NCBI GenBank assembly: GCA_022072255.1 | Contig: JAJVHZ010000002.1 | Location: forward strand, 1-64,000 | Length of the DNA stretch: 64,000 nt | Reading direction: 5' to 3' | Source: Gammaproteobacteria bacterium | GTDB lineage: Bacteria > Pseudomonadota > Gammaproteobacteria > JAJPIJ01 | In this document: one piece after another, positions 1 to 64,000 of the stretch | How the letters are laid out: each line of letters starts with the position of its first letter | Numbering within the stretch: the first letter of the stretch is position 1 | Translations under genes and position numbers: made by a program | The notes under the pieces: generated by a model | Databases searched by the model: none | Told to the model about the DNA's origin: nothing | The model's input: the letters and a program-made list of their open reading frames with translations, nothing else

Positions 1-279
1 TACGAGTGCATCCTGTGCGCGAGCTGCTCCGCGGCCTGCCCGAGCTACTGGTGGAACGGCGAGCGTTACCTGGGCCCGGCGATCCTGCTGCAGGCCTACC
101 GCTGGATCGCCGACTCCCGCGACGAGAGCACCGGTGAGCGGCTCGACATGCTGGAGGACCCGTTCCGCCTGTACCGCTGCCACACGATCATGAACTGCAC
201 CAAGACCTGCCCGAAGGGACTGAATCCCGCCAAGGCGATCGGCGAGATCAAGAAGCTGATGGTGCAGCGGCAGGGCTGA
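1..279 (+). CDS. sdhB: Succinate dehydrogenase iron-sulfur subunit, C-terminal part
   Basis: This is the last 92 codons of SdhB; the gene starts before the window. Succinate dehydrogenase (complex II) oxidises succinate to fumarate at the inner membrane and passes electrons to quinone. The motif [16 protein letters not shown] holds the [4Fe-4S] and neighbouring cluster cysteines, and [17 protein letters not shown] holds the later cysteine set and the quinone-site surroundings. The C-terminal end, AIGEIKKLM, is typical of the bacterial subunit. No reading frame continues downstream on this strand, so sdhB probably ends the sdh operon here. The assembly factor SdhE lies about 9 kb away. The identification is secure. 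Confidence 0.97.
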
Positions 280-420
280 GCGGTCCGGGCGCATTCGACC
301 CGGCGGACTCACACGGGGCTCTGTCCTCCCCTGGCCCATGCGACCCACGCTGCGATACTGAACCTTGTCCTGGCAGACAGTGGTCAGGCCCCCGAGCCGG
401 GGCCTGCCGCCGCGCGCGGC

Positions 421-1605
421 TCACGGAGGGCGCGCCGCAAAGCCCATAAGGCGCCGCAGCAGCAGCGCCATGGCGACGGTCCACGCGAGGCCCGCTCCCC
501 ACAGCAGCACGACGGTGTACTCGGGCGAGGCCGAGTACGGCGCGCCGAGCCGCAGCAGGGCCGAGAGACTGACGAGCGCTGCGCCGGCGCCGATGTCGCC
601 GAACCGTTCGAGCGGACGGCGCTGCCGCATCGTGTGCGTCCTCGCCATCATCGTCAGCGTGAGCGTGCCCAGAGCGCCGACCGTGAGTCCGTGCAGCGCA
701 TGGGTGAGGCTCAGCGCACCGGCGGTCTGCGCGAGCCCCTTCAGCACCAGCCCGATGATCAGCCAGAGGTAGCCGAGGCCGAGGCTCCAGAGCTCGGGTC
801 GATCGAGCACGGTCCACAGCCGCCAGCGCCAGGCGCGTACCGCCGTGGTCGCAGCAGCGGCGATCGCGAACGCGCCGCTCGCCACGGCGGCGCCGGGGAT
901 GAGATCGCACGCGGCACCCGCGAGCATGAAGAGGATCATGAGCCGCTCCAGGCGCGGCTGCACGCGCGCCTGGAGGACCTCCCCGCGGCGGTAATGGTGG
1001 CCAGCCACGGCGGGCGAGATCGCGCGACCACCCATCAACAGCATCAGCAGCGCCAGCAGGTCGACCGCGAGCAGGAGCGCCTGGCGCTGCCCGCCGGGCA
1101 GCAGGCCGGCGACGCCGGCACGGTAGAGAAACGGGCAGGCGCAGATCGCGATCAGCAGCGGACCGATCACGCGGTTCTGCGCCTTCTTGGCCGCGCGCAT
1201 GAACATCGGCGCGGCGCCGTACGCCACCAGCCCGGCGAACAGCAGATTGGGAATGCCCACGACCGGGCTGGTCTCCGCGAAGAAGAACGGCGCGCCCCGT
1301 GCCGCGATCCAGCACAGGAACAGCGCCGCCAGCCACGATGGCGACGCCTTCGAGATCAGGAAGCCGGCCACCACCGCCAGGGCGTATCCGAACAGCATCT
1401 CGTGCGCGTGCACGAATGCCGTCGCGATCGGCCACGCGCTGCGCGCCGGGGAGGTCTGCGCGTACAGCCAGAGCGGGATCGCCACGATTGCGTACAGCGT
1501 CGCGGCAGGGAACAGGGCGGTGTCCGCGGACACCGGGTGCTTGCGATTGGGCGGAGGCGACGGTGCGTTCACCGTGCTCGATGCCGGGGACGGCGGTGCT
1601 GGCAT
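421..1605 (-). CDS. nnrS: NnrS family membrane protein
   Basis: This 394-residue polytopic membrane protein belongs to the NnrS family, haem- and copper-containing proteins linked to nitric oxide and nitrosative stress. Visible family features are FVHAHEMLFGYALAVVAGFL near the N-terminus and about 12 hydrophobic segments. I chose the ATG at 1605 because a TACAAT hexamer ends seven bases upstream (1618-1613 on this strand), which would make the mRNA leaderless. An in-frame GTG at 1644 is the alternative and would add 13 residues. Two 26-base direct repeats lie 120-220 bases upstream and may be operators. No denitrification gene is adjacent. Confidence 0.88.
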   Translation of the reverse strand: MPAPPSPASSTVNAPSPPPNRKHPVSADTALFPAATLYAIVAIPLWLYAQTSPARSAWPIATAFVHAHEMLFGYALAVVAGFLISKASPSWLAALFLCWIAARGAPFFFAETSPVVGIPNLLFAGLVAYGAAPMFMRAAKKAQNRVIGPLLIAICACPFLYRAGVAGLLPGGQRQALLLAVDLLALLMLLMGGRAISPAVAGHHYRRGEVLQARVQPRLERLMILFMLAGAACDLIPGAAVASGAFAIAAAATTAVRAWRWRLWTVLDRPELWSLGLGYLWLIIGLVLKGLAQTAGALSLTHALHGLTVGALGTLTLTMMARTHTMRQRRPLERFGDIGAGAALVSLSALLRLGAPYSASPEYTVVLLWGAGLAWTVAMALLLRRLMGFAARPP

Positions 1606-1612
1606 GAGCGCA

Positions 1613-1618
1613 ATTGTA
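1613..1618 (-). promoter_or_regulatory. Candidate -10 hexamer of nnrS (leaderless type)
   Basis: TACAAT on the minus strand is separated by seven bases from the ATG at 1605. The spacing would place transcription initiation at or next to the start codon. No clear -35 hexamer is visible. The same arrangement occurs before sdhE and the CcsA-like gene. Confidence 0.45.
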
Positions 1619-1728
1619 CGCGGCGAACGTCCCGGGCGGCGCACGCTGGGAGGAATGGCGGCCGATCCCCGTCATCTCGCCTGTCACGCTTGCGTGCGGC
1701 CCCGCCGGCCTGGCGACAGAGATCCATT

Positions 1729-1826
1729 CCATCTCCCTGAACGGCAGTTCCAACGATGTCCGCGCTCGCCAGCGCAAGGTAGTGCATCCTGACATCCGAT
1801 CCATCTCCCTGAACGGCAGTTTCAAC
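1729..1826. repeat. Pair of 26-base direct repeats, 72-base period
   Basis: The unit at 1729-1754 and the unit at 1801-1826 share the core CCATCTCCCTGAACGGCAGT and differ at one base of 26. Both lie between the divergent ends of nnrS and the GDT1 exporter, upstream of nnrS. The intervening 46 bases are not repeated. Possible roles are paired operators for a nitric-oxide regulator or a remnant of a dispersed repeat family. Neither copy is an evident palindrome. Confidence 0.75.
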
Positions 1827-1884
1827 CCCCGAACAAATGAATGAGCTTGAGGAACCGCCCGGCCGATATTGGGATCAAGTCGTG

Positions 1885-2463
1885 TCAGAAGCCGAGGTGC
1901 TTGCCGACTCCGGCCAGCGTTGCCAGACCGAGGAGCAGGAAAACCCCGGCAGCGACGGTGTGGACAGCCCTCATCGGAATCCTTGCGCCAAACTTCTCGC
2001 CGACGATGACGACTGGCACGTCGGCGAGCAGCATCCCCAGCGTGGTGCCTACGACGACCAGCAGCGGGCTCGCATTACTGGCGGCCATCGCGACGGTGGC
2101 GAGTTGGGTCTTGTCCCCCATCTCGGCAAGAAAGAATGTGACCAGCGTCGCCCCGAAAACCCCCAGGTGCCTTGCCACACGGGTTTCCTCCTCCTCGATC
2201 TCGTCCGGAATGAGCGTCCAGGCGGCCATTGCAATGAAGGAGAATCCCAGCACCCAGCGCAACACCTGCGGACTGACGATCGTGGTGATCCACGCGCCGA
2301 GCGCGCCGGCCAGGCCGTGATTGAACACGGTCGCGCACAGGATGCCGGCGACGATCGGAAGAGGCTTCTTGAAGCGGACAGCCAGGAGTAAGGCGAGCAG
2401 CTGGGTCTTGTCGCCGATTTCGGCCAGCGCAATCACCCCAGTCGAGACAACGAGAGTTTCCAT
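1885..2463 (-). CDS. TMEM165/GDT1 family cation exporter
   Basis: This 192-residue membrane protein has the two family signatures, EIGDKTQ near residue 15 and EMGDKTQ in the second half, on two homologous three-helix repeats. GDT1/UPF0016 proteins export manganese or calcium across the membrane. The ATG at 2463 was chosen because the motif-bearing first helix starts directly after it; a longer in-frame start at 2517 would run into the riboswitch region. The manganese-sensing yybP-ykoY riboswitch upstream strongly supports Mn2+ export as the function here. The gene appears to be monocistronic. Confidence 0.93.
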   Translation of the reverse strand: METLVVSTGVIALAEIGDKTQLLALLLAVRFKKPLPIVAGILCATVFNHGLAGALGAWITTIVSPQVLRWVLGFSFIAMAAWTLIPDEIEEEETRVARHLGVFGATLVTFFLAEMGDKTQLATVAMAASNASPLLVVVGTTLGMLLADVPVVIVGEKFGARIPMRAVHTVAAGVFLLLGLATLAGVGKHLGF

Positions 2464-2532
2464 TAGGGGTTCCGAGGCCGGTGCGAAGACGAATGACCAT
2501 GCCGCTTCCCCGGCCAATCCGGAGGCGGCGTG

Positions 2533-2642
2533 GTCAAAGGTCTTGCCAAGCTTGGGAACCGCTTACGCCATGGCCCGTGGGCCAAGTGTGTTGGCGCAAG
2601 CCCCTTCCCCGTACGTGCGAAGGGCGGCTACTCCCCAATGAC
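2533..2642 (-). promoter_or_regulatory. yybP-ykoY manganese riboswitch
   Basis: On the minus strand the conserved elements appear in order: GGGGAGTAGCC, then CGCCAACACACTTGGC, then GGCAAGACCTTTGACC. These are the P1-flanking segment, the conserved L3 loop helix and the 3' core of the yybP-ykoY aptamer. P1 can form between GTCATTGG (2642-2635) and CCTTTGAC (2540-2533) with a two-base internal mismatch. A second hairpin, GACCACGCCGC with GCGGCATGGTC (2535-2495), overlaps the 3' strand of P1 and could be the switching helix. The family binds Mn2+ and activates exporters, which fits the downstream GDT1 gene. Confidence 0.92.
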
Positions 2643-2769
2643 GCTCGTCATGCTATAAGCATCGACTGTCCGTGTCCATCGGTCATTTCGACTCGAGGTT
2701 TCCCCGGCAGAGGCGAAGAGGCATCGAGCCGCCGTCCCGGCGGCCCGCAGCCCTGTTGCCTGAACCGGG

Positions 2770-3216
2770 CTACTGATTCTGTATCCGCACCGTCTGATTG
2801 CCCGCGATCGCGGCCCCGGCAGCCGTGTGGCAATCCAGGACGATGCTGTAACGCGCGGCTATGAGTTCCGCGTCCTTGTGCACGGTGACCAGATATCTGC
2901 CCGCTGCGCCGGTCCTCACCGCCGTTGGAGGGGCCACCCCCTCCAGTGAGATCGCACTTCGTACGAGTCCGGTCGGGGCGATCACTTCCACGGTGATCTC
3001 ATCGACCGGATTTCCATCCGGATTCGCGACCCTGGCTCGCGCTGAGGCGGTTCCGCCGGGGCAGGTGAGACGGTAGACATCCGTCGGAGCGAAGGCGGCA
3101 TTTCCCGCCCCCAACGTACCGGCGAAAGGTCCATCGGCAATACTTACCGGGGCATTCAGCGATACAGCGAGGGCAACAGCGACCATGTTGACGCTGTTAC
3201 GCAATGTGGCTTTCAT
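2770..3216 (-). CDS. Small exported protein of unknown function
   Basis: A 148-residue protein with an N-terminal signal peptide (hydrophobic stretch MVAVALAVSLNAPVSIA, probable cleavage around residue 28). The mature part is Ala/Gly/Thr/Val rich with two cysteines, one in RLTCPGG and one in VLDCHT, that could form a disulfide in a beta-sandwich fold. I do not recognise the family. The start at 3216 has GAGGAA seven bases upstream and puts the signal peptide at the N-terminus. The frame stays open to 3372, where another start with its own ribosome site belongs to a separate remnant, so a gene finder might wrongly fuse them. Confidence 0.7.
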   Translation of the reverse strand: MKATLRNSVNMVAVALAVSLNAPVSIADGPFAGTLGAGNAAFAPTDVYRLTCPGGTASARARVANPDGNPVDEITVEVIAPTGLVRSAISLEGVAPPTAVRTGAAGRYLVTVHKDAELIAARYSIVLDCHTAAGAAIAGNQTVRIQNQ

Positions 3217-3230
3217 TTCTCTGTTCCTCG

Positions 3231-3372
3231 CTAACGAACGCGACAGGCGACGGTCACGGGGCCGGCCGCCAGTCGGCCGCTCACGTTGTACACCCAGGCA
3301 GTCACGCTCCCCCGGATGAAGGTTGGCCGGATTACAGAGTGCGATCACAGCTGCGAAGCGAAGTCTCTTCAT
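3231..3372 (-). pseudogene. Remnant of a small secreted protein with G-run frameshift
   Basis: An ATG at 3372 with AGAGGAA seven bases upstream opens a signal-like start, MKRLRFAAVIAL. Beyond a run of five G residues (minus strand, near 3310) the natural continuation lies in another frame and reads TAWVYNVSGRLAAGPVTVAC followed by RVR and a stop at 3231. Removing one G would join the two into a 46-codon reading frame. The tail looks like the end of an exported beta-rich protein similar in style to the next gene, so most of the original gene may have been lost. An assembly error in the G run is an alternative. Confidence 0.45.
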
Positions 3373-3621
3373 GGAGTGTTCCTCTCGATTTTCTCTGGGG
3401 AGAGCCTCTGCCGTGCGACTCCCCTTGGGCTGATCGCGACGGACGGATTTGCGGGCTCACGAAGCGTGTATCCCCCGGAACCCCGGAAAGGTTCATGGTC
3501 CGAGGCGGTGTCGCGCCCGCAGCCGCCCGCCCGCGGACCGGGCGCGCATTCCGGCCGGAACGTAACGAAGCCGGGGAGGACTGCGAGGACTGCCGGCCGT
3601 GGCCGGCGCACGTCAGGATGG

Positions 3622-4941
3622 CTAGAGCGAGGGCACCCGGCCGGCCAGCGCATCGCGCGCCGCCGCGCATTCGCCCCCTCCGCGCAGGCGCGCCACCGCC
3701 TGACAGGCGTTCACCGTGACGGCGGTGCCGAGCGGGGATGAACCGCGCAACATCTCCGCGATGCGCGCCGCCGGCAGATTCGGCGCCAGTGAACGCAGCA
3801 GCGCGACGACTCCCGACACGTGCGCCGCCGCGAACGAACTGCCGGAGATGAAGTCGTAGCGGGCCCCGGGAAGGGTCGTCAGCACGTCGACACCCGGCGC
3901 ACTGACCGCGTAGTCGTTCCGGACCTGCCCTTCCTCTCCGGTGGCCACCACGCGGAAGACCTGCGCCATGTTCGCTGCGAGCGTCTCGTCGCCGTCGGTG
4001 GCCGGCTGGGCGAGGACGACGATGACGTTGCGTTCGACGGCCTTCTGCAGCAGTGCCTCCAGCAACGCGTCCGACGGACCGCTCAGACTCAGGTTGAGGA
4101 CGTCCACCCCTTCACGAACGGCGGTCTCAAGGGCCTGCGCCAGCGTGAATGTATTGCAGACGGCCTCGGCGCCTCCGATCCGCTCCGCCCAGCAGGCCTT
4201 CATCGGCAGCACCTTCGCCGCCGGGGCGACCCCGATGATGCCCAGTTCGTTGTGACCGCCCGCGACGATGACGCCGGCGACGGCGGTGCCATGCACGTCC
4301 GTGTCGAACTCCGCCGCCGGGGAATCGGTGAAATCGAAATCCTGCGCCAGTTGCCCCATCAGATCGGGGTGATGGCGATCCACCCCGCTGTCGATGACCG
4401 CGATGGTCGTGCCCTTGCCCATCGACCACCGGTGCGCGGTTTCCACGTCCAGCAGGGTCAGGGACTTCTGCAGTGGCCGGTACGGGTCCGCGTGCATGAC
4501 GCGAAAGTGATTCATCCGTTGCGCCGAGTCGATCCGACCGTCTTTCCTCAACCTGTCCAGGATGTCATCGAGACCGGCAGCATCGGGAACTTCGTAGACG
4601 ACGCAATGAACCCCGAGCACGAGCATCGGCCATTCCTTCACGAGCGACAGCCCGTGATCCGCGGCGATACGCGCGGACAGCCGACGCGCCCACGTGGAAG
4701 ACAGGTAGTCGCGCGCGCCGCCGTAGTAGCGCCCCGGCGTGCCGGTCGGCGCCCGCAGGATGCGCTCGTCGATGAAGGTGACCAGTATCTGACGGGATTC
4801 CAGCGCGTGGCGGGCGTTCGCGCCCATCCGCTCCACGGCATCCTCGCCCGTGTCGCGCGCCCAGGCCGACGGACAGGCCGACGCCAGCATCGCGATCGCC
4901 ATCGCGACGGCGCGCATCACGGCGTGGATCGGTGCATTCAT
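3622..4941 (-). CDS. Exported subtilisin-like (S8) serine protease
   Basis: A 439-residue protein with a signal peptide (residues 1-29), a propeptide-like region (about 95-150) and a subtilase domain. The triad is visible as D184 in AVIDSGVD, H217 in DVHGTAVAGV and S369 in SGSSFAAAH. The usual oxyanion-hole motif (A-A-G-N) is replaced by LAQPAT near residue 310, so catalysis may be altered. The start at 4941 overlaps the anti-sigma stop by four bases (ATGA), which indicates translational coupling. Sitting third in a sigma/anti-sigma operon suggests that it either acts in the signalling cascade or is a coupled output. It probably acts in the periplasm or is secreted. Confidence 0.9.
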   Translation of the reverse strand: MNAPIHAVMRAVAMAIAMLASACPSAWARDTGEDAVERMGANARHALESRQILVTFIDERILRAPTGTPGRYYGGARDYLSSTWARRLSARIAADHGLSLVKEWPMLVLGVHCVVYEVPDAAGLDDILDRLRKDGRIDSAQRMNHFRVMHADPYRPLQKSLTLLDVETAHRWSMGKGTTIAVIDSGVDRHHPDLMGQLAQDFDFTDSPAAEFDTDVHGTAVAGVIVAGGHNELGIIGVAPAAKVLPMKACWAERIGGAEAVCNTFTLAQALETAVREGVDVLNLSLSGPSDALLEALLQKAVERNVIVVLAQPATDGDETLAANMAQVFRVVATGEEGQVRNDYAVSAPGVDVLTTLPGARYDFISGSSFAAAHVSGVVALLRSLAPNLPAARIAEMLRGSSPLGTAVTVNACQAVARLRGGGECAAARDALAGRVPSL

Positions 4942-5612
4942 GGCCTGCCGGTCGGCGCAATGGCCTCCGCCAGCAACACTTCGTCCTGTCGGCGCAGAGA
5001 TTCGAGAGCGCTCCGCAGGGCCTCGTCGTTGGGCTCGACCGATCGCAGTCGCACGATGTACGCCCCGGCGGAATTCGGGCCGTCGACCACCACCCCCGCG
5101 TACGGTTCGAGCAGGCTCGTCATCCGCTCCGGCGACACGTTCGCCCGAAGCACCAGCCTGACCTCGTTGCCCTGGCCGGAATACCGCGTGGCCGATGGCG
5201 ATGCGAGCGTACGGTACGCGCCATCCGGGCCACCCCGACCGGCCATGAAGGCGACGGGTGCGGCGATGGCGAGCGCCACCGCCGCCGCGAGCGCCGCACG
5301 GCGGCCGGCCCATCGGCGCGGCGGCGCGGAACTGACCGAAGGCTGCGGCGGCGCGGATACGCGTTCCTGACGTATCCGCTGCTTCAGGCGCGCGAGCCCG
5401 AGGTCCGATGGCTGCGGCGATGCCTGCGACGCGGCGACGAGGTCTCGCAGGCCGAATTCCGCCTCCGCCGCCGCGGCGCAGCGCCCGCAGCCGGCGAGAT
5501 GCTCGCGCACGCGCTCGCGCTCGTCTTCCTCCAGCCTGTCGATCACGTACCAGGGCAACAGCAGTTGAACACCTTCGTGCTCGTCGCACGGACGTTCCGT
5601 GGCTTCGATCAT
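4938..5612 (-). CDS. Anti-sigma factor with zinc-finger domain and propeptide-like periplasmic domain
   Basis: This 224-residue protein has a cytoplasmic zf-HC2 anti-sigma domain with the H-x3-C-x2-C motif at H38, C42 and C45, one membrane segment at about 104-125, and a periplasmic domain of about 75 residues at the C-terminus. That domain (SLLEPYAGVVVDG ... AYIVRL ... ALESLRRQDEVLLAEA) has the sequence pattern of an S8 protease prodomain, by my reading. ATGA overlaps join it both to the sigma factor upstream and to the protease downstream. It should hold the sigma factor inactive at the membrane; the release signal is unknown. Confidence 0.87.
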   Translation of the reverse strand: MIEATERPCDEHEGVQLLLPWYVIDRLEEDERERVREHLAGCGRCAAAAEAEFGLRDLVAASQASPQPSDLGLARLKQRIRQERVSAPPQPSVSSAPPRRWAGRRAALAAAVALAIAAPVAFMAGRGGPDGAYRTLASPSATRYSGQGNEVRLVLRANVSPERMTSLLEPYAGVVVDGPNSAGAYIVRLRSVEPNDEALRSALESLRRQDEVLLAEAIAPTGRP

Positions 5613-6217
5613 GCGTCCACCTCCTGCGCGTCGCCGGCGGCGACAACCTGCCCGGTCAGTTCGGGCCAGAAGACCCGCAGTCGCTTGCGGGCGTGAAACA
5701 TGCGGGTCTTGACCGTGTTCTCCGGGCACTCCAACGCCACGGCGATATCCTGGTAGGGCAATCCATGGTAGTAGACCAGCTCCATGACGGCGCGCTGCTC
5801 CGGGGTGAGCAGCGCGAATGCCTTTTCGGCGAGCGATGTGGTCGATACCAGGTCCGTCATGTCGTCGGTCGCAGCCAATTCCAGCGCCTCCCTGTCGTTG
5901 ACGGCAATCGAATCGCGCCCGTGGCGTTCGATGGCCTTCAATGCCCTCTTGTGCGCGATGCCCAGGATCCAGGTCGAGGCCCGCGACAGTGGCGTCGTAG
6001 CGGCGGCCTTCTGCCAGACGATGTACATCACGTCGTTGACGACCTCTTCGCAGCATTCCGGGCGGCGCGTGATCCTGAGGACGAAGCGGCAGAGGATCGC
6101 GTAATAACGCTTGTACAGTCTCTCCAGCGCCGCCTCGTCGCCGTCGCCAATGCGCCGGATCAGGGCCCAATCCGCCGTCTCGTCGTCTCGCAGCCCGGTC
6201 TCGCCCACCGCAGTCAT
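5609..6217 (-). CDS. ECF-type RNA polymerase sigma factor
   Basis: A 202-residue sigma-70 family protein with region 2 (ALERLYKRYYAILCRFVLRI ... EEVVNDVMYIVWQKA) and region 4 (LTPEQRAVMELVYYHGLPYQ ... ENTVKTRMFHARKRLR). The size and absence of regions 1 and 3 mark it as an ECF sigma factor. The stop overlaps the anti-sigma start by four bases. Such sigma factors usually activate their own operon, so a promoter in the 145 bases before 6217 would be expected, but I cannot define its motif from a single copy. Confidence 0.95.
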   Translation of the reverse strand: MTAVGETGLRDDETADWALIRRIGDGDEAALERLYKRYYAILCRFVLRITRRPECCEEVVNDVMYIVWQKAAATTPLSRASTWILGIAHKRALKAIERHGRDSIAVNDREALELAATDDMTDLVSTTSLAEKAFALLTPEQRAVMELVYYHGLPYQDIAVALECPENTVKTRMFHARKRLRVFWPELTGQVVAAGDAQEVDA

Positions 6218-6362
6218 TGGTTTTTCGAGCGCTCGACCCGCCGTTGTGGGTGTGGATCCCGGCGCCGCGGAAAAAGGTTCAATGGCCGGTGCGCGCCGCC
6301 CTCCGCCGGCAGGTGCGGGGCGAGATTGGCGGAGCGTCCGACCCCGTTGCGAAGCGCGCCCA

Positions 6363-7178
6363 TCAGAATCCGACAGTTACCGTGAATACGATGCTAGGGT
6401 CGATCAGCAACTCCTCGAACGGGCCGTGGGCTGCGCCGTTGCCGGCCTCGGTGGATCCGTTGAACTCCGTTGCGTCGTAATAGCGAAGATCGGCGCTGAT
6501 GTGCCGCGTCGGAAACCACGTAAGGCCAAGGTTCCAATAGACATCGTCGTACCCGAGCGCGGAGCGGGCCCGGTCGTAACCCAGGCCGGCGGAGCCATCG
6601 ATCGTGCCGGCCAGGGGGTAGCGTGCGTCGATCTGGAGGTTCAGCACGTTGCTGCCGCGGCCATAGGCATCCGGCGCCGTGCCGGCGCGCAGGCTCAGCA
6701 GGTCGCGGTAGTGCAACAGCGCCTGCGCCTCGAGGTAATTGGCAGCCTCCTCGAACACCTCGTCATCGTAGAGATATGCGGCGAGCATGGTGTCGAGTCG
6801 CACGTCCTCCGCGATGCGCCACCGCTTGCCTGCGTACGGATATGCCTCCAGGCGGGCATCGCCGAACTCCACGGCCGCCACCCACGCGCCCGCGATCAGG
6901 CCGGTGCGCGAATGCAGCAGATCGAAGTTCGCCTGCAAGGTGGGACGGTCCTCGCTCTTGGTGTACGCCCGATAGACATAGTTGGTCGTGGCATTCAGGA
7001 ATGCGGTGGCGGTGGTTTCCGCGACGGCAGGGGACGTCGCGACGAGTAGCGTTGCAGCGCAAAGACCGTCGGGCAGCAGGGCGGATCCGCAGTGGCGGGT
7101 CGACGGACTGCGCTGTGAACCGGACCGCGGCGGTTGACCCGCTCGGACCGGTTTCCTGCCTCTTGTCTGAAACTTCAT
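6363..7178 (-). CDS. TorF family putative outer-membrane porin
   Basis: A protein of about 271 residues matching the TorF (Gcw_chp) family of putative porins: ATTNYVYRAYTKSEDRPTLQ near the start of the mature part, alternating beta-strand patterns, and a C-terminal aromatic residue (VTVGF) as expected for an outer-membrane barrel. The signal sequence appears as LLPDGLCAATLLVATSPAVA, which follows an unusually long basic lead of about 30 residues from the ATG at 7178. The true start may be a non-ATG codon closer to the signal peptide. It precedes the sigma-factor operon by 145 bases on the same strand. Confidence 0.78.
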   Translation of the reverse strand: MKFQTRGRKPVRAGQPPRSGSQRSPSTRHCGSALLPDGLCAATLLVATSPAVAETTATAFLNATTNYVYRAYTKSEDRPTLQANFDLLHSRTGLIAGAWVAAVEFGDARLEAYPYAGKRWRIAEDVRLDTMLAAYLYDDEVFEEAANYLEAQALLHYRDLLSLRAGTAPDAYGRGSNVLNLQIDARYPLAGTIDGSAGLGYDRARSALGYDDVYWNLGLTWFPTRHISADLRYYDATEFNGSTEAGNGAAHGPFEELLIDPSIVFTVTVGF

Positions 7179-7528
7179 TCGACGATATGGCCGGCTGGCG
7201 GTCCGCGTTCGCCCGAGAGAGGCCATTACTGACACACCGATACACACCGATCCAGTGCCGTGGATCAAGAATCAGGCCTGCGCGCATCGGGGGTGCCGCG
7301 AAGCGCCCCTGCAGCCAGTTGGGCTGTGGACTTTCACGCCCCGCGGTGACGGCCCTGAATCGGCCATTCGATCTCGGCAGATGGTCGGCGGCCGACCCCG
7401 GACACGGGGCCATACGTCCGCCATTGATCGGTCAGCAGACGGCTGCCGCGACCCAATTCGTGCTTGCCTCGCGCCCGCGACACTCCTATCTTGCACCCCA
7501 AACTCGACGGTCACAGAGGGTAACGACG
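7179..7528. other. Intergenic region between TorF and SDR genes
   Basis: About 350 bases between two divergent genes. It should hold both promoters, but I see no convincing -35/-10 pair, palindrome or repeat, and no open frame here resembles a protein. Confidence 0.5.
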
Positions 7529-8188
7529 ATGGCGACGGCACTGGTGACGGGCGGCAACAGGGGCATAGGGCTGGAGCTTTGCCGGCAACTGAAGCAGCGC
7601 GGGGTCGGCGTCATCGCCGCGTGCAGGCGGTCCTCCGCGGAGTTGGATGCGCTGGGGATCAGGGTCGTGTCCGGGTTCGAGGTGACCGACGCCGGATCGG
7701 TCGCCGCGCTCGCGCGGGAACTGTCCGGAACCCGGATCGACCTGCTGATCAACAACGCCGGCATGCTCACGGTCGAGTCCCTGGCGGATCTCGACTACGG
7801 GCGCATCCGCGAGCAGTTCGAGGTCAACACGCTCGGCCCGCTGCGGGTCACCACCGCGCTGCTGCCGAACCTGCACGAGGGCTCGAAGGTCGTCATCATC
7901 ACCAGCCGCATGGGCTCAATCGGCGACAACGGCAGCGGCGGCTACTACGGCTATCGCATCTCCAAGGCCGCGGTGAACATGGCCGGCGTCAGCCTGGCGC
8001 GCGATCTGAAACCCCGCGGCATCGGCGTCTTCATCCTGCATCCCGGCATGGTCGCCACCGGGATGACCGACGGGCAGGGCATCCCCCCGGCAGAGTCCGC
8101 GGCCATGCTGCTGGCGCGCATCGAGGAGCTCGGCCTGGCGCAGACCGGCACCTTCCACCACGCCAACGGCGAAACCCTGCCGTGGTGA
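7529..8188 (+). CDS. SDR family oxidoreductase
   Basis: A 219-residue classical short-chain dehydrogenase. TGGNRGIG binds the NAD(P) cofactor at the N-terminus, NNAG lies in the middle, and the catalytic tyrosine and lysine are in YxxxK form (YGYRISK). It resembles the C-factor/CsgA-like subgroup. The substrate cannot be told. The ATG at 7529 follows AGAGGGTAACG. The next gene starts inside the stop codon (GTGA), so the two are translationally coupled. Confidence 0.92.
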   Translation: MATALVTGGNRGIGLELCRQLKQRGVGVIAACRRSSAELDALGIRVVSGFEVTDAGSVAALARELSGTRIDLLINNAGMLTVESLADLDYGRIREQFEVNTLGPLRVTTALLPNLHEGSKVVIITSRMGSIGDNGSGGYYGYRISKAAVNMAGVSLARDLKPRGIGVFILHPGMVATGMTDGQGIPPAESAAMLLARIEELGLAQTGTFHHANGETLPW

Positions 8189-8598
8189 ACCCTCACCGCG
8201 CGCGGTGGCATCTGCTGCTCGCGGCTCTGATCGGTTCCGTGGCGCCGGCTGCGAGCGCGGACGGCGAGCACGCGGCACCGCCGTCTGCGGCGGATTACGA
8301 GTACCTGAGGCCCGGGTTCAAGGCGCTGGAGGTCCTCGAGGAACTGAAGGTCGTCCATGACCGGCGCGGCGCGGACTGCATGAGCGCCATAGGGCACGAG
8401 CGCTTCTGCAGCTGCCTGAACGACCGCCTGACACTGGAGCTGAGTTTTCCGGAGTACGTCGTGCTGATCACCACCGTGGCGGGCGACGCCGGCCGCCTGC
8501 CGCTGCCGCCCGCGAAACAGCGTCACCGCGAGGAGGCGCTGCACCTGCGCGACCTCTGCGTCGCGAAGGCCTTCCACGGCCGCAGCGCCGGCCCCTGA
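8185..8598 (+). CDS. Small exported protein of unknown function
   Basis: A 137-residue protein starting with GTG in the overlap GTGA with the SDR gene. A signal peptide is visible (LLLAALIGSVAPAASA, cleavage near residue 25). The mature protein has a cysteine cluster, C-x(9)-C-x-C (DCMSAIGHERFCSCLN), and a later LCVAK cysteine, suggesting disulfides or metal binding. I do not recognise the family. The coupling implies co-expression with the dehydrogenase. Confidence 0.75.
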   Translation: MNPHRARWHLLLAALIGSVAPAASADGEHAAPPSAADYEYLRPGFKALEVLEELKVVHDRRGADCMSAIGHERFCSCLNDRLTLELSFPEYVVLITTVAGDAGRLPLPPAKQRHREEALHLRDLCVAKAFHGRSAGP

Positions 8599-8722
8599 TC
8601 GGGCGGCGCGCCGGCCGGCGGCGAGGTTCCGGAGCAGTCCGGCGCTGGTCTGCACGTAATCCCGGATGTCGCTACCACCCGGCGTAGCCGTGACGTGTAC
8701 TCGCGGGCAGGGCGCCCGCTGC

Positions 8723-9586
8723 TCACCGGCCTTCGCTGCCGCCCTGCAGCACCCGCACGGCGGCAGCGTGGATCGCGGCACTGCCCGCGGCGACGACCGC
8801 ACCGCCGTAGTGCGCCGCGCCGCCCGTCCACGCGGTGACGATCCCGCCAGCGGCTTCGATGATCGGGATCAGGGCCTGGATGTCGTAGGGACTCAGGTCC
8901 GACTCCACCACGAGGTCGACGTATCCCGAGGCCAGCATGCAGTAGCTGTAGCAGTCCCCGCCGTAGCGCGTGAGCCTCACGCGTGAGGCCAGGCGCCCGA
9001 ATGCCTGGCTCTCGCCTTCGTCGGAAAACATCTCCGGAGCGGTCGTGTAGAGCACCGCCTCGCCGAGGTCGTTGCAGGCGCGCGTGGCGAGCCGGCGCTG
9101 CTGGCCCTCGCGCATCCACCGCGCGCCCAGGCGATTGCCGACGAAGCGTTCGCGCGTGTAGGGCTGGTCCATGACGCCGAGTATCGGCCGCGCGCCGTCA
9201 TACAGCGCGATGAGCACGCCCCAGTGCAACGCGCCGGTGATGAAGGCGCGCGTTCCGTCGAGGGGATCGATGACCCACGTCAGGGCCCCGGCCCCCTGCA
9301 CGTGGCCGCCCTCCTCGCCGTAGATGCCGTGGTCGGGATAGGCGCTGCGGATCAGCGCGCGCATCGCCGATTCCGACCCCAGGTCGGCGGCCGTCACGGG
9401 GTCGTAGGCGTCCAGGCCAGCCTTGTTCCGAACGGCGAGCGGCGCCCGGAAGTGAGGCAGGATCTCCGCGCCTGCCGCGTCCGCCAGCCGGCAGGCGAAA
9501 TCGGTCAGGTCGCGCAGCTCGGCATCGCCGACGGATGCCGGAGGGTCCCGATCCAGTGTCCCCGCATTCACCGCACCCTTCGCCAT
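8723..9586 (-). CDS. hisN: Inositol monophosphatase family phosphatase, probably histidinol-phosphatase
   Basis: A 287-residue member of the inositol monophosphatase superfamily. The metal site is visible as GEEGG followed by WVIDPLDGTRAFITG, and the second motif as SDLSPYDIQALIPIIEAAGG. The phrase DPLDGTRAFI (R-A-F in place of the usual T-N-F) is characteristic of the HisN type that removes phosphate from histidinol phosphate in histidine synthesis. No other his genes are nearby, so the exact substrate is inferred. The ATG at 9586 has GGAG four bases upstream; an ATG at 9598 is also possible. Transcribed divergently from sdhE. Confidence 0.85.
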   Translation of the reverse strand: MAKGAVNAGTLDRDPPASVGDAELRDLTDFACRLADAAGAEILPHFRAPLAVRNKAGLDAYDPVTAADLGSESAMRALIRSAYPDHGIYGEEGGHVQGAGALTWVIDPLDGTRAFITGALHWGVLIALYDGARPILGVMDQPYTRERFVGNRLGARWMREGQQRRLATRACNDLGEAVLYTTAPEMFSDEGESQAFGRLASRVRLTRYGGDCYSYCMLASGYVDLVVESDLSPYDIQALIPIIEAAGGIVTAWTGGAAHYGGAVVAAGSAAIHAAAVRVLQGGSEGR

Positions 9587-9638
9587 CTCGCTCCGCATGC
9601 CGGCATTCGTGTCCAGGCGGTAATATAGCCGGCGCGGG

Positions 9639-9644
9639 TACAAT
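9639..9644 (+). promoter_or_regulatory. Candidate -10 hexamer of sdhE (leaderless type)
   Basis: TACAAT lies exactly seven bases before the sdhE ATG at 9652. The surrounding sequence GTACAATAGG is nearly the same before the CcsA-like gene at 13685. No good -35 element is seen. Transcription from here would start at or next to the initiation codon. Confidence 0.45.
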
Positions 9645-9651
9645 AGGCACG

Positions 9652-9912
9652 ATGATCGACGAGAAGCGGATCCGCTGGCGCTGCCGGCGCGGCATGAAGG
9701 AACTGGACGTGATGCTCGAGCGCTATCTCGCCTCGGGCTATGGCGCGCTGCGCGAGGAGGACAAGGGCGATTTCGCGCGACTCCTCGACGCGCTGGACCC
9801 GGAGCTCTTCGCCTGGCTCACCGGGACCGGGCTGCCCGCGGACCTCCGCCTGCAGCGGATCGTGACGCACATACGCGGTGCGCTCGCGGCGAGTGCGGCG
9901 CACCCGGCATGA
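9652..9912 (+). CDS. sdhE: FAD assembly factor SdhE
   Basis: An 86-residue protein of the SdhE/YgfY/CptB family. The family's conserved RRGMKELD motif (the R-G-x-x-E core that contacts the flavoprotein) is present at residues 13-20, followed by LDALDPELFAWL. SdhE helps attach FAD covalently to SdhA of succinate dehydrogenase and related flavoproteins. The stop codon overlaps the ygfZ start by four bases (ATGA). The sdhE-ygfZ pairing is common in gammaproteobacteria. Confidence 0.95.
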   Translation: MIDEKRIRWRCRRGMKELDVMLERYLASGYGALREEDKGDFARLLDALDPELFAWLTGTGLPADLRLQRIVTHIRGALAASAAHPA

Positions 9913-10946
9913 ATCCCACATGGCAACAGTTGCTGCGCGAGGCCGGCGCGGTGATGGATGCCGGCATCGTGCCGCATTTTGGCGATGCCGCGCGCGAGCT
10001 CCGTGCGGCGGCAGGCGGCGAGATCATTTCCGATCTGTCGCACCTCGGCATCATCGAGGTCGACGGTGAGGACGCCAGCCGTTTCCTCGGCGGTCAGCTC
10101 ACCAGCGACGTGCTGTCGCTGGGCGCGGATCGGAGCTCGCTCAGCGCGTGGTGCACGCCGCAGGGCCGCGCGCTGGCGCTGTTCCGCGTCCTCCGCGCCG
10201 GGCAGGCCTACCGGCTGCTGCTGCCCGCCGAGCTCGCCGAGCCCACCGTCAGGCGCATGCGCATGTACGTGCTGCGCTCCAGGGTGAGGATCACCGATCC
10301 CGGCGACGCGCTCGCATGCATGGGCGTGAGCGGCGCCGGCGCCGCCGCCGCGCTGGCCCGGGATCTGGCGCTTCCCCAATCGCCCGAGGCGGTGAGCGAC
10401 GCGAACGGCCTGTCCATCGTCCGCCTGCCCGGGGTGTCGCCACGCCTGCTTCTTCTTGGCCCGCCCGAGGGGCTTGCCCCGCTGTGGCGGCGGCTCGCGG
10501 CAGCGGCGCCGCCGGCCGGCGCGCCGGCCTGGGATTTTCTCGACATCACCGCCGGACTGCCGCAGGTCTTCGCGGCGACGAGCGGGAAATTCATCCCGCT
10601 GACGCTCAACCTGGAACTCCTCGGCGGCATCAGCTTCGGCAAGGGCTGCTACACCGGCCAGGAGATCATCGCGCGCATGCGCTACCGCGGCCACCTCAGG
10701 CAGCGGATGTACATCGGCCGCGCCGACGCCGTCGATGTGCCGCCGCCCGGCGCGCGCCTGGCGGTCGAGGGCGCGGAGATGAGTGCGGGCGAGGTCGTGC
10801 AAGCCACGCCTCACCCCGAGGGCGGCGTGGTGTTCACCGCCGTGACGCAGATGGAACTCGCGCAGACCGATCGCGTCCATCTCCTGAGCGCCGCCGGCCC
10901 TGCGGTACGTTGGTCGAGGCCTCCCTACAACATCGAACTTCCCTAG
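9909..10946 (+). CDS. ygfZ: Folate-binding protein YgfZ (Fe-S cluster maintenance)
   Basis: A 345-residue protein related to the glycine-cleavage T-protein. The YgfZ signature K-G-C-Y-x-G-Q-E is present in GKGCYTGQEIIARMRYRG, holding the conserved cysteine. YgfZ binds tetrahydrofolate and supports the assembly or repair of certain [4Fe-4S] proteins in the cytoplasm. Translation is coupled to sdhE by the ATGA overlap, linking flavin and Fe-S maturation in one operon. dsbB follows 16 bases downstream. Confidence 0.95.
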   Translation: MNPTWQQLLREAGAVMDAGIVPHFGDAARELRAAAGGEIISDLSHLGIIEVDGEDASRFLGGQLTSDVLSLGADRSSLSAWCTPQGRALALFRVLRAGQAYRLLLPAELAEPTVRRMRMYVLRSRVRITDPGDALACMGVSGAGAAAALARDLALPQSPEAVSDANGLSIVRLPGVSPRLLLLGPPEGLAPLWRRLAAAAPPAGAPAWDFLDITAGLPQVFAATSGKFIPLTLNLELLGGISFGKGCYTGQEIIARMRYRGHLRQRMYIGRADAVDVPPPGARLAVEGAEMSAGEVVQATPHPEGGVVFTAVTQMELAQTDRVHLLSAAGPAVRWSRPPYNIELP

Positions 10947-10962
10947 GACAGAGACGCCCGCG

Positions 10963-11466
10963 ATGCTTCAGCCCCGCATGGTTTTTTTCCTGATATTCGC
11001 CGCCTGTGCGGCCCTCCTCGGCTACGGCTACTACCTGCAGTACGGCCAGGGGCTGGAACCCTGCCCGCTGTGCATATTCCAGCGCGTGTGCTACTTCGCC
11101 ACCGGGCTGCTCGCGCTTGCGGGCGCACTGCACAACCCCGATCGCATCGGCATGCGCATCTACGGCGGCCTGACGCTGATCGCTGCGATCGCCGGCCTGG
11201 TATTCGCGGGACGCCAGGTGTGGCTGCAACACCTGCCCAAGGATCAGGTTCCCGCCTGCGGGCCGGGCCTGGAGTACTGGATGAAGACGCTGCCGTTCAC
11301 CGAGACGTTCAGGAAGGTCCTGCGCGGCACCGGCGAGTGCGCGGCCGTGGACTGGACGTTCCTCGGGCTGTCGATCGCGGAGTGGTCGCTCATCTGGTTC
11401 GCGCTGTTCGCGTTCGGCTGCCTCGCGGTCATCGTGCGCGCCGAGGACAAGGCCTATCGCCTCTGA
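10963..11466 (+). CDS. dsbB: Disulfide bond formation protein DsbB
   Basis: A 167-residue inner-membrane protein with four membrane segments. The first periplasmic cysteine pair is visible in GLEPCPLCIFQR (C-x2-C) and the second pair as C in VPACGPG and C in TGECAAVD. DsbB reoxidises DsbA and passes electrons to quinone. The start follows AGGACAGAGACG. It sits directly behind ygfZ and probably shares its transcript. Confidence 0.95.
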   Translation: MLQPRMVFFLIFAACAALLGYGYYLQYGQGLEPCPLCIFQRVCYFATGLLALAGALHNPDRIGMRIYGGLTLIAAIAGLVFAGRQVWLQHLPKDQVPACGPGLEYWMKTLPFTETFRKVLRGTGECAAVDWTFLGLSIAEWSLIWFALFAFGCLAVIVRAEDKAYRL

Positions 11467-11574
11467 AGGCGGCTGCGATGCCGCGACCATGCCTGCGCGA
11501 CCCGAGGATGACGGGCACGGCGGTACGCCGCGGGCACGCGCAGGAAACTGTATCTCGCCCTGGCAGTCTGCCCC

Positions 11575-11580
11575 TATAAT
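11575..11580 (+). promoter_or_regulatory. Candidate -10 hexamer
   Basis: A perfect TATAAT followed by CGTGGCGC lies 24 bases before the ATG at 11605. A ribosome site (GGAGAG) sits in between, so this would give a normal short leader. The -35 region is not recognisable. Confidence 0.4.
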
Positions 11581-11604
11581 CGTGGCGCGGACGGAGAGCG
11601 GATC

Positions 11605-12132
11605 ATGAGACTTGCATCGGGTATGTCGTGCGCGGCGGCGCTGCTCGCGCTGGCGCTCGGGGCCGGCGCCCAGGGCCTGGACTACGGGAGCGACCGGCAG
11701 ATCGCGCACATGGCCCTGAAGGGTGTGCGCAGCGTGGCGGTGTCCACGCGCGGGTTCGATCCGGAGTTCGAGCGTTTCGGGCTGAGCGCCAGGGGCGTCA
11801 GGGAGATAGTGGAGTCACGCCTGCACGCCCGCGGCATACTCGTGGTGCCCGCGGAACAGGCGCTGCGAGACCCGGCGGCGGCCCTGATGGAGCTCACCCT
11901 GCACGCCAACGAGCTGGACTTCGGCATGTACTCCTGCTCGACCAGCCTGCAGTTGCGGCAGAAGATCCCCCTTGGTCCGAATTCCTCATCGTTCATCACC
12001 GAGACGGTGTGGTCGCGCGGGACTTCCGGCTGGAAGGTGGATCTGGACCTGAGACTCATCAATGGCGAGGTCGCCGCGCTGGTGGATCAGTTTCTCCTCG
12101 ACCACGCCGCGCAGAATCCCGTCACGCACTGA
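11605..12132 (+). CDS. Exported protein of unknown function
   Basis: A 175-residue protein with a clear signal peptide (AAALLALALGAGAQG, cleavage near residue 22). The mature protein holds one cysteine (MYSCSTS) and a pattern of alternating strands and helices; I do not recognise the family. It has its own candidate promoter (TATAAT at 11575) and the ribosome site GGAGAG. A perfect nine-base inverted repeat follows the gene, in the gap to the convergent ffh. Confidence 0.75.
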   Translation: MRLASGMSCAAALLALALGAGAQGLDYGSDRQIAHMALKGVRSVAVSTRGFDPEFERFGLSARGVREIVESRLHARGILVVPAEQALRDPAAALMELTLHANELDFGMYSCSTSLQLRQKIPLGPNSSSFITETVWSRGTSGWKVDLDLRLINGEVAALVDQFLLDHAAQNPVTH

Positions 12133-12147
12133 GTCGCCGTCGCGCGC

Positions 12148-12178
12148 TCCGCAGGCCGGGACCACCTGCGCCTGCGGA
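12148..12178. terminator. Hairpin between convergent genes
   Basis: TCCGCAGGC (12148-12156) and GCCTGCGGA (12170-12178) form a perfect nine-base stem with a 13-base loop. It lies between the stop of the 175-residue exported protein and the stop of ffh. No run of T follows on either strand, so it is either a weak bidirectional terminator or an mRNA 3'-end stabiliser. Confidence 0.45.
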
Positions 12179-12189
12179 CCTGCTGCCGC

Positions 12190-13551
<1,362 letters not shown>

Positions 13552-13671
13552 TCAGTTCTCCGAAACACCCCGGTTGGACGCGGCAAATCCTAACGGATAG
13601 CCGTCCGGCGCGCACCCGTTTCCCGGCTGCCCGCGCCCGCGCGCCCTTCCGCGCCCCGCCCCCACTACGCG

Positions 13672-13677
13672 TACAAT
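13672..13677 (+). promoter_or_regulatory. Candidate -10 hexamer of the CcsA-like gene (leaderless type)
   Basis: TACAAT ends seven bases before the ATG at 13685. The block GTACAATAGG matches the one before sdhE. No recognisable -35 hexamer is present. Confidence 0.45.
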
Positions 13678-13684
13678 AGGTGCC

Positions 13685-14497
13685 ATGAGTTCCGCCGTAC
13701 TCAGCCTGGCCGCCATCGTGCTCTACCTGCTCGCCGCCGGCGTGCTGGCCCTCGACGCCAGGGCCGGCGGCGGCACTCGCCCCACCGTCTCGGGCATGCA
13801 CGTCGTCATCACCGCCGCGGCCGTGCTCATCCACGGCATCGTCCTGTACCAGGCCATGCTGACGCCGCAGGGCCTGAACGTCAGCGTGTTCATCACCGCC
13901 TCGCTGGTCGGCTGGATGGTCGCCCTGTTCGCGCTGATTGCCAACATCGCCCGGCCCATGTACATGCTGCTGCTGGGGCTCCTGCCGCTGGCGGCGATCT
14001 CGCTGGCGCTGGAGTGGCTCTTCGGTCGCGGCCACGCGGTGACCGGGCAGATGCCCCGGGGCGTGGACCTGCACATCGCGCTGTCGCTGGTGGCCTACAG
14101 CCTGCTCATGATCGCCGCGTTCCAGGCCGTGCTCATCGCGGTCGCCGATCGTCAGCTGCGCCGGAAGCGTCCGATCAGGATCATGCGGGTACTGCCGCCG
14201 CTTGCGACCATGGAAGTCCTGCTCTTCCAGCTGCTGAACGTCGGGCTGTTCCTGCTCACCCTGGGCCTGCTGAGCGGTTTCATGTTCGTGGATAATCTGT
14301 TCGCCCAGCATCTGGTCCACAAGACCGTCCTGTCCATGCTCGCGTGGCTGGTGTTCGCGGTGCTGATCTGGGGCCGCTACCTGCGCGGCTGGCGCGGGCG
14401 GACAGCCGTGCGTTACACACTGGCGGGATTCCTGCTGCTCGCCGTCGGATTCTTCGGATCGGAAGTCGTGCTTCAACTGATACTGAAGCGCGTGTGA
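13685..14497 (+). CDS. CcsA/YpjD-type cytochrome c assembly family membrane protein
   Basis: A 270-residue protein with about eight membrane segments belonging to the cytochrome c assembly (CcsA/CcmC-like) superfamily, YpjD type. Conserved histidines are seen in AVLIHGIVLY, VDLHIALSLVAYSLLMIA and QHLVHKTVLSMLAW, probably haem-facing. The YpjD branch lies between ffh and a CorB-type gene in many gammaproteobacteria and its exact role is not settled; haem handling is inferred from the superfamily. The start follows the TACAAT box without a ribosome site. Confidence 0.88.
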   Translation: MSSAVLSLAAIVLYLLAAGVLALDARAGGGTRPTVSGMHVVITAAAVLIHGIVLYQAMLTPQGLNVSVFITASLVGWMVALFALIANIARPMYMLLLGLLPLAAISLALEWLFGRGHAVTGQMPRGVDLHIALSLVAYSLLMIAAFQAVLIAVADRQLRRKRPIRIMRVLPPLATMEVLLFQLLNVGLFLLTLGLLSGFMFVDNLFAQHLVHKTVLSMLAWLVFAVLIWGRYLRGWRGRTAVRYTLAGFLLLAVGFFGSEVVLQLILKRV

Positions 14498-14573
14498 TGC
14501 CGGCGGGGAGCGGCATCTGCCTCCAAGACGCCTGCCTCCTGAACCTCACAACCCGTGATCATGGAGCCTCCCC

Positions 14574-15896
14574 GTGTATGACATTTCCCTAGGCACGCTG
14601 TTTCTGGCGCTGATAATCATGCTGATCCTCTCGGCGTGCTTCAGCGCCTCGGAGACCGCGATGATGGCGGTCAACCGCTATCGGCTGCGGCACCTGGCGG
14701 CCAAGAGACACAAGGGCGCCATGCGCACCGTCGAACTGCTCGAGCGGCCGGACCGGCTCATCGGCCTGCTGCTGGTCGGCAACAACACGGTCAACAACGC
14801 TGCCGTCGCCATCGCCACCATCATCGGTCTGCGATTGATGGGCGACGGCGGCGCCGCCACGGCCACGCTGGTGCTCACCATCGTCATGCTCCTGTTCAGC
14901 GAGGTGATGCCCAAGACCCTGGCCGCACTGCGGGCGGAGCGCATCGCGATCCCGGCGTCGTTCGTGCTGCGCCCCCTGATGAGGATCGTATACCCCGTAG
15001 TCGTCTGGCCGCTCAACGCCGCCGCCAATTCGATACTGCGCCTGGCCGGCGTGCACCCCGAACAGATCGGGGAGATTGCGCTCAGCCGCGAGGAGCTGCG
15101 GACGGTGGTCGCCGAGGCCGGGGCCATGATCCCGCGCAAGCACCAGCAGATGCTGTTCGCCATCCTCGATCTGGAAAAGGGGACGGTGGAAGACATCATG
15201 GTGCCCCGCAACGAGATCACCGGCATCGATCTGAACGCCGGGATCACCGAGATCATCGAGGAACTGACCACCTGCAGGCACACCCGCATCCCGATCTACC
15301 GGGAAAGCATCGATCACATCGTCGGCATACTGCACATACGGCGCCTGCCCAGGCTGCTGGCGGATGACCGCCGGCTGACCGTGGAGGAGATCGAGGCGGT
15401 GCTCGACGAGGCGTACTACGTGCCCATCGGCACGCCGCTGCACACGCAGCTGCTCAATTTCCAGCGCCAGAAGGAGCGCGTCGCGCTCATCGTCGACGAA
15501 TACGGCGATCTGCAGGGACTGGTGACGCTGGAGGATCTGCTGGAGGAGATCGTCGGGGAGTTCACCACCGATCCGCTGGCCTTCTCGCGCGACATCCATC
15601 TCCAGGAGGACGGCAGCTACCTGGTCGACGGTACTGCCACCGTGCGGGAGGTCAACCGGGTGGTCAAGTGGAAGCTGCCGACCGACGGTCCCAAGACGCT
15701 CAACGGCCTCATCCTCGAGACGCTCGAGAGCATCCCTCAGCCCGGCACCGGACTGAGGCTGGGTCCTTATACCATCGAGGTGGTGCAGACCACCGGACAC
15801 TCGGTCAAGACGGCGCGCCTCATGATCACGCGGACCGCCGCGGACACGCCCGCATCGGGGCCGGCCGACGCGGGGGCCTCCGGTCCCGGCGCTTGA
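14574..15896 (+). CDS. CNNM/HlyC-CorC family transporter (CorB/YfjD type)
   Basis: A 440-residue protein with an N-terminal DUF21 membrane domain (FSASETAMMAVNRYRLRHL), two CBS domains in the middle and a CorC/HlyC C-terminal domain (LVDGTATVREVNRVVKWKLP). Family members are linked to Mg2+ and Co2+ homeostasis. The start codon is GTG at 14574 with GGAG seven bases upstream. It follows the CcsA-like gene by 76 bases in the conserved ffh-ypjD-yfjD neighbourhood. Confidence 0.92.
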   Translation: MYDISLGTLFLALIIMLILSACFSASETAMMAVNRYRLRHLAAKRHKGAMRTVELLERPDRLIGLLLVGNNTVNNAAVAIATIIGLRLMGDGGAATATLVLTIVMLLFSEVMPKTLAALRAERIAIPASFVLRPLMRIVYPVVVWPLNAAANSILRLAGVHPEQIGEIALSREELRTVVAEAGAMIPRKHQQMLFAILDLEKGTVEDIMVPRNEITGIDLNAGITEIIEELTTCRHTRIPIYRESIDHIVGILHIRRLPRLLADDRRLTVEEIEAVLDEAYYVPIGTPLHTQLLNFQRQKERVALIVDEYGDLQGLVTLEDLLEEIVGEFTTDPLAFSRDIHLQEDGSYLVDGTATVREVNRVVKWKLPTDGPKTLNGLILETLESIPQPGTGLRLGPYTIEVVQTTGHSVKTARLMITRTAADTPASGPADAGASGPGA

Positions 15897-15901
15897 GGCC
15901 G

Positions 15902-15907
15902 TATAAT
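15902..15907 (+). promoter_or_regulatory. Candidate -10 hexamer of the PilZ gene
   Basis: A perfect TATAAT followed by CGCGCCC lies 33 bases before the PilZ ATG, directly after the stop of the CorB-type gene. It gives the PilZ gene its own likely promoter. Confidence 0.4.
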
Positions 15908-15940
15908 CGCGCCCGGACGGCCACGCGCGCGGGACATCGC

Positions 15941-16300
15941 ATGAGCACCGGGAACAAGCGGCACTTTCAACGCATACCGCTGCAGGGCGAGGTGACCATC
16001 ACCGACCCCGGAACGATCGCGCACGCGCGCCTGGTCGATCTCTCCCTGAAAGGCGCGCTCACCGGGCGGCCGTCGAACTGGTCGCCCGTCGTCGGCGCAG
16101 ACTGCCGGCTCGCCATTCGGCTGGAAGGCGCGGAGGCGCCGGTCGTCATGGAATGCCGCGTCGCCCATGTCGGGGAGGATCACATCGGGTTCGCCTGCCA
16201 CCATATCGACATCGACAGCATCACCTTCCTCAGGCGCATGGTGGAGCTGAACATCGGCGACCCCGCACTGCTGGAGCGCGAGCTCTCTTCGCTCGGTTGA
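15941..16300 (+). CDS. PilZ domain protein
   Basis: A single-domain PilZ protein of 119 residues. The c-di-GMP binding motifs are visible as KRHFQR (R-x3-R type) at the N-terminus and DLSLKGAL (D-x-S-x2-G) about 25 residues later. It is expected to act as a c-di-GMP effector by contact with another protein. A C-terminal helix (FLRRMVELNIGD) follows the barrel. Its target is unknown. A diguanylate cyclase is encoded about 6 kb downstream. Confidence 0.9.
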   Translation: MSTGNKRHFQRIPLQGEVTITDPGTIAHARLVDLSLKGALTGRPSNWSPVVGADCRLAIRLEGAEAPVVMECRVAHVGEDHIGFACHHIDIDSITFLRRMVELNIGDPALLERELSSLG

Positions 16301-16347
16301 GTGCGGTCGCGCGCGCGCGGCGCGTGCGGTAACCGGCCGCCGCCGCG

Positions 16348-16839
16348 CTACTCTCGAACCCAGCAGTCCTGCTGCGCGGAGGCCCGCCGCAGGCTGTCGA
16401 TGTGCATCCGGGTGTCGGCGATCCTGCGGCCTTCCGAGTAGTTGTCGAGCGCGGTGTATCCCCACACGTAGAATGCCTCGGGATAGACCAGGCCGAGCAG
16501 GCCGAGCGCGGCATTGCGCGGATCGTCATAGAAGTCCGGCTTGTAGTTGTAGGTGTACGGCGTCAGTCGCACGATCTCCTCGTAAATCTGCGCGCAGTCC
16601 GAGGTGCCCGGCGCGGGCCATTCGCGGTATTGGGGACCCACCACGAAGTCCTGGAGTTTTCGCGCCTCGTTGCCGATCGCCCGGCCCACCGCGTCGCCCG
16701 GCTGTGGCGTCTGCGCGCTGACCGGCATCACCGCTGCAATCATCCACGCCACGAGCATATGCAGTCGGGTCGGCGCGGCGACGCGGCGCCCGGCGGCGCG
16801 CGCTTGCATCACTTTCATACCGGCCGGACGACGCGCCAT
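16348..16839 (-). CDS. Small exported or membrane-anchored protein of unknown function
   Basis: A protein of about 163 residues. The ATG at 16839 follows GGGGGAG with six-base spacing. A hydrophobic segment (MLVAWMIAAVMPVSA) is preceded by about 27 basic residues, so it may be a signal peptide with a long n-region or an anchor; an ATG inside would shorten it. The mature part has SDCAQIYEEIVRLTPYTYNY and PRNAALGLLGLVYPEAFYVW, which look like a conserved family but one I do not recognise. Transcribed away from the hydrolase gene upstream. Confidence 0.65.
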   Translation of the reverse strand: MARRPAGMKVMQARAAGRRVAAPTRLHMLVAWMIAAVMPVSAQTPQPGDAVGRAIGNEARKLQDFVVGPQYREWPAPGTSDCAQIYEEIVRLTPYTYNYKPDFYDDPRNAALGLLGLVYPEAFYVWGYTALDNYSEGRRIADTRMHIDSLRRASAQQDCWVRE

Positions 16840-16955
16840 CTGAATCTCCCCCAGGGCTCCATCTACGTCCCGGATATCGGCCGCGGCGGGCGGAGACTTG
16901 AGTCGCCGACCCCAGGCGTGCGTGGCCAAGGCAGGCGAGCGTCGCCCGGAAGGAC

Positions 16956-17972
16956 TCAGCACTGGCGTGACCCCGCCAGCGCCGGCGCCGAGGCAAGCAC
17001 GGCCCGGCATTCGCCGTCCTCCACGATCAACCGTACCGCCTGCTCGATGGCCGCCGGCCGGTCGAGGTGTATGTGATGGCCGCTGCCGCCGATGACGAAG
17101 TGGTGACTGAGCGGCATCGCGGCGGCCAGTTCGCGCTGGAGCTCCGGCCACAGGGCTTCCATGGCGTCGCCGCCGGCGCCCTCGGGCCATTCGCGATCCC
17201 CGCGCGTGAGCACCACCGCGGGCACGACCGGCATTGCCCCGGCTGCGGCCACCTGCTCGCCGCTGCGCACGAAGCTGCGGTACTCCAGGCGCAGCGCCCG
17301 CAACGTCTTCGGCTGCCGCATGAGCAATTCCGCCAGCGGCCGCCACGGATCGGGATAATGCTCCGGCAGCGTGACGCTCGCTCCCCAGCTGCTGCGACGC
17401 CGTGTACCACGGTCGTACATCTGCTGGTAGTCGCGCGGGAACCTGCGGTATTGGTCCGGGTGCGAGGAATCCACCAGCACCACGCCCTCCACCTCGCGGG
17501 GATACCGCTTGGCGAACAATTGCGCGACGTAACCGCCGAATGAATGGCCGACTATGGCGTAGGGCGGCGATTCGCCGGCGCGCTCCAGCATCGCCCGCAG
17601 CTCCGCGACGATCCGGTCCACGCTACGCGGCGCCGGACCGGGGTCGCTCCAACCGTAGCCGGCACGGTCGTAGCTGCAGACCCTGTATTCGTCCGCGAGC
17701 GCCGTCTGGACCGGCCGCCATTCCAGCGACAGGCCACCCAATCCGGCCTCGAGCAGCACGGTCGGACTGCCCGCGCCCGTGCAGTAAAGGTGCAGCCGGT
17801 GGCTGCCGAGATCGATCAGACGGCCGGGAGGCGGCGGCAGAAAATCGCGACCCGCTTCCAGGCCGGCCACCGCGGAATCCCCCGGAGGACCACCCGCCTC
17901 GAGCGCACGGCAGGCCGTACCGGCGTCCAGCGCGAGCAGCAGGCAGAGCGACCCGATGCGCCTCGCGTTCAT
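16956..17972 (-). CDS. Exported alpha/beta hydrolase
   Basis: A 338-residue alpha/beta hydrolase. The nucleophile elbow is GHSFGG, the oxyanion region is EAGLGG, and the likely catalytic histidine is in GGSGHHIHLDRP. An N-terminal signal peptide is present (RRIGSLCLLLALDAGTAC); the cysteine at the end of the hydrophobic core may be a lipobox, making this a lipoprotein. The start at 17972 was chosen to place the signal at the N-terminus. The substrate is unknown. Confidence 0.85.
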   Translation of the reverse strand: MNARRIGSLCLLLALDAGTACRALEAGGPPGDSAVAGLEAGRDFLPPPPGRLIDLGSHRLHLYCTGAGSPTVLLEAGLGGLSLEWRPVQTALADEYRVCSYDRAGYGWSDPGPAPRSVDRIVAELRAMLERAGESPPYAIVGHSFGGYVAQLFAKRYPREVEGVVLVDSSHPDQYRRFPRDYQQMYDRGTRRRSSWGASVTLPEHYPDPWRPLAELLMRQPKTLRALRLEYRSFVRSGEQVAAAGAMPVVPAVVLTRGDREWPEGAGGDAMEALWPELQRELAAAMPLSHHFVIGGSGHHIHLDRPAAIEQAVRLIVEDGECRAVLASAPALAGSRQC

Positions 17973-18078
17973 CGGCGCCCCGGCGATGAAGGTGCCCGGG
18001 TGCGCCTTCGCGCCCCGGTTGGCCGACAACGACCCGCGACCGGGGACAGATTCTTGTCGCCAGCAGCGTGAACAAGGC

Positions 18079-18084
18079 TATAAT
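18079..18084 (+). promoter_or_regulatory. Candidate -10 hexamer
   Basis: A perfect TATAAT lies 31 bases before the ATG at 18116. It overlaps an earlier in-frame ATG at 18083, which argues that translation starts at 18116 and not before. Confidence 0.5.
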
Positions 18085-18115
18085 GGCCGAAAAATCCGTT
18101 CAAAAGCGTGCGAAC

Positions 18116-18412
18116 ATGAGCCAAAGTATCAAGGTTGAGAGCAGCGGCACCGGCGGAGACCCGCTCGTCTTCACCGTGCAGGTGGAGGATGCAGGCGGTC
18201 GCTCCCGTCACCGTGTCACGCTCAGCGACGGGACATACAAAAAGCTGACCGGCGGGCGCTACACCCAGGAGCAATGCGTCGAGGCGGCCTTCCGCTTCCT
18301 GCTCGAACGCGAATCGCGCAACGAGATCCTTCCCAGTTTCGATCTGAACGTTATTCACCTGTATTTCCCTGATTTCGAGGAGGCGCTGCCGCGCTACCTG
18401 GTGCAGGGATAG
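18116..18412 (+). CDS. Conserved small protein of unknown function
   Basis: A 98-residue soluble protein with a strand-rich N-terminal half (LVFTVQVEDAGGRSRHRVTL) and a helical C-terminal half (QCVEAAFRFLLERE ... FDLNVIHLYFPDFEEALPRY). I know no function for it. The start follows the TATAAT box by 31 bases. Its 3' end overlaps the convergent sugar dehydrogenase gene by 62 bases. Confidence 0.75.
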   Translation: MSQSIKVESSGTGGDPLVFTVQVEDAGGRSRHRVTLSDGTYKKLTGGRYTQEQCVEAAFRFLLERESRNEILPSFDLNVIHLYFPDFEEALPRYLVQG

Positions 18413-19829
18413 GCGGGACGGCCGCCGGCGGCGGCTTGGTGGCGCGATAAATGATTCGCCAGATCCGTCCGCTGACCGAATCGGCCACGTACAGCGAGCC
18501 ATCGGGCCCCTCGGCCAGCGCGGTCGGCCGATGCGCGGGCGCCGCCTCCTCCCCCGGCCGCGTCTTGCCGGCGAAGCCGTCGGCGAATACTTCCCAGTCA
18601 TCGCCGATGGTGCCCTTGTCCATCGGCACGAAGTCCACCTGGTATCCGCTGCGGCCGCCGCCCATGCGGTCGTAGGCGCCGTGGAAGGCGATGAAGGCGC
18701 CGCCGCGGTAGCGGCGGGGAAACTGGCTGCCGCGATAGATCAGCATGTCGTTGGGCCCATAGTGCGCGGGGAAGACGGCGGCCGGCTCCGGGTAATCGCC
18801 GCAGCGACCCACGCGCATCCCGTCGCCGCCATACTCCGGTGCCAGGACGCGGCGGCGTTGTTCCGGATCGTAGTAGCAGTACGGCCAGCTGAAGCGCGCG
18901 CCGCGTGTGACGCGAAGCATCTCCTCGGCCGGCAGCTGATTGCCCTGTTCGGTGGTGTAGAGCTGCGGCCAGAGCTCGCTCAGCTGATCGCGGCCGTGCT
19001 GGACGACATAAAGCTGCCGCTCCGTGGGCTGCCAGTCCATGGCCAGGGCGTGGCGTATGCCGCTCGCGTAGTGCTCTCCCTGCGCGAAGGTCTGCCCGGT
19101 GACGTCGGCCTGGAACCGCCATATGCCCGCGGCCCGCTCGAGCTGCGGACAGGGATCCTGACCCGCGGCGCCAGGACTCCGATCGACTTTCTGGCAGGCG
19201 TTGGACGGCGCGCCCACGCTCACGAACATGCCGCCGGCGTCGTCGAACGCCATCGTCTTGGAGGCGTGCGGCTCCGCTGCCGGCAGACCGTCCACGATCA
19301 CCTCCGGGTTCGCGCGTGGCACCAGCGCATCGTCGAGCCGGTAGCGAAGGATCGCCCCGTCCGTGCCGAGGTACAGGAACTCCCCGCGGGCCTCCAGGCC
19401 CACGCCACCCTGGTCGCCGAACTGCTCGATCGTGTCCGCACGACCGTCGCCATCCTCGTCGCGCAGGGCAACGAGGCCGCCGATGCCCAGGCGACGATTG
19501 AGCATGGCGCCGTACACGTTGCCGTTGTCAGCGACCGCCAGCCCCCGCAGGTTGGCAAAATAGTCCGCCACCTGGACGGCGCAGAAACCCGGGGGCAGGG
19601 TCAGGCCGGCATTTTCCGGGTCGCACTGAACCTTCTGCAGCGCCAGCTGTTCCGGTGAGGGCGGCGGCGCCTTGCGCTGGCAGGCGGAGGTGGCCGCTAC
19701 CAGGGCGAGCAGCAGTGCGTGCCCGGCGGTGTATGCCGCCGGCCGCGAACAGCGGGTCCCCTCACCGGCCGTCGCGCCCCGCGGCGAGGTGCCATTCGGC
19801 AGGACACTTGCATGCTCGCCCATCATCAT
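18351..19829 (-). CDS. PQQ-dependent sugar (sorbosone-type) dehydrogenase, lipoprotein
   Basis: A protein of about 492 residues of the glucose/sorbosone dehydrogenase family, a six-bladed propeller that usually binds PQQ. Family motifs include FANLRGLAVADNGNVYG, EPHASKTMAFDDAGGMFVSV, YASGIRHALAMDW and ADSVSGRIWRI. The N-terminus has a lipoprotein signal ending in LVAATSAC, so it should be anchored in the outer membrane or the periplasm. The start is taken as the first of three consecutive ATGs at 19829; a GTG at 19853 is possible. The proline-rich C-terminal tail is encoded in the 62-base overlap with the convergent gene. No PQQ synthesis genes are in the window. Confidence 0.83.
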   Translation of the reverse strand: MMMGEHASVLPNGTSPRGATAGEGTRCSRPAAYTAGHALLLALVAATSACQRKAPPPSPEQLALQKVQCDPENAGLTLPPGFCAVQVADYFANLRGLAVADNGNVYGAMLNRRLGIGGLVALRDEDGDGRADTIEQFGDQGGVGLEARGEFLYLGTDGAILRYRLDDALVPRANPEVIVDGLPAAEPHASKTMAFDDAGGMFVSVGAPSNACQKVDRSPGAAGQDPCPQLERAAGIWRFQADVTGQTFAQGEHYASGIRHALAMDWQPTERQLYVVQHGRDQLSELWPQLYTTEQGNQLPAEEMLRVTRGARFSWPYCYYDPEQRRRVLAPEYGGDGMRVGRCGDYPEPAAVFPAHYGPNDMLIYRGSQFPRRYRGGAFIAFHGAYDRMGGGRSGYQVDFVPMDKGTIGDDWEVFADGFAGKTRPGEEAAPAHRPTALAEGPDGSLYVADSVSGRIWRIIYRATKPPPAAVPPIPAPGSAAAPPRNQGNTGE

Positions 19830-19981
19830 CACGCGGCCGACGCTACCGGACACTGGAAAGGGACCTTCAGGATATCAGCGAGTTCGACCGCTGCAACCCC
19901 GCCGCCGGAGGGCTGAACCGCGACGCCTGTGACGGGTCCTACAAGAACCGTTGCCCCATATATACGCTAGAATACGAGCCC

Positions 19982-22183
19982 ATGAGCCTCACTGCCGGAC
20001 GTCATCACCAGGACGCACCACCACACACATCCCACGCCGGGAGGCGCATGCTTGGCCTCCTCGGCGCCGCCACACTCTGCTTCTTCTTCTTCGTCGGTGC
20101 GGCCACGGCATTACCGTCGCCGACGGTGGAGCGCAGCGCGCTGGTGCCGTCCGAGGCGCACGCGCGCGCCACCGAGCTGGTCCTGCACTTCATCGCCAAC
20201 TATCACTACCGCAAGGTTGCGCTGGACGACGAGCTGTCGGTCCAGATACTGGAACGCTACCTCGAGACGCTCGATCCGAATCGCAATTACTTCACGAGTG
20301 CGGACGTGGCGGAATTCCGCAGGCGTGAAACGCAGTTCGACGATCTGCTCGAGGCGGGCCGGCTGCAGCCTGCCTTCGACATCTTCCTCACCCTCCGCGA
20401 CCGCGTCGAAGCACGCTCGCGATTCGCGCGCGCGGTGCTCGGCAAGCCGCTCGATTTCAGTGTCAGCGAGGAGTTCAATTTCGATCGCGCCAAGGCGCCG
20501 TGGGCCTCCGAGGCCGAACTCGACGATTTCTGGCGCAAGCGGGTCAAGAACGACTATCTCAGCCTGAAGCTCGCCGGCAAGGCGGACAAGGAGATCCGCG
20601 AGACGCTGGACAAGCGTTACGAGGACCTGGCGCGGCGCACCGATCAGCTCAACGCCGACGACGTGTTCGAGTTGTTCATCAATGCCTACCTCGCCTCCGT
20701 GGAGCCGCATACCTCCTATTTCTCGCCGCGAACCTCGGAGAACTTCCGCATACGCATGAGCCTGTCGCTCGAGGGCATCGGCGCGATCCTGCAGTCGGAC
20801 AACGAGTACACGCTGGTCCGGCAGATCCTCAAGGGCGGCCCCGCGGACAAGAGCGGCGTGCTGCACGAGGACGATCGCATCATCGCCGTCGGCCAGGGCC
20901 TGAACGAGCCGTTCGTCGACGTCATCGGCTGGCGCATCGACGACGTGGTGGATCTGATCCGCGGCAAGAAAGACTCGATCGTGCGCCTGCAGGTGCTCCC
21001 GAAGGGCATGCCCGCGAGCGCCAAGCCGAAGGTCGTCACGCTCACCCGCAGCAGGATCGAGCTGGAAGACGAGGCGGCGAAGCAATCCGTCATCGAGTTT
21101 CCGAAGGGCGACAAGACCGTCAAGGTCGGCGTCATCAACCTGCCGACCTTCTATCAGGATTTCGAGGCCAGGGCCCGCGGCGACACGGATTATCGCAGCA
21201 CCACGCGCGACGTCCGGCGGCTCATCGGCGAACTCGAGGGCCAGGGCGTGGAAGGAATCATCATCGATCTGCGCGGCAACGGCGGTGGATCGCTGACCGA
21301 GGCCACCGAGCTGACCGGGCTGTTCATCACCACCGGCCCGGTGGTGCAGGTGCGCAACTCCGACGGAACGGTGCATGTCGAGAGAGACACGGACCCCGAG
21401 GTCGCGTACGCGGGGCCTCTGGCCGTGCTCGTGGACCGCAACAGCGCCTCGGCATCGGAGATCTTCGCCGGCGCCATCCAGGATTACCGCCGCGGGGTCA
21501 TCGTCGGCGAGCCTACCTTCGGCAAGGGCACCGTGCAGAATCTCATCAATCTCGGCGAATACGACAACGACGACGACGCTCAGCTCGGCCAGCTTAAAGC
21601 CACGATCGCGCAGTTCTTCCGCGTCGACGGCGACAGCACGCAGCACCGCGGCGTGGTGCCCGACATCACCTTCCCGACCGCCCTGGGCGCCGATGACGAG
21701 GGCGAGCGCGCGCTGCCGAATGCGCTGCCCTGGGCGCGGATCGAGGCGGCGAATTATTCGCCGGCGCAGGCCCCAGTATCGGAGTTCACCAGGGCACGCT
21801 CCTTGCATCAGCAGCGGCTCAAGAACGACCGTGCCTTCCAGGTGCTGCTCGAGGAGGAGCGCGCCGTGCGCGAGGCGAGGGAGAAGACGACGCTGTCGCT
21901 GCTGGAAAGCGTGCGCAAGCAGGAGCAGGAGCGCGCCGAGCGGGAGCAGAAGGCGCGGGAAGAGCGTTTCCGGGCGGCCACCGGCCAGGCGCCGCCCAAG
22001 AGCGAAGACTCCGAGGATGAGCTGGGCGAGAAGAAACCCGACAACGCGACCGACCTGGTGTTGCAGGAGTCCGCGCGCATCCTCGACGATCTGGTCGTCC
22101 CCGGCAGGTTCGCTCAGCAGGCCAGCACCGCAGCGGCTTCCGCCTCACCGGCGGAGTGGGCTTCCGCCTCGCCGGCGGAGTGA
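19982..22183 (+). CDS. prc: Carboxy-terminal processing protease (Tsp/Prc)
   Basis: A 733-residue periplasmic S41 protease. The order is signal peptide (GLLGAATLCFFFFVGAATA), N-terminal domain (DELSVQILERYLETLDPNR), PDZ domain (ISLSLEGIGAIL-like region with LKGGPADKSG), and catalytic core with the serine in VDRNSASASEIF and the lysine in TFGKGTVQN. Prc trims the C-termini of periplasmic proteins and takes part in cell-wall enzyme turnover. The ATG at 19982 is eight bases after a TAGAAT hexamer. The last 16 codons are a tandem duplication of a 24-base unit. Confidence 0.95.
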   Translation: MSLTAGRHHQDAPPHTSHAGRRMLGLLGAATLCFFFFVGAATALPSPTVERSALVPSEAHARATELVLHFIANYHYRKVALDDELSVQILERYLETLDPNRNYFTSADVAEFRRRETQFDDLLEAGRLQPAFDIFLTLRDRVEARSRFARAVLGKPLDFSVSEEFNFDRAKAPWASEAELDDFWRKRVKNDYLSLKLAGKADKEIRETLDKRYEDLARRTDQLNADDVFELFINAYLASVEPHTSYFSPRTSENFRIRMSLSLEGIGAILQSDNEYTLVRQILKGGPADKSGVLHEDDRIIAVGQGLNEPFVDVIGWRIDDVVDLIRGKKDSIVRLQVLPKGMPASAKPKVVTLTRSRIELEDEAAKQSVIEFPKGDKTVKVGVINLPTFYQDFEARARGDTDYRSTTRDVRRLIGELEGQGVEGIIIDLRGNGGGSLTEATELTGLFITTGPVVQVRNSDGTVHVERDTDPEVAYAGPLAVLVDRNSASASEIFAGAIQDYRRGVIVGEPTFGKGTVQNLINLGEYDNDDDAQLGQLKATIAQFFRVDGDSTQHRGVVPDITFPTALGADDEGERALPNALPWARIEAANYSPAQAPVSEFTRARSLHQQRLKNDRAFQVLLEEERAVREAREKTTLSLLESVRKQEQERAEREQKAREERFRAATGQAPPKSEDSEDELGEKKPDNATDLVLQESARILDDLVVPGRFAQQASTAAASASPAEWASASPAE
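22136..22183 (+). repeat. 24-base tandem duplication at the prc 3' end
   Basis: Two copies of a 24-base unit starting GCTTCCGCCTC (22136-22159 and 22160-22183) differ at two positions. They encode two copies of A-S-A-S-P-A-E, the second ending on the stop codon. The unit contains the self-complementary stretch CCGCC...GGCGG. Confidence 0.85.
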
Positions 22184-22249
22184 TCGGCGCTCCGCAGCCT
22201 CGTGGCCGTCGATCGCCGCACCCGCGCGGATGGGCGGCAGGGGCGCGGC

Positions 22250-23395
22250 GTGAAGACGCAATTGAACCTGCAGTTCTCGTCCACCAGCGCCGAGCAAGCC
22301 CTCCCCGGACTGCCACCCCCGGGCGCACGTCTCGAGAAGCTGATCAGCGCGGCGCGCCATAACGAGACCGCGTGGCGACGGTTCCGCGCCCTGGAACTGG
22401 CGCTGATGTCCGCAGACGGGCTGGATGAACTGGTGGCCCTGCTGCTGGTGCAGGCGCCCGTGGACATGGACTGGGACGCCGTCGGTCTGCACCTGATCGA
22501 TGGCGACCACGAGGTGCGACGCCTGCTGCTCTCCCGCGATCAGGCGGACGGCTCGAGCGGCGCGCAGGTGCGCTGGCTCACCGATGAGCTGGAATGCGCT
22601 GCCGCGTTCGCCGCGCGCGAGCCCCTGCCGAGGCTGGGACGATACCAGCCGGAACGTCACGAGGACCTCTTCGCGCAACCCGAGGCGCCGCCCGCGAGCG
22701 TCGCGCTGCTGCCGCTGCTGCGCGGAAGACGCCGGCTCGGCGCCTACGCCATCGGCAGCTGCGATCCCGATCGCTTTCATCATTCCCTCGCCACCGACTT
22801 CCTGCAGCACCTGGCCGCGGTCATCTCGATCTGCCTGGAGACCGCCATCCACCGCGAACAGCTGCGGCACCTGGGCCTCACCGACGCCCTGACCGCCGTC
22901 GGCAACCGGCGCTACTTCGACCAGCGCCTCGACGAGGAGATGATGCGCGCGCAACGCGCGCGCGCGCCGCTGGGCTGCCTGTTCGTGGACGTCGATCATT
23001 TCAAGGGGATCAACGATCGCTATGGCCACGCAGTCGGCGACGAGGTCCTGCAGATGATCGCGCAGCGGATCCGGTCGCAACTGCGCGGCGCGGACGTAGT
23101 CGCGCGCTACGGCGGAGAGGAGTTCTCCGTGCTGCTGCCGCAGGCCGACCTCGCACGCGCCGCCGACGTCGCCGAACGCATACGCCGGGCCATCGCGGAG
23201 GCACCGGTCGCCATCAGCGGTTCGATCGACCTGCTCGCCGTCACTGCCTCGATCGGGGTCGCGACCTACACCGGGACCGATGGCGACGGCGACGCCCACA
23301 GCCGCCGGCTGCTCAGCGCCGCCGACACCGCCCTCTATCGCGCCAAGCAGCAGGGCCGCAATCGCGTCGAGCGCGCCAGGCAGAGCATCGGATAG
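22250..23395 (+). CDS. Diguanylate cyclase with GAF-like (DUF484-type) sensor domain
   Basis: A 381-residue protein. Residues about 35-200 form a GAF/DUF484-like sensor (MDWDAVGLHLIDGDHEVRRL), followed by a linker helix and a GGDEF domain with the active-site variant RYGGEEF, which is competent for c-di-GMP synthesis. I see no RxxD inhibitory site at the usual place before GGEEF. The start is taken as GTG at 22250, behind AGGGG; a GTG at 22202 would add 16 residues. It may be co-transcribed with prc, 66 bases upstream. It provides the c-di-GMP that the PilZ proteins in this window could sense. Confidence 0.92.
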   Translation: MKTQLNLQFSSTSAEQALPGLPPPGARLEKLISAARHNETAWRRFRALELALMSADGLDELVALLLVQAPVDMDWDAVGLHLIDGDHEVRRLLLSRDQADGSSGAQVRWLTDELECAAAFAAREPLPRLGRYQPERHEDLFAQPEAPPASVALLPLLRGRRRLGAYAIGSCDPDRFHHSLATDFLQHLAAVISICLETAIHREQLRHLGLTDALTAVGNRRYFDQRLDEEMMRAQRARAPLGCLFVDVDHFKGINDRYGHAVGDEVLQMIAQRIRSQLRGADVVARYGGEEFSVLLPQADLARAADVAERIRRAIAEAPVAISGSIDLLAVTASIGVATYTGTDGDGDAHSRRLLSAADTALYRAKQQGRNRVERARQSIG

Positions 23396-23401
23396 CCCGC
23401 C

Positions 23402-24295
23402 TCAGCGCCGCGCCATCGCATCGAGGCGCGCCTGTTCCGCGTTGTCGAGCAGGATGCGGGTCGCCGCAAGACTGTCGCAGATGCTCTGCACCCTGCTCGC
23501 CCCGGGTATGGGAACGACGTGATCGCCCAGCGCCAGCAGCCAGGCGAGCGCGATGCCGTACGGCGTGCAGCCATGCCTTGCGGCCAGCTCCTGCAACAGG
23601 GGCTGACGCGCCAGCTCGACGTGACCGTAGTGACCGCCCACGGGGCTGTGCGCGATGTAGGTAACGCCGATCCGGCCGCAGAGATCGATGAGTCCTGAGG
23701 CGAGATCGCGCGCCGCGAGCAGATGGCAGCGATTCTGCACCGAGACGATCTCCACGTGTTGCATTGCCGTCTGCAGTTGTCCGGCGTCGACGTTCGACAA
23801 TCCGATGCTACGGATCTTGCCTTCCTCGCGCAGCCGCACCATCTCGCCCAGGGTGTCGGTGAATGGCACCTTCGGGTCTACTGCGTGCAGTTGATACAGT
23901 TCGATGCAAGCCACGTCCAGGTCCTTGAGGCTCTGCTCGCACGAGGCGCGAATCCATGCCGGGCGGCCATCTGTCTCCCAGCGCCCCTGGGGACGCGTCA
24001 GTCCACCTTTGGTCGCGATCAACACCCTGTCGCGGACGCCGAGACGCCGCACGCAGTCGCGGATCAGCCGCTCGTTGTGGCCGATCTCGCCGTTGTCGAT
24101 GCAATAGACGTTGGCCGTGTCTATGAGCGTGCCCCCACCTTCGACGAAGGCACGGATCACCTCGCAGGCCCGCTCGGGGGCGGGGCGTCCCTCCAGCGAC
24201 AGGGGCATGGCGCCGAGACCGATCGGGTGCACGGCCGCCCCCGTGCGCCCGAGCCGGCGGAGCGCGGCTCTAGGCTTGTTGTCGTCTGCGGTCAT
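23402..24295 (-). CDS. Aldo/keto reductase
   Basis: A 297-residue aldo/keto reductase with the catalytic tetrad visible: D and Y in DTANVYC, K in ATKGG and H in YQLHAVD. The cofactor end is present as VPIPGASRVQSI. The substrate is unknown. The ATG at 24295 lies inside the 3' end of the aminotransferase gene (26-base overlap), so the gene is the last member of the NYN-AvtA-AKR operon. Confidence 0.9.
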   Translation of the reverse strand: MTADDNKPRAALRRLGRTGAAVHPIGLGAMPLSLEGRPAPERACEVIRAFVEGGGTLIDTANVYCIDNGEIGHNERLIRDCVRRLGVRDRVLIATKGGLTRPQGRWETDGRPAWIRASCEQSLKDLDVACIELYQLHAVDPKVPFTDTLGEMVRLREEGKIRSIGLSNVDAGQLQTAMQHVEIVSVQNRCHLLAARDLASGLIDLCGRIGVTYIAHSPVGGHYGHVELARQPLLQELAARHGCTPYGIALAWLLALGDHVVPIPGASRVQSICDSLAATRILLDNAEQARLDAMARR

Positions 24296-25556
24296 GGGCA
24301 CCGGCACCGGCGTGGATGGCGCGGACCTCATCGGCGATGATGGCCAGCCCGCGGCGGACCACGTCATCCCCGGGCGTGTAGCTCACGCGTATGCACTCGT
24401 GCCGGTGGGGCCACGCCTCGCGCAGGCCGGGGAAGAAATGGTGTCCGGGAAGCACGACCACTCCCCGCGCCTTCAGCCGCTGATACAGCCCGGCGCTGGT
24501 GATCGGCAATCCCTCGAACCAGAGCCAGAGGAAGAAGGCGCCCTCGGGCCTGTGCACGCGGTAGCTGCAACCGGCAAAGAACTCCTCCACCCATCGCAGC
24601 GCGCGTTCGGCCTTGGCGCTGTAATAGGGGTTGACCAGATCGCGGCTGCTCCGGAGTATCTCGCCACTCTCGACCATCTGCTGCGCGAGCGCCGGCCCGA
24701 CGCTGCCGGTCGACAGGTGCAGGATGGCATTCATGCCGGTGAGCGCGTCGATCACCGGCTCGGCCGCGATCACCACGCCGGTGCGCACGCCCGGCAACCC
24801 GATCTTGGAGAGGCTCAGGCAGAGGATGACCTGCTCGTTCCACACCGGGCGTGCGGCGGTGAAGATGATGTCCGGGAACGGCGTGCCGTAGGCGCCGTCG
24901 ATGATGAGCGGCACGTCGGCGGCGCGCGCGAGCGCGACCAGTGCGTCGATCTCCTCGTCGGTCAGCACGTTTCCGGTCGGATTGGTGGGCCGCGACACGC
25001 ACATCGCGCCGATGCCGGCCTCCACGCGCAGCCCTTTGAAGTCGACGTGATATTTGAACTGACCTCGATCGAGCAGCTCGATTGCCGGGCGGCGCGCCAC
25101 GAACATGTCATCGCTCAGACCCAGGTCGGCATAGCCGATGTATTCGGGCGTAACCGGCAGCAATATCTGCTGCACGGTGCCGCCGGCGCAGGGTCCGGCG
25201 AACATGTTGAACAGCATGAAGAAGGCGGACTGGCTGCCGTGGGTCAACGCGACATTGCGCCGCGTGAGGCCCCAGCCGTATTCGCGATTGAGCATCGCGA
25301 CCAGCGCCGCGACGAAATCGCGCTGGCCCTGCGGCGCGTCGTAATTCCCGACGGTCTGGGCGAACAGGCGCGCATCCGAGGCGATCTGCAGGGCGCGCTG
25401 GCGAAACAACTCCTGCACCGCCGGGATGTGGCTCGGGTTCCCGCCGCCCAGCATCAGTACGTCGAGCGAACCGTCGAGCGCCGAGCCGAGGTCCTCCATC
25501 AACTGCCGGGTCCCGGAACTGCCGCCGTAGCGGCGGCCGAAGTCCGTCAACTTCAT
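24270..25556 (-). CDS. avtA: Valine-pyruvate aminotransferase
   Basis: A 428-residue fold-type I PLP enzyme. The PLP lysine is in LSLSKIGLPGVRTG, substrate motifs are SRPTNPTGNVLT and IIDGAYGTPFP, and the N-terminal MLGGGNPSHIP is typical of AvtA. The enzyme transfers amino groups between valine or 2-aminobutyrate and pyruvate. Its start overlaps the NYN gene stop by four bases (ATGA). The pairing with an RNase-like protein is unexpected for an amino-acid enzyme. Confidence 0.93.
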   Translation of the reverse strand: MKLTDFGRRYGGSSGTRQLMEDLGSALDGSLDVLMLGGGNPSHIPAVQELFRQRALQIASDARLFAQTVGNYDAPQGQRDFVAALVAMLNREYGWGLTRRNVALTHGSQSAFFMLFNMFAGPCAGGTVQQILLPVTPEYIGYADLGLSDDMFVARRPAIELLDRGQFKYHVDFKGLRVEAGIGAMCVSRPTNPTGNVLTDEEIDALVALARAADVPLIIDGAYGTPFPDIIFTAARPVWNEQVILCLSLSKIGLPGVRTGVVIAAEPVIDALTGMNAILHLSTGSVGPALAQQMVESGEILRSSRDLVNPYYSAKAERALRWVEEFFAGCSYRVHRPEGAFFLWLWFEGLPITSAGLYQRLKARGVVVLPGHHFFPGLREAWPHRHECIRVSYTPGDDVVRRGLAIIADEVRAIHAGAGAHDRRRQQA

Positions 25557-26443
25557 GCCTCGGCCTCCCCGGGCGGCTGCAGGCGGGTGATGATGTAACC
25601 CCCGGACTTCTCGTCACGCTCCAGCGCGAGCAGGCGCCGCTGCTGCGCCTCCTCCAGCAGTTCGCTGAAGGTGGAGAAGCCGTAGTAGGACTCCTTGAAA
25701 CCGGGCTTGCGACGCTTCAGGGCCTGCTTGACCATCGAACCCCAAAGCTTCTCATCGACGCTGCGCTCGCCCATGATCGCCTCGGCGGTCTCCACGACCA
25801 GGTCGATGGCCTGCTGTTTCCTGTCCTCCTCCTTGAACTCCGCCTGGGCCTCGGCACCTTGCGGCTCGGCCGCCTGCGTCTCGTCGCTGGCCGCAGGTTT
25901 CTCCCGGCGCCGCCGCGCCCCGCTGCCGCTGCGCGCGCCGCCGCGGCTGCTGCGCCGGCGCTGCTCGCGCACCAGGTCGTCGTAAAAGATGAATTCGTCG
26001 CAATTGGAGATCAGCAGATCCGAAGTGGAATTCTTCACCCCCACCGCGATGACGGTCTTGTTGTTCTCGCGCAGTTTGGACACCAGCGGGGAGAAGTCGG
26101 AGTCGCCGCTGATGAGTACGAAGGTGTCCACGTGCAGCTTGGTGTAGCACAGGTCGAGCGCGTCGACGACCATGCGGATGTCGGCGGAGTTCTTGCCCGA
26201 CTGCCGGACATGGGGAATGTCGATGAGCTCGAAGGAGGCCTCGTGCATCGGCTGCTTGTACTCCTTGTACCGCTCCCAGTCGCAATACGCCTTCTTGACG
26301 ATGATGCTGCCCTTCAGCAACAGGTGCTCGATGAGCCGCTTGATATCGAATTTCTCGTACTTGGCATCGCGGCAGCCGAGCGCGATATTCTCGAAATCGC
26401 AGAACACGGCCATGTTCTGGGTATCTGAAGGATCGATGGTCAC
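25553..26443 (-). CDS. NYN-domain protein with C-terminal OST-HTH/LOTUS domain
   Basis: A 296-residue protein. The N-terminal NYN (PIN-like) domain shows the acidic residues of a nuclease site in AVFCDFENIALG, SADIRMVVDAL and LISGDSDFSPLVSKL. A charged linker of about 50 residues (RRRSSRGGARSGSGARRRRE) is followed by a LOTUS-type winged helix (LWGSMVKQALKRRKPGFKES ... FSTFSELLEEA), which binds RNA in other proteins. The start is GTG at 26443, with AGGGGAG five bases upstream; this gives the N-terminus VTIDPSDTQNMAVF. The role is probably RNA processing or turnover, inferred from the domains only. Confidence 0.9.
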   Translation of the reverse strand: MTIDPSDTQNMAVFCDFENIALGCRDAKYEKFDIKRLIEHLLLKGSIIVKKAYCDWERYKEYKQPMHEASFELIDIPHVRQSGKNSADIRMVVDALDLCYTKLHVDTFVLISGDSDFSPLVSKLRENNKTVIAVGVKNSTSDLLISNCDEFIFYDDLVREQRRRSSRGGARSGSGARRRREKPAASDETQAAEPQGAEAQAEFKEEDRKQQAIDLVVETAEAIMGERSVDEKLWGSMVKQALKRRKPGFKESYYGFSTFSELLEEAQQRRLLALERDEKSGGYIITRLQPPGEAEA

Positions 26444-26506
26444 GCGGTGCTCCCCTGACGCCACATGGATGATATGCTTTATCGCTGAATCGGAGAGATT
26501 TGGCAA

Positions 26507-26836
26507 ATGCACGCGATCCTGGCCTTTTTCCGTTATTTCGGCGTCCTGCGGACGCTGCTGCTCCTCGTGACCCTGGTCGTCATCGCCTGCGCCCCGTTCG
26601 CGGACGGGCGGGTCCAGACCGGCTGGATGCTCGGACCCTCGGTCATCGCGCCGACCATCATGGCGATGCTGGCGTTCTCGCTGCCGCTGGACATCACCAT
26701 GACCCGCGTCTTCATGCTCGACCGCCCGGTTCCCGAGCGGCGGCGCTACCGCCGGATCCTCTGGCTGGAGAGCGCCCTGCTCCTGGTCATGCTGGCGGCG
26801 TGGGCGCCGTTCATCCTGCGCATCATGGGCAGGTAG
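26507..26836 (+). CDS. Small inner-membrane protein of unknown function
   Basis: A 109-residue protein with three hydrophobic segments (LLLLVTLVVIACAPF, IAPTIMAMLAFSLPL and ALLLVMLAAWAPFI). The basic loop RPVPERRRYRRI suggests the cytoplasmic side. I do not recognise the family. It is transcribed divergently from the NYN gene and is followed, after 96 bases, by the M16 protease. Confidence 0.75.
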   Translation: MHAILAFFRYFGVLRTLLLLVTLVVIACAPFADGRVQTGWMLGPSVIAPTIMAMLAFSLPLDITMTRVFMLDRPVPERRRYRRILWLESALLLVMLAAWAPFILRIMGR

Positions 26837-26932
26837 GTGAGCCCGCACCCCGGGGCGGCGACCGACGGGCTGAACCTGCCGCCCGGGCGCGCCTCCAACC
26901 CTGAATACCGGCGCCGGCATCCGGCCCGGGAA

Positions 26933-29887
26933 ATGCAGCATTACACGGTGATGCCGGCCCGACTCCTCAGACCTTCGCTGTTGCTTCCCGCCCTCTGCGC
27001 GCTGCTGGCGCTCGCCTGCACCCTGCCGGCGGCCGCCGTCACGGTGGTCAAGTCGCCCAGCGACGCGCGGGAATTCAGGTACCTGCAACTGACCAACGGC
27101 ATGAAGGTGCTGCTGGTCTCCGATCCCGAGGCCGACAAGGCCGCCGCCGCCCTGAGCGTGGGCGTAGGCAGCGCCAGCGACCCGCCCGAGCGCCAGGGGC
27201 TCGCCCACTTCCTCGAGCACATGCTGTTCCTGGGGACGGCGAAGTATCCGAAGGCCGGCGAGTACGACGAGTTCATGAACGCCCACGGCGGCACCGAGAA
27301 CGCCTACACGGCCTTCGAGAACACCAATTACCATTTCAGCGTCGACAAGGACCATCTCGAGGGGGCGCTCGACCGGTTCGCACAGTTTTTCATCGCGCCG
27401 CTGTTCACGGCGGAGTACGTGCAGCGCGAGAAGAATGCGGTGAATTCCGAGTACAAGGCCCGCATCAAGGACGACGACCGGCGTCTGTATTCGGCCCTGC
27501 AGCAGGTGGTCAATCCGCGGCATCCGTTTTCGAAGTTCGCCGTCGGCAGCCTCGAGACGCTCTCGGACCGCGACGGCAGCGCCATACGCGACGAGCTCAT
27601 CGATTTCTACCGGCGGCATTACTCCGCGGACCTCATGACCCTGGCCGTGCTGGGCAGGGAGCCGCTTCCCCGGCTCGAGGAGTGGGTCAGGTCACGCTTC
27701 GAGAAGGTCGAAAACCGCTCGGTCACCCCGCTCGTCATCGATGCGCCGCTGTTCGAGCCGGGGCGCCTGCCGCTGCGGCTCGACGTGGAGCCGCTGCGCG
27801 AGGAGCGTCAGCTGCAGCTGTACTTCCCGGTCCCGACCGTCGCGCCGTATTACCGTCAAAAACCGATCGACTACATCGCCAATCTGCTCGGCCACGAGGG
27901 CGAGGGCAGTCTGCTCTCCTCCCTGAAGGCCAGGGGCTGGGCAGATCAGCTCGGCGCGGGGCTCGGCCGCGACGACAGCGACGGCGCCACCGTGTCGCTC
28001 TCGATACGCCTGAGCGAGGAGGGGCTCGGGCACGTCGACGACATCGTCGAGCTCGTCTTCCAGACGCTGCGCCTGATCGAGCGCGACGGCGTGCAGCGAT
28101 GGCGCTACGCGGAGCAGGCCCGGCTGGCGCAGATCGCGTTCCAGTTCGACCAGAAGGATTCCGCGCTGCATTCCGTCATCGACCTCGCCGAGACGCTCGG
28201 CCGGGTCGCTCCGCAGGATGTCGTGCAGGCGCATTATCTGATGATGGATTTCGACGAGGACCTGATACGGCGCTATCTCGCCTGTCTTCGCCCCGAGAAC
28301 ATGCTGATGGTGGTCACCGCCAGGGGCGTGAAGACCGACCGGCGGGATCCGTGGTACGACACCGCCTATGCCGTCCGCGCGATGCAGCCCGCCACGCTCG
28401 CACGCTGGGCCGCGACCGATATCAGCAGCGATCTCGTGCTGCCGGCTCCGAACCCATTCATTCCCGAGCACACGGCGCTGAAGGCCGCGGACGCCGCTGC
28501 CACCGCCATCCCCGTGCGCATCGATCAGCAGCCGGGCTACGAGTTGTGGTTCAAGCAGGACGAAACGTTCAGGCAGCCGCGCGCCGATTTCTATTTTTCC
28601 GTGCGCACGCCGGTGGCGAACGACAGCGCCGAGCACGCGGTGCTCACCAGCCTGTACACGCAACTGGTGAGCGACGAGCTCAACGAATTCTCGTATGCTG
28701 CGCAGCTCGCGGGCCTGAGCTACAGCCTCTACCCGCACATACGCGGATTCACCGTGCGCATCAGCGGCTATGACGACAAGCTCGCACTGCTCCTGACCCG
28801 CATCGTGGAGGCGCTGCGCAACCCCGTCCTCACCGAGGAGGCGCTGGCGCGCGAGCGTCAGGACATGGTCCGCGGGCTGGAGAACGTGCGCCATGAGAAT
28901 CCGTACGAACAGATCCTCTCGGAGGTCGCCAAGCTCATCGTGCACCCGAGCTGGACGGAGGCGAAGCGGCTTCAGGCCGCGCGCCGCGTCAGCCTCGGGG
29001 AGCTGAAGACCTTCGTTTCGCGATTGCTGCGCGACGTGCAGGTCGAGGCCCTCGCGCACGGCAACCTGCGCCGCGCGGACGCCCGGGCGCTCGGGGACAT
29101 CGTCAAGAGCGCGCTGGTGGAACCGGCAACGCCGGTGGAGGTCGCCCCGGGGCAGGTGGTGCAACTGGACAGCGGCACCATTTACCGGCGCGAGCTCGAG
29201 GTCTCGCACCCGGATTCCGCGGTCGTCGCCTACTTCCAGGGCAAGGACCGCTCGCCCGCGGAACGGGCGCGCTTCGAACTGCTCGCACAGATCCTCGAGG
29301 CGCCGTTCTACAACGACCTGCGCACCGAGAAGCAGCTGGGTTACGTCGTGAGCGCCGGCAGCCTGCCGCTGCTGGAGGTGCCGGGCATCACCTTCCTCAT
29401 CCAGTCGCCGACCACCCATCCGGCCGATCTGGAGGCGAATATCACGCAGTTTCTGGCGAGTTACCGCATCGCGATCGCGGCGATGCCCGCCGAGCTGTTC
29501 GAGAGTCATCGCGAGGGCCTGCTCTCACGCATACTGACGCGCGAAGACAGGTTGCAGATGCGCACCGACCGCTACTGGGGCGATCTGGACCTGCAGCGCT
29601 ACCGTTTCGATGGCCGGCTGCAGCTCGCCAACGCGGTGCGCGCGATCACCCTGGAGGACTTCCGCAAGTTCTACGAGCAGGTCCTCCTGGAAACCGCCCG
29701 CAGGGAACTGGTGGTGCAGAGCACCGGCAGCGCCCATGAGCCGGTGGTATCCGCGCACGAGCCGCGGGCCGGCGTGATCGTCCGCGACCCGGACGACTTC
29801 GCCCAGGGGCACACCCTCGTACCGGGCTCCGACCCCGTGCCGCTTTCCGGGGCCGCGATGCCGCCGGGCGCCCGCAGCGCACCCTGA
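26933..29887 (+). CDS. M16 family zinc metalloprotease (protease III/insulinase type)
   Basis: A protein of about 984 residues, close to the length of protease III (pitrilysin). It has a signal peptide (LLLPALCALLALACTLPAAA) and the inverted zinc motif HFLEH, with the third ligand in NAVNSEYKARIKDD. The four M16 repeats extend to a C-terminus after RELVVQSTGSAHEP. It should degrade peptides in the periplasm. The ATG at 26933 was chosen; an ATG at 26951 is equally possible. It is not fragmented. Confidence 0.93.
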   Translation: MQHYTVMPARLLRPSLLLPALCALLALACTLPAAAVTVVKSPSDAREFRYLQLTNGMKVLLVSDPEADKAAAALSVGVGSASDPPERQGLAHFLEHMLFLGTAKYPKAGEYDEFMNAHGGTENAYTAFENTNYHFSVDKDHLEGALDRFAQFFIAPLFTAEYVQREKNAVNSEYKARIKDDDRRLYSALQQVVNPRHPFSKFAVGSLETLSDRDGSAIRDELIDFYRRHYSADLMTLAVLGREPLPRLEEWVRSRFEKVENRSVTPLVIDAPLFEPGRLPLRLDVEPLREERQLQLYFPVPTVAPYYRQKPIDYIANLLGHEGEGSLLSSLKARGWADQLGAGLGRDDSDGATVSLSIRLSEEGLGHVDDIVELVFQTLRLIERDGVQRWRYAEQARLAQIAFQFDQKDSALHSVIDLAETLGRVAPQDVVQAHYLMMDFDEDLIRRYLACLRPENMLMVVTARGVKTDRRDPWYDTAYAVRAMQPATLARWAATDISSDLVLPAPNPFIPEHTALKAADAAATAIPVRIDQQPGYELWFKQDETFRQPRADFYFSVRTPVANDSAEHAVLTSLYTQLVSDELNEFSYAAQLAGLSYSLYPHIRGFTVRISGYDDKLALLLTRIVEALRNPVLTEEALARERQDMVRGLENVRHENPYEQILSEVAKLIVHPSWTEAKRLQAARRVSLGELKTFVSRLLRDVQVEALAHGNLRRADARALGDIVKSALVEPATPVEVAPGQVVQLDSGTIYRRELEVSHPDSAVVAYFQGKDRSPAERARFELLAQILEAPFYNDLRTEKQLGYVVSAGSLPLLEVPGITFLIQSPTTHPADLEANITQFLASYRIAIAAMPAELFESHREGLLSRILTREDRLQMRTDRYWGDLDLQRYRFDGRLQLANAVRAITLEDFRKFYEQVLLETARRELVVQSTGSAHEPVVSAHEPRAGVIVRDPDDFAQGHTLVPGSDPVPLSGAAMPPGARSAP

Positions 29888-29977
29888 AACGACCCTCCCG
29901 CCGCGCCCGACCGGGGCTCACCCGGCCCGACCTCTTGTGCAGCCAGCAGTTTTCTTGCTTTTCCTCTTCTATTGTCC

Positions 29978-30006
29978 TTGACTTTCATCCAGTTACCACA
30001 TAATCT
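29978..30006 (+). promoter_or_regulatory. Sigma-70 type promoter before the FHA gene
   Basis: TTGACT (29978-29983), a 17-base spacer and TAATCT (30001-30006) make the best -35/-10 pair I find in the window. It lies in a strikingly AT-rich island and would give a leader of about 60 bases. Confidence 0.55.
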
Positions 30007-30010
30007 TAAA

Positions 30011-30060
30011 TTATATTATCAGATAAATTATCTGCTAACTTACTGATAACTTATGGATTG
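30011..30060. promoter_or_regulatory. AT-rich palindromic region upstream of the FHA gene
   Basis: CAGATAA-A-TTATCTG at 30020-30034 is a perfect seven-base palindrome with one central base. TTATCAG (30016-30022) and CTGATAA (30043-30049) form a second, overlapping inverted pair. The stretch stands out against the GC-rich surroundings and could be an operator placed in the 5' leader, between the promoter and the start codon. Confidence 0.55.
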
Positions 30061-30075
30061 TAAAAGGGGATACGC

Positions 30076-31014
30076 ATGAGTACAGCCGCCAAGTCGAGTC
30101 TATTCAAGGCCGTGAACAAGCCGCTCAAGGGCGCCCTGTCACGGCTGTTCAGCAGGCCCTTCCAGCTCGTTCTGGGCAAGCGGGCCCTGACGTTCAACCA
30201 CCCGGGGGACTTCGAGTTCGCAATGAGCGGGCGCGTGGCGGTGTCCCTGGTCAAGGTCGTGGAGATGCTGCATCGGCCGGTGGCCTCGCTACGGCGCGAG
30301 ACAGTGTTCGTCCGCCTTGTCGAGCACAACCTGGTGCGCGCGCTGGAGCGCTGCCGCAAGGATCCGGAGAGCATCGCCGAATCGCTGCGAGACATGGGAC
30401 TGCGCAGCTTCAGCACCGACTATCGCTGGCGCGCGATCTTCGAGGCGCTGGCGGCCGGCGGAGCCGAACTTAACGAGTATCGCCGCGTGGCGGTAATGAA
30501 ATACCTTCAGTATCTCGGCGCGCGCCGTGATGCGCTCGGTATCATCCACTTCCACAAGACCGGCAGGGCCATGGACGAGGAGATCGTCATCGACGCGGAG
30601 ACGAGCGGCGCGACGGCCGATCCGGGCATGCCGACGCCCGCGTGTGCCGAGGCCGAACTCCATGGATTCCAGCGGCTGCCGCGCGGCCGGCCGGTCATCG
30701 TCACGATCGAGCCCGGGCAGGAGCTTGCGCTGGCGCTGGCCGATCACCGGGCCCGCCTGGTGGCGGGCGAACAACTCGTGCTCATCGACGCGGAGGGCCG
30801 GCAGCATGCGCTCGACGCCCGTCGCCAGATGGTGGGACGCGGCCTGGGCAACGACATCACACTGGAGGGCGACAGCCGCTCGGTCTCGCGCCGCCATCTC
30901 GTCATCGAGCCGCTCGAGGACCATCGCGTGCGCCTCGTCGACGTCTCGGCGCAGGGGACCTACATCCCCGACGGCGTGGCCGCGATCAGCGAACTGGCGG
31001 CGGCAGCGGCCTGA
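30076..31014 (+). CDS. FHA domain protein
   Basis: A 312-residue protein. The N-terminal 200 residues are mostly helical and of unknown family (RPFQLVLGKRALTFNHPGDF ... SLVKVVEMLHRP). The C-terminal FHA domain has the phosphothreonine-binding motifs G-R in MVGRGLGNDI and S-x2-R-H in RSVSRRHLVIEP. FHA domains bind phosphothreonine peptides, so the Ser/Thr kinase encoded 1.6 kb downstream is a natural partner. The start has AGGGG seven bases upstream. A strong terminator follows. Confidence 0.88.
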   Translation: MSTAAKSSLFKAVNKPLKGALSRLFSRPFQLVLGKRALTFNHPGDFEFAMSGRVAVSLVKVVEMLHRPVASLRRETVFVRLVEHNLVRALERCRKDPESIAESLRDMGLRSFSTDYRWRAIFEALAAGGAELNEYRRVAVMKYLQYLGARRDALGIIHFHKTGRAMDEEIVIDAETSGATADPGMPTPACAEAELHGFQRLPRGRPVIVTIEPGQELALALADHRARLVAGEQLVLIDAEGRQHALDARRQMVGRGLGNDITLEGDSRSVSRRHLVIEPLEDHRVRLVDVSAQGTYIPDGVAAISELAAAAA

Positions 31015-31035
31015 GCGCGCAAGGCCGTACCAATG

Positions 31036-31066
31036 AAAGGGCCGCCTGCGGGCGGCCTTCGTTTTT
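31036..31066 (+). terminator. Rho-independent terminator after the FHA gene
   Basis: GGCCGCC-TGCG-GGCGGCC forms a seven-base GC stem with a four-base loop and is followed by TTCGTTTTT. It ends the FHA gene. The minus strand shows a weaker T run, so it may also serve the convergent glycerate kinase gene. Confidence 0.88.
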
Positions 31067-31087
31067 CTGCGTCCATGCGGGGCGGTC

Positions 31088-32419
31088 TCAGCGGCGCGCC
31101 GCACGCGCGGCTGATGCCGATCGGCTCCTGGCGGTCTTGCTTGACGCCCGCGATGCCGTCCGCGGCTGCGCCTTCGGCCGGACCTTGGCGCGCGCCTTCG
31201 CGGCTGGCGCGCCCGCCTTCTTCTTCGGCTGCTTGCTGGCAGCCTTGCGGGCTCCGTCCGCGGCGGATTTGCGGGCCATGCGCTGGCCGATGGCGATCAG
31301 GCGTGCGACCCGCTCACCTGCGTCCTGCAGGTACTGGCGGGATTTCCGGATGGCGACATCCAGCTCCATGGCATTCGGTGTCGCGGCCTCCAGACCGTCG
31401 ATGCCGTGCGCGAAAACACCGGCGGCGTCGTCCGCCAGACCACCGCCGATGGCGATGACCGGCACCCCATGCCGGCGCGCCGCCGTGGCTACCCCGGAGG
31501 GTGTCTTGCCGAAGGCCGTCTGAAAGTCGACCCGACCCTCCCCTGTGATCGCGAGCGTGGCACCCTGCATGTGCTTCTCCAGCCGCGTGGCCTCCACCAC
31601 CAGTTCAACGCCGCGTTTCAGCGTCGCGCCGGTGAAGGCGATGAGGGCCGCGCCCATGCCGCCTGCGGCGCCCGCGCCCGGCCGCCGCACGACATCTATG
31701 CCGAGGTCACGTTTCACGATCGCCGCCAGGTGCGCGAGATTTCGGTCCAGCGTCTCGATCATCTCCGCTGTCGCCCCCTTCTGCTTGCCGTAGACATGCG
31801 ACGCGCCGCTCGGCCCGCACAGCGGATTGGTCACGTCGCAGGCGACATGGATGGTCGACCGGCGGACCTCCGGCTGCAGTCCGGCCATGTCGATACGTGC
31901 GACCCGCTCGAGCATGCCGCCGCCGAGCAGTTCGGTGATCGGGTTGCCGGCGGCATCGATGAAGCGCACGCCCAGTGCCTGCGCCATCCCGGCGCCACCA
32001 TCGTTGGTCGCCGATCCACCTATGCCGATGATGATCTCGCGCGCCCCGCCGCGCAGCGCGTGCAGGAGCATCTCGCCGGTGCCGTAGCTCGTGGCCAGCA
32101 GCGGGTTGCGTCGATCGCGGGGCACGAGCGGCAGGCCCGAGGCCGCCGCCATCTCCATGACCGCGGTGCGGCCGCCGCCGAGCAGCCCGTAGACCGCCTT
32201 GACCCGTTCGCCCAGCGGCGCGGTGACCATGCACTCGACGAACTCGCCGCCGGTGGCGTCGACCAGCGATTGCACCGTGCCCTCGCCGCCGTCGGCCATC
32301 GGTATCTTCACGCAGCGGGCCTTTGGCCATACCCTGCGCAGCCCGGCCTCGATCTCGGTGGCAACCTCCATCGAGGTCAGGTTTTCCTTGAATGAATCAG
32401 GCGCAATGACGATCTTCAT
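31088..32419 (-). CDS. Glycerate kinase with lysine/alanine/arginine-rich tail
   Basis: A 443-residue protein. Residues 1 to about 380 are a GarK/GlxK-type glycerate kinase (start MKIVIAPDSFKENLTS, motifs ADGGEGTV and IGIGGSATNDGGAGMA, end AAGVFAHGIDGLEAATPNAM). It should phosphorylate glycerate for entry into glycolysis. The last 60-65 residues form a highly basic tail rich in Lys, Ala, Arg and Ser (KKKAGAPAAKARAKVRPKAQ), resembling bacterial histone H1-like or AlgP tails. The tail is in frame without a break and ends at 31088. Such an extension is not part of the family core and may bind nucleic acid or polyanions. Confidence 0.9.
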   Translation of the reverse strand: MKIVIAPDSFKENLTSMEVATEIEAGLRRVWPKARCVKIPMADGGEGTVQSLVDATGGEFVECMVTAPLGERVKAVYGLLGGGRTAVMEMAAASGLPLVPRDRRNPLLATSYGTGEMLLHALRGGAREIIIGIGGSATNDGGAGMAQALGVRFIDAAGNPITELLGGGMLERVARIDMAGLQPEVRRSTIHVACDVTNPLCGPSGASHVYGKQKGATAEMIETLDRNLAHLAAIVKRDLGIDVVRRPGAGAAGGMGAALIAFTGATLKRGVELVVEATRLEKHMQGATLAITGEGRVDFQTAFGKTPSGVATAARRHGVPVIAIGGGLADDAAGVFAHGIDGLEAATPNAMELDVAIRKSRQYLQDAGERVARLIAIGQRMARKSAADGARKAASKQPKKKAGAPAAKARAKVRPKAQPRTASRASSKTARSRSASAARAARR

Positions 32420-32629
32420 GCACGTTGCCCTCCAGGTGATCGGCCCGCGCGCCGCCGGCCGCCCGGAAGCCGGACGCGCTGCGTGCGACGGGTGTGGTTC
32501 GAAATCAGATGCCCGCCGGCGCGAACCCTGCGACATCCGGGTCCGCTCTCGCCGGCCATGCTCGACGTGGTCTGCGGACAATCATACGGCATAACGGCCG
32601 CCGCGCAGCGGGCGGGCCGCGCCGCTCGC
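32420..32629. other. Short intergenic region between glycerate kinase and kinase genes
   Basis: About 210 bases upstream of the glycerate kinase start. A GGTTCGAAATC stretch looks like a tRNA T-loop but no cloverleaf can be formed around it. I see no clear promoter, repeat or small gene. Confidence 0.4.
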
Positions 32630-34003
32630 TCACGCGTCCAGCGAGTCCTTTCCGCCGCGATTGCCGCTGGCTTCCTCGACACGCGGGGCGGGCCCATCCG
32701 TCCCGGCGCCCTTGGAGGCGCTCCAGACCAGCCGGTCGTTGGCGCGCATGATCCGGTTGATGAGCGCCTGCTGGAACGCGCGGTTCAGCCGCATCTGCAG
32801 CGGCAGCGAGGCCCATTCACTCATCTTCGCCTCGATCTGCAGGACGGTGACCTTGGAGATGGCCGTTACCGTCGCCGTGCGTTTCGCCCCCGCCTCGGCC
32901 AGGTAGGCGATCTCGCCCACGCAATCCCCCGCGTTGACGGCGCCGATGATCTGGTCGCCGCGCATCACCGAGAACTGCCCGTTCACCACCACGAAGAAGC
33001 CGGGATCGCTGCTACCCTCGGTGATCAACACGTGCCCGGGGGGGTGCGTGCGCCATATGCCCACCTTGACGACCTCTCCGATCATCGCCTCGGTGAAGCC
33101 CTCGAAGAAGGTCAGCGACTTGAGCATGCGGACCTTCTCGGGCGTGGTCGGCTCGAGCTCGTCGCCGGAGATCTTCAGCGCGTCGAGATCGGCGACGATC
33201 TCCGCCGCCGTGTGATAGCGGCGGTCGAGCGATTTCTCCAGGCAGCGCCTGACGATCGCCGCCAGCCGCTCGGGCACCTCGGGCCGCAGTTCCCGGACGG
33301 GAGTCGGTTCACTGTTGAGGACCTGCTGGATCAGGCCGGAGATGCCGCGCCCTTCGAAGGGCGGCTTGCCGGTGAGCAGCTGGTACATCACCACGCCGAG
33401 AGAGAACAGATCCGACCGCCCGCTGAGCTCTTCGTCACGCGCCTGCTCCGGCGACATGTACATCGGCGAACCGAACCAGCCGACCACCTGCGTCTGTTCG
33501 GCCGACAGCCGGCGGGCGATGCCGAAGTCACCGACCTTGATGCGGCCGTCCTTGGTGAGCATCAGATTGGAGGGCTTGATGTCGCGGTGAATGATCCCGT
33601 GCTTGTGCGCGTGGTCCAGCGCATCGGCCGTCTGGCGGAAATAGCCCACCGCCCTCTCGATGGAGACGAGGTTGTCCTGCTGGCAGAGTGAGCGCAGGGT
33701 CGAGGCCCCCTCGATGTACTCCATGACCATGTAGAAGGAGCCGTCGTCGAGCTCGCCGGCGTCGTAGACCTTCAGGATGTGCGGATGATCGAGGCTGCCC
33801 GCCGTCTGCGCCTCGTTGAGGAACATCTTCCTCGCCAGCCTGCCGCGCTTGCTGGAGTCATCGGTGTTGGTGGCGACCTTGATGGCCACGCGCCGGTCGA
33901 GGATCGGATCGCGGCCTATATAGACCATGCCCATGGCGCCGCGTCCGGCGACGCCGGTCACCTCGTACTTGCCGATGCGGTTGGGTGTATTCGTGGAATT
34001 CAT
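32630..34003 (-). CDS. Ser/Thr protein kinase with C-terminal cyclic-nucleotide-binding domain
   Basis: A 457-residue protein. Residues 12-270 are a Hanks-type kinase with all key elements: G-loop GVAGRGAMG, catalytic lysine in VAIKVA, HRDIKPSN loop, DFG and the APE-like SPEQARDE. Residues about 300-420 form a cNMP-binding domain (FFVVVNGQFSVMRGD ... GECIGEI-type loop as VGEIAYL ... RTATVTA). No transmembrane segment is seen, so it is cytoplasmic. The design suggests kinase activity controlled by cAMP or cGMP. The start ATG at 34003 lacks an obvious ribosome site. It lies 70 bases behind the PilZ-DUF1631-EAL gene. Confidence 0.92.
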   Translation of the reverse strand: MNSTNTPNRIGKYEVTGVAGRGAMGMVYIGRDPILDRRVAIKVATNTDDSSKRGRLARKMFLNEAQTAGSLDHPHILKVYDAGELDDGSFYMVMEYIEGASTLRSLCQQDNLVSIERAVGYFRQTADALDHAHKHGIIHRDIKPSNLMLTKDGRIKVGDFGIARRLSAEQTQVVGWFGSPMYMSPEQARDEELSGRSDLFSLGVVMYQLLTGKPPFEGRGISGLIQQVLNSEPTPVRELRPEVPERLAAIVRRCLEKSLDRRYHTAAEIVADLDALKISGDELEPTTPEKVRMLKSLTFFEGFTEAMIGEVVKVGIWRTHPPGHVLITEGSSDPGFFVVVNGQFSVMRGDQIIGAVNAGDCVGEIAYLAEAGAKRTATVTAISKVTVLQIEAKMSEWASLPLQMRLNRAFQQALINRIMRANDRLVWSASKGAGTDGPAPRVEEASGNRGGKDSLDA

Positions 34004-34073
34004 TCGAGGAAGTCGATAGTAGCAGCCTTGCGGGGAATATGCTTCGGTCTGGCCGCGACTCCGGCCCGCCGGG

Positions 34074-37000
34074 TCAGACGGCCAGCTCGAGCGGCGATAC
34101 GCCCGCGCCCTGGGCATATTCGATGCCCAGCTCCTTCGCCTTGGCGAGCGCCGCCTTGCTGTCGATGCAGTCGGCGATGGCCGGCATGCCGAAGAAGTGC
34201 GCCATCTCCACCGCCGACTTGACCAGCGCAGCGTCGCCCTTGTCGTTGGCGATGTCGCGGATGGCCATGCGGCCGATGCGAACGAGATTGACCTTCAGCG
34301 CCGCGACGCGGCTGAAAGAAGACGCCTCGCCGCCGAAGTCCCCGTACAGGAAGCGGCAGCCATACTCGCGCAGGGCGTTGACGAGTTCGGTGATCTCCGG
34401 GTTGGCCTCGCCACCCAAGGGCTCCGTGATCTCGAAGCAGAACCGGCCGGGCGGCGCGGCGGTGTTGATGAATTCCTCCCCGATGTAGGCGGCGGTGGCC
34501 GGGTCGCGCAGCGATTCGGCCGTCAGCACGATGATGCACATCCCACCGGCGGGCAGGCGGTCGGGATTGTCCACGACCCAGCGCATGGCCGCGCGGACCA
34601 GCCACCGGTCGAGATCCGCGGTGCGCTGCAATTGCTCCGCGGCCGCGCGCAGGGCGCGCGCAGTGACGCGTGTCCCGCCCGGCAACTGCATCGACGGCAC
34701 CAGTTCCATGTGGGTGGGAAGCTGCGAGGCGCTGCCCTGCGACTGCGGCACGATACGCTGCAGCGCCAGGTGCAGGCGATCGTTGTCGAGCGCCACGCGC
34801 AGGTACTCACCGAGCCGGCCGGTCACGCGTGTGCCGGTGTCGCCCTGCTCGTCGACGTGCACGATGCGTATCGGCGTGCTCCCCGGTGCCTGGGCGAGCG
34901 CCAGCGCCGCCTGGGCAGACTCCAGGATCTGCTCGGCGTTCGCCGCCTCGGTGCTGAACGGGACCAGGCCTGCCCGGGCCTTCGCACCGCCACCGGCGAC
35001 ATTGTCCTCCGCGCCTTCGAGAGTCTTCAGCATCTTCTCGATGGCGGTGTAGCCGCGTCCCTGGGAATGGTCGCGCAGCAATACCCCGAAGCGGTTCTCG
35101 CCGAGGCGTGCCGCCTGCGCCTCCGGCGGCAGGTCGATCCTGACTCGCGCGGCGCGCTCGCGCAGACGCTGTTCGCGCTCGGCCTCGGGCAGCTTCTGTA
35201 CGGCGGCCGGCTCGTGCACCTCGAGGAACGCGACCACCTGGCTTTCCTTCTCCTGCCTGGCGGCCGTCAGCGCCTGGTCGACCTGCTCGGCGAAGGCCTT
35301 TTCGTTCAGCAGGTGCGTGACGACATCGGAGTGGACCTGCTGCTCGAGCCGACCGTGCAGGGCCTCCAGCGATTTGACCATCGCGCGCTCGACCGTCGGC
35401 AGCGGCACATCCTCGACCAGCCGCGCCGAGCCGCGGCGCAGCTGCATTGCCAGCTCCTGCAGTCCGAAGCTGCCCGCCTTCTGGCCGCCCGGGTCCGCGA
35501 AGACGTAGGATCCGCCGTCCTCGTCGGCCCATGCCAGCCTCAGCAGGCGCTGCTGCGGGCCGCTGCCCAGCATGATCTCGTCGCCGACCTTCAGCCGGCG
35601 CACACGGTTGATCCACGCCATCCAGTCCTCGCCGAGCGTGCTGGTCTGCATCCGCGACTCGCCGCCCGTGGTCTCCTTGCGTCGGGACTTCATGAACTGC
35701 GCCTGTGCCTCCGCGGCGCGCGCGAGGTCGGCGAGGTTGTGCTGCACCTCGCGCTCCTGCTCCGCGAGCAGCACCTCCAGGCGTTCGTCGGCGTCAATGA
35801 ACACGGCCGGGTTCTCGGCCGCCTCGCCGACGACCTTGTCGACGATGAAATCCAGCTCCGGAAGGATCGACTCACCGCCGTCGCCCTTCCTGGCCGAGCG
35901 CACACGCGCGAGGTTGTTCAGCACCCGGCGCGCCGGATGATCGGTACGCTCGAAAAAATTCTTGTCCGACAGCGCCACCATGTTGACCGGCCGCCGCAGC
36001 CTGCGAAGCAGCGGCCTGACCTCCGGGATGACGTGCGGGTCCTTGCCGATCGCGTTGAACAGCTCGAGCACCAGCTCGAGCAGATCCCAGTCCGCGTCGC
36101 GCACGGCCTTCGGCGCCGGCGCTGCCGGACTCTGCGCGGCAAGCGCGCCCTCGAGCTGCGAGCGCGTGACGGTGGCGGCCAGGCCGCCCGCCTCCCCGCT
36201 CGTCATCTCCAGCGCGCGCAGGGCCGAGCCGATCTCCCCGAGCGTGTAATGCGCCATCGACCCGGCGGTGGCGGCGCCGAAACCGTCGATCGTCGCCCTT
36301 CCCGGCACACTGCCGCGCTGCAGATCGCGCCCCAGGCCGAACAACGTGTGCGCCGCCTGGAAGGCGTTGACGGGCGCCACCATCAGCGGCGTGCCGGCGG
36401 GCAGCGCAGCGGCCAGCTGTTCTATCTGGCTGGCGATGTTCTGCACGGTTCCACCGAGATGCGGGGCATGAGTGCCGGCGCCGTCCGTTGCCGAGGGGCC
36501 GCCGGTCGTCGTCGCGGCACCCGTCTCGGGTCGCCGGCGCGGCGCGCTGCTGATGACGCGCGGGCGCGGCGTCTCGCCGGCCAGCGGCACGCCGCTCCGG
36601 GCGAGATGGGCGTTGGTGTCCTCGTAAAAGCGCCGGATCTCCGGCACGGCCAGTTCCTGGTAGGCGTGCAGCGCGGCGCGCAGGACCTCCGCACCCGGAT
36701 GCGCCTTGCGCAGGTAGTCGCCGAACTGACGGGCGAGGTAGGCCGGCCCGAAGGGGTTGTTGCCCTTGTCGATGCGCGCCCCGTACAGGAAAGACAGCCG
36801 CTGGTTCAGCTCGTAGAGGGCACGCCCGAGCGCGGTCTCGGCGCGATCGACGGCCTCCGACACCGCCAGGAACTGCTCGAATTCGTCGGTCTCCACCAGC
36901 GCGAGGCCGTCGCCCAGCGCGCTCTGCCTGCTCTCGCCCGGACGCAACGCCACGGCGATACCGCGCGTGCAGGCGTGGTCGTACTGCTCCAGCAGCGCGG

Positions 37001-37652
37001 CGCGCAGCTCGTCGCAGATCGCGGACCGCTTCTGCTTGAGTGCCTGGCCGAACTGCCAGATGGCGCGCTGCAAGGCGGCGTCGACGGTATCGCGCGAGAC
37101 GTTCAGCAGGAACCCCTCGACGTTGCTGAAGTACTGATCCATCCAGTGGTTGAAGCCGCGCTCCAGGCGCCGCCGGATATCCCGAAGCACCGCCATGCGC
37201 TCGACCTTGGTCTTGTCCTGCGCGCGAACCAGGTCGGGCAGCGCCGCCTCGCCGGCCGCGGGCCGGACCTGCGCGGCCTGGGTGAGCGCGGCGATGGCGA
37301 GCGGATTGGGCTGGATGAGCTCGGCGCCGACACCCGAGGTCAGCACCCGCACGACCTGCGCCTTCAGCTCATGGGCGCTGTCGCGGTTGCCGACGCTGAC
37401 GGTGAAATGGATGCCGATGCGTTCGCCCTGGACGAGCGGGCGCTGCGCGACCATCCCGGCGCCGACCTCGCCCTCGAAGGACACGAAGATGCCGTTGCTG
37501 CAGAAATCGCGGATCTTGCAGGCGCGCGACTCGAAGCCTTCCCCGGCGATCAGGGCGTCGAGAAATACCGGGTAGCGCGGTGTGCGCCGCTGTTCAGCGG
37601 ACGGAGGCCTGTTCCCCGGCCCGGAGCCACCGCTGAGCTCGCCATTCGTCAT
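34074..37652 (-). CDS. PilZ-DUF1631-degenerate EAL protein
   Basis: A 1192-residue cytoplasmic protein. An N-terminal PilZ domain has RRTPR and the motif IRDFCSNGIF (D-x-x-S-N-G type). A DUF1631 region fills most of the middle (LLELVLELFNAIGKDPHVIP ... LSDKNFFERTDHPARRVLNN) and a GGDEF-like stretch with no GGDEF motif follows. The last 220 residues are an EAL domain that keeps an FEITEP motif near residue 1074 but has YGDFGG in place of DDFG (near 1103), KVNLV in place of KID and ADCIDS in place of AEGVE. It is likely to bind rather than cleave c-di-GMP. The kinase gene follows on the same strand. Confidence 0.9.
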   Translation of the reverse strand: MTNGELSGGSGPGNRPPSAEQRRTPRYPVFLDALIAGEGFESRACKIRDFCSNGIFVSFEGEVGAGMVAQRPLVQGERIGIHFTVSVGNRDSAHELKAQVVRVLTSGVGAELIQPNPLAIAALTQAAQVRPAAGEAALPDLVRAQDKTKVERMAVLRDIRRRLERGFNHWMDQYFSNVEGFLLNVSRDTVDAALQRAIWQFGQALKQKRSAICDELRAALLEQYDHACTRGIAVALRPGESRQSALGDGLALVETDEFEQFLAVSEAVDRAETALGRALYELNQRLSFLYGARIDKGNNPFGPAYLARQFGDYLRKAHPGAEVLRAALHAYQELAVPEIRRFYEDTNAHLARSGVPLAGETPRPRVISSAPRRRPETGAATTTGGPSATDGAGTHAPHLGGTVQNIASQIEQLAAALPAGTPLMVAPVNAFQAAHTLFGLGRDLQRGSVPGRATIDGFGAATAGSMAHYTLGEIGSALRALEMTSGEAGGLAATVTRSQLEGALAAQSPAAPAPKAVRDADWDLLELVLELFNAIGKDPHVIPEVRPLLRRLRRPVNMVALSDKNFFERTDHPARRVLNNLARVRSARKGDGGESILPELDFIVDKVVGEAAENPAVFIDADERLEVLLAEQEREVQHNLADLARAAEAQAQFMKSRRKETTGGESRMQTSTLGEDWMAWINRVRRLKVGDEIMLGSGPQQRLLRLAWADEDGGSYVFADPGGQKAGSFGLQELAMQLRRGSARLVEDVPLPTVERAMVKSLEALHGRLEQQVHSDVVTHLLNEKAFAEQVDQALTAARQEKESQVVAFLEVHEPAAVQKLPEAEREQRLRERAARVRIDLPPEAQAARLGENRFGVLLRDHSQGRGYTAIEKMLKTLEGAEDNVAGGGAKARAGLVPFSTEAANAEQILESAQAALALAQAPGSTPIRIVHVDEQGDTGTRVTGRLGEYLRVALDNDRLHLALQRIVPQSQGSASQLPTHMELVPSMQLPGGTRVTARALRAAAEQLQRTADLDRWLVRAAMRWVVDNPDRLPAGGMCIIVLTAESLRDPATAAYIGEEFINTAAPPGRFCFEITEPLGGEANPEITELVNALREYGCRFLYGDFGGEASSFSRVAALKVNLVRIGRMAIRDIANDKGDAALVKSAVEMAHFFGMPAIADCIDSKAALAKAKELGIEYAQGAGVSPLELAV

Positions 37653-37717
37653 AATAGGTTGTTGTCAACGCGCGCGGCCGTTGCCGCTGATCAAGAATAA
37701 TAGTGTCAGCGGGCGAT

Positions 37718-42058
<4,341 letters not shown>

Positions 42059-42119
42059 GACGCTGATACTACATCAGCGGCCGCTCGGCGTGACGAGCGC
42101 CACCCCGCTCGCCGGCTGC

Positions 42120-42440
42120 GCGCGACATGCACCCCGGCGGATTGCCGGGGTCATCTCCCCGATGGTGTGGTAGCTGGGGGTACCGATCCTCGCCGGGCTG
42201 TTGGTGATGAATCCCAGCCCCATGCTGATGCTGACAGCGCTGCTCGCGATTCCCCATCTCATGGCGGGCCGCAACGCGGCGGCCGCGAGAGCGACAGCCT
42301 ATTACGACGTGCCGGTCGCCACGCGCTGGAACTACGCGGCGCGGTACCTCGGCCTGACGGCGTTTCTCGCCCTCATGACCCATGAACTGCACAACGAGCT
42401 GATGGCCCTGCGCGCCTGGCAGCGCGCCGCCGACGCGGGG
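42120..42440 (+). pseudogene. Remnant of an M50/site-2-protease-like membrane protein C-terminus
   Basis: A frame reads RIAGVISPMVW, a TAG stop at 42171, then LGVPILAGLLVMNPSPML and TAYYDVPVATRWNYAARY followed by LGLTAFLALMTHELHNEL. This looks like the last membrane segments of M50 (site-2 protease) relatives, whose ends carry a Y-x-V-P-x3-R-W-x-Y-x3-Y-L-G-L pattern. The N-terminal protease domain with its zinc site is absent and the frame runs on without a natural stop, so the gene is truncated. The stop codon and lost 5' end argue for decay. The HELHNE string is not the zinc motif. Confidence 0.5.
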
Positions 42441-43285
42441 AAAGCCGCATTCGGCAGGGCGCGGGCACGCGAGATCGGCGGCGACACGCCGTGGCATTCT
42501 CCATGTTCCCCGTCCGCCGCTTCCATTCGGCCGACGGTCGTCGCCGACCTCGCGCGCCCGCGTTTTCGTCCCCTCCCGCTCACCTCGTGCAGACGCTCGA
42601 ACGCCACGCAACAGCTCATGACGACGCTATGCAATGGCCGCGCGGGCCTTGTTCGCCAGCTGAACTTCGCGGCGCCCCGCGCGCAGATAAACCCTGCTGG
42701 CGTCCATCGCGGCCACGCTCGCGCGCATGAAGGCGGGACGCCGTTGCCCCGGGGCTGCTGGCCCGACGCTGCGTGACCGTACCCTTCGTCGGGTCCCGGA
42801 GTCGCTGCACTCGATCCCGGCATTGCAGGCGATTGCAGAAACGGTGCCATCTGCGGCGGGAGACTAAGCCGTTGTTTCCCCGGAGACGGACTGCGTAAGG
42901 TCCCGTCGACGCCATGCGTCGCCGCCACCTCATGGTGCAGGCGCGGATCAAACGCACAGCGTCGGTGCGCAGACTCCTGCCGCCATGCAGCGACGGCAGC
43001 CGCGCGACGCGCCAGTCCTCCACGGATCCGGAGTCCACGATCCTGTCGGTGCGATCGGCTCGATGGGCAATCGGACCGTCTCGAGGTCGGGACGCGGATT
43101 GACGCGCGTCCACCGGCGCAGCGGGGGCCCCCGATGTACTCCATCGCGGCATGAAGGAATCCGCCGGGCCTGTCCGGCGCGTGCGATCCCCGGCGCCGAT
43201 GGGAATCGTGCGGCGGCTCGTGTATGTTCTCCTCCGGTCGATGCAACTCACCGGCGACGGCGACGCCGGTCAACCGGAGGCCATC
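42441..43285. other. Region without a convincing gene
   Basis: About 845 bases between the M50 remnant and the Nudix gene. Open frames exist on both strands but read as arginine/proline-rich noise. A 33-codon frame on the minus strand (42728-42627, beginning MRASVAAMDASR) is the only one with protein-like composition. A small stem, ACCGGCG/CGCCGGT, lies near 43252-43272. The region looks like decayed sequence. Confidence 0.45.
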
Positions 43286-43780
43286 GTGGCCAGGAAAAGC
43301 GCCGGCATCCTGCCCTACCGCAGGCGTGGCGAACGCGTCGAGGTGCTGCTGGTCCATCCGGGCGGGCCTCTCTGGGCGCGGAAGGATGCCGGCGCCTGGT
43401 CGATCGGCAAGGGCGAATACCATGACGGCGAGGACCCCTTCACCGCGGCCTTGCGGGAGTTCCTCGAGGAGACCGGGCATCGTCCGTCGGGCACGTTCGC
43501 GGAGTTGGTTCCGCGCAGGCAGCCGGGCGGCAAGCTCATCCGAGCCTGGGCGGTGGACGACGACTGGGATCTGTCCGGTTTCACCTCGAACGCTTTCGCC
43601 ATGGAATGGCCGCGCGGCTCCAACACGACACGGACATTCCCCGAGGTCGATCGCGTCGATTGGTTCGACACCGTCACTGCCGTGGAGAAGATCCTGCCCG
43701 GCCAGCGCGGCTTCATCGAGGAACTCCACGAGCGGACCACGGGGCGGCGGTTGGCGGCCACTGCGTCGGTACGGGAATAG
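43286..43780 (+). CDS. Nudix hydrolase
   Basis: A 164-residue Nudix hydrolase with the complete box G-x5-E-x7-R-E-x2-E-E-x-G visible in GEYHDGEDPFTAALREFLEE followed by TG. The N-terminal SAGILPYRRRG and the later PEVDRVDWF resemble the bis(5'-nucleosyl)-tetraphosphatase-like group that has conserved tryptophan and proline residues. The start is GTG at 43286 with a perfect GGAGG five bases upstream. The substrate is uncertain. Confidence 0.92.
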   Translation: MARKSAGILPYRRRGERVEVLLVHPGGPLWARKDAGAWSIGKGEYHDGEDPFTAALREFLEETGHRPSGTFAELVPRRQPGGKLIRAWAVDDDWDLSGFTSNAFAMEWPRGSNTTRTFPEVDRVDWFDTVTAVEKILPGQRGFIEELHERTTGRRLAATASVRE

Positions 43781-43794
43781 TCGAAGTCCCTCGG

Positions 43795-43950
43795 TCAGGC
43801 CGACCCGCATCGCCGGGTGCGCTCCGCCAGCACGCGGATGCCGATCACGAAGCCCGCGCCGAGGAAACCGGGCAGGAAGCCCGCGAGCGCCAGCCATTCA
43901 GCGGTGCCTGCGTCGGCGAACAAGAAGCGCAGGGCGCTCGCGACGGTCAT
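43795..43950 (-). CDS. Possible small membrane protein
   Basis: A 51-codon frame that encodes one strong hydrophobic segment (WLALAGFLPGFLGAGFVIGI) ending in a basic tail. It could be a single-pass membrane peptide, or the end of a longer gene since the frame stays open upstream through a cysteine-rich stretch. No good ribosome site is present. The evidence is weak. Confidence 0.25.
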   Translation of the reverse strand: MTVASALRFLFADAGTAEWLALAGFLPGFLGAGFVIGIRVLAERTRRCGSA

Positions 43951-44118
43951 CCGCTGGATCGCGTCCGCGCCCGCGCGCGGATCGTTCCGCAGTGAAGGCG
44001 CGCCGCTGCAGCGGCAATCGCCATGCCGCGCTGCCGCGCAGCCGGACGAGCAGAACCCGCGCGAGTGGTGCGGCGGGACGCTTTCGATGCCATCACGGCC
44101 CGACCTCGGCCGCCGTTC

Positions 44119-44124
44119 TATAAT
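44119..44124 (+). promoter_or_regulatory. Candidate -10 hexamer of the ModE-like regulator
   Basis: A perfect TATAAT followed by GCCCGC lies 60 bases before the regulator's ATG. No palindrome of the ModE type is seen here. Confidence 0.4.
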
Positions 44125-44184
44125 GCCCGCACACCCGAGTTCCGATTGCGCCTGGATGCAACAGGATCGGAATGCCGACGTGAA

Positions 44185-44565
44185 ATGAAGAACAGAGCGA
44201 CCTTGCCGGCCCAACCGCGACTGCGCATCCTGCTGGGCGCCCTCATTGCCATCGGTCCCGGGAAGGCGGATTTGCTCGAGGGCATCGCGGCGACGGGTTC
44301 GATCTCCGCTGCCGCCCGTCGCCTGGGGATGAGCTATCGCCGGGCCTGGCTGCTGGTCGACGTCATGAACCGTTGCTTCCGCACCCCGCTCGTCACCACG
44401 GCGAAGGGCGGGATGAGGGGCGGTGGGGCCATCCTCACTCCCCTGGGAACGGAGGTCCTGCGCCGCTACCGGGGAATGGAGGCGCGCGCGGCGCGGGCGA
44501 TCGCGGGCGATCTATCCAGATTTCGCACCCTCATGCGCAAACGTCCGGCCGCTCCCTCCGCCTAG
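44185..44565 (+). CDS. ModE-type winged-helix regulator, DNA-binding domain only
   Basis: A 126-residue protein with the LysR-like winged helix of ModE (LLEGIAATGSISAAARRLGM followed by SYRRAWLLVDVMN, then TPLVTTAKGGMRGGGAILTP). The molybdate-binding MOP/TOBE domains of full-length ModE are missing, so it cannot sense molybdate by itself in the classical way. It lies 241 bases before modA on the same strand, with a ModE-type palindrome between them. Regulation of modABC is the likely role. Confidence 0.9.
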   Translation: MKNRATLPAQPRLRILLGALIAIGPGKADLLEGIAATGSISAAARRLGMSYRRAWLLVDVMNRCFRTPLVTTAKGGMRGGGAILTPLGTEVLRRYRGMEARAARAIAGDLSRFRTLMRKRPAAPSA

Positions 44566-44698
44566 CCATCGACGCCGCGGCCATCGCCACGCGGCGCGCC
44601 GGCCTGCGCTCGCCGGCATGATGCCGGCCTTGCCGTAACGGGTACTGCCGCTTTCCGCCCGGCTCGTGGATCGCGGGCAAGGTTGTATGGTCCGTTTA

Positions 44699-44722
44699 CG
44701 TTATATACGATGAGATATATCG
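44699..44722. promoter_or_regulatory. ModE-type operator upstream of modA
   Basis: CGTTATAT-N8-ATATATCG is an inverted repeat of the ModE operator type (known consensus half-site CG-x-TATAT, spaced by about 7-8 bases). It is centred about 95 bases before the modA ATG, in an AT-rich island, and directly downstream of a ModE-type gene. Binding would place it over or next to the modABC promoter. Confidence 0.75.
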
Positions 44723-44806
44723 AGCCCTGGATGCCCCCGCATGCCTTCCGCGCAGGTACGCGGCAGCGCGGCGTCGGTTCGAACGCCGGAACGGAGGAAA
44801 CCGCCA

Positions 44807-45556
44807 ATGACAGCGCCCCGATGGCTTTCGATATTCATGCTGCTGGGATTCGCGCATGGGTCGTGGGCCGACACGCTGGTGTTCGCCGCGGCCAGTCTTA
44901 CCAATGTTCTCGATGAGATCGCCGCCAGCTACGAATCCCGGACCGGCCGGAAAGTCGTCACTTCATACGCCGCCAGCTCGGTGTTGGCCAGGCAGATCGA
45001 GGCGGGATCGCCGGCGCAGATCTTCATCTCCGCGGATCTGGACTGGATGAACTATCTGCAAGAGCGCGATCTCGTGCTGGGCCAGCCGCACATGCTTGCG
45101 CACAACAAGCTGGTGATGATCGCGCCGCTCGACAGCGATGTAAAATTGACCATCGGCAAGAGCATGAACCTGCAATCGGTGCTTGGCATTGAACGCCTGG
45201 CCATCGGCGACCCCGCGAGCGTTCCGGCCGGCAGGTATGCGCGTGCTGCGCTCGAGTATTTCGGCCAGTGGTCGTCGATCGAGAAACAGGTGATCCCGGT
45301 GGAGAACGTTCGCGTCGCCCTCGTGATCGTGGAGGCGCGCGAGGCGGCGCTCGGCGTGGTCTACGCCACCGATGCGAAGGTGAGCGCGAAGGTGAAGGTG
45401 GTAGGAGTTTTCCCGGATGAGAGCCACCCGCCGATCGTGTATCCCGCTGCCCTCACCAAGGAAGGGCGTGACACCGATGCAGAGGCCTTTTTCGCCTTTC
45501 TGAAATCCGAATCGGCCGCAGAGGTCCTGAAGGGCGCCGGATTCGAAGTGCCATGA
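44807..45556 (+). CDS. modA: Molybdate ABC transporter substrate-binding protein
   Basis: A 249-residue periplasmic binding protein with a signal peptide (WLSIFMLLGFAHGSWA). The ModA signature is present: VFAAASLTNVLDEIA, SSVLARQIEAGSPAQIFISA, then NKLVMIAP and GDPASVPAGRYARAALE. It delivers molybdate or tungstate to the ModBC transporter. The ATG at 44807 has GGAGG nine bases upstream. The next gene begins 192 bases downstream. Confidence 0.95.
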   Translation: MTAPRWLSIFMLLGFAHGSWADTLVFAAASLTNVLDEIAASYESRTGRKVVTSYAASSVLARQIEAGSPAQIFISADLDWMNYLQERDLVLGQPHMLAHNKLVMIAPLDSDVKLTIGKSMNLQSVLGIERLAIGDPASVPAGRYARAALEYFGQWSSIEKQVIPVENVRVALVIVEAREAALGVVYATDAKVSAKVKVVGVFPDESHPPIVYPAALTKEGRDTDAEAFFAFLKSESAAEVLKGAGFEVP

Positions 45557-45748
45557 CCGCAGGCCGATGGCGGCGCACGTGACGGCGAGGAAATGGACGC
45601 GTTTCGGTCGTGCGCCGGGGTATCGTATTGACGGCGCACCCGCTGCTTCGGCATGGTTGAGCCGTTGCCGGGAGAGTCGGGCAGCCGCGGTCCGATGCGA
45701 CCGCGGCATGGCGCGACTTGCCCCCGGGCGGCAAGAGGACGTGCGAAA

Positions 45749-46435
45749 TTGGGACATGACGAGCTCCAGGCGTTGAGGTTGAGCCTCCAGGTCGCGATCT
45801 GCAGCGTCCTCGCGGGCATGCCGCTCGCCCTGGTGGTGGCCTCGGTACTGGCGCGCTGCCGGTTTCCCGGCAAGGCGCTGGTCGACGCGCTGATCCATCT
45901 GCCCCTGGTCGTTCCTCCCGTGGTGACGGGCTATCTGCTGCTGCTGTTGCTGGGGCGGCACGGGATCGTCGGTGCGTGGCTCTACGAGCAGTTCGACATC
46001 GTTTTCGCGTTTCGCTGGACGGGCGCGGTGATCGCCGCGATGGTGATGAGCTTTCCATTGATGGTTCGCCCCATACGGCTGTCGATGGAGAACGTCGACC
46101 GGCGCCTGGAAGACGCCGCGCGCACGCTCGGGGCGTCGCCGGCCCGGGTGTTTCTTTCGGTCACCCTGCCGCTGGCGATACCGGGCATCGTGGTGGCCGC
46201 CTTGCTCGGGTTCGCCCGCAGCCTCGGGGAATTCGGGGCGACCATCACCTTCGTCGGCAATATCCCGGGGGAGACGCGCACGCTTTCGAGCGCCATCTAC
46301 ACGTTCATGCAGACGCCCGAGGGCGACAGGAGCGCGCTCCATCTGGCCATCGTGTCACTGGGCATATCGCTGCTGGCGCTCGTCGCATCGGAGTACTGCG
46401 CCCGGCGGGCGCAGGCAGTGGTGCACGGCATATGA
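45749..46435 (+). CDS. modB: Molybdate ABC transporter permease
   Basis: A 228-residue inner-membrane permease with five to six segments and the EAA-type loop in EDAARTLGASPARVFLSVTL. The N-terminus LRLSLQVAICSVL matches ModB. There is no ATG at the expected place; TTG at 45749 with AGAGGA ten bases upstream fits best (an in-frame upstream extension is open but unlike ModB). The stop overlaps modC by four bases (ATGA). Confidence 0.92.
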   Translation: MGHDELQALRLSLQVAICSVLAGMPLALVVASVLARCRFPGKALVDALIHLPLVVPPVVTGYLLLLLLGRHGIVGAWLYEQFDIVFAFRWTGAVIAAMVMSFPLMVRPIRLSMENVDRRLEDAARTLGASPARVFLSVTLPLAIPGIVVAALLGFARSLGEFGATITFVGNIPGETRTLSSAIYTFMQTPEGDRSALHLAIVSLGISLLALVASEYCARRAQAVVHGI

Positions 46436-47625
46436 CCCTGGAGGTGCGGGTACATCGGCGGCTCGGGGAATTCGAGATCGACGTGGATTTCCGCGCTGGC
46501 CCCGGGATCACCGCGCTGTTCGGGCGGTCCGGCTGCGGCAAGACCTCCATCGTCAACATGATTGCCGGGCTGCTGAAACCGGATCGCGGCCGCATCAGTG
46601 TCGATGGCCGCGCGCTCTACGACAGCAATCTGGGGCTCGACATTCCCGTTCACCGCCGCCGGGTCGCCTGCGTCTTCCAGGACGCGCGCCTGTTTCCGAA
46701 TCTGACGGTGCGCAAGAACCTGCTCTACGGGTTGCGCCTGGCCCCGCGCAAGGCACGATTCACCTCGTTCGACCATGTCGTCGAGCTGCTCGGCATCGCG
46801 GCTCTGCTCGATCGCCGTCCCGGGGCGCTTTCCGGCGGCGAGAAGCAGCGTGTTGCCATCGGTCGGGCGCTGCTGACCAGTCCCGGCATATTGCTGATGG
46901 ATGAACCCCTCGCCTCGCTCGACGCGCAGCGCAAGGCGGAGATCGTCCCGTACATCGAACGGCTGCGACGGGATTTCGGACTGTCGATGGTGTATGTCAG
47001 CCATGCGATCGAGGAGGTGCTGCGCCTGGCGGACACGGTGGTGATGCTGCAAGAAGGCAAAGTGAGTGCCGTCGGGCCGCTCGAGGAGACGCTTGGACGC
47101 ATCGAACTGTATCCCGTCATGGGCCGCAAGGAGGCGGGATCGGCCCTTGCCACCATCGTCATCGCGCACGACGATACCGACGCCCTCACCACCCTGCGGT
47201 TCGACGGCGGCACGCTGCAGATCCCGCGCGTCAACCTGCCGACCGGCACGCATCTGCGCATCCACGTTCGGGCCCGGGACGTCGCGTTGGCGGTGCAACG
47301 TCCCGACGGCATCAGCATCCGCAATATCCTCCCGGGCCGCGTGACCGAGATGGCCGACAGCGCCGGCGCTTACGTCGAGGTGAAGGTCGCCATCGGCGGC
47401 TCCTCCCTGGTGTCGCGGATCACCCGGCAGGCGGCGAGAGAACTGACGGTCGCGATTGGCCACGACGTGTATCTGCTGATCAAGAGTATCGCCATCGACA
47501 CGAACAGCCTCGGCATCCTGCCGCCCGCCGACTACCTGCCGCGGATCACGGCGACTGCGCGGGAAACGATTCCCGGCGCCCGCTCCGGTGAAGGCGAAGA
47601 ACTGCTCGATGTGCCGCTGCATTGA
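46432..47625 (+). CDS. modC: Molybdate ABC transporter ATP-binding protein
   Basis: A 397-residue ATPase. The Walker A is GRSGCGKTS, the signature is LSGGEKQR, the Walker B is ILLMDEPLASLD and the switch histidine is in VYVSHAIEE. A C-terminal TOBE/MOP-like domain (SIRNILPGRVTEM ... GHDVYLLIKSIAI) binds molybdate in ModC proteins, which may supply the sensing that the short ModE lacks. It is translationally coupled to modB. Confidence 0.96.
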   Translation: MTLEVRVHRRLGEFEIDVDFRAGPGITALFGRSGCGKTSIVNMIAGLLKPDRGRISVDGRALYDSNLGLDIPVHRRRVACVFQDARLFPNLTVRKNLLYGLRLAPRKARFTSFDHVVELLGIAALLDRRPGALSGGEKQRVAIGRALLTSPGILLMDEPLASLDAQRKAEIVPYIERLRRDFGLSMVYVSHAIEEVLRLADTVVMLQEGKVSAVGPLEETLGRIELYPVMGRKEAGSALATIVIAHDDTDALTTLRFDGGTLQIPRVNLPTGTHLRIHVRARDVALAVQRPDGISIRNILPGRVTEMADSAGAYVEVKVAIGGSSLVSRITRQAARELTVAIGHDVYLLIKSIAIDTNSLGILPPADYLPRITATARETIPGARSGEGEELLDVPLH

Positions 47626-47684
47626 GCATTGCACTGCGTGACCGCCGCTCGCCGGCCAATCGCTCGGAGTCACTCACTTCGCCG

Positions 47685-48950
47685 TCACGCCATCGATGAG
47701 GCCGCCGCGTCCGGCCGCGCGTGGCGGACGCGCCTCACCGCGCGGGCGCGGCGCTTGCGGCACCAGATGATGACACCGGTGATCGACAGCGTCGCCACCG
47801 CAAGGCCGGTGAGGCAGATCGCGACGCGTCCCGGCAGTCCGAGGATCTGGCCGCTGTGCAGCGGATACTGCAACTGGTGGAATATATCGCCGGCAGAGCC
47901 CGCACCCGGGAGATGTTCGCCGAGGAGTTCGGCGCTCTGCCCGTCGAAATACAGCCAGGCATTTCCGAGTCCCGGCGCGTGGTCCCTGCCGAAGCGCACG
48001 CCGTAGATCCCGTACAGCGGGTTGTAGAACATGCCGCTCGCCGCCTCCCGCCAGCCGCGCCGGCGTGCCTGCAGTTGCGCATTTGCGACGATGGTTGCGA
48101 GCGGGATGCCCGGCTCGAGCATGTTCTCCGGGGCACGTTCCCCGCGCGTATCGAACGGCGACGGTGTGAGCGGCGAGACGGCGCTCACTACAGGCTCGAA
48201 GATCTCCTCGTGCAGGTTGAAGGAGACGCTGCTTACCGCGAGCATCAGCAGCAATCCCCAGAACCACAGTCCGCCGGCGCGGTGCAGGTCGAAGTTCAGG
48301 CGTGCGGCGCCGGCACGGCGCTTGAGCCGCCACGCGGGTCGCCAACGCTGCCAGAAGCTTCGGCCGGCGGCGCCACTTGTATGCATCATCTCGTCGTCGA
48401 TCGCAGTTTTTCCGTTGGCACGCGCGGGTAGCGTCAGACAGAAGCCCAGGAAGCAGTCGATGATCCAGACCAGGCCGACGATGCCCATCAACCAGATTCC
48501 CCATTGGCCTGGCAGATGCAGGGAGTAGTGCACGGAATACAGGAACGGCAGCAGGTGCTTGCGCTCCAGGCAGCAGGCACCCCACTGGCGCTGGCCCAGA
48601 ACGGTGCCGCTCGCGGGATCGACGAAAAGCTGGTCGTAAGCCAGCGTGTGCGGCATGCCGCTGGTCTTATCGATGCGCGGCGCCACTCCCATCTCCACCG
48701 CATGCCCGCCCTCGTGATCGAGCGGCAGCCAGGTGACGAACAGCCGCGGGTGCTCGCGTTCGATCCGCTCCGCGAGCGCCAGCGGCGGGATCGTGTTGCC
48801 GCCCACCGCAACGCGGAACAACTCCGGGTTCAGCCACTCGTCGAGCTCGTGATAGAACGCGATGATGCTGCCGGTGAGCCCGGCGAGGCTGAGGAAGAGC
48901 GCCGTCGCCAGACCGGCGTACCGGTGCAGCCGGCCGATGAGCGCGCGCAT
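47685..48950 (-). CDS. PepSY-associated membrane protein
   Basis: A 421-residue inner-membrane protein of the PepSY_TM family, with four membrane segments. The family opening is LHRYAGLATALFLSLAGLTG, and further motifs are FLYSVHYSLHLPGQWGIWLM, NFDLHRAGGLWFWGLLLMLA and SITGVIIWCRKR. Such proteins accompany TonB-dependent siderophore receptors and are thought to reduce or move iron at the inner membrane. The start lies 10 bases behind the receptor stop on the same strand. Confidence 0.92.
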   Translation of the reverse strand: MRALIGRLHRYAGLATALFLSLAGLTGSIIAFYHELDEWLNPELFRVAVGGNTIPPLALAERIEREHPRLFVTWLPLDHEGGHAVEMGVAPRIDKTSGMPHTLAYDQLFVDPASGTVLGQRQWGACCLERKHLLPFLYSVHYSLHLPGQWGIWLMGIVGLVWIIDCFLGFCLTLPARANGKTAIDDEMMHTSGAAGRSFWQRWRPAWRLKRRAGAARLNFDLHRAGGLWFWGLLLMLAVSSVSFNLHEEIFEPVVSAVSPLTPSPFDTRGERAPENMLEPGIPLATIVANAQLQARRRGWREAASGMFYNPLYGIYGVRFGRDHAPGLGNAWLYFDGQSAELLGEHLPGAGSAGDIFHQLQYPLHSGQILGLPGRVAICLTGLAVATLSITGVIIWCRKRRARAVRRVRHARPDAAASSMA

Positions 48951-48960
48951 CGTCCCGGCC

Positions 48961-51135
48961 TCAGAAGCTGTAGGTGACGCTGCCGGCCACCGTCGCGCGC
49001 GCGCCGTACCAGCAGTCGCCGCGAGACAGGCAGGAGGCGATGTAGGTCTCGTCGGTGATGTTGGTGCCGTTGAGTGCCACGCGCCAGCGGCCGGTCTCGT
49101 AGGCGACCATCGCATCGAGCAGCGTCACGGACGGCACGTCGAGCAGCCCCAGTTCGTCATGCGACTCGCCGACGTAACGCACGCCGCCGCCGACCGACAA
49201 CCCGCGAAGGAGCCCGGCATCGAAGCTGTAGCGCAGCCATCCCGAGGCGACATGCGCCGGCACCTCGGCGATGTAGCGACCGCTGCTCACGCCATCGCTG
49301 GTGCGCGCGTGGGTATAGGCGTAGTTGGCGATGATATCGACGTTGCGGGTGACGTTGGCATGCGCGTCGAGTTCGATGCCCCAGATGTTCGCCTCGCCGA
49401 GCTGGATCTCGTTGAACGGGTTGTCCGGATCGGGCGAGAGCCGGTTCTGCTCGGTGATGTCGTAGAGCGCCGCCGTATAGAGGCTGTTCGATCCCGGCGG
49501 CTGGTAACGCAGGCCGGCCTCGACCTGCTCGCCGCGGATCGGCTGGTAGGGCTGGTTGAAGATGTCGGTGAAGGTGATCGGCGTGAACGACTGCGAGTAG
49601 CCGACGAACGGCGCGAGACCGTTGTCGAACAGGTGCACCAGCCCGACGCGGCCGGTCAGTGCCGAATCCTCCGATCGGGTGCCGCCGTCAACATCGGTCT
49701 CAGTCCAATCGTGGCGGAATCCGCCCGACAGTATCCATTTCCGACCGAGCATGATCTGATCCTGGAAGTAGGCGCCGACCTGCTGAATCGAGGTGTCGGG
49801 ATCATGCAGCGCCACGGGCGCGGTGAAATTGCCGTAGACCGGATCGAAGAGATCGAACGGGTTGGTATCGAAGCTGAAGCCCTGGCGGCGCTGGATGCGG
49901 TCGTGCGAGTAATCGAGTCCCACCAGCACGGTGTGCCTCGTGTAACCCCAATCCCAGTCGGCCTGCACCTGGTTGTCGAGCGTCCAGGCGTCGTCCTGCT
50001 GTTCGCGTATGTACCCGAAGCGGAACACCTCGCGTTGCGCGGCATCGACGAAGGGGTTCTGCGGGTTGGAGAACACGTCCGGATACAACGTGCGGTAGTC
50101 GACGGTGCTGTGGCTGTAGCGAACGTTCTGGCGGACCGTCCACATCGCGTCGAAGGCGTGCTCGAACTGCCAGCCTGCCGCATCCTGGGTGTTGTCGAAC
50201 CGGTCGAAACCCGGCTCGCTGGTAAAGCGTTCGGTTCCGATCTCGCCGTTCGGGTTTGGCAGCAGCGTTCCCGACCAGGGCGGGAACGCGGTCGTCGCTG
50301 TTCCCGTGTCGCGCTGGATGTTCACGAGCAGCGTCAGATTGGTAAGGTCGGTCGGCTGCCACGTGAGCGACGGCGCCAGCAGCCAGCGGTCGCTCTCGGT
50401 GAAGTCGACCTGGGTTTCGCTGTCTCGTCCGACGCCGATGAATCGATACAGCCAGTCTCCACTCTCCGTCACTGGCCCGGCCAAGTCGACACCGATCTGG
50501 CGGCGATCGTAGTTCCCCAGCTGAACATTGATCTCCCGGTACGCCTCGGCCTGCGGACGCTTGGATACCACGTTTACCGTTCCCCCCGTCGATCCCTGAC
50601 CGAACAGCGCCGAGCCCGGCCCGCGCAGGACCTCCACCCGCTCGATCGCGTAGGTCTCCGGCCGGACATTGCTGAAGAAGTCGAAGAACACGCGCATGCC
50701 GTCCTGGTACTGCGTCGGCTCGATGCCGCGGACGAATGACCAGTCGCCGCGGCTGTCCAGTCCGTAGGCGTCCGAGCGCACGCCCGCGGAGTAGCGCAGC
50801 ACGTCCTGCAGGGTCTGCGCGCCCTGGTCCTCGATCTGCTGCCCGGTGACCACCGAGATCGACTGCGGCGTTTCCATGATCGGCGTGTCGGTCTTGGTGC
50901 CGGCGGCGGCGCGGTTGGCGACATAGTCCTCGGCGGGGACGTGAACGGTCGCCTGCGCGCCGGTCACCGTCACCGCCGGCAACGTGGTCGCTGCGGATAC
51001 CGCGGCCATGCCGGTATCGGCGGCATGGGCAAGGCCCGAGAACAAGGTGGTGGCGATGAACGCGCCCGGACCGCCGCCAACTACGGCGCCACCGGCGCGC
51101 GGGATGGATATCTTCACTCCTCGCGGCATTTCCAT
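48961..51135 (-). CDS. TonB-dependent siderophore receptor
   Basis: A 724-residue outer-membrane receptor of the siderophore type. It has a signal peptide, a probable TonB box in LPAVTVTGA, a plug domain (IMETPQSISVVTGQQIEDQG, VEVLRGPGSALFGQGSTGGT) and a barrel ending in the aromatic VTYSF. It resembles FhuE/FpvA-type ferric-siderophore receptors; the exact ligand is not evident. It stands third in the minus-strand order HemP, small CxxC protein, receptor, PepSY protein. Confidence 0.95.
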   Translation of the reverse strand: MEMPRGVKISIPRAGGAVVGGGPGAFIATTLFSGLAHAADTGMAAVSAATTLPAVTVTGAQATVHVPAEDYVANRAAAGTKTDTPIMETPQSISVVTGQQIEDQGAQTLQDVLRYSAGVRSDAYGLDSRGDWSFVRGIEPTQYQDGMRVFFDFFSNVRPETYAIERVEVLRGPGSALFGQGSTGGTVNVVSKRPQAEAYREINVQLGNYDRRQIGVDLAGPVTESGDWLYRFIGVGRDSETQVDFTESDRWLLAPSLTWQPTDLTNLTLLVNIQRDTGTATTAFPPWSGTLLPNPNGEIGTERFTSEPGFDRFDNTQDAAGWQFEHAFDAMWTVRQNVRYSHSTVDYRTLYPDVFSNPQNPFVDAAQREVFRFGYIREQQDDAWTLDNQVQADWDWGYTRHTVLVGLDYSHDRIQRRQGFSFDTNPFDLFDPVYGNFTAPVALHDPDTSIQQVGAYFQDQIMLGRKWILSGGFRHDWTETDVDGGTRSEDSALTGRVGLVHLFDNGLAPFVGYSQSFTPITFTDIFNQPYQPIRGEQVEAGLRYQPPGSNSLYTAALYDITEQNRLSPDPDNPFNEIQLGEANIWGIELDAHANVTRNVDIIANYAYTHARTSDGVSSGRYIAEVPAHVASGWLRYSFDAGLLRGLSVGGGVRYVGESHDELGLLDVPSVTLLDAMVAYETGRWRVALNGTNITDETYIASCLSRGDCWYGARATVAGSVTYSF

Positions 51136-51295
51136 GATCTCCGTGCAGTACAGGAACGATGAGGCTGGCTGTCCGCCGGAGGCAGGATGGCTGGCGAGTT
51201 CGGGTGTCTGGATCTGTGTGTCGGGGCTTCCGCGCGTGGTCGTTACCGCTGGCCGGATTCTGCTCGGATCGACATGAGTGCCTCTTGCGGCCGGC

Positions 51296-51532
51296 TCAAT
51301 GACGAACGCGGCGCGGATCGGCGAGCGCCGCCTGCTCCGCCTGCCACCTCTCGAGACACTGCACCGCCGCCGACAGCGTGTCAGCCAGATCGCGCAGCAG
51401 CTCTGCGGTGATGCGCAGGGTCATCCGGTCCGCTACGTGCAGATGCAGGTTGCCGCAGTGGCGGCATCGGCCGACCGCGCAGCCCTCGCCCTGCGCCATC
51501 AGGTCGACACTGCAATCGTCTTTCGCTTTCAT
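51296..51532 (-). CDS. Small CxxC protein of the iron/heme module
   Basis: A 78-residue protein with four cysteines in the N-terminal third (C7, C18, C23, C26) and the string CRHCGNLHLHV, which looks like a metal or haem-binding motif. The C-terminal half is a helix (LLRDLADTLSAAVQCLERWQ). I do not know the family name. The start is ATG at 51532, with GAGG five bases upstream. It lies between hemP and the TonB receptor, 160 bases before the latter. Confidence 0.7.
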   Translation of the reverse strand: MKAKDDCSVDLMAQGEGCAVGRCRHCGNLHLHVADRMTLRITAELLRDLADTLSAAVQCLERWQAEQAALADPRRVRH

Positions 51533-51736
51533 CTTCACCTCGTCTGATCTCTGTCCGGCTGCGCCTCGCGCAGCCGTGGGGGCATGCGTTGCATGCGCGA
51601 GCGCCGGCGCGTTCGTATCGGCATGCGGACGCGTCGGCGTCCGCGTTACGGCGGGCGCAATGGCCCTTCGGGTTGGCTGGCTGCTCGGCGGGAGCCGAAT
51701 GGCTGGCGGGGACTGCGATGCGCGGGGCCGGTCGGT

Positions 51737-51901
51737 CTACTTGGTCAGGATGAGCTTGTCCTGCCGGGTCACACGCAGGCGGTAGATCTCACCCCGGTGC
51801 TCGATGTGGACCTCGCGCCGCGCTCCGAATAGCTCCTCCGAGCGGATCCGCGCGGCCGGAACCGTCGGCGTGTCGCGGTCAGTGTGTGCGGAGTCGGCCA
51901 T
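51737..51901 (-). CDS. hemP: Hemin uptake protein HemP
   Basis: A 54-residue protein matching the HemP/HmuP family: SEELFGARREVHIEHRGEIY followed by RLRVTRQDKLILTK at the C-terminus. The ending R-x-T-R-x-x-K-L-I-L-T-K is diagnostic. HemP-type proteins are small regulators or helpers of haem and siderophore receptor genes. The gene is short and easily missed. It heads the minus-strand iron operon, and the 60 bases before it are AT-rich. Confidence 0.92.
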   Translation of the reverse strand: MADSAHTDRDTPTVPAARIRSEELFGARREVHIEHRGEIYRLRVTRQDKLILTK

Positions 51902-51962
51902 GGGAGCAGCGGCAAGTTTACAGCTAAATACGAATCGTTCGCAATACCGTTCTTATCAATTG
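51902..51962 (-). promoter_or_regulatory. AT-rich promoter region of hemP
   Basis: On the minus strand the sequence contains TTGATAAGAACGG and ATTCGTATTTAGC, in strong compositional contrast to its surroundings. It should hold the promoter of the iron module. A GATAAG-type element is compatible with a degenerate Fur site but the match to the 19-base consensus is poor (about 8 of 19). Confidence 0.35.
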
Positions 51963-51987
51963 AGACGGACCGTCCGTGCCGGCAACG

Positions 51988-53268
51988 TCATGCGTTGAGA
52001 CCCGCGATCATCGGGATGTCCGTACGCAAGGCGCGGATCTCGAAATCCTGCAGATACTCGACGCAATGCGACGGATCGAAGTGGCGGCCGTCCATGAAGG
52101 CGTCCGGCGCCATCGGGATCGGGTGTGCGGAGTCGGTCAGCATCCATGGCGCGGCGTGCGCGCCCTCGATCTTCACGTCGATCGCGGGCGCGTCGATGCC
52201 GATCTGCGCGGCGACCTCGCGATACAGGCCGCCAAGGTAGACCGAGCCGGCGAGCGCCCCGATGTCGATCGGCCGCTCGAGCTGCCCCCAGCGGTACATC
52301 TGCGTGATCATCCACATGGCGTGCGAACGCCAGGGGAAGGTTGCCGCGGAGGCAAAGAAGCAGCCCGGATTCACGACCGGGCGGCCATTGCGATCCGGCG
52401 CGCGATCGACCTGTTCGGCACCCGGCAACGAAGCCGTGATGAGTGCGGCGTCGACCCCGATATGGCCTGGCGCGGACAGGAACGCCGCGGCGTGTTCGCC
52501 GTTGACGGGATCGTCGAGCCATCGTGCCGCACGTATGAGTGCGCGCAGCAGCGCCTGGTGGGTGCGTGGATGGCGATCCGCCCACTCCTTGCCGACCGCC
52601 AGGACTTTTTCCGGTTTGGTGCTCCAGATGTCCGGGCCGGTGACGACCGTGCGGCCGACACCCTCGGCGCGCGCCAGCAGGTTCCACGGCTCGCCCACGC
52701 AGCAGCCGTCGATGGTCCCGGCCCACAGGTTCGCCACCATCTGCGCCGGCGGCACGACGATGAGGCGGATGTCCGTTTCCGGATCGATGCCGGCGGAGGC
52801 GAGCCAGTAGCGCAACTCGTAGTTGTGCATCGAGAACGGGAAGACCATCGCGAAGGTCATCGGCGCGCGGCCCTCGCGCTGATCGATCTCGATCACCTTC
52901 TTCAGTGCCCTGGCGGACAGGCGTGGATCGACCACGGCCGCGAAATCGGCGTCGAGCATGCGCGTGTAAAGCGCGCTGCTGACGGTGATGGCATTGCCGT
53001 TGACGCCAAGACTCAGCGCCGTGACCATCGGGCGCGCGAAGCCGCCCAGGCCGAGTGTCGAGGCGATCGGCATCGGCGCCAGCATGTGCGCGGCATCCAG
53101 GATCCCGAGCGAGACCTTGTCGCGCAGTGTCGTCCACGAGGCCTCGCGCGACAGCGCCACGTTCAGCCCCTCCACGGCGAAATAGCCCAGCTCCTGCGCG
53201 ATGACGATGGGCGCGCTGTCGGTCAGCGGGATGAACCCGAGCGTGAGGCTGTGTCTCTCCAGTTTCAT
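51988..53268 (-). CDS. nasS: NasS-type nitrate/nitrite sensor (NrtA/CmpA family protein)
   Basis: A 426-residue member of the NrtA/CmpA family (LTLGFIPLTDSAPIVIAQEL, GTIDGCCVGEPWNLLARAEG). It has no signal peptide: residue 1 is directly followed by the family fold, which is the mark of the cytoplasmic NasS sensor rather than the exported nitrate-binding lipoprotein. NasS normally binds and inhibits the antiterminator NasT until nitrate or nitrite is present. Here the upstream gene that overlaps its start by ATGA is a 43-codon remnant of NasT. No nitrate transporter or reductase genes follow. Confidence 0.85.
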   Translation of the reverse strand: MKLERHSLTLGFIPLTDSAPIVIAQELGYFAVEGLNVALSREASWTTLRDKVSLGILDAAHMLAPMPIASTLGLGGFARPMVTALSLGVNGNAITVSSALYTRMLDADFAAVVDPRLSARALKKVIEIDQREGRAPMTFAMVFPFSMHNYELRYWLASAGIDPETDIRLIVVPPAQMVANLWAGTIDGCCVGEPWNLLARAEGVGRTVVTGPDIWSTKPEKVLAVGKEWADRHPRTHQALLRALIRAARWLDDPVNGEHAAAFLSAPGHIGVDAALITASLPGAEQVDRAPDRNGRPVVNPGCFFASAATFPWRSHAMWMITQMYRWGQLERPIDIGALAGSVYLGGLYREVAAQIGIDAPAIDVKIEGAHAAPWMLTDSAHPIPMAPDAFMDGRHFDPSHCVEYLQDFEIRALRTDIPMIAGLNA

Positions 53269-53396
53269 GATCCCCTCTTCGTGCCCTGAGGCTCCGGGAG
53301 TTCGGTGACGGCACTCGGCGCCCGCTCGACGGAATTCTTACGCTCGGGGAGGCGGTCCACGAGCATGACGCGCAGCCGTTTGCCGGGTGTACTCAT
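53265..53396 (-). pseudogene. Truncated NasT (ANTAR response regulator) remnant
   Basis: A 43-codon frame beginning MSTPGKRLRVMLVDRLPERK, which matches the first strand of a NasT receiver domain (R-V-M-L-V-D-x2-P-E-R). After residue 28 it passes directly to a short tail, TELPEPQGTKRGS, that could be the C-terminal end of the same protein. The stop overlaps the nasS start by four bases, the normal nasT-nasS junction. The phosphoacceptor region and the RNA-binding ANTAR domain are gone, which indicates an in-frame internal deletion of about 150 codons. Confidence 0.6.
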
Positions 53397-53653
53397 CCGT
53401 GCCTGGAAGGGGCGAATTTGCTGCCTTGCAGCATACCCGATTCCGTGGCGGTTGTTACAGCGCCACCACCGGAATTGGGCACGGGCGCAGGAAGATGTCC
53501 CGGTCGAACGCCTGGCCCACGCCACAACCGGCGCCGTCGCGGACCGCATCGATCGACTCGCATGAGACCTTCACGCTGCACTAAGATGGTGTCGCGCGTT
53601 GTGCACCTGCGCGAGTTTGGTGCCGAGGCCGCACAACCGGAACGGGAATCGCC

Positions 53654-54103
53654 ATGACCATCCAAATGCAGCCGATCGGCACCGTGCGCAGCCCCTTCCT
53701 GCAGGGCGGCGCCCGTGTCTCCCGGCGCGACATCACCGCCGACATCGTCGTACGCGAGGACTACGGCGCCGCGCTGCAGGGCATCGAGGAGTGGTCGCAC
53801 CTCATCGTGCTGTTCTGGATGCATGAGCTTGCCGGCAGGCGTTTTCCGCTCACCACGCACCCGCGGCATCGACGCGACCTGCCGGCCGTCGGCGTGCTCG
53901 CGGCGCGCGGCCGCGAGCGGCCGAACCCCATCGGCCTGGCGGTGGTGGAACTGTTGAAGCGCGAGGCGAACGTGCTGACGGTGCGCGCGCTGGACGCCTA
54001 CGACGGTTCGCCGGTCCTCGACATCAAGCCCTACGACGACTACGACGTCGTGACCGATCTGCGCAGCCCGTCATGGTGGAAGGCCGCCACCGGCGGAGCG
54101 TGA
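53654..54103 (+). CDS. trmO: tRNA (t6A37) methyltransferase TrmO
   Basis: A 149-residue TrmO/TsaA family protein. The family motifs are visible: QPIGTVRSPF at the N-terminus, GIEEWSHLIVLFWMH, RPNPIGLAVVELL and DAYDGSPVLDIKPYDDYD. TrmO methylates the N6-threonylcarbamoyl group of A37 in certain tRNAs using S-adenosylmethionine. This is the compact form without the C-terminal extension of E. coli TrmO. The start is ATG at 53654. Confidence 0.94.
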   Translation: MTIQMQPIGTVRSPFLQGGARVSRRDITADIVVREDYGAALQGIEEWSHLIVLFWMHELAGRRFPLTTHPRHRRDLPAVGVLAARGRERPNPIGLAVVELLKREANVLTVRALDAYDGSPVLDIKPYDDYDVVTDLRSPSWWKAATGGA

Positions 54104-54125
54104 CCGGATTGCCCGGGCGGTGATC

Positions 54126-54344
54126 ATGATCCGCTTCGAGGTATTCGGACAGCGGATGGCGGTCGAACGAAGCGATGGCGCGTGGGGGCTCTACGCGCTG
54201 TCCGACGACGGCAAACGGCGGGCCGTGCACGATGTCGCGGTGCCGCCCGATCTGGAGGAGTCCGATCTGCTCACATGGCTGGCCGACATCTACCATGAGT
54301 CGGCGAGCGCCCGTCACCCCGACGTCCTCCGCCTGGAGGATTGA
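54126..54344 (+). CDS. Conserved small protein of unknown function
   Basis: A 72-residue soluble protein (MIRFEVFGQRMAVERSDGAW ... LLTWLADIYHESASARHPDV) with a strand-rich start and a helical end. I recall similar small proteins in gammaproteobacteria but can give no function. It follows trmO by 22 bases; a GTG at 54120 is an alternative start. Confidence 0.65.
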   Translation: MIRFEVFGQRMAVERSDGAWGLYALSDDGKRRAVHDVAVPPDLEESDLLTWLADIYHESASARHPDVLRLED

Positions 54345-54359
54345 AGACGCGGCCGCGGA

Positions 54360-55010
54360 TCACCGCTCGCCGTCCTCCCCGTGTCGCGCGCGCCGATGCT
54401 GCTGGCCGAGCTGCTCCAGGCTCCCGTACAGCGCGTGCATGAAGCCGCCGCGCTCTCCTGTCCAGCGGATCGCCTCGCCGACATGGACGTCGCAGAACCG
54501 CGGCACGAGCAGCGCCTCGCCCCTGGGCAGCGCGAGCCCCAGCCCGTACATGAATACCGGTACGATCGGCACCTCTGGATAACGCTCGGCCAGGTGCGCG
54601 ATGCCGGTCTTCAGCTCGCCCAGCCTCTCGGGCTCTCCGCGCGAGCCCTCCGGAAAGATGATGAGTATCTCGCCGCGCTCGAGCGCCTCGTAACAGCCCA
54701 GGAGCGGGTCGGTCTTGCGCGCCTTGCGCGCGATGGGGAGGATGCCGACCAGCCGCGTCGATATCCAGGCAAGCAATCGATTGGAGAGAAAGTAGTCGGC
54801 GGCGGCGACCGGGCGCACGCGCGGGACGACCGACAGCGGAAACAGCGACAGCAACGTCAGCGTGTCGAGGTGGCTGTTGTGATTGGCCGCGACGATGGCC
54901 GGCCCGCGCCCCGGCAGCCGTTCGCGGTGGCGCACATGGATGCCGATCAGCACCAGCACCACGGGCCAGGCGACCAGCACGACGAACAGCCTGCGCAGCA
55001 GCGCGCTCAT
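54360..55010 (-). CDS. 1-acyl-glycerol-3-phosphate acyltransferase family protein
   Basis: A 216-residue PlsC-type acyltransferase. The catalytic H-x4-D is in NHNSHLDTL, the substrate motif is FPEGSRGEPERLGELKTGI, and a proline motif VPIVPVFMYG follows. One N-terminal membrane segment anchors it. It is the third gene of a cassette that also encodes a CDP-diacylglycerol synthase-like enzyme (five bases upstream) and a CDP-alcohol phosphatidyltransferase, so it probably makes or modifies phospholipids. Confidence 0.9.
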   Translation of the reverse strand: MSALLRRLFVVLVAWPVVLVLIGIHVRHRERLPGRGPAIVAANHNSHLDTLTLLSLFPLSVVPRVRPVAAADYFLSNRLLAWISTRLVGILPIARKARKTDPLLGCYEALERGEILIIFPEGSRGEPERLGELKTGIAHLAERYPEVPIVPVFMYGLGLALPRGEALLVPRFCDVHVGEAIRWTGERGGFMHALYGSLEQLGQQHRRARHGEDGER

Positions 55011-55015
55011 GACCG

Positions 55016-55954
55016 TCAATAGTGCAGGTAGCGCAGGAAATGCAGGAACAGCGGTGCAGTGTAGGTCAGGCTGTCGAGCCGGTCGAGCACGCCGCCATGC
55101 CCGGGCAGCATGCTGCCGCTGTCCTTCACCCCGATGTCGCGCTTGACCGCCGAGACGGTGACGTCGCCGAGGAATCCGGACAGGCCAATGATGAGTCCCG
55201 CCGCGATCGACTCCCACGCCGTCAGCGGCGTCAGCCAGGGCGCAAGCACCCAGGCCAGCACGGTCGTCGCCAGCACACCGCCCGCCAGGCCCTCGACGGT
55301 CTTCTTCGGGCTGACCTTCGGGATCACCTTGCGCCGGCCGAAGGTCTTGCCGCTGATGTATTGGCCTATGTCGTTCAGCTCGGTCAGCAGCACCAGATAG
55401 AGCAGCAGTGCGTCGCCGCCGCCGTTGGGATTCCCGGCCGCCGGCAGGGCCATGAGATAGGCCATGTGGCTCAGGCCGAACACCGTCGTCATCAATCCCC
55501 AGTGCAGGGTACCGGCCGCGCGCAGGAATCCCTGCGTCTCGCCGACCAGCACCAGGCGCATCGCCAGGAACAGGAACGCGTAGACGGGGATGAAGATGAT
55601 GAACATGCCGTACCGCGCGGTCGCGACCCAGTAGTACTGGATCGGGATCGCGAGATAGGCCCAGAACAGCACGCGATGATCGGCGCGCCGCGTCGGGATG
55701 AGCGACAGGAACTCCTTGAAGGCCAGGAAACTGACGAAGCCCAGCACGCACACGGAGACCGTGCGATCGAAGGCGATGGCGGCGCAGAAGACCAGGACTA
55801 TGTACCACCAGGTCTTCACCCTCAGCTTCAGTTCCGCGTAATCCCCCTCTGGCCGCGCCCGTGCCATCGCAGCCACGACGATCGAGGCCAGCGCCAGCAC
55901 GCCGAGTATGGCGAGCAGCGCGACCCGCACGTTGCCTGGCGCCTCGAAGCTCAC
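55016..55954 (-). CDS. Phosphatidate cytidylyltransferase (CdsA/YnbB type)
   Basis: A 312-residue membrane protein with about eight segments. The family signature is present near the C-terminus: FLGDVTVSAVKRDIGVKDSG followed by SMLPGHGGVLDRLDSL. It makes CDP-diacylglycerol from phosphatidate and CTP. It is longer and more diverged than housekeeping CdsA and resembles YnbB, which also pairs with a YnbA-like enzyme. The start overlaps the upstream gene's stop by four bases. Confidence 0.92.
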   Translation of the reverse strand: MSFEAPGNVRVALLAILGVLALASIVVAAMARARPEGDYAELKLRVKTWWYIVLVFCAAIAFDRTVSVCVLGFVSFLAFKEFLSLIPTRRADHRVLFWAYLAIPIQYYWVATARYGMFIIFIPVYAFLFLAMRLVLVGETQGFLRAAGTLHWGLMTTVFGLSHMAYLMALPAAGNPNGGGDALLLYLVLLTELNDIGQYISGKTFGRRKVIPKVSPKKTVEGLAGGVLATTVLAWVLAPWLTPLTAWESIAAGLIIGLSGFLGDVTVSAVKRDIGVKDSGSMLPGHGGVLDRLDSLTYTAPLFLHFLRYLHY

Positions 55955-56565
55955 CGCGATTCGATCTCCTTCAGGCCGTTGCGCACGCGGTTGCCGATGG
56001 TGACGAGCACCATCAACGTGAGCGCGAGAAACACCCAGTCGGTCCAGCGGCCGCAGTCGGCGCCGCCGCCGACCACCAGTGCCAGCACCCCGATCGCGAA
56101 TGCCCGATCGCTCTTGCCCATGGGCCCGTCATAGCGGCGCGATGCGCCCTGCGCCGCGGCGACGATGCCTGCGATCTCCGAGCACGCGGCCAGCAGCACG
56201 AAGATGACGACCGCCGGCGGGCTGATGCCGGGCAGGACGGCGAACGGCAGGTACAACGCCGCATCGGAGACCACGTCGGTCAACTCGTTCAGGAATCCGC
56301 CGAGCGCGCTGCGCATGTCGTGCTCGCGCGCGAGCATGCCGTCCACGGCGTTCATGGCCATGCGCATGAAAAGGACGAATGGCAACAGCAACAGCACGGC
56401 CGGTGCGGCGCCAGCCCACCGGTAGATGACTGCCCCGCTCACGAGCGACAGTGCGCAGGCAGCCACCGTCACCTGGTTCGCGCTTACGCCGCGGGCGGCG
56501 AGCGCGCGCACGAGCGGACGCAACAGGCCCTGGAAGGCCGGTTTCAGATCGTAGATGGAGGCCAA
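55951..56565 (-). CDS. CDP-alcohol phosphatidyltransferase (YnbA-like)
   Basis: A 204-residue membrane enzyme. The CDP-alcohol motif D-G-x2-A-R-x8-G-x3-D-x3-D is present as DGMLAREHDMRSAL then GGFLNELTD, with an asparagine in place of the third aspartate. This variant also appears in YnbA-like proteins as I remember them. It should transfer a phosphatidyl group from CDP-diacylglycerol to an alcohol. It is the first gene of the three-gene lipid cassette. Confidence 0.9.
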   Translation of the reverse strand: MASIYDLKPAFQGLLRPLVRALAARGVSANQVTVAACALSLVSGAVIYRWAGAAPAVLLLLPFVLFMRMAMNAVDGMLAREHDMRSALGGFLNELTDVVSDAALYLPFAVLPGISPPAVVIFVLLAACSEIAGIVAAAQGASRRYDGPMGKSDRAFAIGVLALVVGGGADCGRWTDWVFLALTLMVLVTIGNRVRNGLKEIESR

Positions 56566-56731
56566 CCCGAATATCCCCGCGGTCGCCGGCGCGGACGGCG
56601 GGCTCTGCGGCCCTTCATCCCGTGCCGGGTCATCGGCCGCCGACGCGGCCGAACTTTGTAGAAGTTTTCACGCCCGTGCAGTAAATTGTCGCGCATACTC
56701 GCATTTTCTCTTATACAAGGACATCTCCATC

Positions 56732-57271
56732 ATGACCTATCAGTACCCAACGAGCCCGTCGCGCCGACTCTCAGCACTCGCCGTTTCGCTCGCCCTCGCG
56801 GTGGCGGCATCGGCGCCGGCGCTCGCCGCGCCCAAGGACGGCGAGAAGTTCGACAATTGGGCGATCAGGTGCGAAAAGCCGGACGCCAAGGAGAAGGAAA
56901 AAGGCGCCACCGAGGTCTGCTACGCGTTCCAGAACGTCGTGACCAAGGACGGCAACCAGCGTGTGCTCAACATCGCCGTCGGTTATGCGCCGAAGATCGC
57001 CGACCCCGTGGCGCTCATCACGCTGCCGCTGGGCATCGCCCTGCCCCCTGGCGCCGCGCTCACGGTCGACGAGGACAAACCCATACAGTTTCCCATCGAG
57101 CGCTGCGAGCCGGGCGGCTGCCGCGCGGGTCTGAAGCTGGAGAAGGCATTGCTCGAGAAGCTTCACGCCGCCAAGAAGGTGCAGATCGGATTCAGCGACG
57201 GCGCTCGCCGCCCGGTTCAGGTCCCGCTATCTATGAAGGGGTTCAGCGCGGCGCTGAAGACGTTGAAGTAA
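56732..57271 (+). CDS. Invasion-associated locus B (IalB) family protein
   Basis: A 179-residue exported protein of the IalB family: signal peptide ending in SAPALAA, then GEKFDNWAIRCEKPD, TEVCYAFQNV, and the paired cysteines in ERCEPGGCRAGL, followed by QVPLSMKGFSAAL. These proteins occur in many proteobacteria and their role is unclear outside pathogens. AAGGACATCTCC precedes the start. The 3' end overlaps the convergent DUF192 gene by 29 bases. Confidence 0.9.
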   Translation: MTYQYPTSPSRRLSALAVSLALAVAASAPALAAPKDGEKFDNWAIRCEKPDAKEKEKGATEVCYAFQNVVTKDGNQRVLNIAVGYAPKIADPVALITLPLGIALPPGAALTVDEDKPIQFPIERCEPGGCRAGLKLEKALLEKLHAAKKVQIGFSDGARRPVQVPLSMKGFSAALKTLK

Positions 57272-57734
57272 CTGCCAGCTCGTAGTGGACGCGATCGCCG
57301 ACGCGTATGCCGAGGCGATCGCAGCTTCCCCCCTTCAGCTCGATCACCGCCGAGACCGGCACGCCTGCGGAGATCGGCTCGAGCGAATGCGGCGTCGTGC
57401 GGCGGGTGACGTGCGCGATTCTCCCCTCCGTATCGACGAATACCATGTCGAGGGGAATCAGCGTGTTCTTCATCCACATCGCCGCGACCTGCGGCGGATC
57501 GTAGATGAATATCATGCCGCCATCGGCGGGCAGTTCCTCCCTGAACATCAGGCCGCGCTCCCGCCGCTCCTCCGTATCGGCTACCTCGACGACGAATTCG
57601 TGGCCCTGCCCGTTCGCGGATCTTACGGTGACTACCGCCCCCACGGATTCCGCATGCGCGATCGTCAAGGCAAAGGACCAAAGCGCCGCGAACACCAGCA
57701 GCGGCAAACGGGATCGGATCGCGGACAGCCTCAT
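57243..57734 (-). CDS. DUF192 family exported protein
   Basis: A 163-residue protein with a signal peptide (LPLLVFAALWSFALTIAHA) and a DUF192 domain: ERRERGLMFREELPADGGMI, AAMWMKNTLIPLDMVFVD and AVIELKGGSCDRLGIRVGD. The family's biochemical function is unknown. It overlaps the IalB gene tail-to-tail. Confidence 0.9.
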   Translation of the reverse strand: MRLSAIRSRLPLLVFAALWSFALTIAHAESVGAVVTVRSANGQGHEFVVEVADTEERRERGLMFREELPADGGMIFIYDPPQVAAMWMKNTLIPLDMVFVDTEGRIAHVTRRTTPHSLEPISAGVPVSAVIELKGGSCDRLGIRVGDRVHYELAVTSTSSAPR

Positions 57735-57755
57735 GAGTATTCCCCTCTTGCCATT

Positions 57756-58000
57756 CTAATGTCGCATGCCCCGCATCCGGTGCCAGGCCTCCGGCGTGCG
57801 TTGGCGCGCGCCGTCATGTTCCACCATCGGCCGCGGGTAGTCTGCCCCGGGCCGCACCCCCGTGGCGCGAGCACATCATCCGGCGCACGCCACGTCGAGT
57901 GCAAATACCTGTCCGGCAGCCAGGCGGGTTCCGGCGCCCGGATGAACAGCGGATTAACGGGATCGCCCGCCAGGCAGGCTGCCTGCGGAGCGGGGTTGTC
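57756..58000 (-). pseudogene. Photolyase/cryptochrome C-terminal remnant with frameshift
   Basis: On the minus strand one frame reads PEPAWLPDRYLHSTWRAPDD then VLAPRGCGPG, and the next frame continues ADYPRPMVEHDGARQRTPEA then WHRMRGMRH with a stop at 57756. Joined, this matches the end of deoxyribodipyrimidine photolyases (R-W-x-P-E-L-x-L-P-x-x-Y-I-H-x-P-W ... Y-P-x-P-I-V-D-H-x-x-A-R). The switch needs one extra G in the run near 57848. The rest of the gene, including the FAD-binding core, is missing upstream, so this is a pseudogene end and not only a sequencing slip. Confidence 0.65.
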
Positions 58001-58229
58001 GGCCAGACGCAGGCGCTGGCGAAAACATGCGAGAACGGGGCTCATCGAGGTCGTGTACCGGAAACGTGGATCGCGGCTCGAGCGATCCGCTGGAGTCGCC
58101 GGGAACCTTTCCTGCGAGCATACCGCCTAACGCCGTGTCGGTGGCCAAACGTATTGCTTGCGTTTAACATTGACGCCGGTTCGCGACCTCACGAGTCGCC
58201 ATACTTAAAACACCTGGAGAGAAAGCAAA

Positions 58230-58778
58230 ATGCACAAGTTCTTACGATTTTCGTTCGCCGCGCTGCTGGCCCTGCCGGTGGTGGCGCTCGCGCACGGCCC
58301 GTCGCGCCAGAAGGCCGAGAAGGAAGTCGAGATCAATGCGCCGGCCGAGGCGGTGTGGAAGGCGTTGAAGGGAACCTGCTCGATCGCCGACTGGCATCCC
58401 GCCGTCGCCACCTGCGAAGGCAAGGGAGAAGGCAAGGGCGCCACGCGGCTGCTGACGCTGGGCGAGGCCGGCAGCGGCAAGACCATCGATGAGGAATTCA
58501 CGATGTTCGACGAGGAAAAGATGACATTCAAATACAAGATCACGAAAGTCGCCGCGGAGGTGCTGCCCGTGAACAGCTATGCGGCGCAGATGATCGTCGA
58601 GCCGGTCGGAGCCGCCAAGTCGAAGGTGATCTGGAAGGCCGGCTTCTACCGCTACTACACCCAGAACGACCCTCCCAAGGGTCAGGACGAGGAGGCCGCC
58701 AATACCGCCGTGAACGGCGTGTTCGAGGCCGGCCTGGCGGGGCTGAAGAAATTCATCGAGACCGGCAGCAAGAACTGA
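58230..58778 (+). CDS. Exported MxaD-like SRPBCC protein
   Basis: A 182-residue protein with a signal peptide (FSFAALLALPVVALAHG) and an SRPBCC/START-like domain (EVEINAPAEAVWKALKGTCS, IADWHPAVATCEGKGEGKGA). MxaD-type proteins accompany PQQ-dependent methanol or alcohol dehydrogenases and are thought to aid cytochrome interaction. GGAGAGAAAGC precedes the start. The next gene encodes a YVTN propeller, a common companion; the dehydrogenase itself is not in this window. Confidence 0.83.
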   Translation: MHKFLRFSFAALLALPVVALAHGPSRQKAEKEVEINAPAEAVWKALKGTCSIADWHPAVATCEGKGEGKGATRLLTLGEAGSGKTIDEEFTMFDEEKMTFKYKITKVAAEVLPVNSYAAQMIVEPVGAAKSKVIWKAGFYRYYTQNDPPKGQDEEAANTAVNGVFEAGLAGLKKFIETGSKN

Positions 58779-58878
58779 CCGCGGCCCGCCGATGCCCCGG
58801 CGCCGCTGCGCAACCGGTGGCGCCGGGTCGTCCCCCGCCTCCGCGCGGGGATGGGCGGGACTTCAGGAACCATACCCG

Positions 58879-59841
58879 GTGATCCGCCGACGACTCGCTT
58901 TCCTGCTCTGCACTGCCGCGCTACTGCAGATGCGCGGCAGCGGGGCGGAGCCTTTCGCCTACATCACCAACCAGGGCGCCAACAGCGTCTCGGTGATCGA
59001 TCTGGCCACCGATGAGGTGGTCGACACCATCGCCGTGGGCAAGAAGCCGGCCGGGGTGGCGGCGAGCAGGTCCGGCGATCGCATCTACGTCAGCAATCCG
59101 GAGAGCAAGGACGTCTCCGTGATCGATGGCGCCAGCCGCAAGGTCATCGGCACGCTGAAGGTCGGCGAGGGCCCGCTCGGAATCGCGCTGCATCCGGACG
59201 GCAGCACCCTCTACGTCGCTGACTGGTATCTCAATTACGTTTCGGTCTTCGACACCACGACCCTGAAGCAGACGGCGACCATTCCGGTCGGCCGGTCACC
59301 GTCGGGACTGGCGCTGGACCCGGTGAGCAAGCGCCTGTACGTCACCAATCGCGACGACGACACGCTCTCGGTCCTGGACGCGCGCACGTTCGCGCCGATC
59401 GCGCTCATCAAGACGGGCAAGGCGCCGTTCGGCGTCACCCTCACGCCGGACGGCAGACGGGCGTTCACCGCCAACGTACAGAGCAGCGATGTCACGATTA
59501 TCGATACCGAAGCGCTGGCAGTGACCGATACGATTCCCGTGCACGAATTCCCCTACGCGGTCGCCGTCGACACGGCGCGCAACCGCATCTTCGTCACCAA
59601 CCAGCACGACGACTCGGTCTCGGTGATCGATCTCGGCCTGGGCGAGGAGATCAAGCGCCTGGACGTGAGCGGCTACCCCGAGGGCATCGCGCTCGCCCCC
59701 GACGGCCGGCACGTCTACGTCGCCAACTGGTTCGCGAACGCCGTGGACATCATCAGCACGGAGACTCTGGAGATCGTCGGCAGCATCGCGGTCGGCGAAG
59801 GCTGCCGCGCCTTCGGCGAGTTCATCGCACCGCGTCCGTGA
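58879..59841 (+). CDS. Exported YVTN beta-propeller protein
   Basis: A 320-residue protein with a signal peptide (RRRLAFLLCTAALLQMRGSG) and about seven YVTN-type repeats (AYITNQGANSVSVIDLATDE, IYVSNPESKDVSVIDG, LYVTNRDDDTLSVLDA, IFVTNQHDDSVSVIDL, VYVANWFANAVDII). The start is GTG at 58879 behind AGGAA. Such propellers are found beside PQQ- and cytochrome-linked systems as periplasmic adaptors. The spacing from the MxaD-like gene is 100 bases. Confidence 0.88.
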   Translation: MIRRRLAFLLCTAALLQMRGSGAEPFAYITNQGANSVSVIDLATDEVVDTIAVGKKPAGVAASRSGDRIYVSNPESKDVSVIDGASRKVIGTLKVGEGPLGIALHPDGSTLYVADWYLNYVSVFDTTTLKQTATIPVGRSPSGLALDPVSKRLYVTNRDDDTLSVLDARTFAPIALIKTGKAPFGVTLTPDGRRAFTANVQSSDVTIIDTEALAVTDTIPVHEFPYAVAVDTARNRIFVTNQHDDSVSVIDLGLGEEIKRLDVSGYPEGIALAPDGRHVYVANWFANAVDIISTETLEIVGSIAVGEGCRAFGEFIAPRP

Positions 59842-59920
59842 TCGACGCGCGGCGGGAGATTGCGGCGGCCTGTTCGGTTGCGTGCGGAGGCTCTTTTCCC
59901 GCGGCGGCCGAACGCGGCCG

Positions 59921-60943
59921 TCAGCCCTGCTCGAGCAGGCGGCGCAGGTCGATGATGGCGGCGTTGGCGCGGGAGATATAGCTCGCCATCACCAGCGAGT
60001 GGTTGGCGACGAATCCGAAGCCGGTCCCGTTCAGCACCATCGGACTCCACATCGTGTCCTGCGTCCCCTCCAGTTCACGGACGATCTGGCCGAGACTCAC
60101 CTGCGCGTTCTTCTTCGCCAGCACGGAGGCGAAATCGATCTCCGCGGCGTGCAGGAAGTGGATCAGCGCCCAGGCCGTGCCGCGCGCCTCGTAAAACACG
60201 TCATCGATCTCCAGCCACGGGGTCTTCACGGCGATGACCTTGCGCTCGTCCGTGGAGCCCGCCGCCGCCACCTCGCTGCCGAGATCGACATTGATGCGCT
60301 CCTGCCCGACGCTGGCCGACAGCCGTTGCGAGAGGCTTCCGAGCCGCTTCTCCACCAGCACCAGCCAGTCGCGCAGGTTGTCGGCGCGCGCGTAGAACTG
60401 CGCATTCTGGTCGTTGTCGTCGAGCAGTCGCGTGAGGTAGCGCTGCAGCGCGTCGCGGCCATCGCGGTATTCGCTCTCGCTGGAGGGCAGAATCCAGGCA
60501 TCGTTCTGATAATTGAAGTTCGGTTCGGCCTCCTGCAGGTCCTTGTCCTCGGTGGACTGCGACTGCGAGCGGCTCAGGTCGTTGCGCAGGGCCTTGGCGA
60601 GATCGCGCACCTGCACCAGCACCCCGAATTCCCAGTTGGGCATGTTGTCCATGAGCACGCCCGGCGGCATGAGGTCGTTGCTGATGTAGCCGCCCGGCTT
60701 CTCGAGGAGCGTGTCGACGACCTCGATGAGCGTGGAGGTGGTCACCACCCCCGGCCAGAGCCTGGACTCCTCGCCCCCGGTCTGACGCAGCGCGACCTCG
60801 CGAACGTCGAAGACGCCCGGCTCACGGCTCCAGTAGAACATGAGCACGAGGATGATCAGCACAATCCCCGTGACCGCTGCGCCGATACCGCCGGTCAGGC
60901 GCCCGCTCAGTCTCTGCCTCAGTTCAAGCCATCGCGTCGTCAT
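59921..60943 (-). CDS. DUF2333 family membrane-anchored protein
   Basis: A 340-residue protein of the DUF2333 family with one N-terminal membrane segment (VTGIVLIILVLMFYW) and a large helical domain outside (GGYISNDLMPPGVLMDNMPN, WEFGVLVQVRDLAKALRN). The function is unknown. The ATG at 60943 has GGAG five bases upstream; an ATG at 60973 overlaps the serC stop by four bases and would add ten residues, so coupling to serC is possible. Confidence 0.88.
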   Translation of the reverse strand: MTTRWLELRQRLSGRLTGGIGAAVTGIVLIILVLMFYWSREPGVFDVREVALRQTGGEESRLWPGVVTTSTLIEVVDTLLEKPGGYISNDLMPPGVLMDNMPNWEFGVLVQVRDLAKALRNDLSRSQSQSTEDKDLQEAEPNFNYQNDAWILPSSESEYRDGRDALQRYLTRLLDDNDQNAQFYARADNLRDWLVLVEKRLGSLSQRLSASVGQERINVDLGSEVAAAGSTDERKVIAVKTPWLEIDDVFYEARGTAWALIHFLHAAEIDFASVLAKKNAQVSLGQIVRELEGTQDTMWSPMVLNGTGFGFVANHSLVMASYISRANAAIIDLRRLLEQG

Positions 60944-60969
60944 CGCCGCTCCGTGTCCTTCCGCCGGTT

Positions 60970-62136
60970 TCATTGCCTCGCGGCATGATAACGCACCCGC
61001 ACCTCGTTGTACGCCCAGTCCAGCCACGGCAGCAGGGCCTCGACGTCGCCAGTCTCCACCGTCGCCCCGCACCAGATGCGCAGGCCCGGCGGCGCGGCGC
61101 GATAGGCGCCGATGTCGTAGGCCACCGCCTCGCGCGCAAGGAGATCCGTCATCGCGTTCACGATCGTCCGGCGCCCGGCCTCCGGCAGCGCCAGCAGCCA
61201 GTCCTCCACCAGTCTCAGGCATACCGAGGTGCTCGATCGGATGTTCGCGCCCTGCGCGAGAAACCCGGCCCAGGCGCAGGTGTCTTGCCAGCGCTCGATC
61301 GCCGCGAGGCTGCGATCGCTGCGCGCGACGAGCGCCGGCAGCCCTCCCAGGGATTCCGCCCAGGCGAGCGCGTCGATCTGATCCTGCACGCACAGCATCG
61401 ACGGTGTGTTGATGACGAAGCCCGCGAAGATCTCCTCCATGAGCCGGCCCCTGCGGGTCAGGCGGAACAGCTTCGGGATCGGCCATGGCGGCGTGTAGCT
61501 CTCCAGCCTCGCGACCGCGCGTGGACTCAACGCCAGCATGCCGTGCGCCCCCTCCCCACCCAGCACCTTCTGCCAGGACCAGGTGGCGGCGTCGAGCTTG
61601 TCCCACGGCAGATCGACGGCAAACGCGGCCGAGGTCGCGTCGCAGATCGTCAGTCCCTCCCGACCCTCCGCGATCCAGTCTCCGTCGGGCACGCGCACGC
61701 CCGAGGTCGTGCCGTTCCATGTGAAGACGATGTCGCGCCGGCTGTCGGTCGCGCCGAGATCGGGCAACGCGCCGTATGCGGCGGCGAGCACGCGCACGTC
61801 CTTCAGGCGCAGATGCTGCGTGATGTCCTCCGCCCACAACTCCCCGAAACTGTCCCAGGCGAGCACGTCCACCCCGCGCGCACCCAGCAGCGACCAGAGC
61901 GCGGCCTCCATCGCCCCGGTATCCGACCCCGGCACGATCGCGAGCCGGTAGTCCGGCGGCAGCCGCAGCAGGGCGCGGCTGCGATCGATGACCTCCTTCA
62001 GACGCGCCTGACCCTCCGCCGATCGGTGCGATCGGCCGGCGAAGGTCGCGCGCAGCACTTCGGGGTTCCACCCCGGGCGCTTGGCGCACGGTCCGGAGGA
62101 GAAGAAGGGTCGGCTTGGGCGTACGGAGGGCTTCAT
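60970..62136 (-). CDS. serC: Phosphoserine aminotransferase (alphaproteobacterial/Methanosarcina-type)
   Basis: A 388-residue fold-type I aminotransferase. FFSSGPCAKRPGW at the N-terminus and WSWQKVLGGEGAHGM, with the PLP lysine, are the hallmarks of the second SerC type found in alphaproteobacteria and Methanosarcina, rather than of the E. coli type. It converts phosphohydroxypyruvate to phosphoserine in serine synthesis. It lies ahead of the DUF2333 gene on the same strand with a possible ATGA overlap. Confidence 0.9.
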   Translation of the reverse strand: MKPSVRPSRPFFSSGPCAKRPGWNPEVLRATFAGRSHRSAEGQARLKEVIDRSRALLRLPPDYRLAIVPGSDTGAMEAALWSLLGARGVDVLAWDSFGELWAEDITQHLRLKDVRVLAAAYGALPDLGATDSRRDIVFTWNGTTSGVRVPDGDWIAEGREGLTICDATSAAFAVDLPWDKLDAATWSWQKVLGGEGAHGMLALSPRAVARLESYTPPWPIPKLFRLTRRGRLMEEIFAGFVINTPSMLCVQDQIDALAWAESLGGLPALVARSDRSLAAIERWQDTCAWAGFLAQGANIRSSTSVCLRLVEDWLLALPEAGRRTIVNAMTDLLAREAVAYDIGAYRAAPPGLRIWCGATVETGDVEALLPWLDWAYNEVRVRYHAARQ

Positions 62137-62308
62137 CGCGGCGCAACGGCGGCGGGCTCGGCTGGTGCCCGGCATTCTAGCAAGGAAGGATGCGCCACCG
62201 ATTTGGGCCGCGCCGGCGCCGGTGTCAGAATTGGCCGCCGACGTGACTTGACCCCTCCGGGCGGGCACGCGCGTTGGATCGGGGGAAGGAATCGGAACGG
62301 GAGGTGCC

Positions 62309-64000
62309 ATGCGTGGTGTTCAGCGGATGTGGTGGTCGGTGGCCTGGGTGCTGTGCGCGGGTGCGGCGTTGGCCGCGCCGATGCCGCCGGAGGACATCCC
62401 CTTCAGCCTCAAGCCCTGGATCAAATGGGTGCTTGCCGACAACCCGCAGTTCGAATGCCCCTACCTTTACAGCAACCACGGTGAGCGCCGCTGCGCATGG
62501 TCCACGCCGATGCAGGTGAACCTCGACGATCGCGGTGGCGCCTTCAGCATCGGCTGGCAGGTCTATGCCGGGAGCTGGGTCAGCCTGCCCGGGGACGCGC
62601 AGCATTGGCCGCAGGACGTCGTGGTCGACGGCACTCCGGCAGTGGTCACGGATCGCGGCGGCCGCCCCGCCATCTGGATGCAGGCCGGCATGGCCCAGGT
62701 GCAGGGGCGCTTCGAATGGTCCGCGTTGCCCGAGTCGCTGTGGATCCCCCAGGACATCGGCATCGTCCTGCTGACGGTAAACGGTGTGGAGATCCCGTTC
62801 CCGAACATCAACGCGGAGGGGCGGCTGTGGCTGACGCAGGGTGAGAGCGGCGGCGGCGGCGACAACGACAGCCTGTCCATGCGGGTCTACCGCCTGATCA
62901 CCGACGACATTCCGCTGCAGGCGAGCACGCGCATCGAGCTGGACGTCGCGGGGCGCGCGCGCGAGGTCGCGCTCGAGGGTGCGCTGCTGGAGGACTTCAT
63001 CCCGCTCGCGCTGGACAGCGCCCTGCCCGCCCGCCTGGACCCGGACGGCACCCTGCGCCTGCAACTGCGGCCCGGGCACTGGACCGTCAGCGTCGATGCG
63101 CGCAGTCCGCGCGAGCTGACCGGGCTGACACTGGCCCAGTCGGTCGCGCCCTGGCCGGACAACGAGCTGTGGTCGTTCGAGGCGCGCAATCATCTGCGGC
63201 TGGTCGACGTGCAGGGGCTTGCCGCGGTCGATCCCAACCAGACCACGTTGCCGCCGGAGTGGCGATCGTTTCCGGCCTATCGCATCGCTCCCGGCGAGAC
63301 CATGCAAATCCACGTCAATCGCCGCGGCGACCCGCAGCCGGAACCGGACAGGCTCGCGCTCGACCGCCAGCTGTGGCTGGATTTCGACGGCGGGGGCTAC
63401 ACCTTCTCCGACCGCATCGGCGGCACCATGAGCGCCGGCTGGCGGCTCGATCTCAACGCGCCGATGCAGCTCGGACGCGTCGCCGTCGACGGCCAGCCGC
63501 AACTCATCACCCGCGCGCAGGGCGCCGAGAACAGCGGTGTCGAGGTGCGCCGCGGCACGCTGAACCTGAACGCCGACGGCCGCTACGAGGGTGACGTCCG
63601 CCACGTGCCGGCGATCGGCTGGAACCATGACTTCCAGCAGGTCAGCGCCACGCTGCACCTGCCGCCCGGGTGGAAGCTCTTCAGCGTCGGCGGCGTCGAC
63701 GACAAGCGTTCGACGCAGGCCTGGCTGCAGCGCTGGAGCATGCTCGACATATTCCTGGTCGGGATCGCCGCCGTCATCGTCTTCAGGCTCTGGGATCTCG
63801 GCTCGGCGCTGCTCGCCTTCGCCACCCTGACGCTGGTGTGGTTCGAGCCGGGCGCGCCGCGATATCTCTGGCTGAATCTGATCGCCGCCATCGCACTGCT
63901 GCGCGTGCTGCCGGAGGGTCGGCTGCGCTGGCTCATCGGCAGCTACCGCACCCTCTCGGTGCTGGCCCTGATCGCGGTTATCGTTCCGTTCCTCGTGCAG
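62309..64000 (+). CDS. Large exported membrane protein, 5' part
   Basis: The frame is open from ATG at 62309 to the end of the window (564 codons) without a stop. GGGAGGT precedes the start. A signal peptide (WVLCAGAALAAPMPPEDIP) is followed by two large beta-rich domains rich in Trp, Asp and Gly (residues about 25-460), and then by at least three membrane segments (IFLVGIAAVIVF, LIAAIALLRVLP, VLALIAVIVPFLVQ). I do not recognise the family with certainty. The layout is that of an inner-membrane protein with a big periplasmic domain; about half or more of it may lie beyond the window. Confidence 0.8.
   Translation, partial: MRGVQRMWWSVAWVLCAGAALAAPMPPEDIPFSLKPWIKWVLADNPQFECPYLYSNHGERRCAWSTPMQVNLDDRGGAFSIGWQVYAGSWVSLPGDAQHWPQDVVVDGTPAVVTDRGGRPAIWMQAGMAQVQGRFEWSALPESLWIPQDIGIVLLTVNGVEIPFPNINAEGRLWLTQGESGGGGDNDSLSMRVYRLITDDIPLQASTRIELDVAGRAREVALEGALLEDFIPLALDSALPARLDPDGTLRLQLRPGHWTVSVDARSPRELTGLTLAQSVAPWPDNELWSFEARNHLRLVDVQGLAAVDPNQTTLPPEWRSFPAYRIAPGETMQIHVNRRGDPQPEPDRLALDRQLWLDFDGGGYTFSDRIGGTMSAGWRLDLNAPMQLGRVAVDGQPQLITRAQGAENSGVEVRRGTLNLNADGRYEGDVRHVPAIGWNHDFQQVSATLHLPPGWKLFSVGGVDDKRSTQAWLQRWSMLDIFLVGIAAVIVFRLWDLGSALLAFATLTLVWFEPGAPRYLWLNLIAAIALLRVLPEGRLRWLIGSYRTLSVLALIAVIVPFLVQ

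Follow-up and report, generated by a model that had tools for sequence, protein, structure and literature searches.

ECF sigma factors are a main route by which bacteria sense their envelope, and the sensing step is known for only a few groups of them. In the closest described systems, RpoE-RseA-RseB (with the proteases DegS and RseP), SigW-RsiW and SigV-RsiV, the sigma factor is released by regulated intramembrane proteolysis (RIP) of a membrane anti-sigma factor. Eukaryotic RIP employs a subtilase, S1P/MBTPS1, as its site-1 protease. Prodomain-like folds or partners that act in trans on a subtilase are found among the stand-alone subtilisin propeptide-like inhibitors (I9; POIA1 and yeast IB2) and in the PopD-PopC pair of Myxococcus.

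The window analysed here (a stretch of 64,000 nucleotides from a gammaproteobacterial contig, JAJVHZ010000002.1) carries a cassette that shares with the bacterial RIP systems an ECF sigma factor, a single-pass anti-sigma factor with a cytoplasmic sigma-binding domain and a periplasmic sensor, a periplasmic partner encoded next to it, and an M50 peptidase in the genome. Unlike those systems, it combines an S8-prodomain-like sensor with a dedicated subtilase and has neither a PDZ protease nor an RseB relative, and cleavage is predicted here. As for S1P/MBTPS1, a subtilase is proposed to make the first, in our case putative, cut in a membrane-bound transcription regulator, but the two systems are not homologous. 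In contrast to POIA1, IB2 and PopD-PopC, the domain here forms part of a transmembrane anti-sigma factor, and the inhibitory tail at its C-terminus lacks conservation. The prodomain and catalytic folds of fervidolysin and pro-subtilisin E (1r6v and 3whi) match both partners, whereas in the cassette the prodomain lies on a separate polypeptide and the protease, of the clade that we call type A, has lost its oxyanion Asn.

The linkage of S8 genes to ECF26 sigma factors in rhizobia is already known. In S. meliloti, the serine protease gene SMa0142 lies divergently beside the RpoE6-EcfR6 (ECF26) pair and has been reported as an RpoE6 target (PMC6180224). That system likewise adjoins an S8 gene, whose product falls in the part of our tree that retains the oxyanion Asn. 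However, its genes are divergent, the stretch of pSymA that we read has no anti-sigma ORF matching the profile of the prodomain-like domain, and the C-terminal domain of an Agrobacterium relative looks unrelated. The cassette in the window also differs from the ECF26 (RpoE6) type in the C-terminal domain of its anti-sigma factor, which is not of the EcfR6 kind, and in its promoter (TGAACC-N14-16-GGNATNNAC versus GGAATA/GT). EcfS/TmrS of Bradyrhizobium was considered as a counterpart and rejected, because OsrA, of which TmrS is a paralogue, has several loops in the periplasm. In an open-access library we found no account of an anti-sigma factor with a subtilase prodomain, nor of an S8 partner or a site-1 role for it.

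The present analysis identifies the sensory domain that a widespread family of anti-sigma factors shares and assigns it a dedicated partner. It also yields a promoter motif and proposes candidates for the cleavage site and for an outer-membrane component, which opens the mechanism to tests with point mutants.

The sigma/anti-sigma/subtilase cassette

5609–6217, minus strand: ECF sigma factor, 202 aa (P0001), with Sigma70_r2 and Sigma70_r4_2; conserved first gene of the cassette
4938–5612, minus strand: single-pass anti-sigma factor, 224 aa (P0002), zf-HC2 at 4.2e-7, modelled TM helix 104–126
5475–5570, minus strand: zf-HC2 cytoplasmic sigma-binding domain, anti-sigma residues 15–46 (Pfam, 4.2e-7)
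3622–4941, minus strand: exported type-A S8 subtilase, 439 aa (P0003), with signal peptide; PF00082 at 5.6e-34

The three genes follow one another on the minus strand with two 4-bp ATGA overlaps, just as an earlier sequence-only reading had described for positions 3622–6217, and the Pfam domains agree with its assignment of the three products. The sigma factor (Sigma70_r4_2 at 8e-17) has regions 2 and 4 only and, with the adjacent membrane zf-HC2 protein, forms an ECF/class I anti-sigma pair. The third product has the fold and family of an S8 subtilase and not the MucB/RseB fold of an RseB-like co-regulator.

Whether the gene order holds in other genomes had been named as a check on the earlier reading, and it is conserved far beyond this genome. 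With the anti-sigma protein as query against 369 gammaproteobacterial genomes, most of the better matches had a sigma gene upstream and an S8 gene downstream; a close-relative search of genome contigs with the single anti-sigma protein gave no match. A search with an S8 alignment returned 307 relatives, from which we took 80 named loci (from Methylococcaceae, Nitrosomonas, Dyella, Dokdonella, Nevskia, Burkholderiales, Granulosicoccus, one Acidobacteriota and one Nitrospira bin). At 74 of these an anti-sigma gene with the C-terminal domain is present on either strand, 69 times together with a sigma gene. At one further locus the C-terminal domain of the anti-sigma factor scores below threshold, and the five loci without any anti-sigma gene include four contigs of less than 8 kb. 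Five type-A S8 genes seem to stand alone on one strand, and three of them have sigma and anti-sigma genes on the other.

Searches that started from the anti-sigma side gave the same picture. Using the C-terminal domain alone against 398 Pseudomonadota genomes, an S8 gene was adjacent in 25 of the 29 anti-sigma loci examined, many of them alphaproteobacterial. In a control on zf-HC2 genes in 56 genomes, S8 lay beside all 3 genes with the domain and beside none of the 18 without it (p=0.0008). A few domain-bearing anti-sigma factors have no neighbouring S8 gene (L037, L039, L042, L177 and L184–L186). The presence of a prodomain-like anti-sigma factor and an adjacent protease across many bacteria suggests that protease-prodomain recognition is used for transmembrane signalling.

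The periplasmic domain of the anti-sigma factor is an S8-prodomain relative

4962–5165, minus strand: S8-prodomain-like periplasmic domain (Fervidolysin_NPro/I9 fold), anti-sigma residues 150–217, from profile, model and Foldseek

The anti-sigma factor was modelled with AlphaFold2 from an alignment of 62 sequences. The model consists of four cytoplasmic helices, the TM helix, a disordered linker and a beta-alpha-beta-beta-alpha-beta domain (strands 150–155, 173–177, 184–189 and 212–217; helices 161–171 and 196–207), with pLDDT mostly above 90 in the elements of this domain. The top four Foldseek matches of the domain in the PDB are subtilisin propeptides or pro-subtilisin E, all with probability 1.00 and with E-values of only 0.013–0.021, which are modest because the domain is small; TM-scores to the isolated subtilisin propeptides 1spb_P and 1scj_B are about 0.64–0.66. 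Independent sequence matches point the same way. PF22148 (Fervidolysin_NPro-like) matches 19 of 62 full-length anti-sigma relatives (best 3e-6) and 6 of 19 C-terminal domains (best 4.4e-6), a family match found in relatives only, as the protein in the window has none. The domain profile also finds residues 164–225 of a large true S8 protease from another genome, whose catalytic domain spans 318–604, and in profile-profile comparison the domain matches the pro-region of the partner S8 protein (residues ~89–145) with 60% probability, against 1–5% for controls. Against PDB sequences, the same domain profile gave only chance matches.

Fold model and sequence matches together establish that the C-terminal domain is an S8-prodomain relative. 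Both likenesses that the sequence-only reading had seen, of residues about 150–220 to a subtilisin prodomain and of this domain to the protease's own region 95–150, are thereby borne out, and the structure prediction it had proposed yields the S8-prodomain fold. A true prodomain lies N-terminal to the catalytic domain on the same chain; this one sits at the C-terminal end of a membrane protein, the anti-sigma factor.

A juxtamembrane motif resembles the pro/mature junction of the partner protease

5202–5216, minus strand: motif Y133-R-T-L-A137 of the anti-sigma factor, candidate site-1 cleavage site, from conservation in 62 relatives, its low-pLDDT linker and its likeness to the S8 junction
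4492–4506, minus strand: pro/mature junction F146-R-V-M-H150 of the S8 protein, from column counts and likeness to the anti-sigma motif

The most conserved extracytoplasmic feature of the anti-sigma factors is a juxtamembrane motif, Y-x-T-L-(S/A), that resembles the pro/mature junction of the partner protease, which in type A reads F-x-(V/T)-(L/M). Among 62 anti-sigma proteins, the column at Y133 carries more information than any other outside the cytoplasm (5.6 bits; Tyr in 56, Phe in 6) and is followed by any residue, Thr (59/62), Leu (53/62) and then Ser, Ala, Thr or Gly. Read as an aromatic P4, Leu at P1 and a small P1', the motif fits the specificity of subtilisin. It lies within the disordered linker, separated from the membrane by only about 7–10 residues. 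In its strict form it occurs in 80 of 105 S8-linked relatives versus 0 of 7 S8-less ones (p=9e-5, for a pattern chosen after seeing the data). In the S8-linked anti-sigma factors of type B the motif is looser, and some from Alphaproteobacteria (L181–L183) have no match.

The likeness to the junction extends to individual pairs. When the extracytoplasmic 5-mers of each type-A protein are ranked by how closely they resemble the junction of the partner, the motif falls within the top 5% in 51 of 55 cases. True type-A pairs of motif and junction are more alike than shuffled ones (10.0 versus 7.8, sd 0.38, p=2e-4), with shared ancestry not removed by the shuffling; the ten type-B pairs on their own give a nonsignificant p=0.29. 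Five type-A pairs in this test were read by eye. Examples of S8 junction and anti-sigma motif are:

L173: YGVLT and YGTLS
L160: YQARG and YRALG
L169: FDTLT and YQTLT
L043: FRPAG and YQPAG

A subtilase clade without the oxyanion-hole Asn

4498–4791, minus strand: prodomain-like region of the S8 protein itself, residues 51–148, with clade-invariant Cys113
4390–4392, minus strand: catalytic Asp184, invariant
4291–4293, minus strand: catalytic His217, invariant
3835–3837, minus strand: catalytic Ser369, invariant in complete members
3994–4020, minus strand: VVLAQPATD segment, residues 308–316, AAGN in other subtilases; Ala314 at the position of the oxyanion Asn

The nearest PDB neighbours of the S8 protein in the window are pro-subtilisin E and fervidolysin. 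Its N-terminal region also models as a prodomain fold, yet PF22148 matches only 1 of 64 sequences there. The protein belongs to a clade, type A (about 400–450 aa), whose every member has lost the oxyanion-hole Asn, yet the Asp-His-Ser triad is kept in all complete members. The S8 proteins of other cassettes retain AAGN and are often longer, with extra N-terminal domains. All Asn-less proteins lie on one side of a single tree branch (SH-aLRT 99), consistent with one change. The sequence-only reading had reported that LAQPAT replaces the oxyanion-hole motif, and the aligned residues agree; the replacement is, however, an inherited trait of one S8 clade rather than the mark of one special protease. 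As the triad is invariant despite the loss of the Asn, catalysis appears to be still under selection, and a large natural subtilase clade of this kind is a useful case for enzymology. Three cysteines (113, 250 and 262) are also invariant across the clade. At least 38 of the 80 type-A proteins carry a lipoprotein box; in the window, a possible one (LASAC, residues 19–23) passes the test if translation starts at Met8 or Met9.

Proposed mechanism and alternatives

Given the prodomain fold and the conserved gene order, the S8 protease likely binds the anti-sigma domain. We propose, at about an even chance of being right, that the cassette is a conserved transmembrane module in which the protease docks on the prodomain-like domain and cuts the motif as site 1, releasing sigma. 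The anti-sigma factor would retain sigma at the inner membrane and display on its periplasmic side a docking domain derived from an S8 prodomain, with the short Y-x-T-L-(S/A) peptide between this domain and the membrane. The S8 protein of the neighbouring gene, probably attached to or near the outer membrane, would dock once a signal makes it available and, as site-1 protease, would cut the motif after its Leu. A site-2 protease of the RseP-type M50 family, for which the genome has a gene, and then cytoplasmic proteases would set sigma free to transcribe the operon that encodes it, along with a few exported-protein genes. A type-A protease without the oxyanion Asn may be a slow, perhaps once-only cutter. 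There are limits to the site-1 reading: loss of the Asn should strongly lower catalysis, the gap between motif and membrane is tight for a globular protease, and the anti-sigma mirror-tree correlation with the protease is no higher than that with sigma. The shared ancestry kept in the shuffle test, the looser type-B motif and its absence from L181–L183 count in the same direction.

The sequence-only reading had the protease bound to or inhibited by the anti-sigma domain, with free or mature protease as the signal. Of this, binding is likely, and inhibition with a free-protease signal is not favoured. In the inhibitory version, the domain would be a membrane-tethered I9-type inhibitor that silences S8 at the inner membrane, so that sigma activity depends on how much protease is free or mature and the cell senses protease use or export. 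The prodomain fold would suit such a role, as would Glu216, which is conserved in 58 of 62 proteins and aligns, if weakly, with Glu69 of the subtilisin prosegment, a residue that caps a surface helix of subtilisin; moreover, 43 of 62 tails after Glu216 are at least as long as that of the subtilisin prosegment. However, classical prodomains inhibit through their C-terminal tail, and type-A tails range from 4 to 27 residues and are conserved in neither length nor sequence, 17 of the 62 having only 4–5 residues; type-B anti-sigma factors stop right after the last strand, with almost no tail, and the conserved juxtamembrane motif would go unexplained. With its conserved substrate-like motif and variable tail, the anti-sigma factor is more likely to serve as a substrate than as an inhibitor of the classical kind, and we consider titration by an inhibitor rather unlikely.

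The lost oxyanion Asn would be compatible with slow catalysis or with use of the protein as a receptor. On the latter account, the type-A S8 protein is a crippled subtilase that acts as a non-cleaving co-regulator, as RseB does on RseA, and binds domain and motif as a pseudosubstrate, thereby shielding or exposing the anti-sigma factor. The clade-wide absence of the Asn from a single origin, the third-gene position that S8 shares with rseB, the three invariant cysteines and the precedent of pseudoprotease subtilases such as CspC all fit this account, but Asp, His and Ser are invariant in the clade, which is unexpected for a pseudoenzyme, and sister clades with the same anti-sigma domain retain the Asn; a purely receptive protease is improbable to a similar degree as the inhibitor. 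The two partners might also not touch at all; the domain would then be a ferredoxin-like fold reused to sense a different ligand, and the protease a mere target of sigma. This fold is common, and the few anti-sigma factors that carry the domain away from any S8 gene would be accommodated. Nevertheless, the sequence match is specifically to S8 prodomains, S8 linkage in the zf-HC2 control follows the domain and the motif is missing from the S8-less relatives, and we regard this account as very unlikely.

A linked putative outer-membrane protein and a predicted small regulon

6363–7268, minus strand: TorF-family (TIGR02001, PF09694) putative outer-membrane protein, fourth gene of the type-A cassette
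6252–6281, minus strand: promoter of the sigma type, TGAACC-N15-GGGATCCAC, before the sigma gene
3466–3495, minus strand: second promoter copy with equal spacing, upstream of the next gene after the protease
2770–3216, minus strand: small protein with signal peptide and no Pfam or NCBIfam family, predicted regulon member

Cassettes of the type-A clade usually include a gene for a TorF-family putative outer-membrane protein. It is present at 69 of 80 type-A loci, in most cases as the immediate neighbour upstream of sigma or downstream of S8, and in a comparison drawn from two genome samples it occurred at 9 of 12 type-A loci versus 0 of 28 loci whose S8 protein has the Asn (p=8e-7). In the site-1 reading, the TorF-type protein may hold or release the protease. 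An extended and more speculative version, which we put forward tentatively and think may well be wrong, is a four-part relay from the outer to the inner membrane with protease-prodomain recognition as the signalling bond. The TorF-type protein would control the subtilase, an outer-membrane lipoprotein whose active site is weakened. The subtilase in turn would recognise an anti-sigma factor with a captured prodomain and a mimic of the subtilase's own cleavage site, giving a slow, self-limiting switch.

With a promoter before both sigma and exported-protein genes, the cassette is very likely autoregulated and would control a small exported regulon. TGAACC is found upstream of 32 of 59 sigma genes versus 49 of 1180 random windows (p=2e-25), and TGAACC-N14-16-GGNATNNAC has 61 matches versus 1 expected in about 0.93 Mb. 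The whole 4.27-Mb genome has three copies of the pattern. Two are in the window, one upstream of sigma and one upstream of the small exported gene that comes after the protease, and the third is on contig 51. In relatives, the other copies precede genes for exported proteins such as TIGR03118, RTX-repeat, collagen-like, InlB-repeat or TorF proteins or S8 itself.

Neighbours and variants of the cassette

In the window, a gene of the TorF family (gcw_chp) lies at 6363-7268 on the minus strand and encodes a putative outer-membrane protein. Such genes are tightly linked to S8 cassettes whose protease lacks the oxyanion-hole Asn, being present at 69 of the 80 type-A loci; none was found at the Asn-plus S8 cassettes examined.

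Three cysteines of the window's S8 protease, P0003, are invariant in the type-A clade:

Cys113, about 4603-4605, in the pro-region
Cys250, about 4192-4194, beside the prodomain-docking helix by alignment to subtilisin
Cys262, about 4156-4158, beside the same helix by that alignment

They may form a disulfide or a redox latch.

The type-B S8 partners (L029, L031, L032, L038, L041, L043 and L046) keep the oxyanion Asn. They are longer, with additional N-terminal domains, some of which look like IPT/TIG repeats.

At L037, L039 and L042, as well as L177 and L184-L186, the anti-sigma factor carries this same prodomain-like C-domain, with no adjoining S8 gene and the juxtamembrane Y-x-T-L-(S/A) motif missing. 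Genes for carAB and dnaK are found close to L039 and L042.

Promoter copies and cassette duplication

A second copy of the cassette sigma promoter precedes a small-protein gene:

3466-3495, minus strand, promoter copy 2
2770-3216, minus strand, small protein with a signal peptide, of no known family

From this arrangement, the small protein is predicted to belong to the regulon of the cassette sigma factor. The third genome-wide match to the promoter pattern (contig C51:5221-5251, L193, in the window's own genome, G000) lies 5' of an open frame resembling FtsK/HerA and is possibly due to chance.

Genome G324 carries the entire cassette twice (L034 and L035), as near-identical copies in opposite orientations approximately 1 Mb apart.
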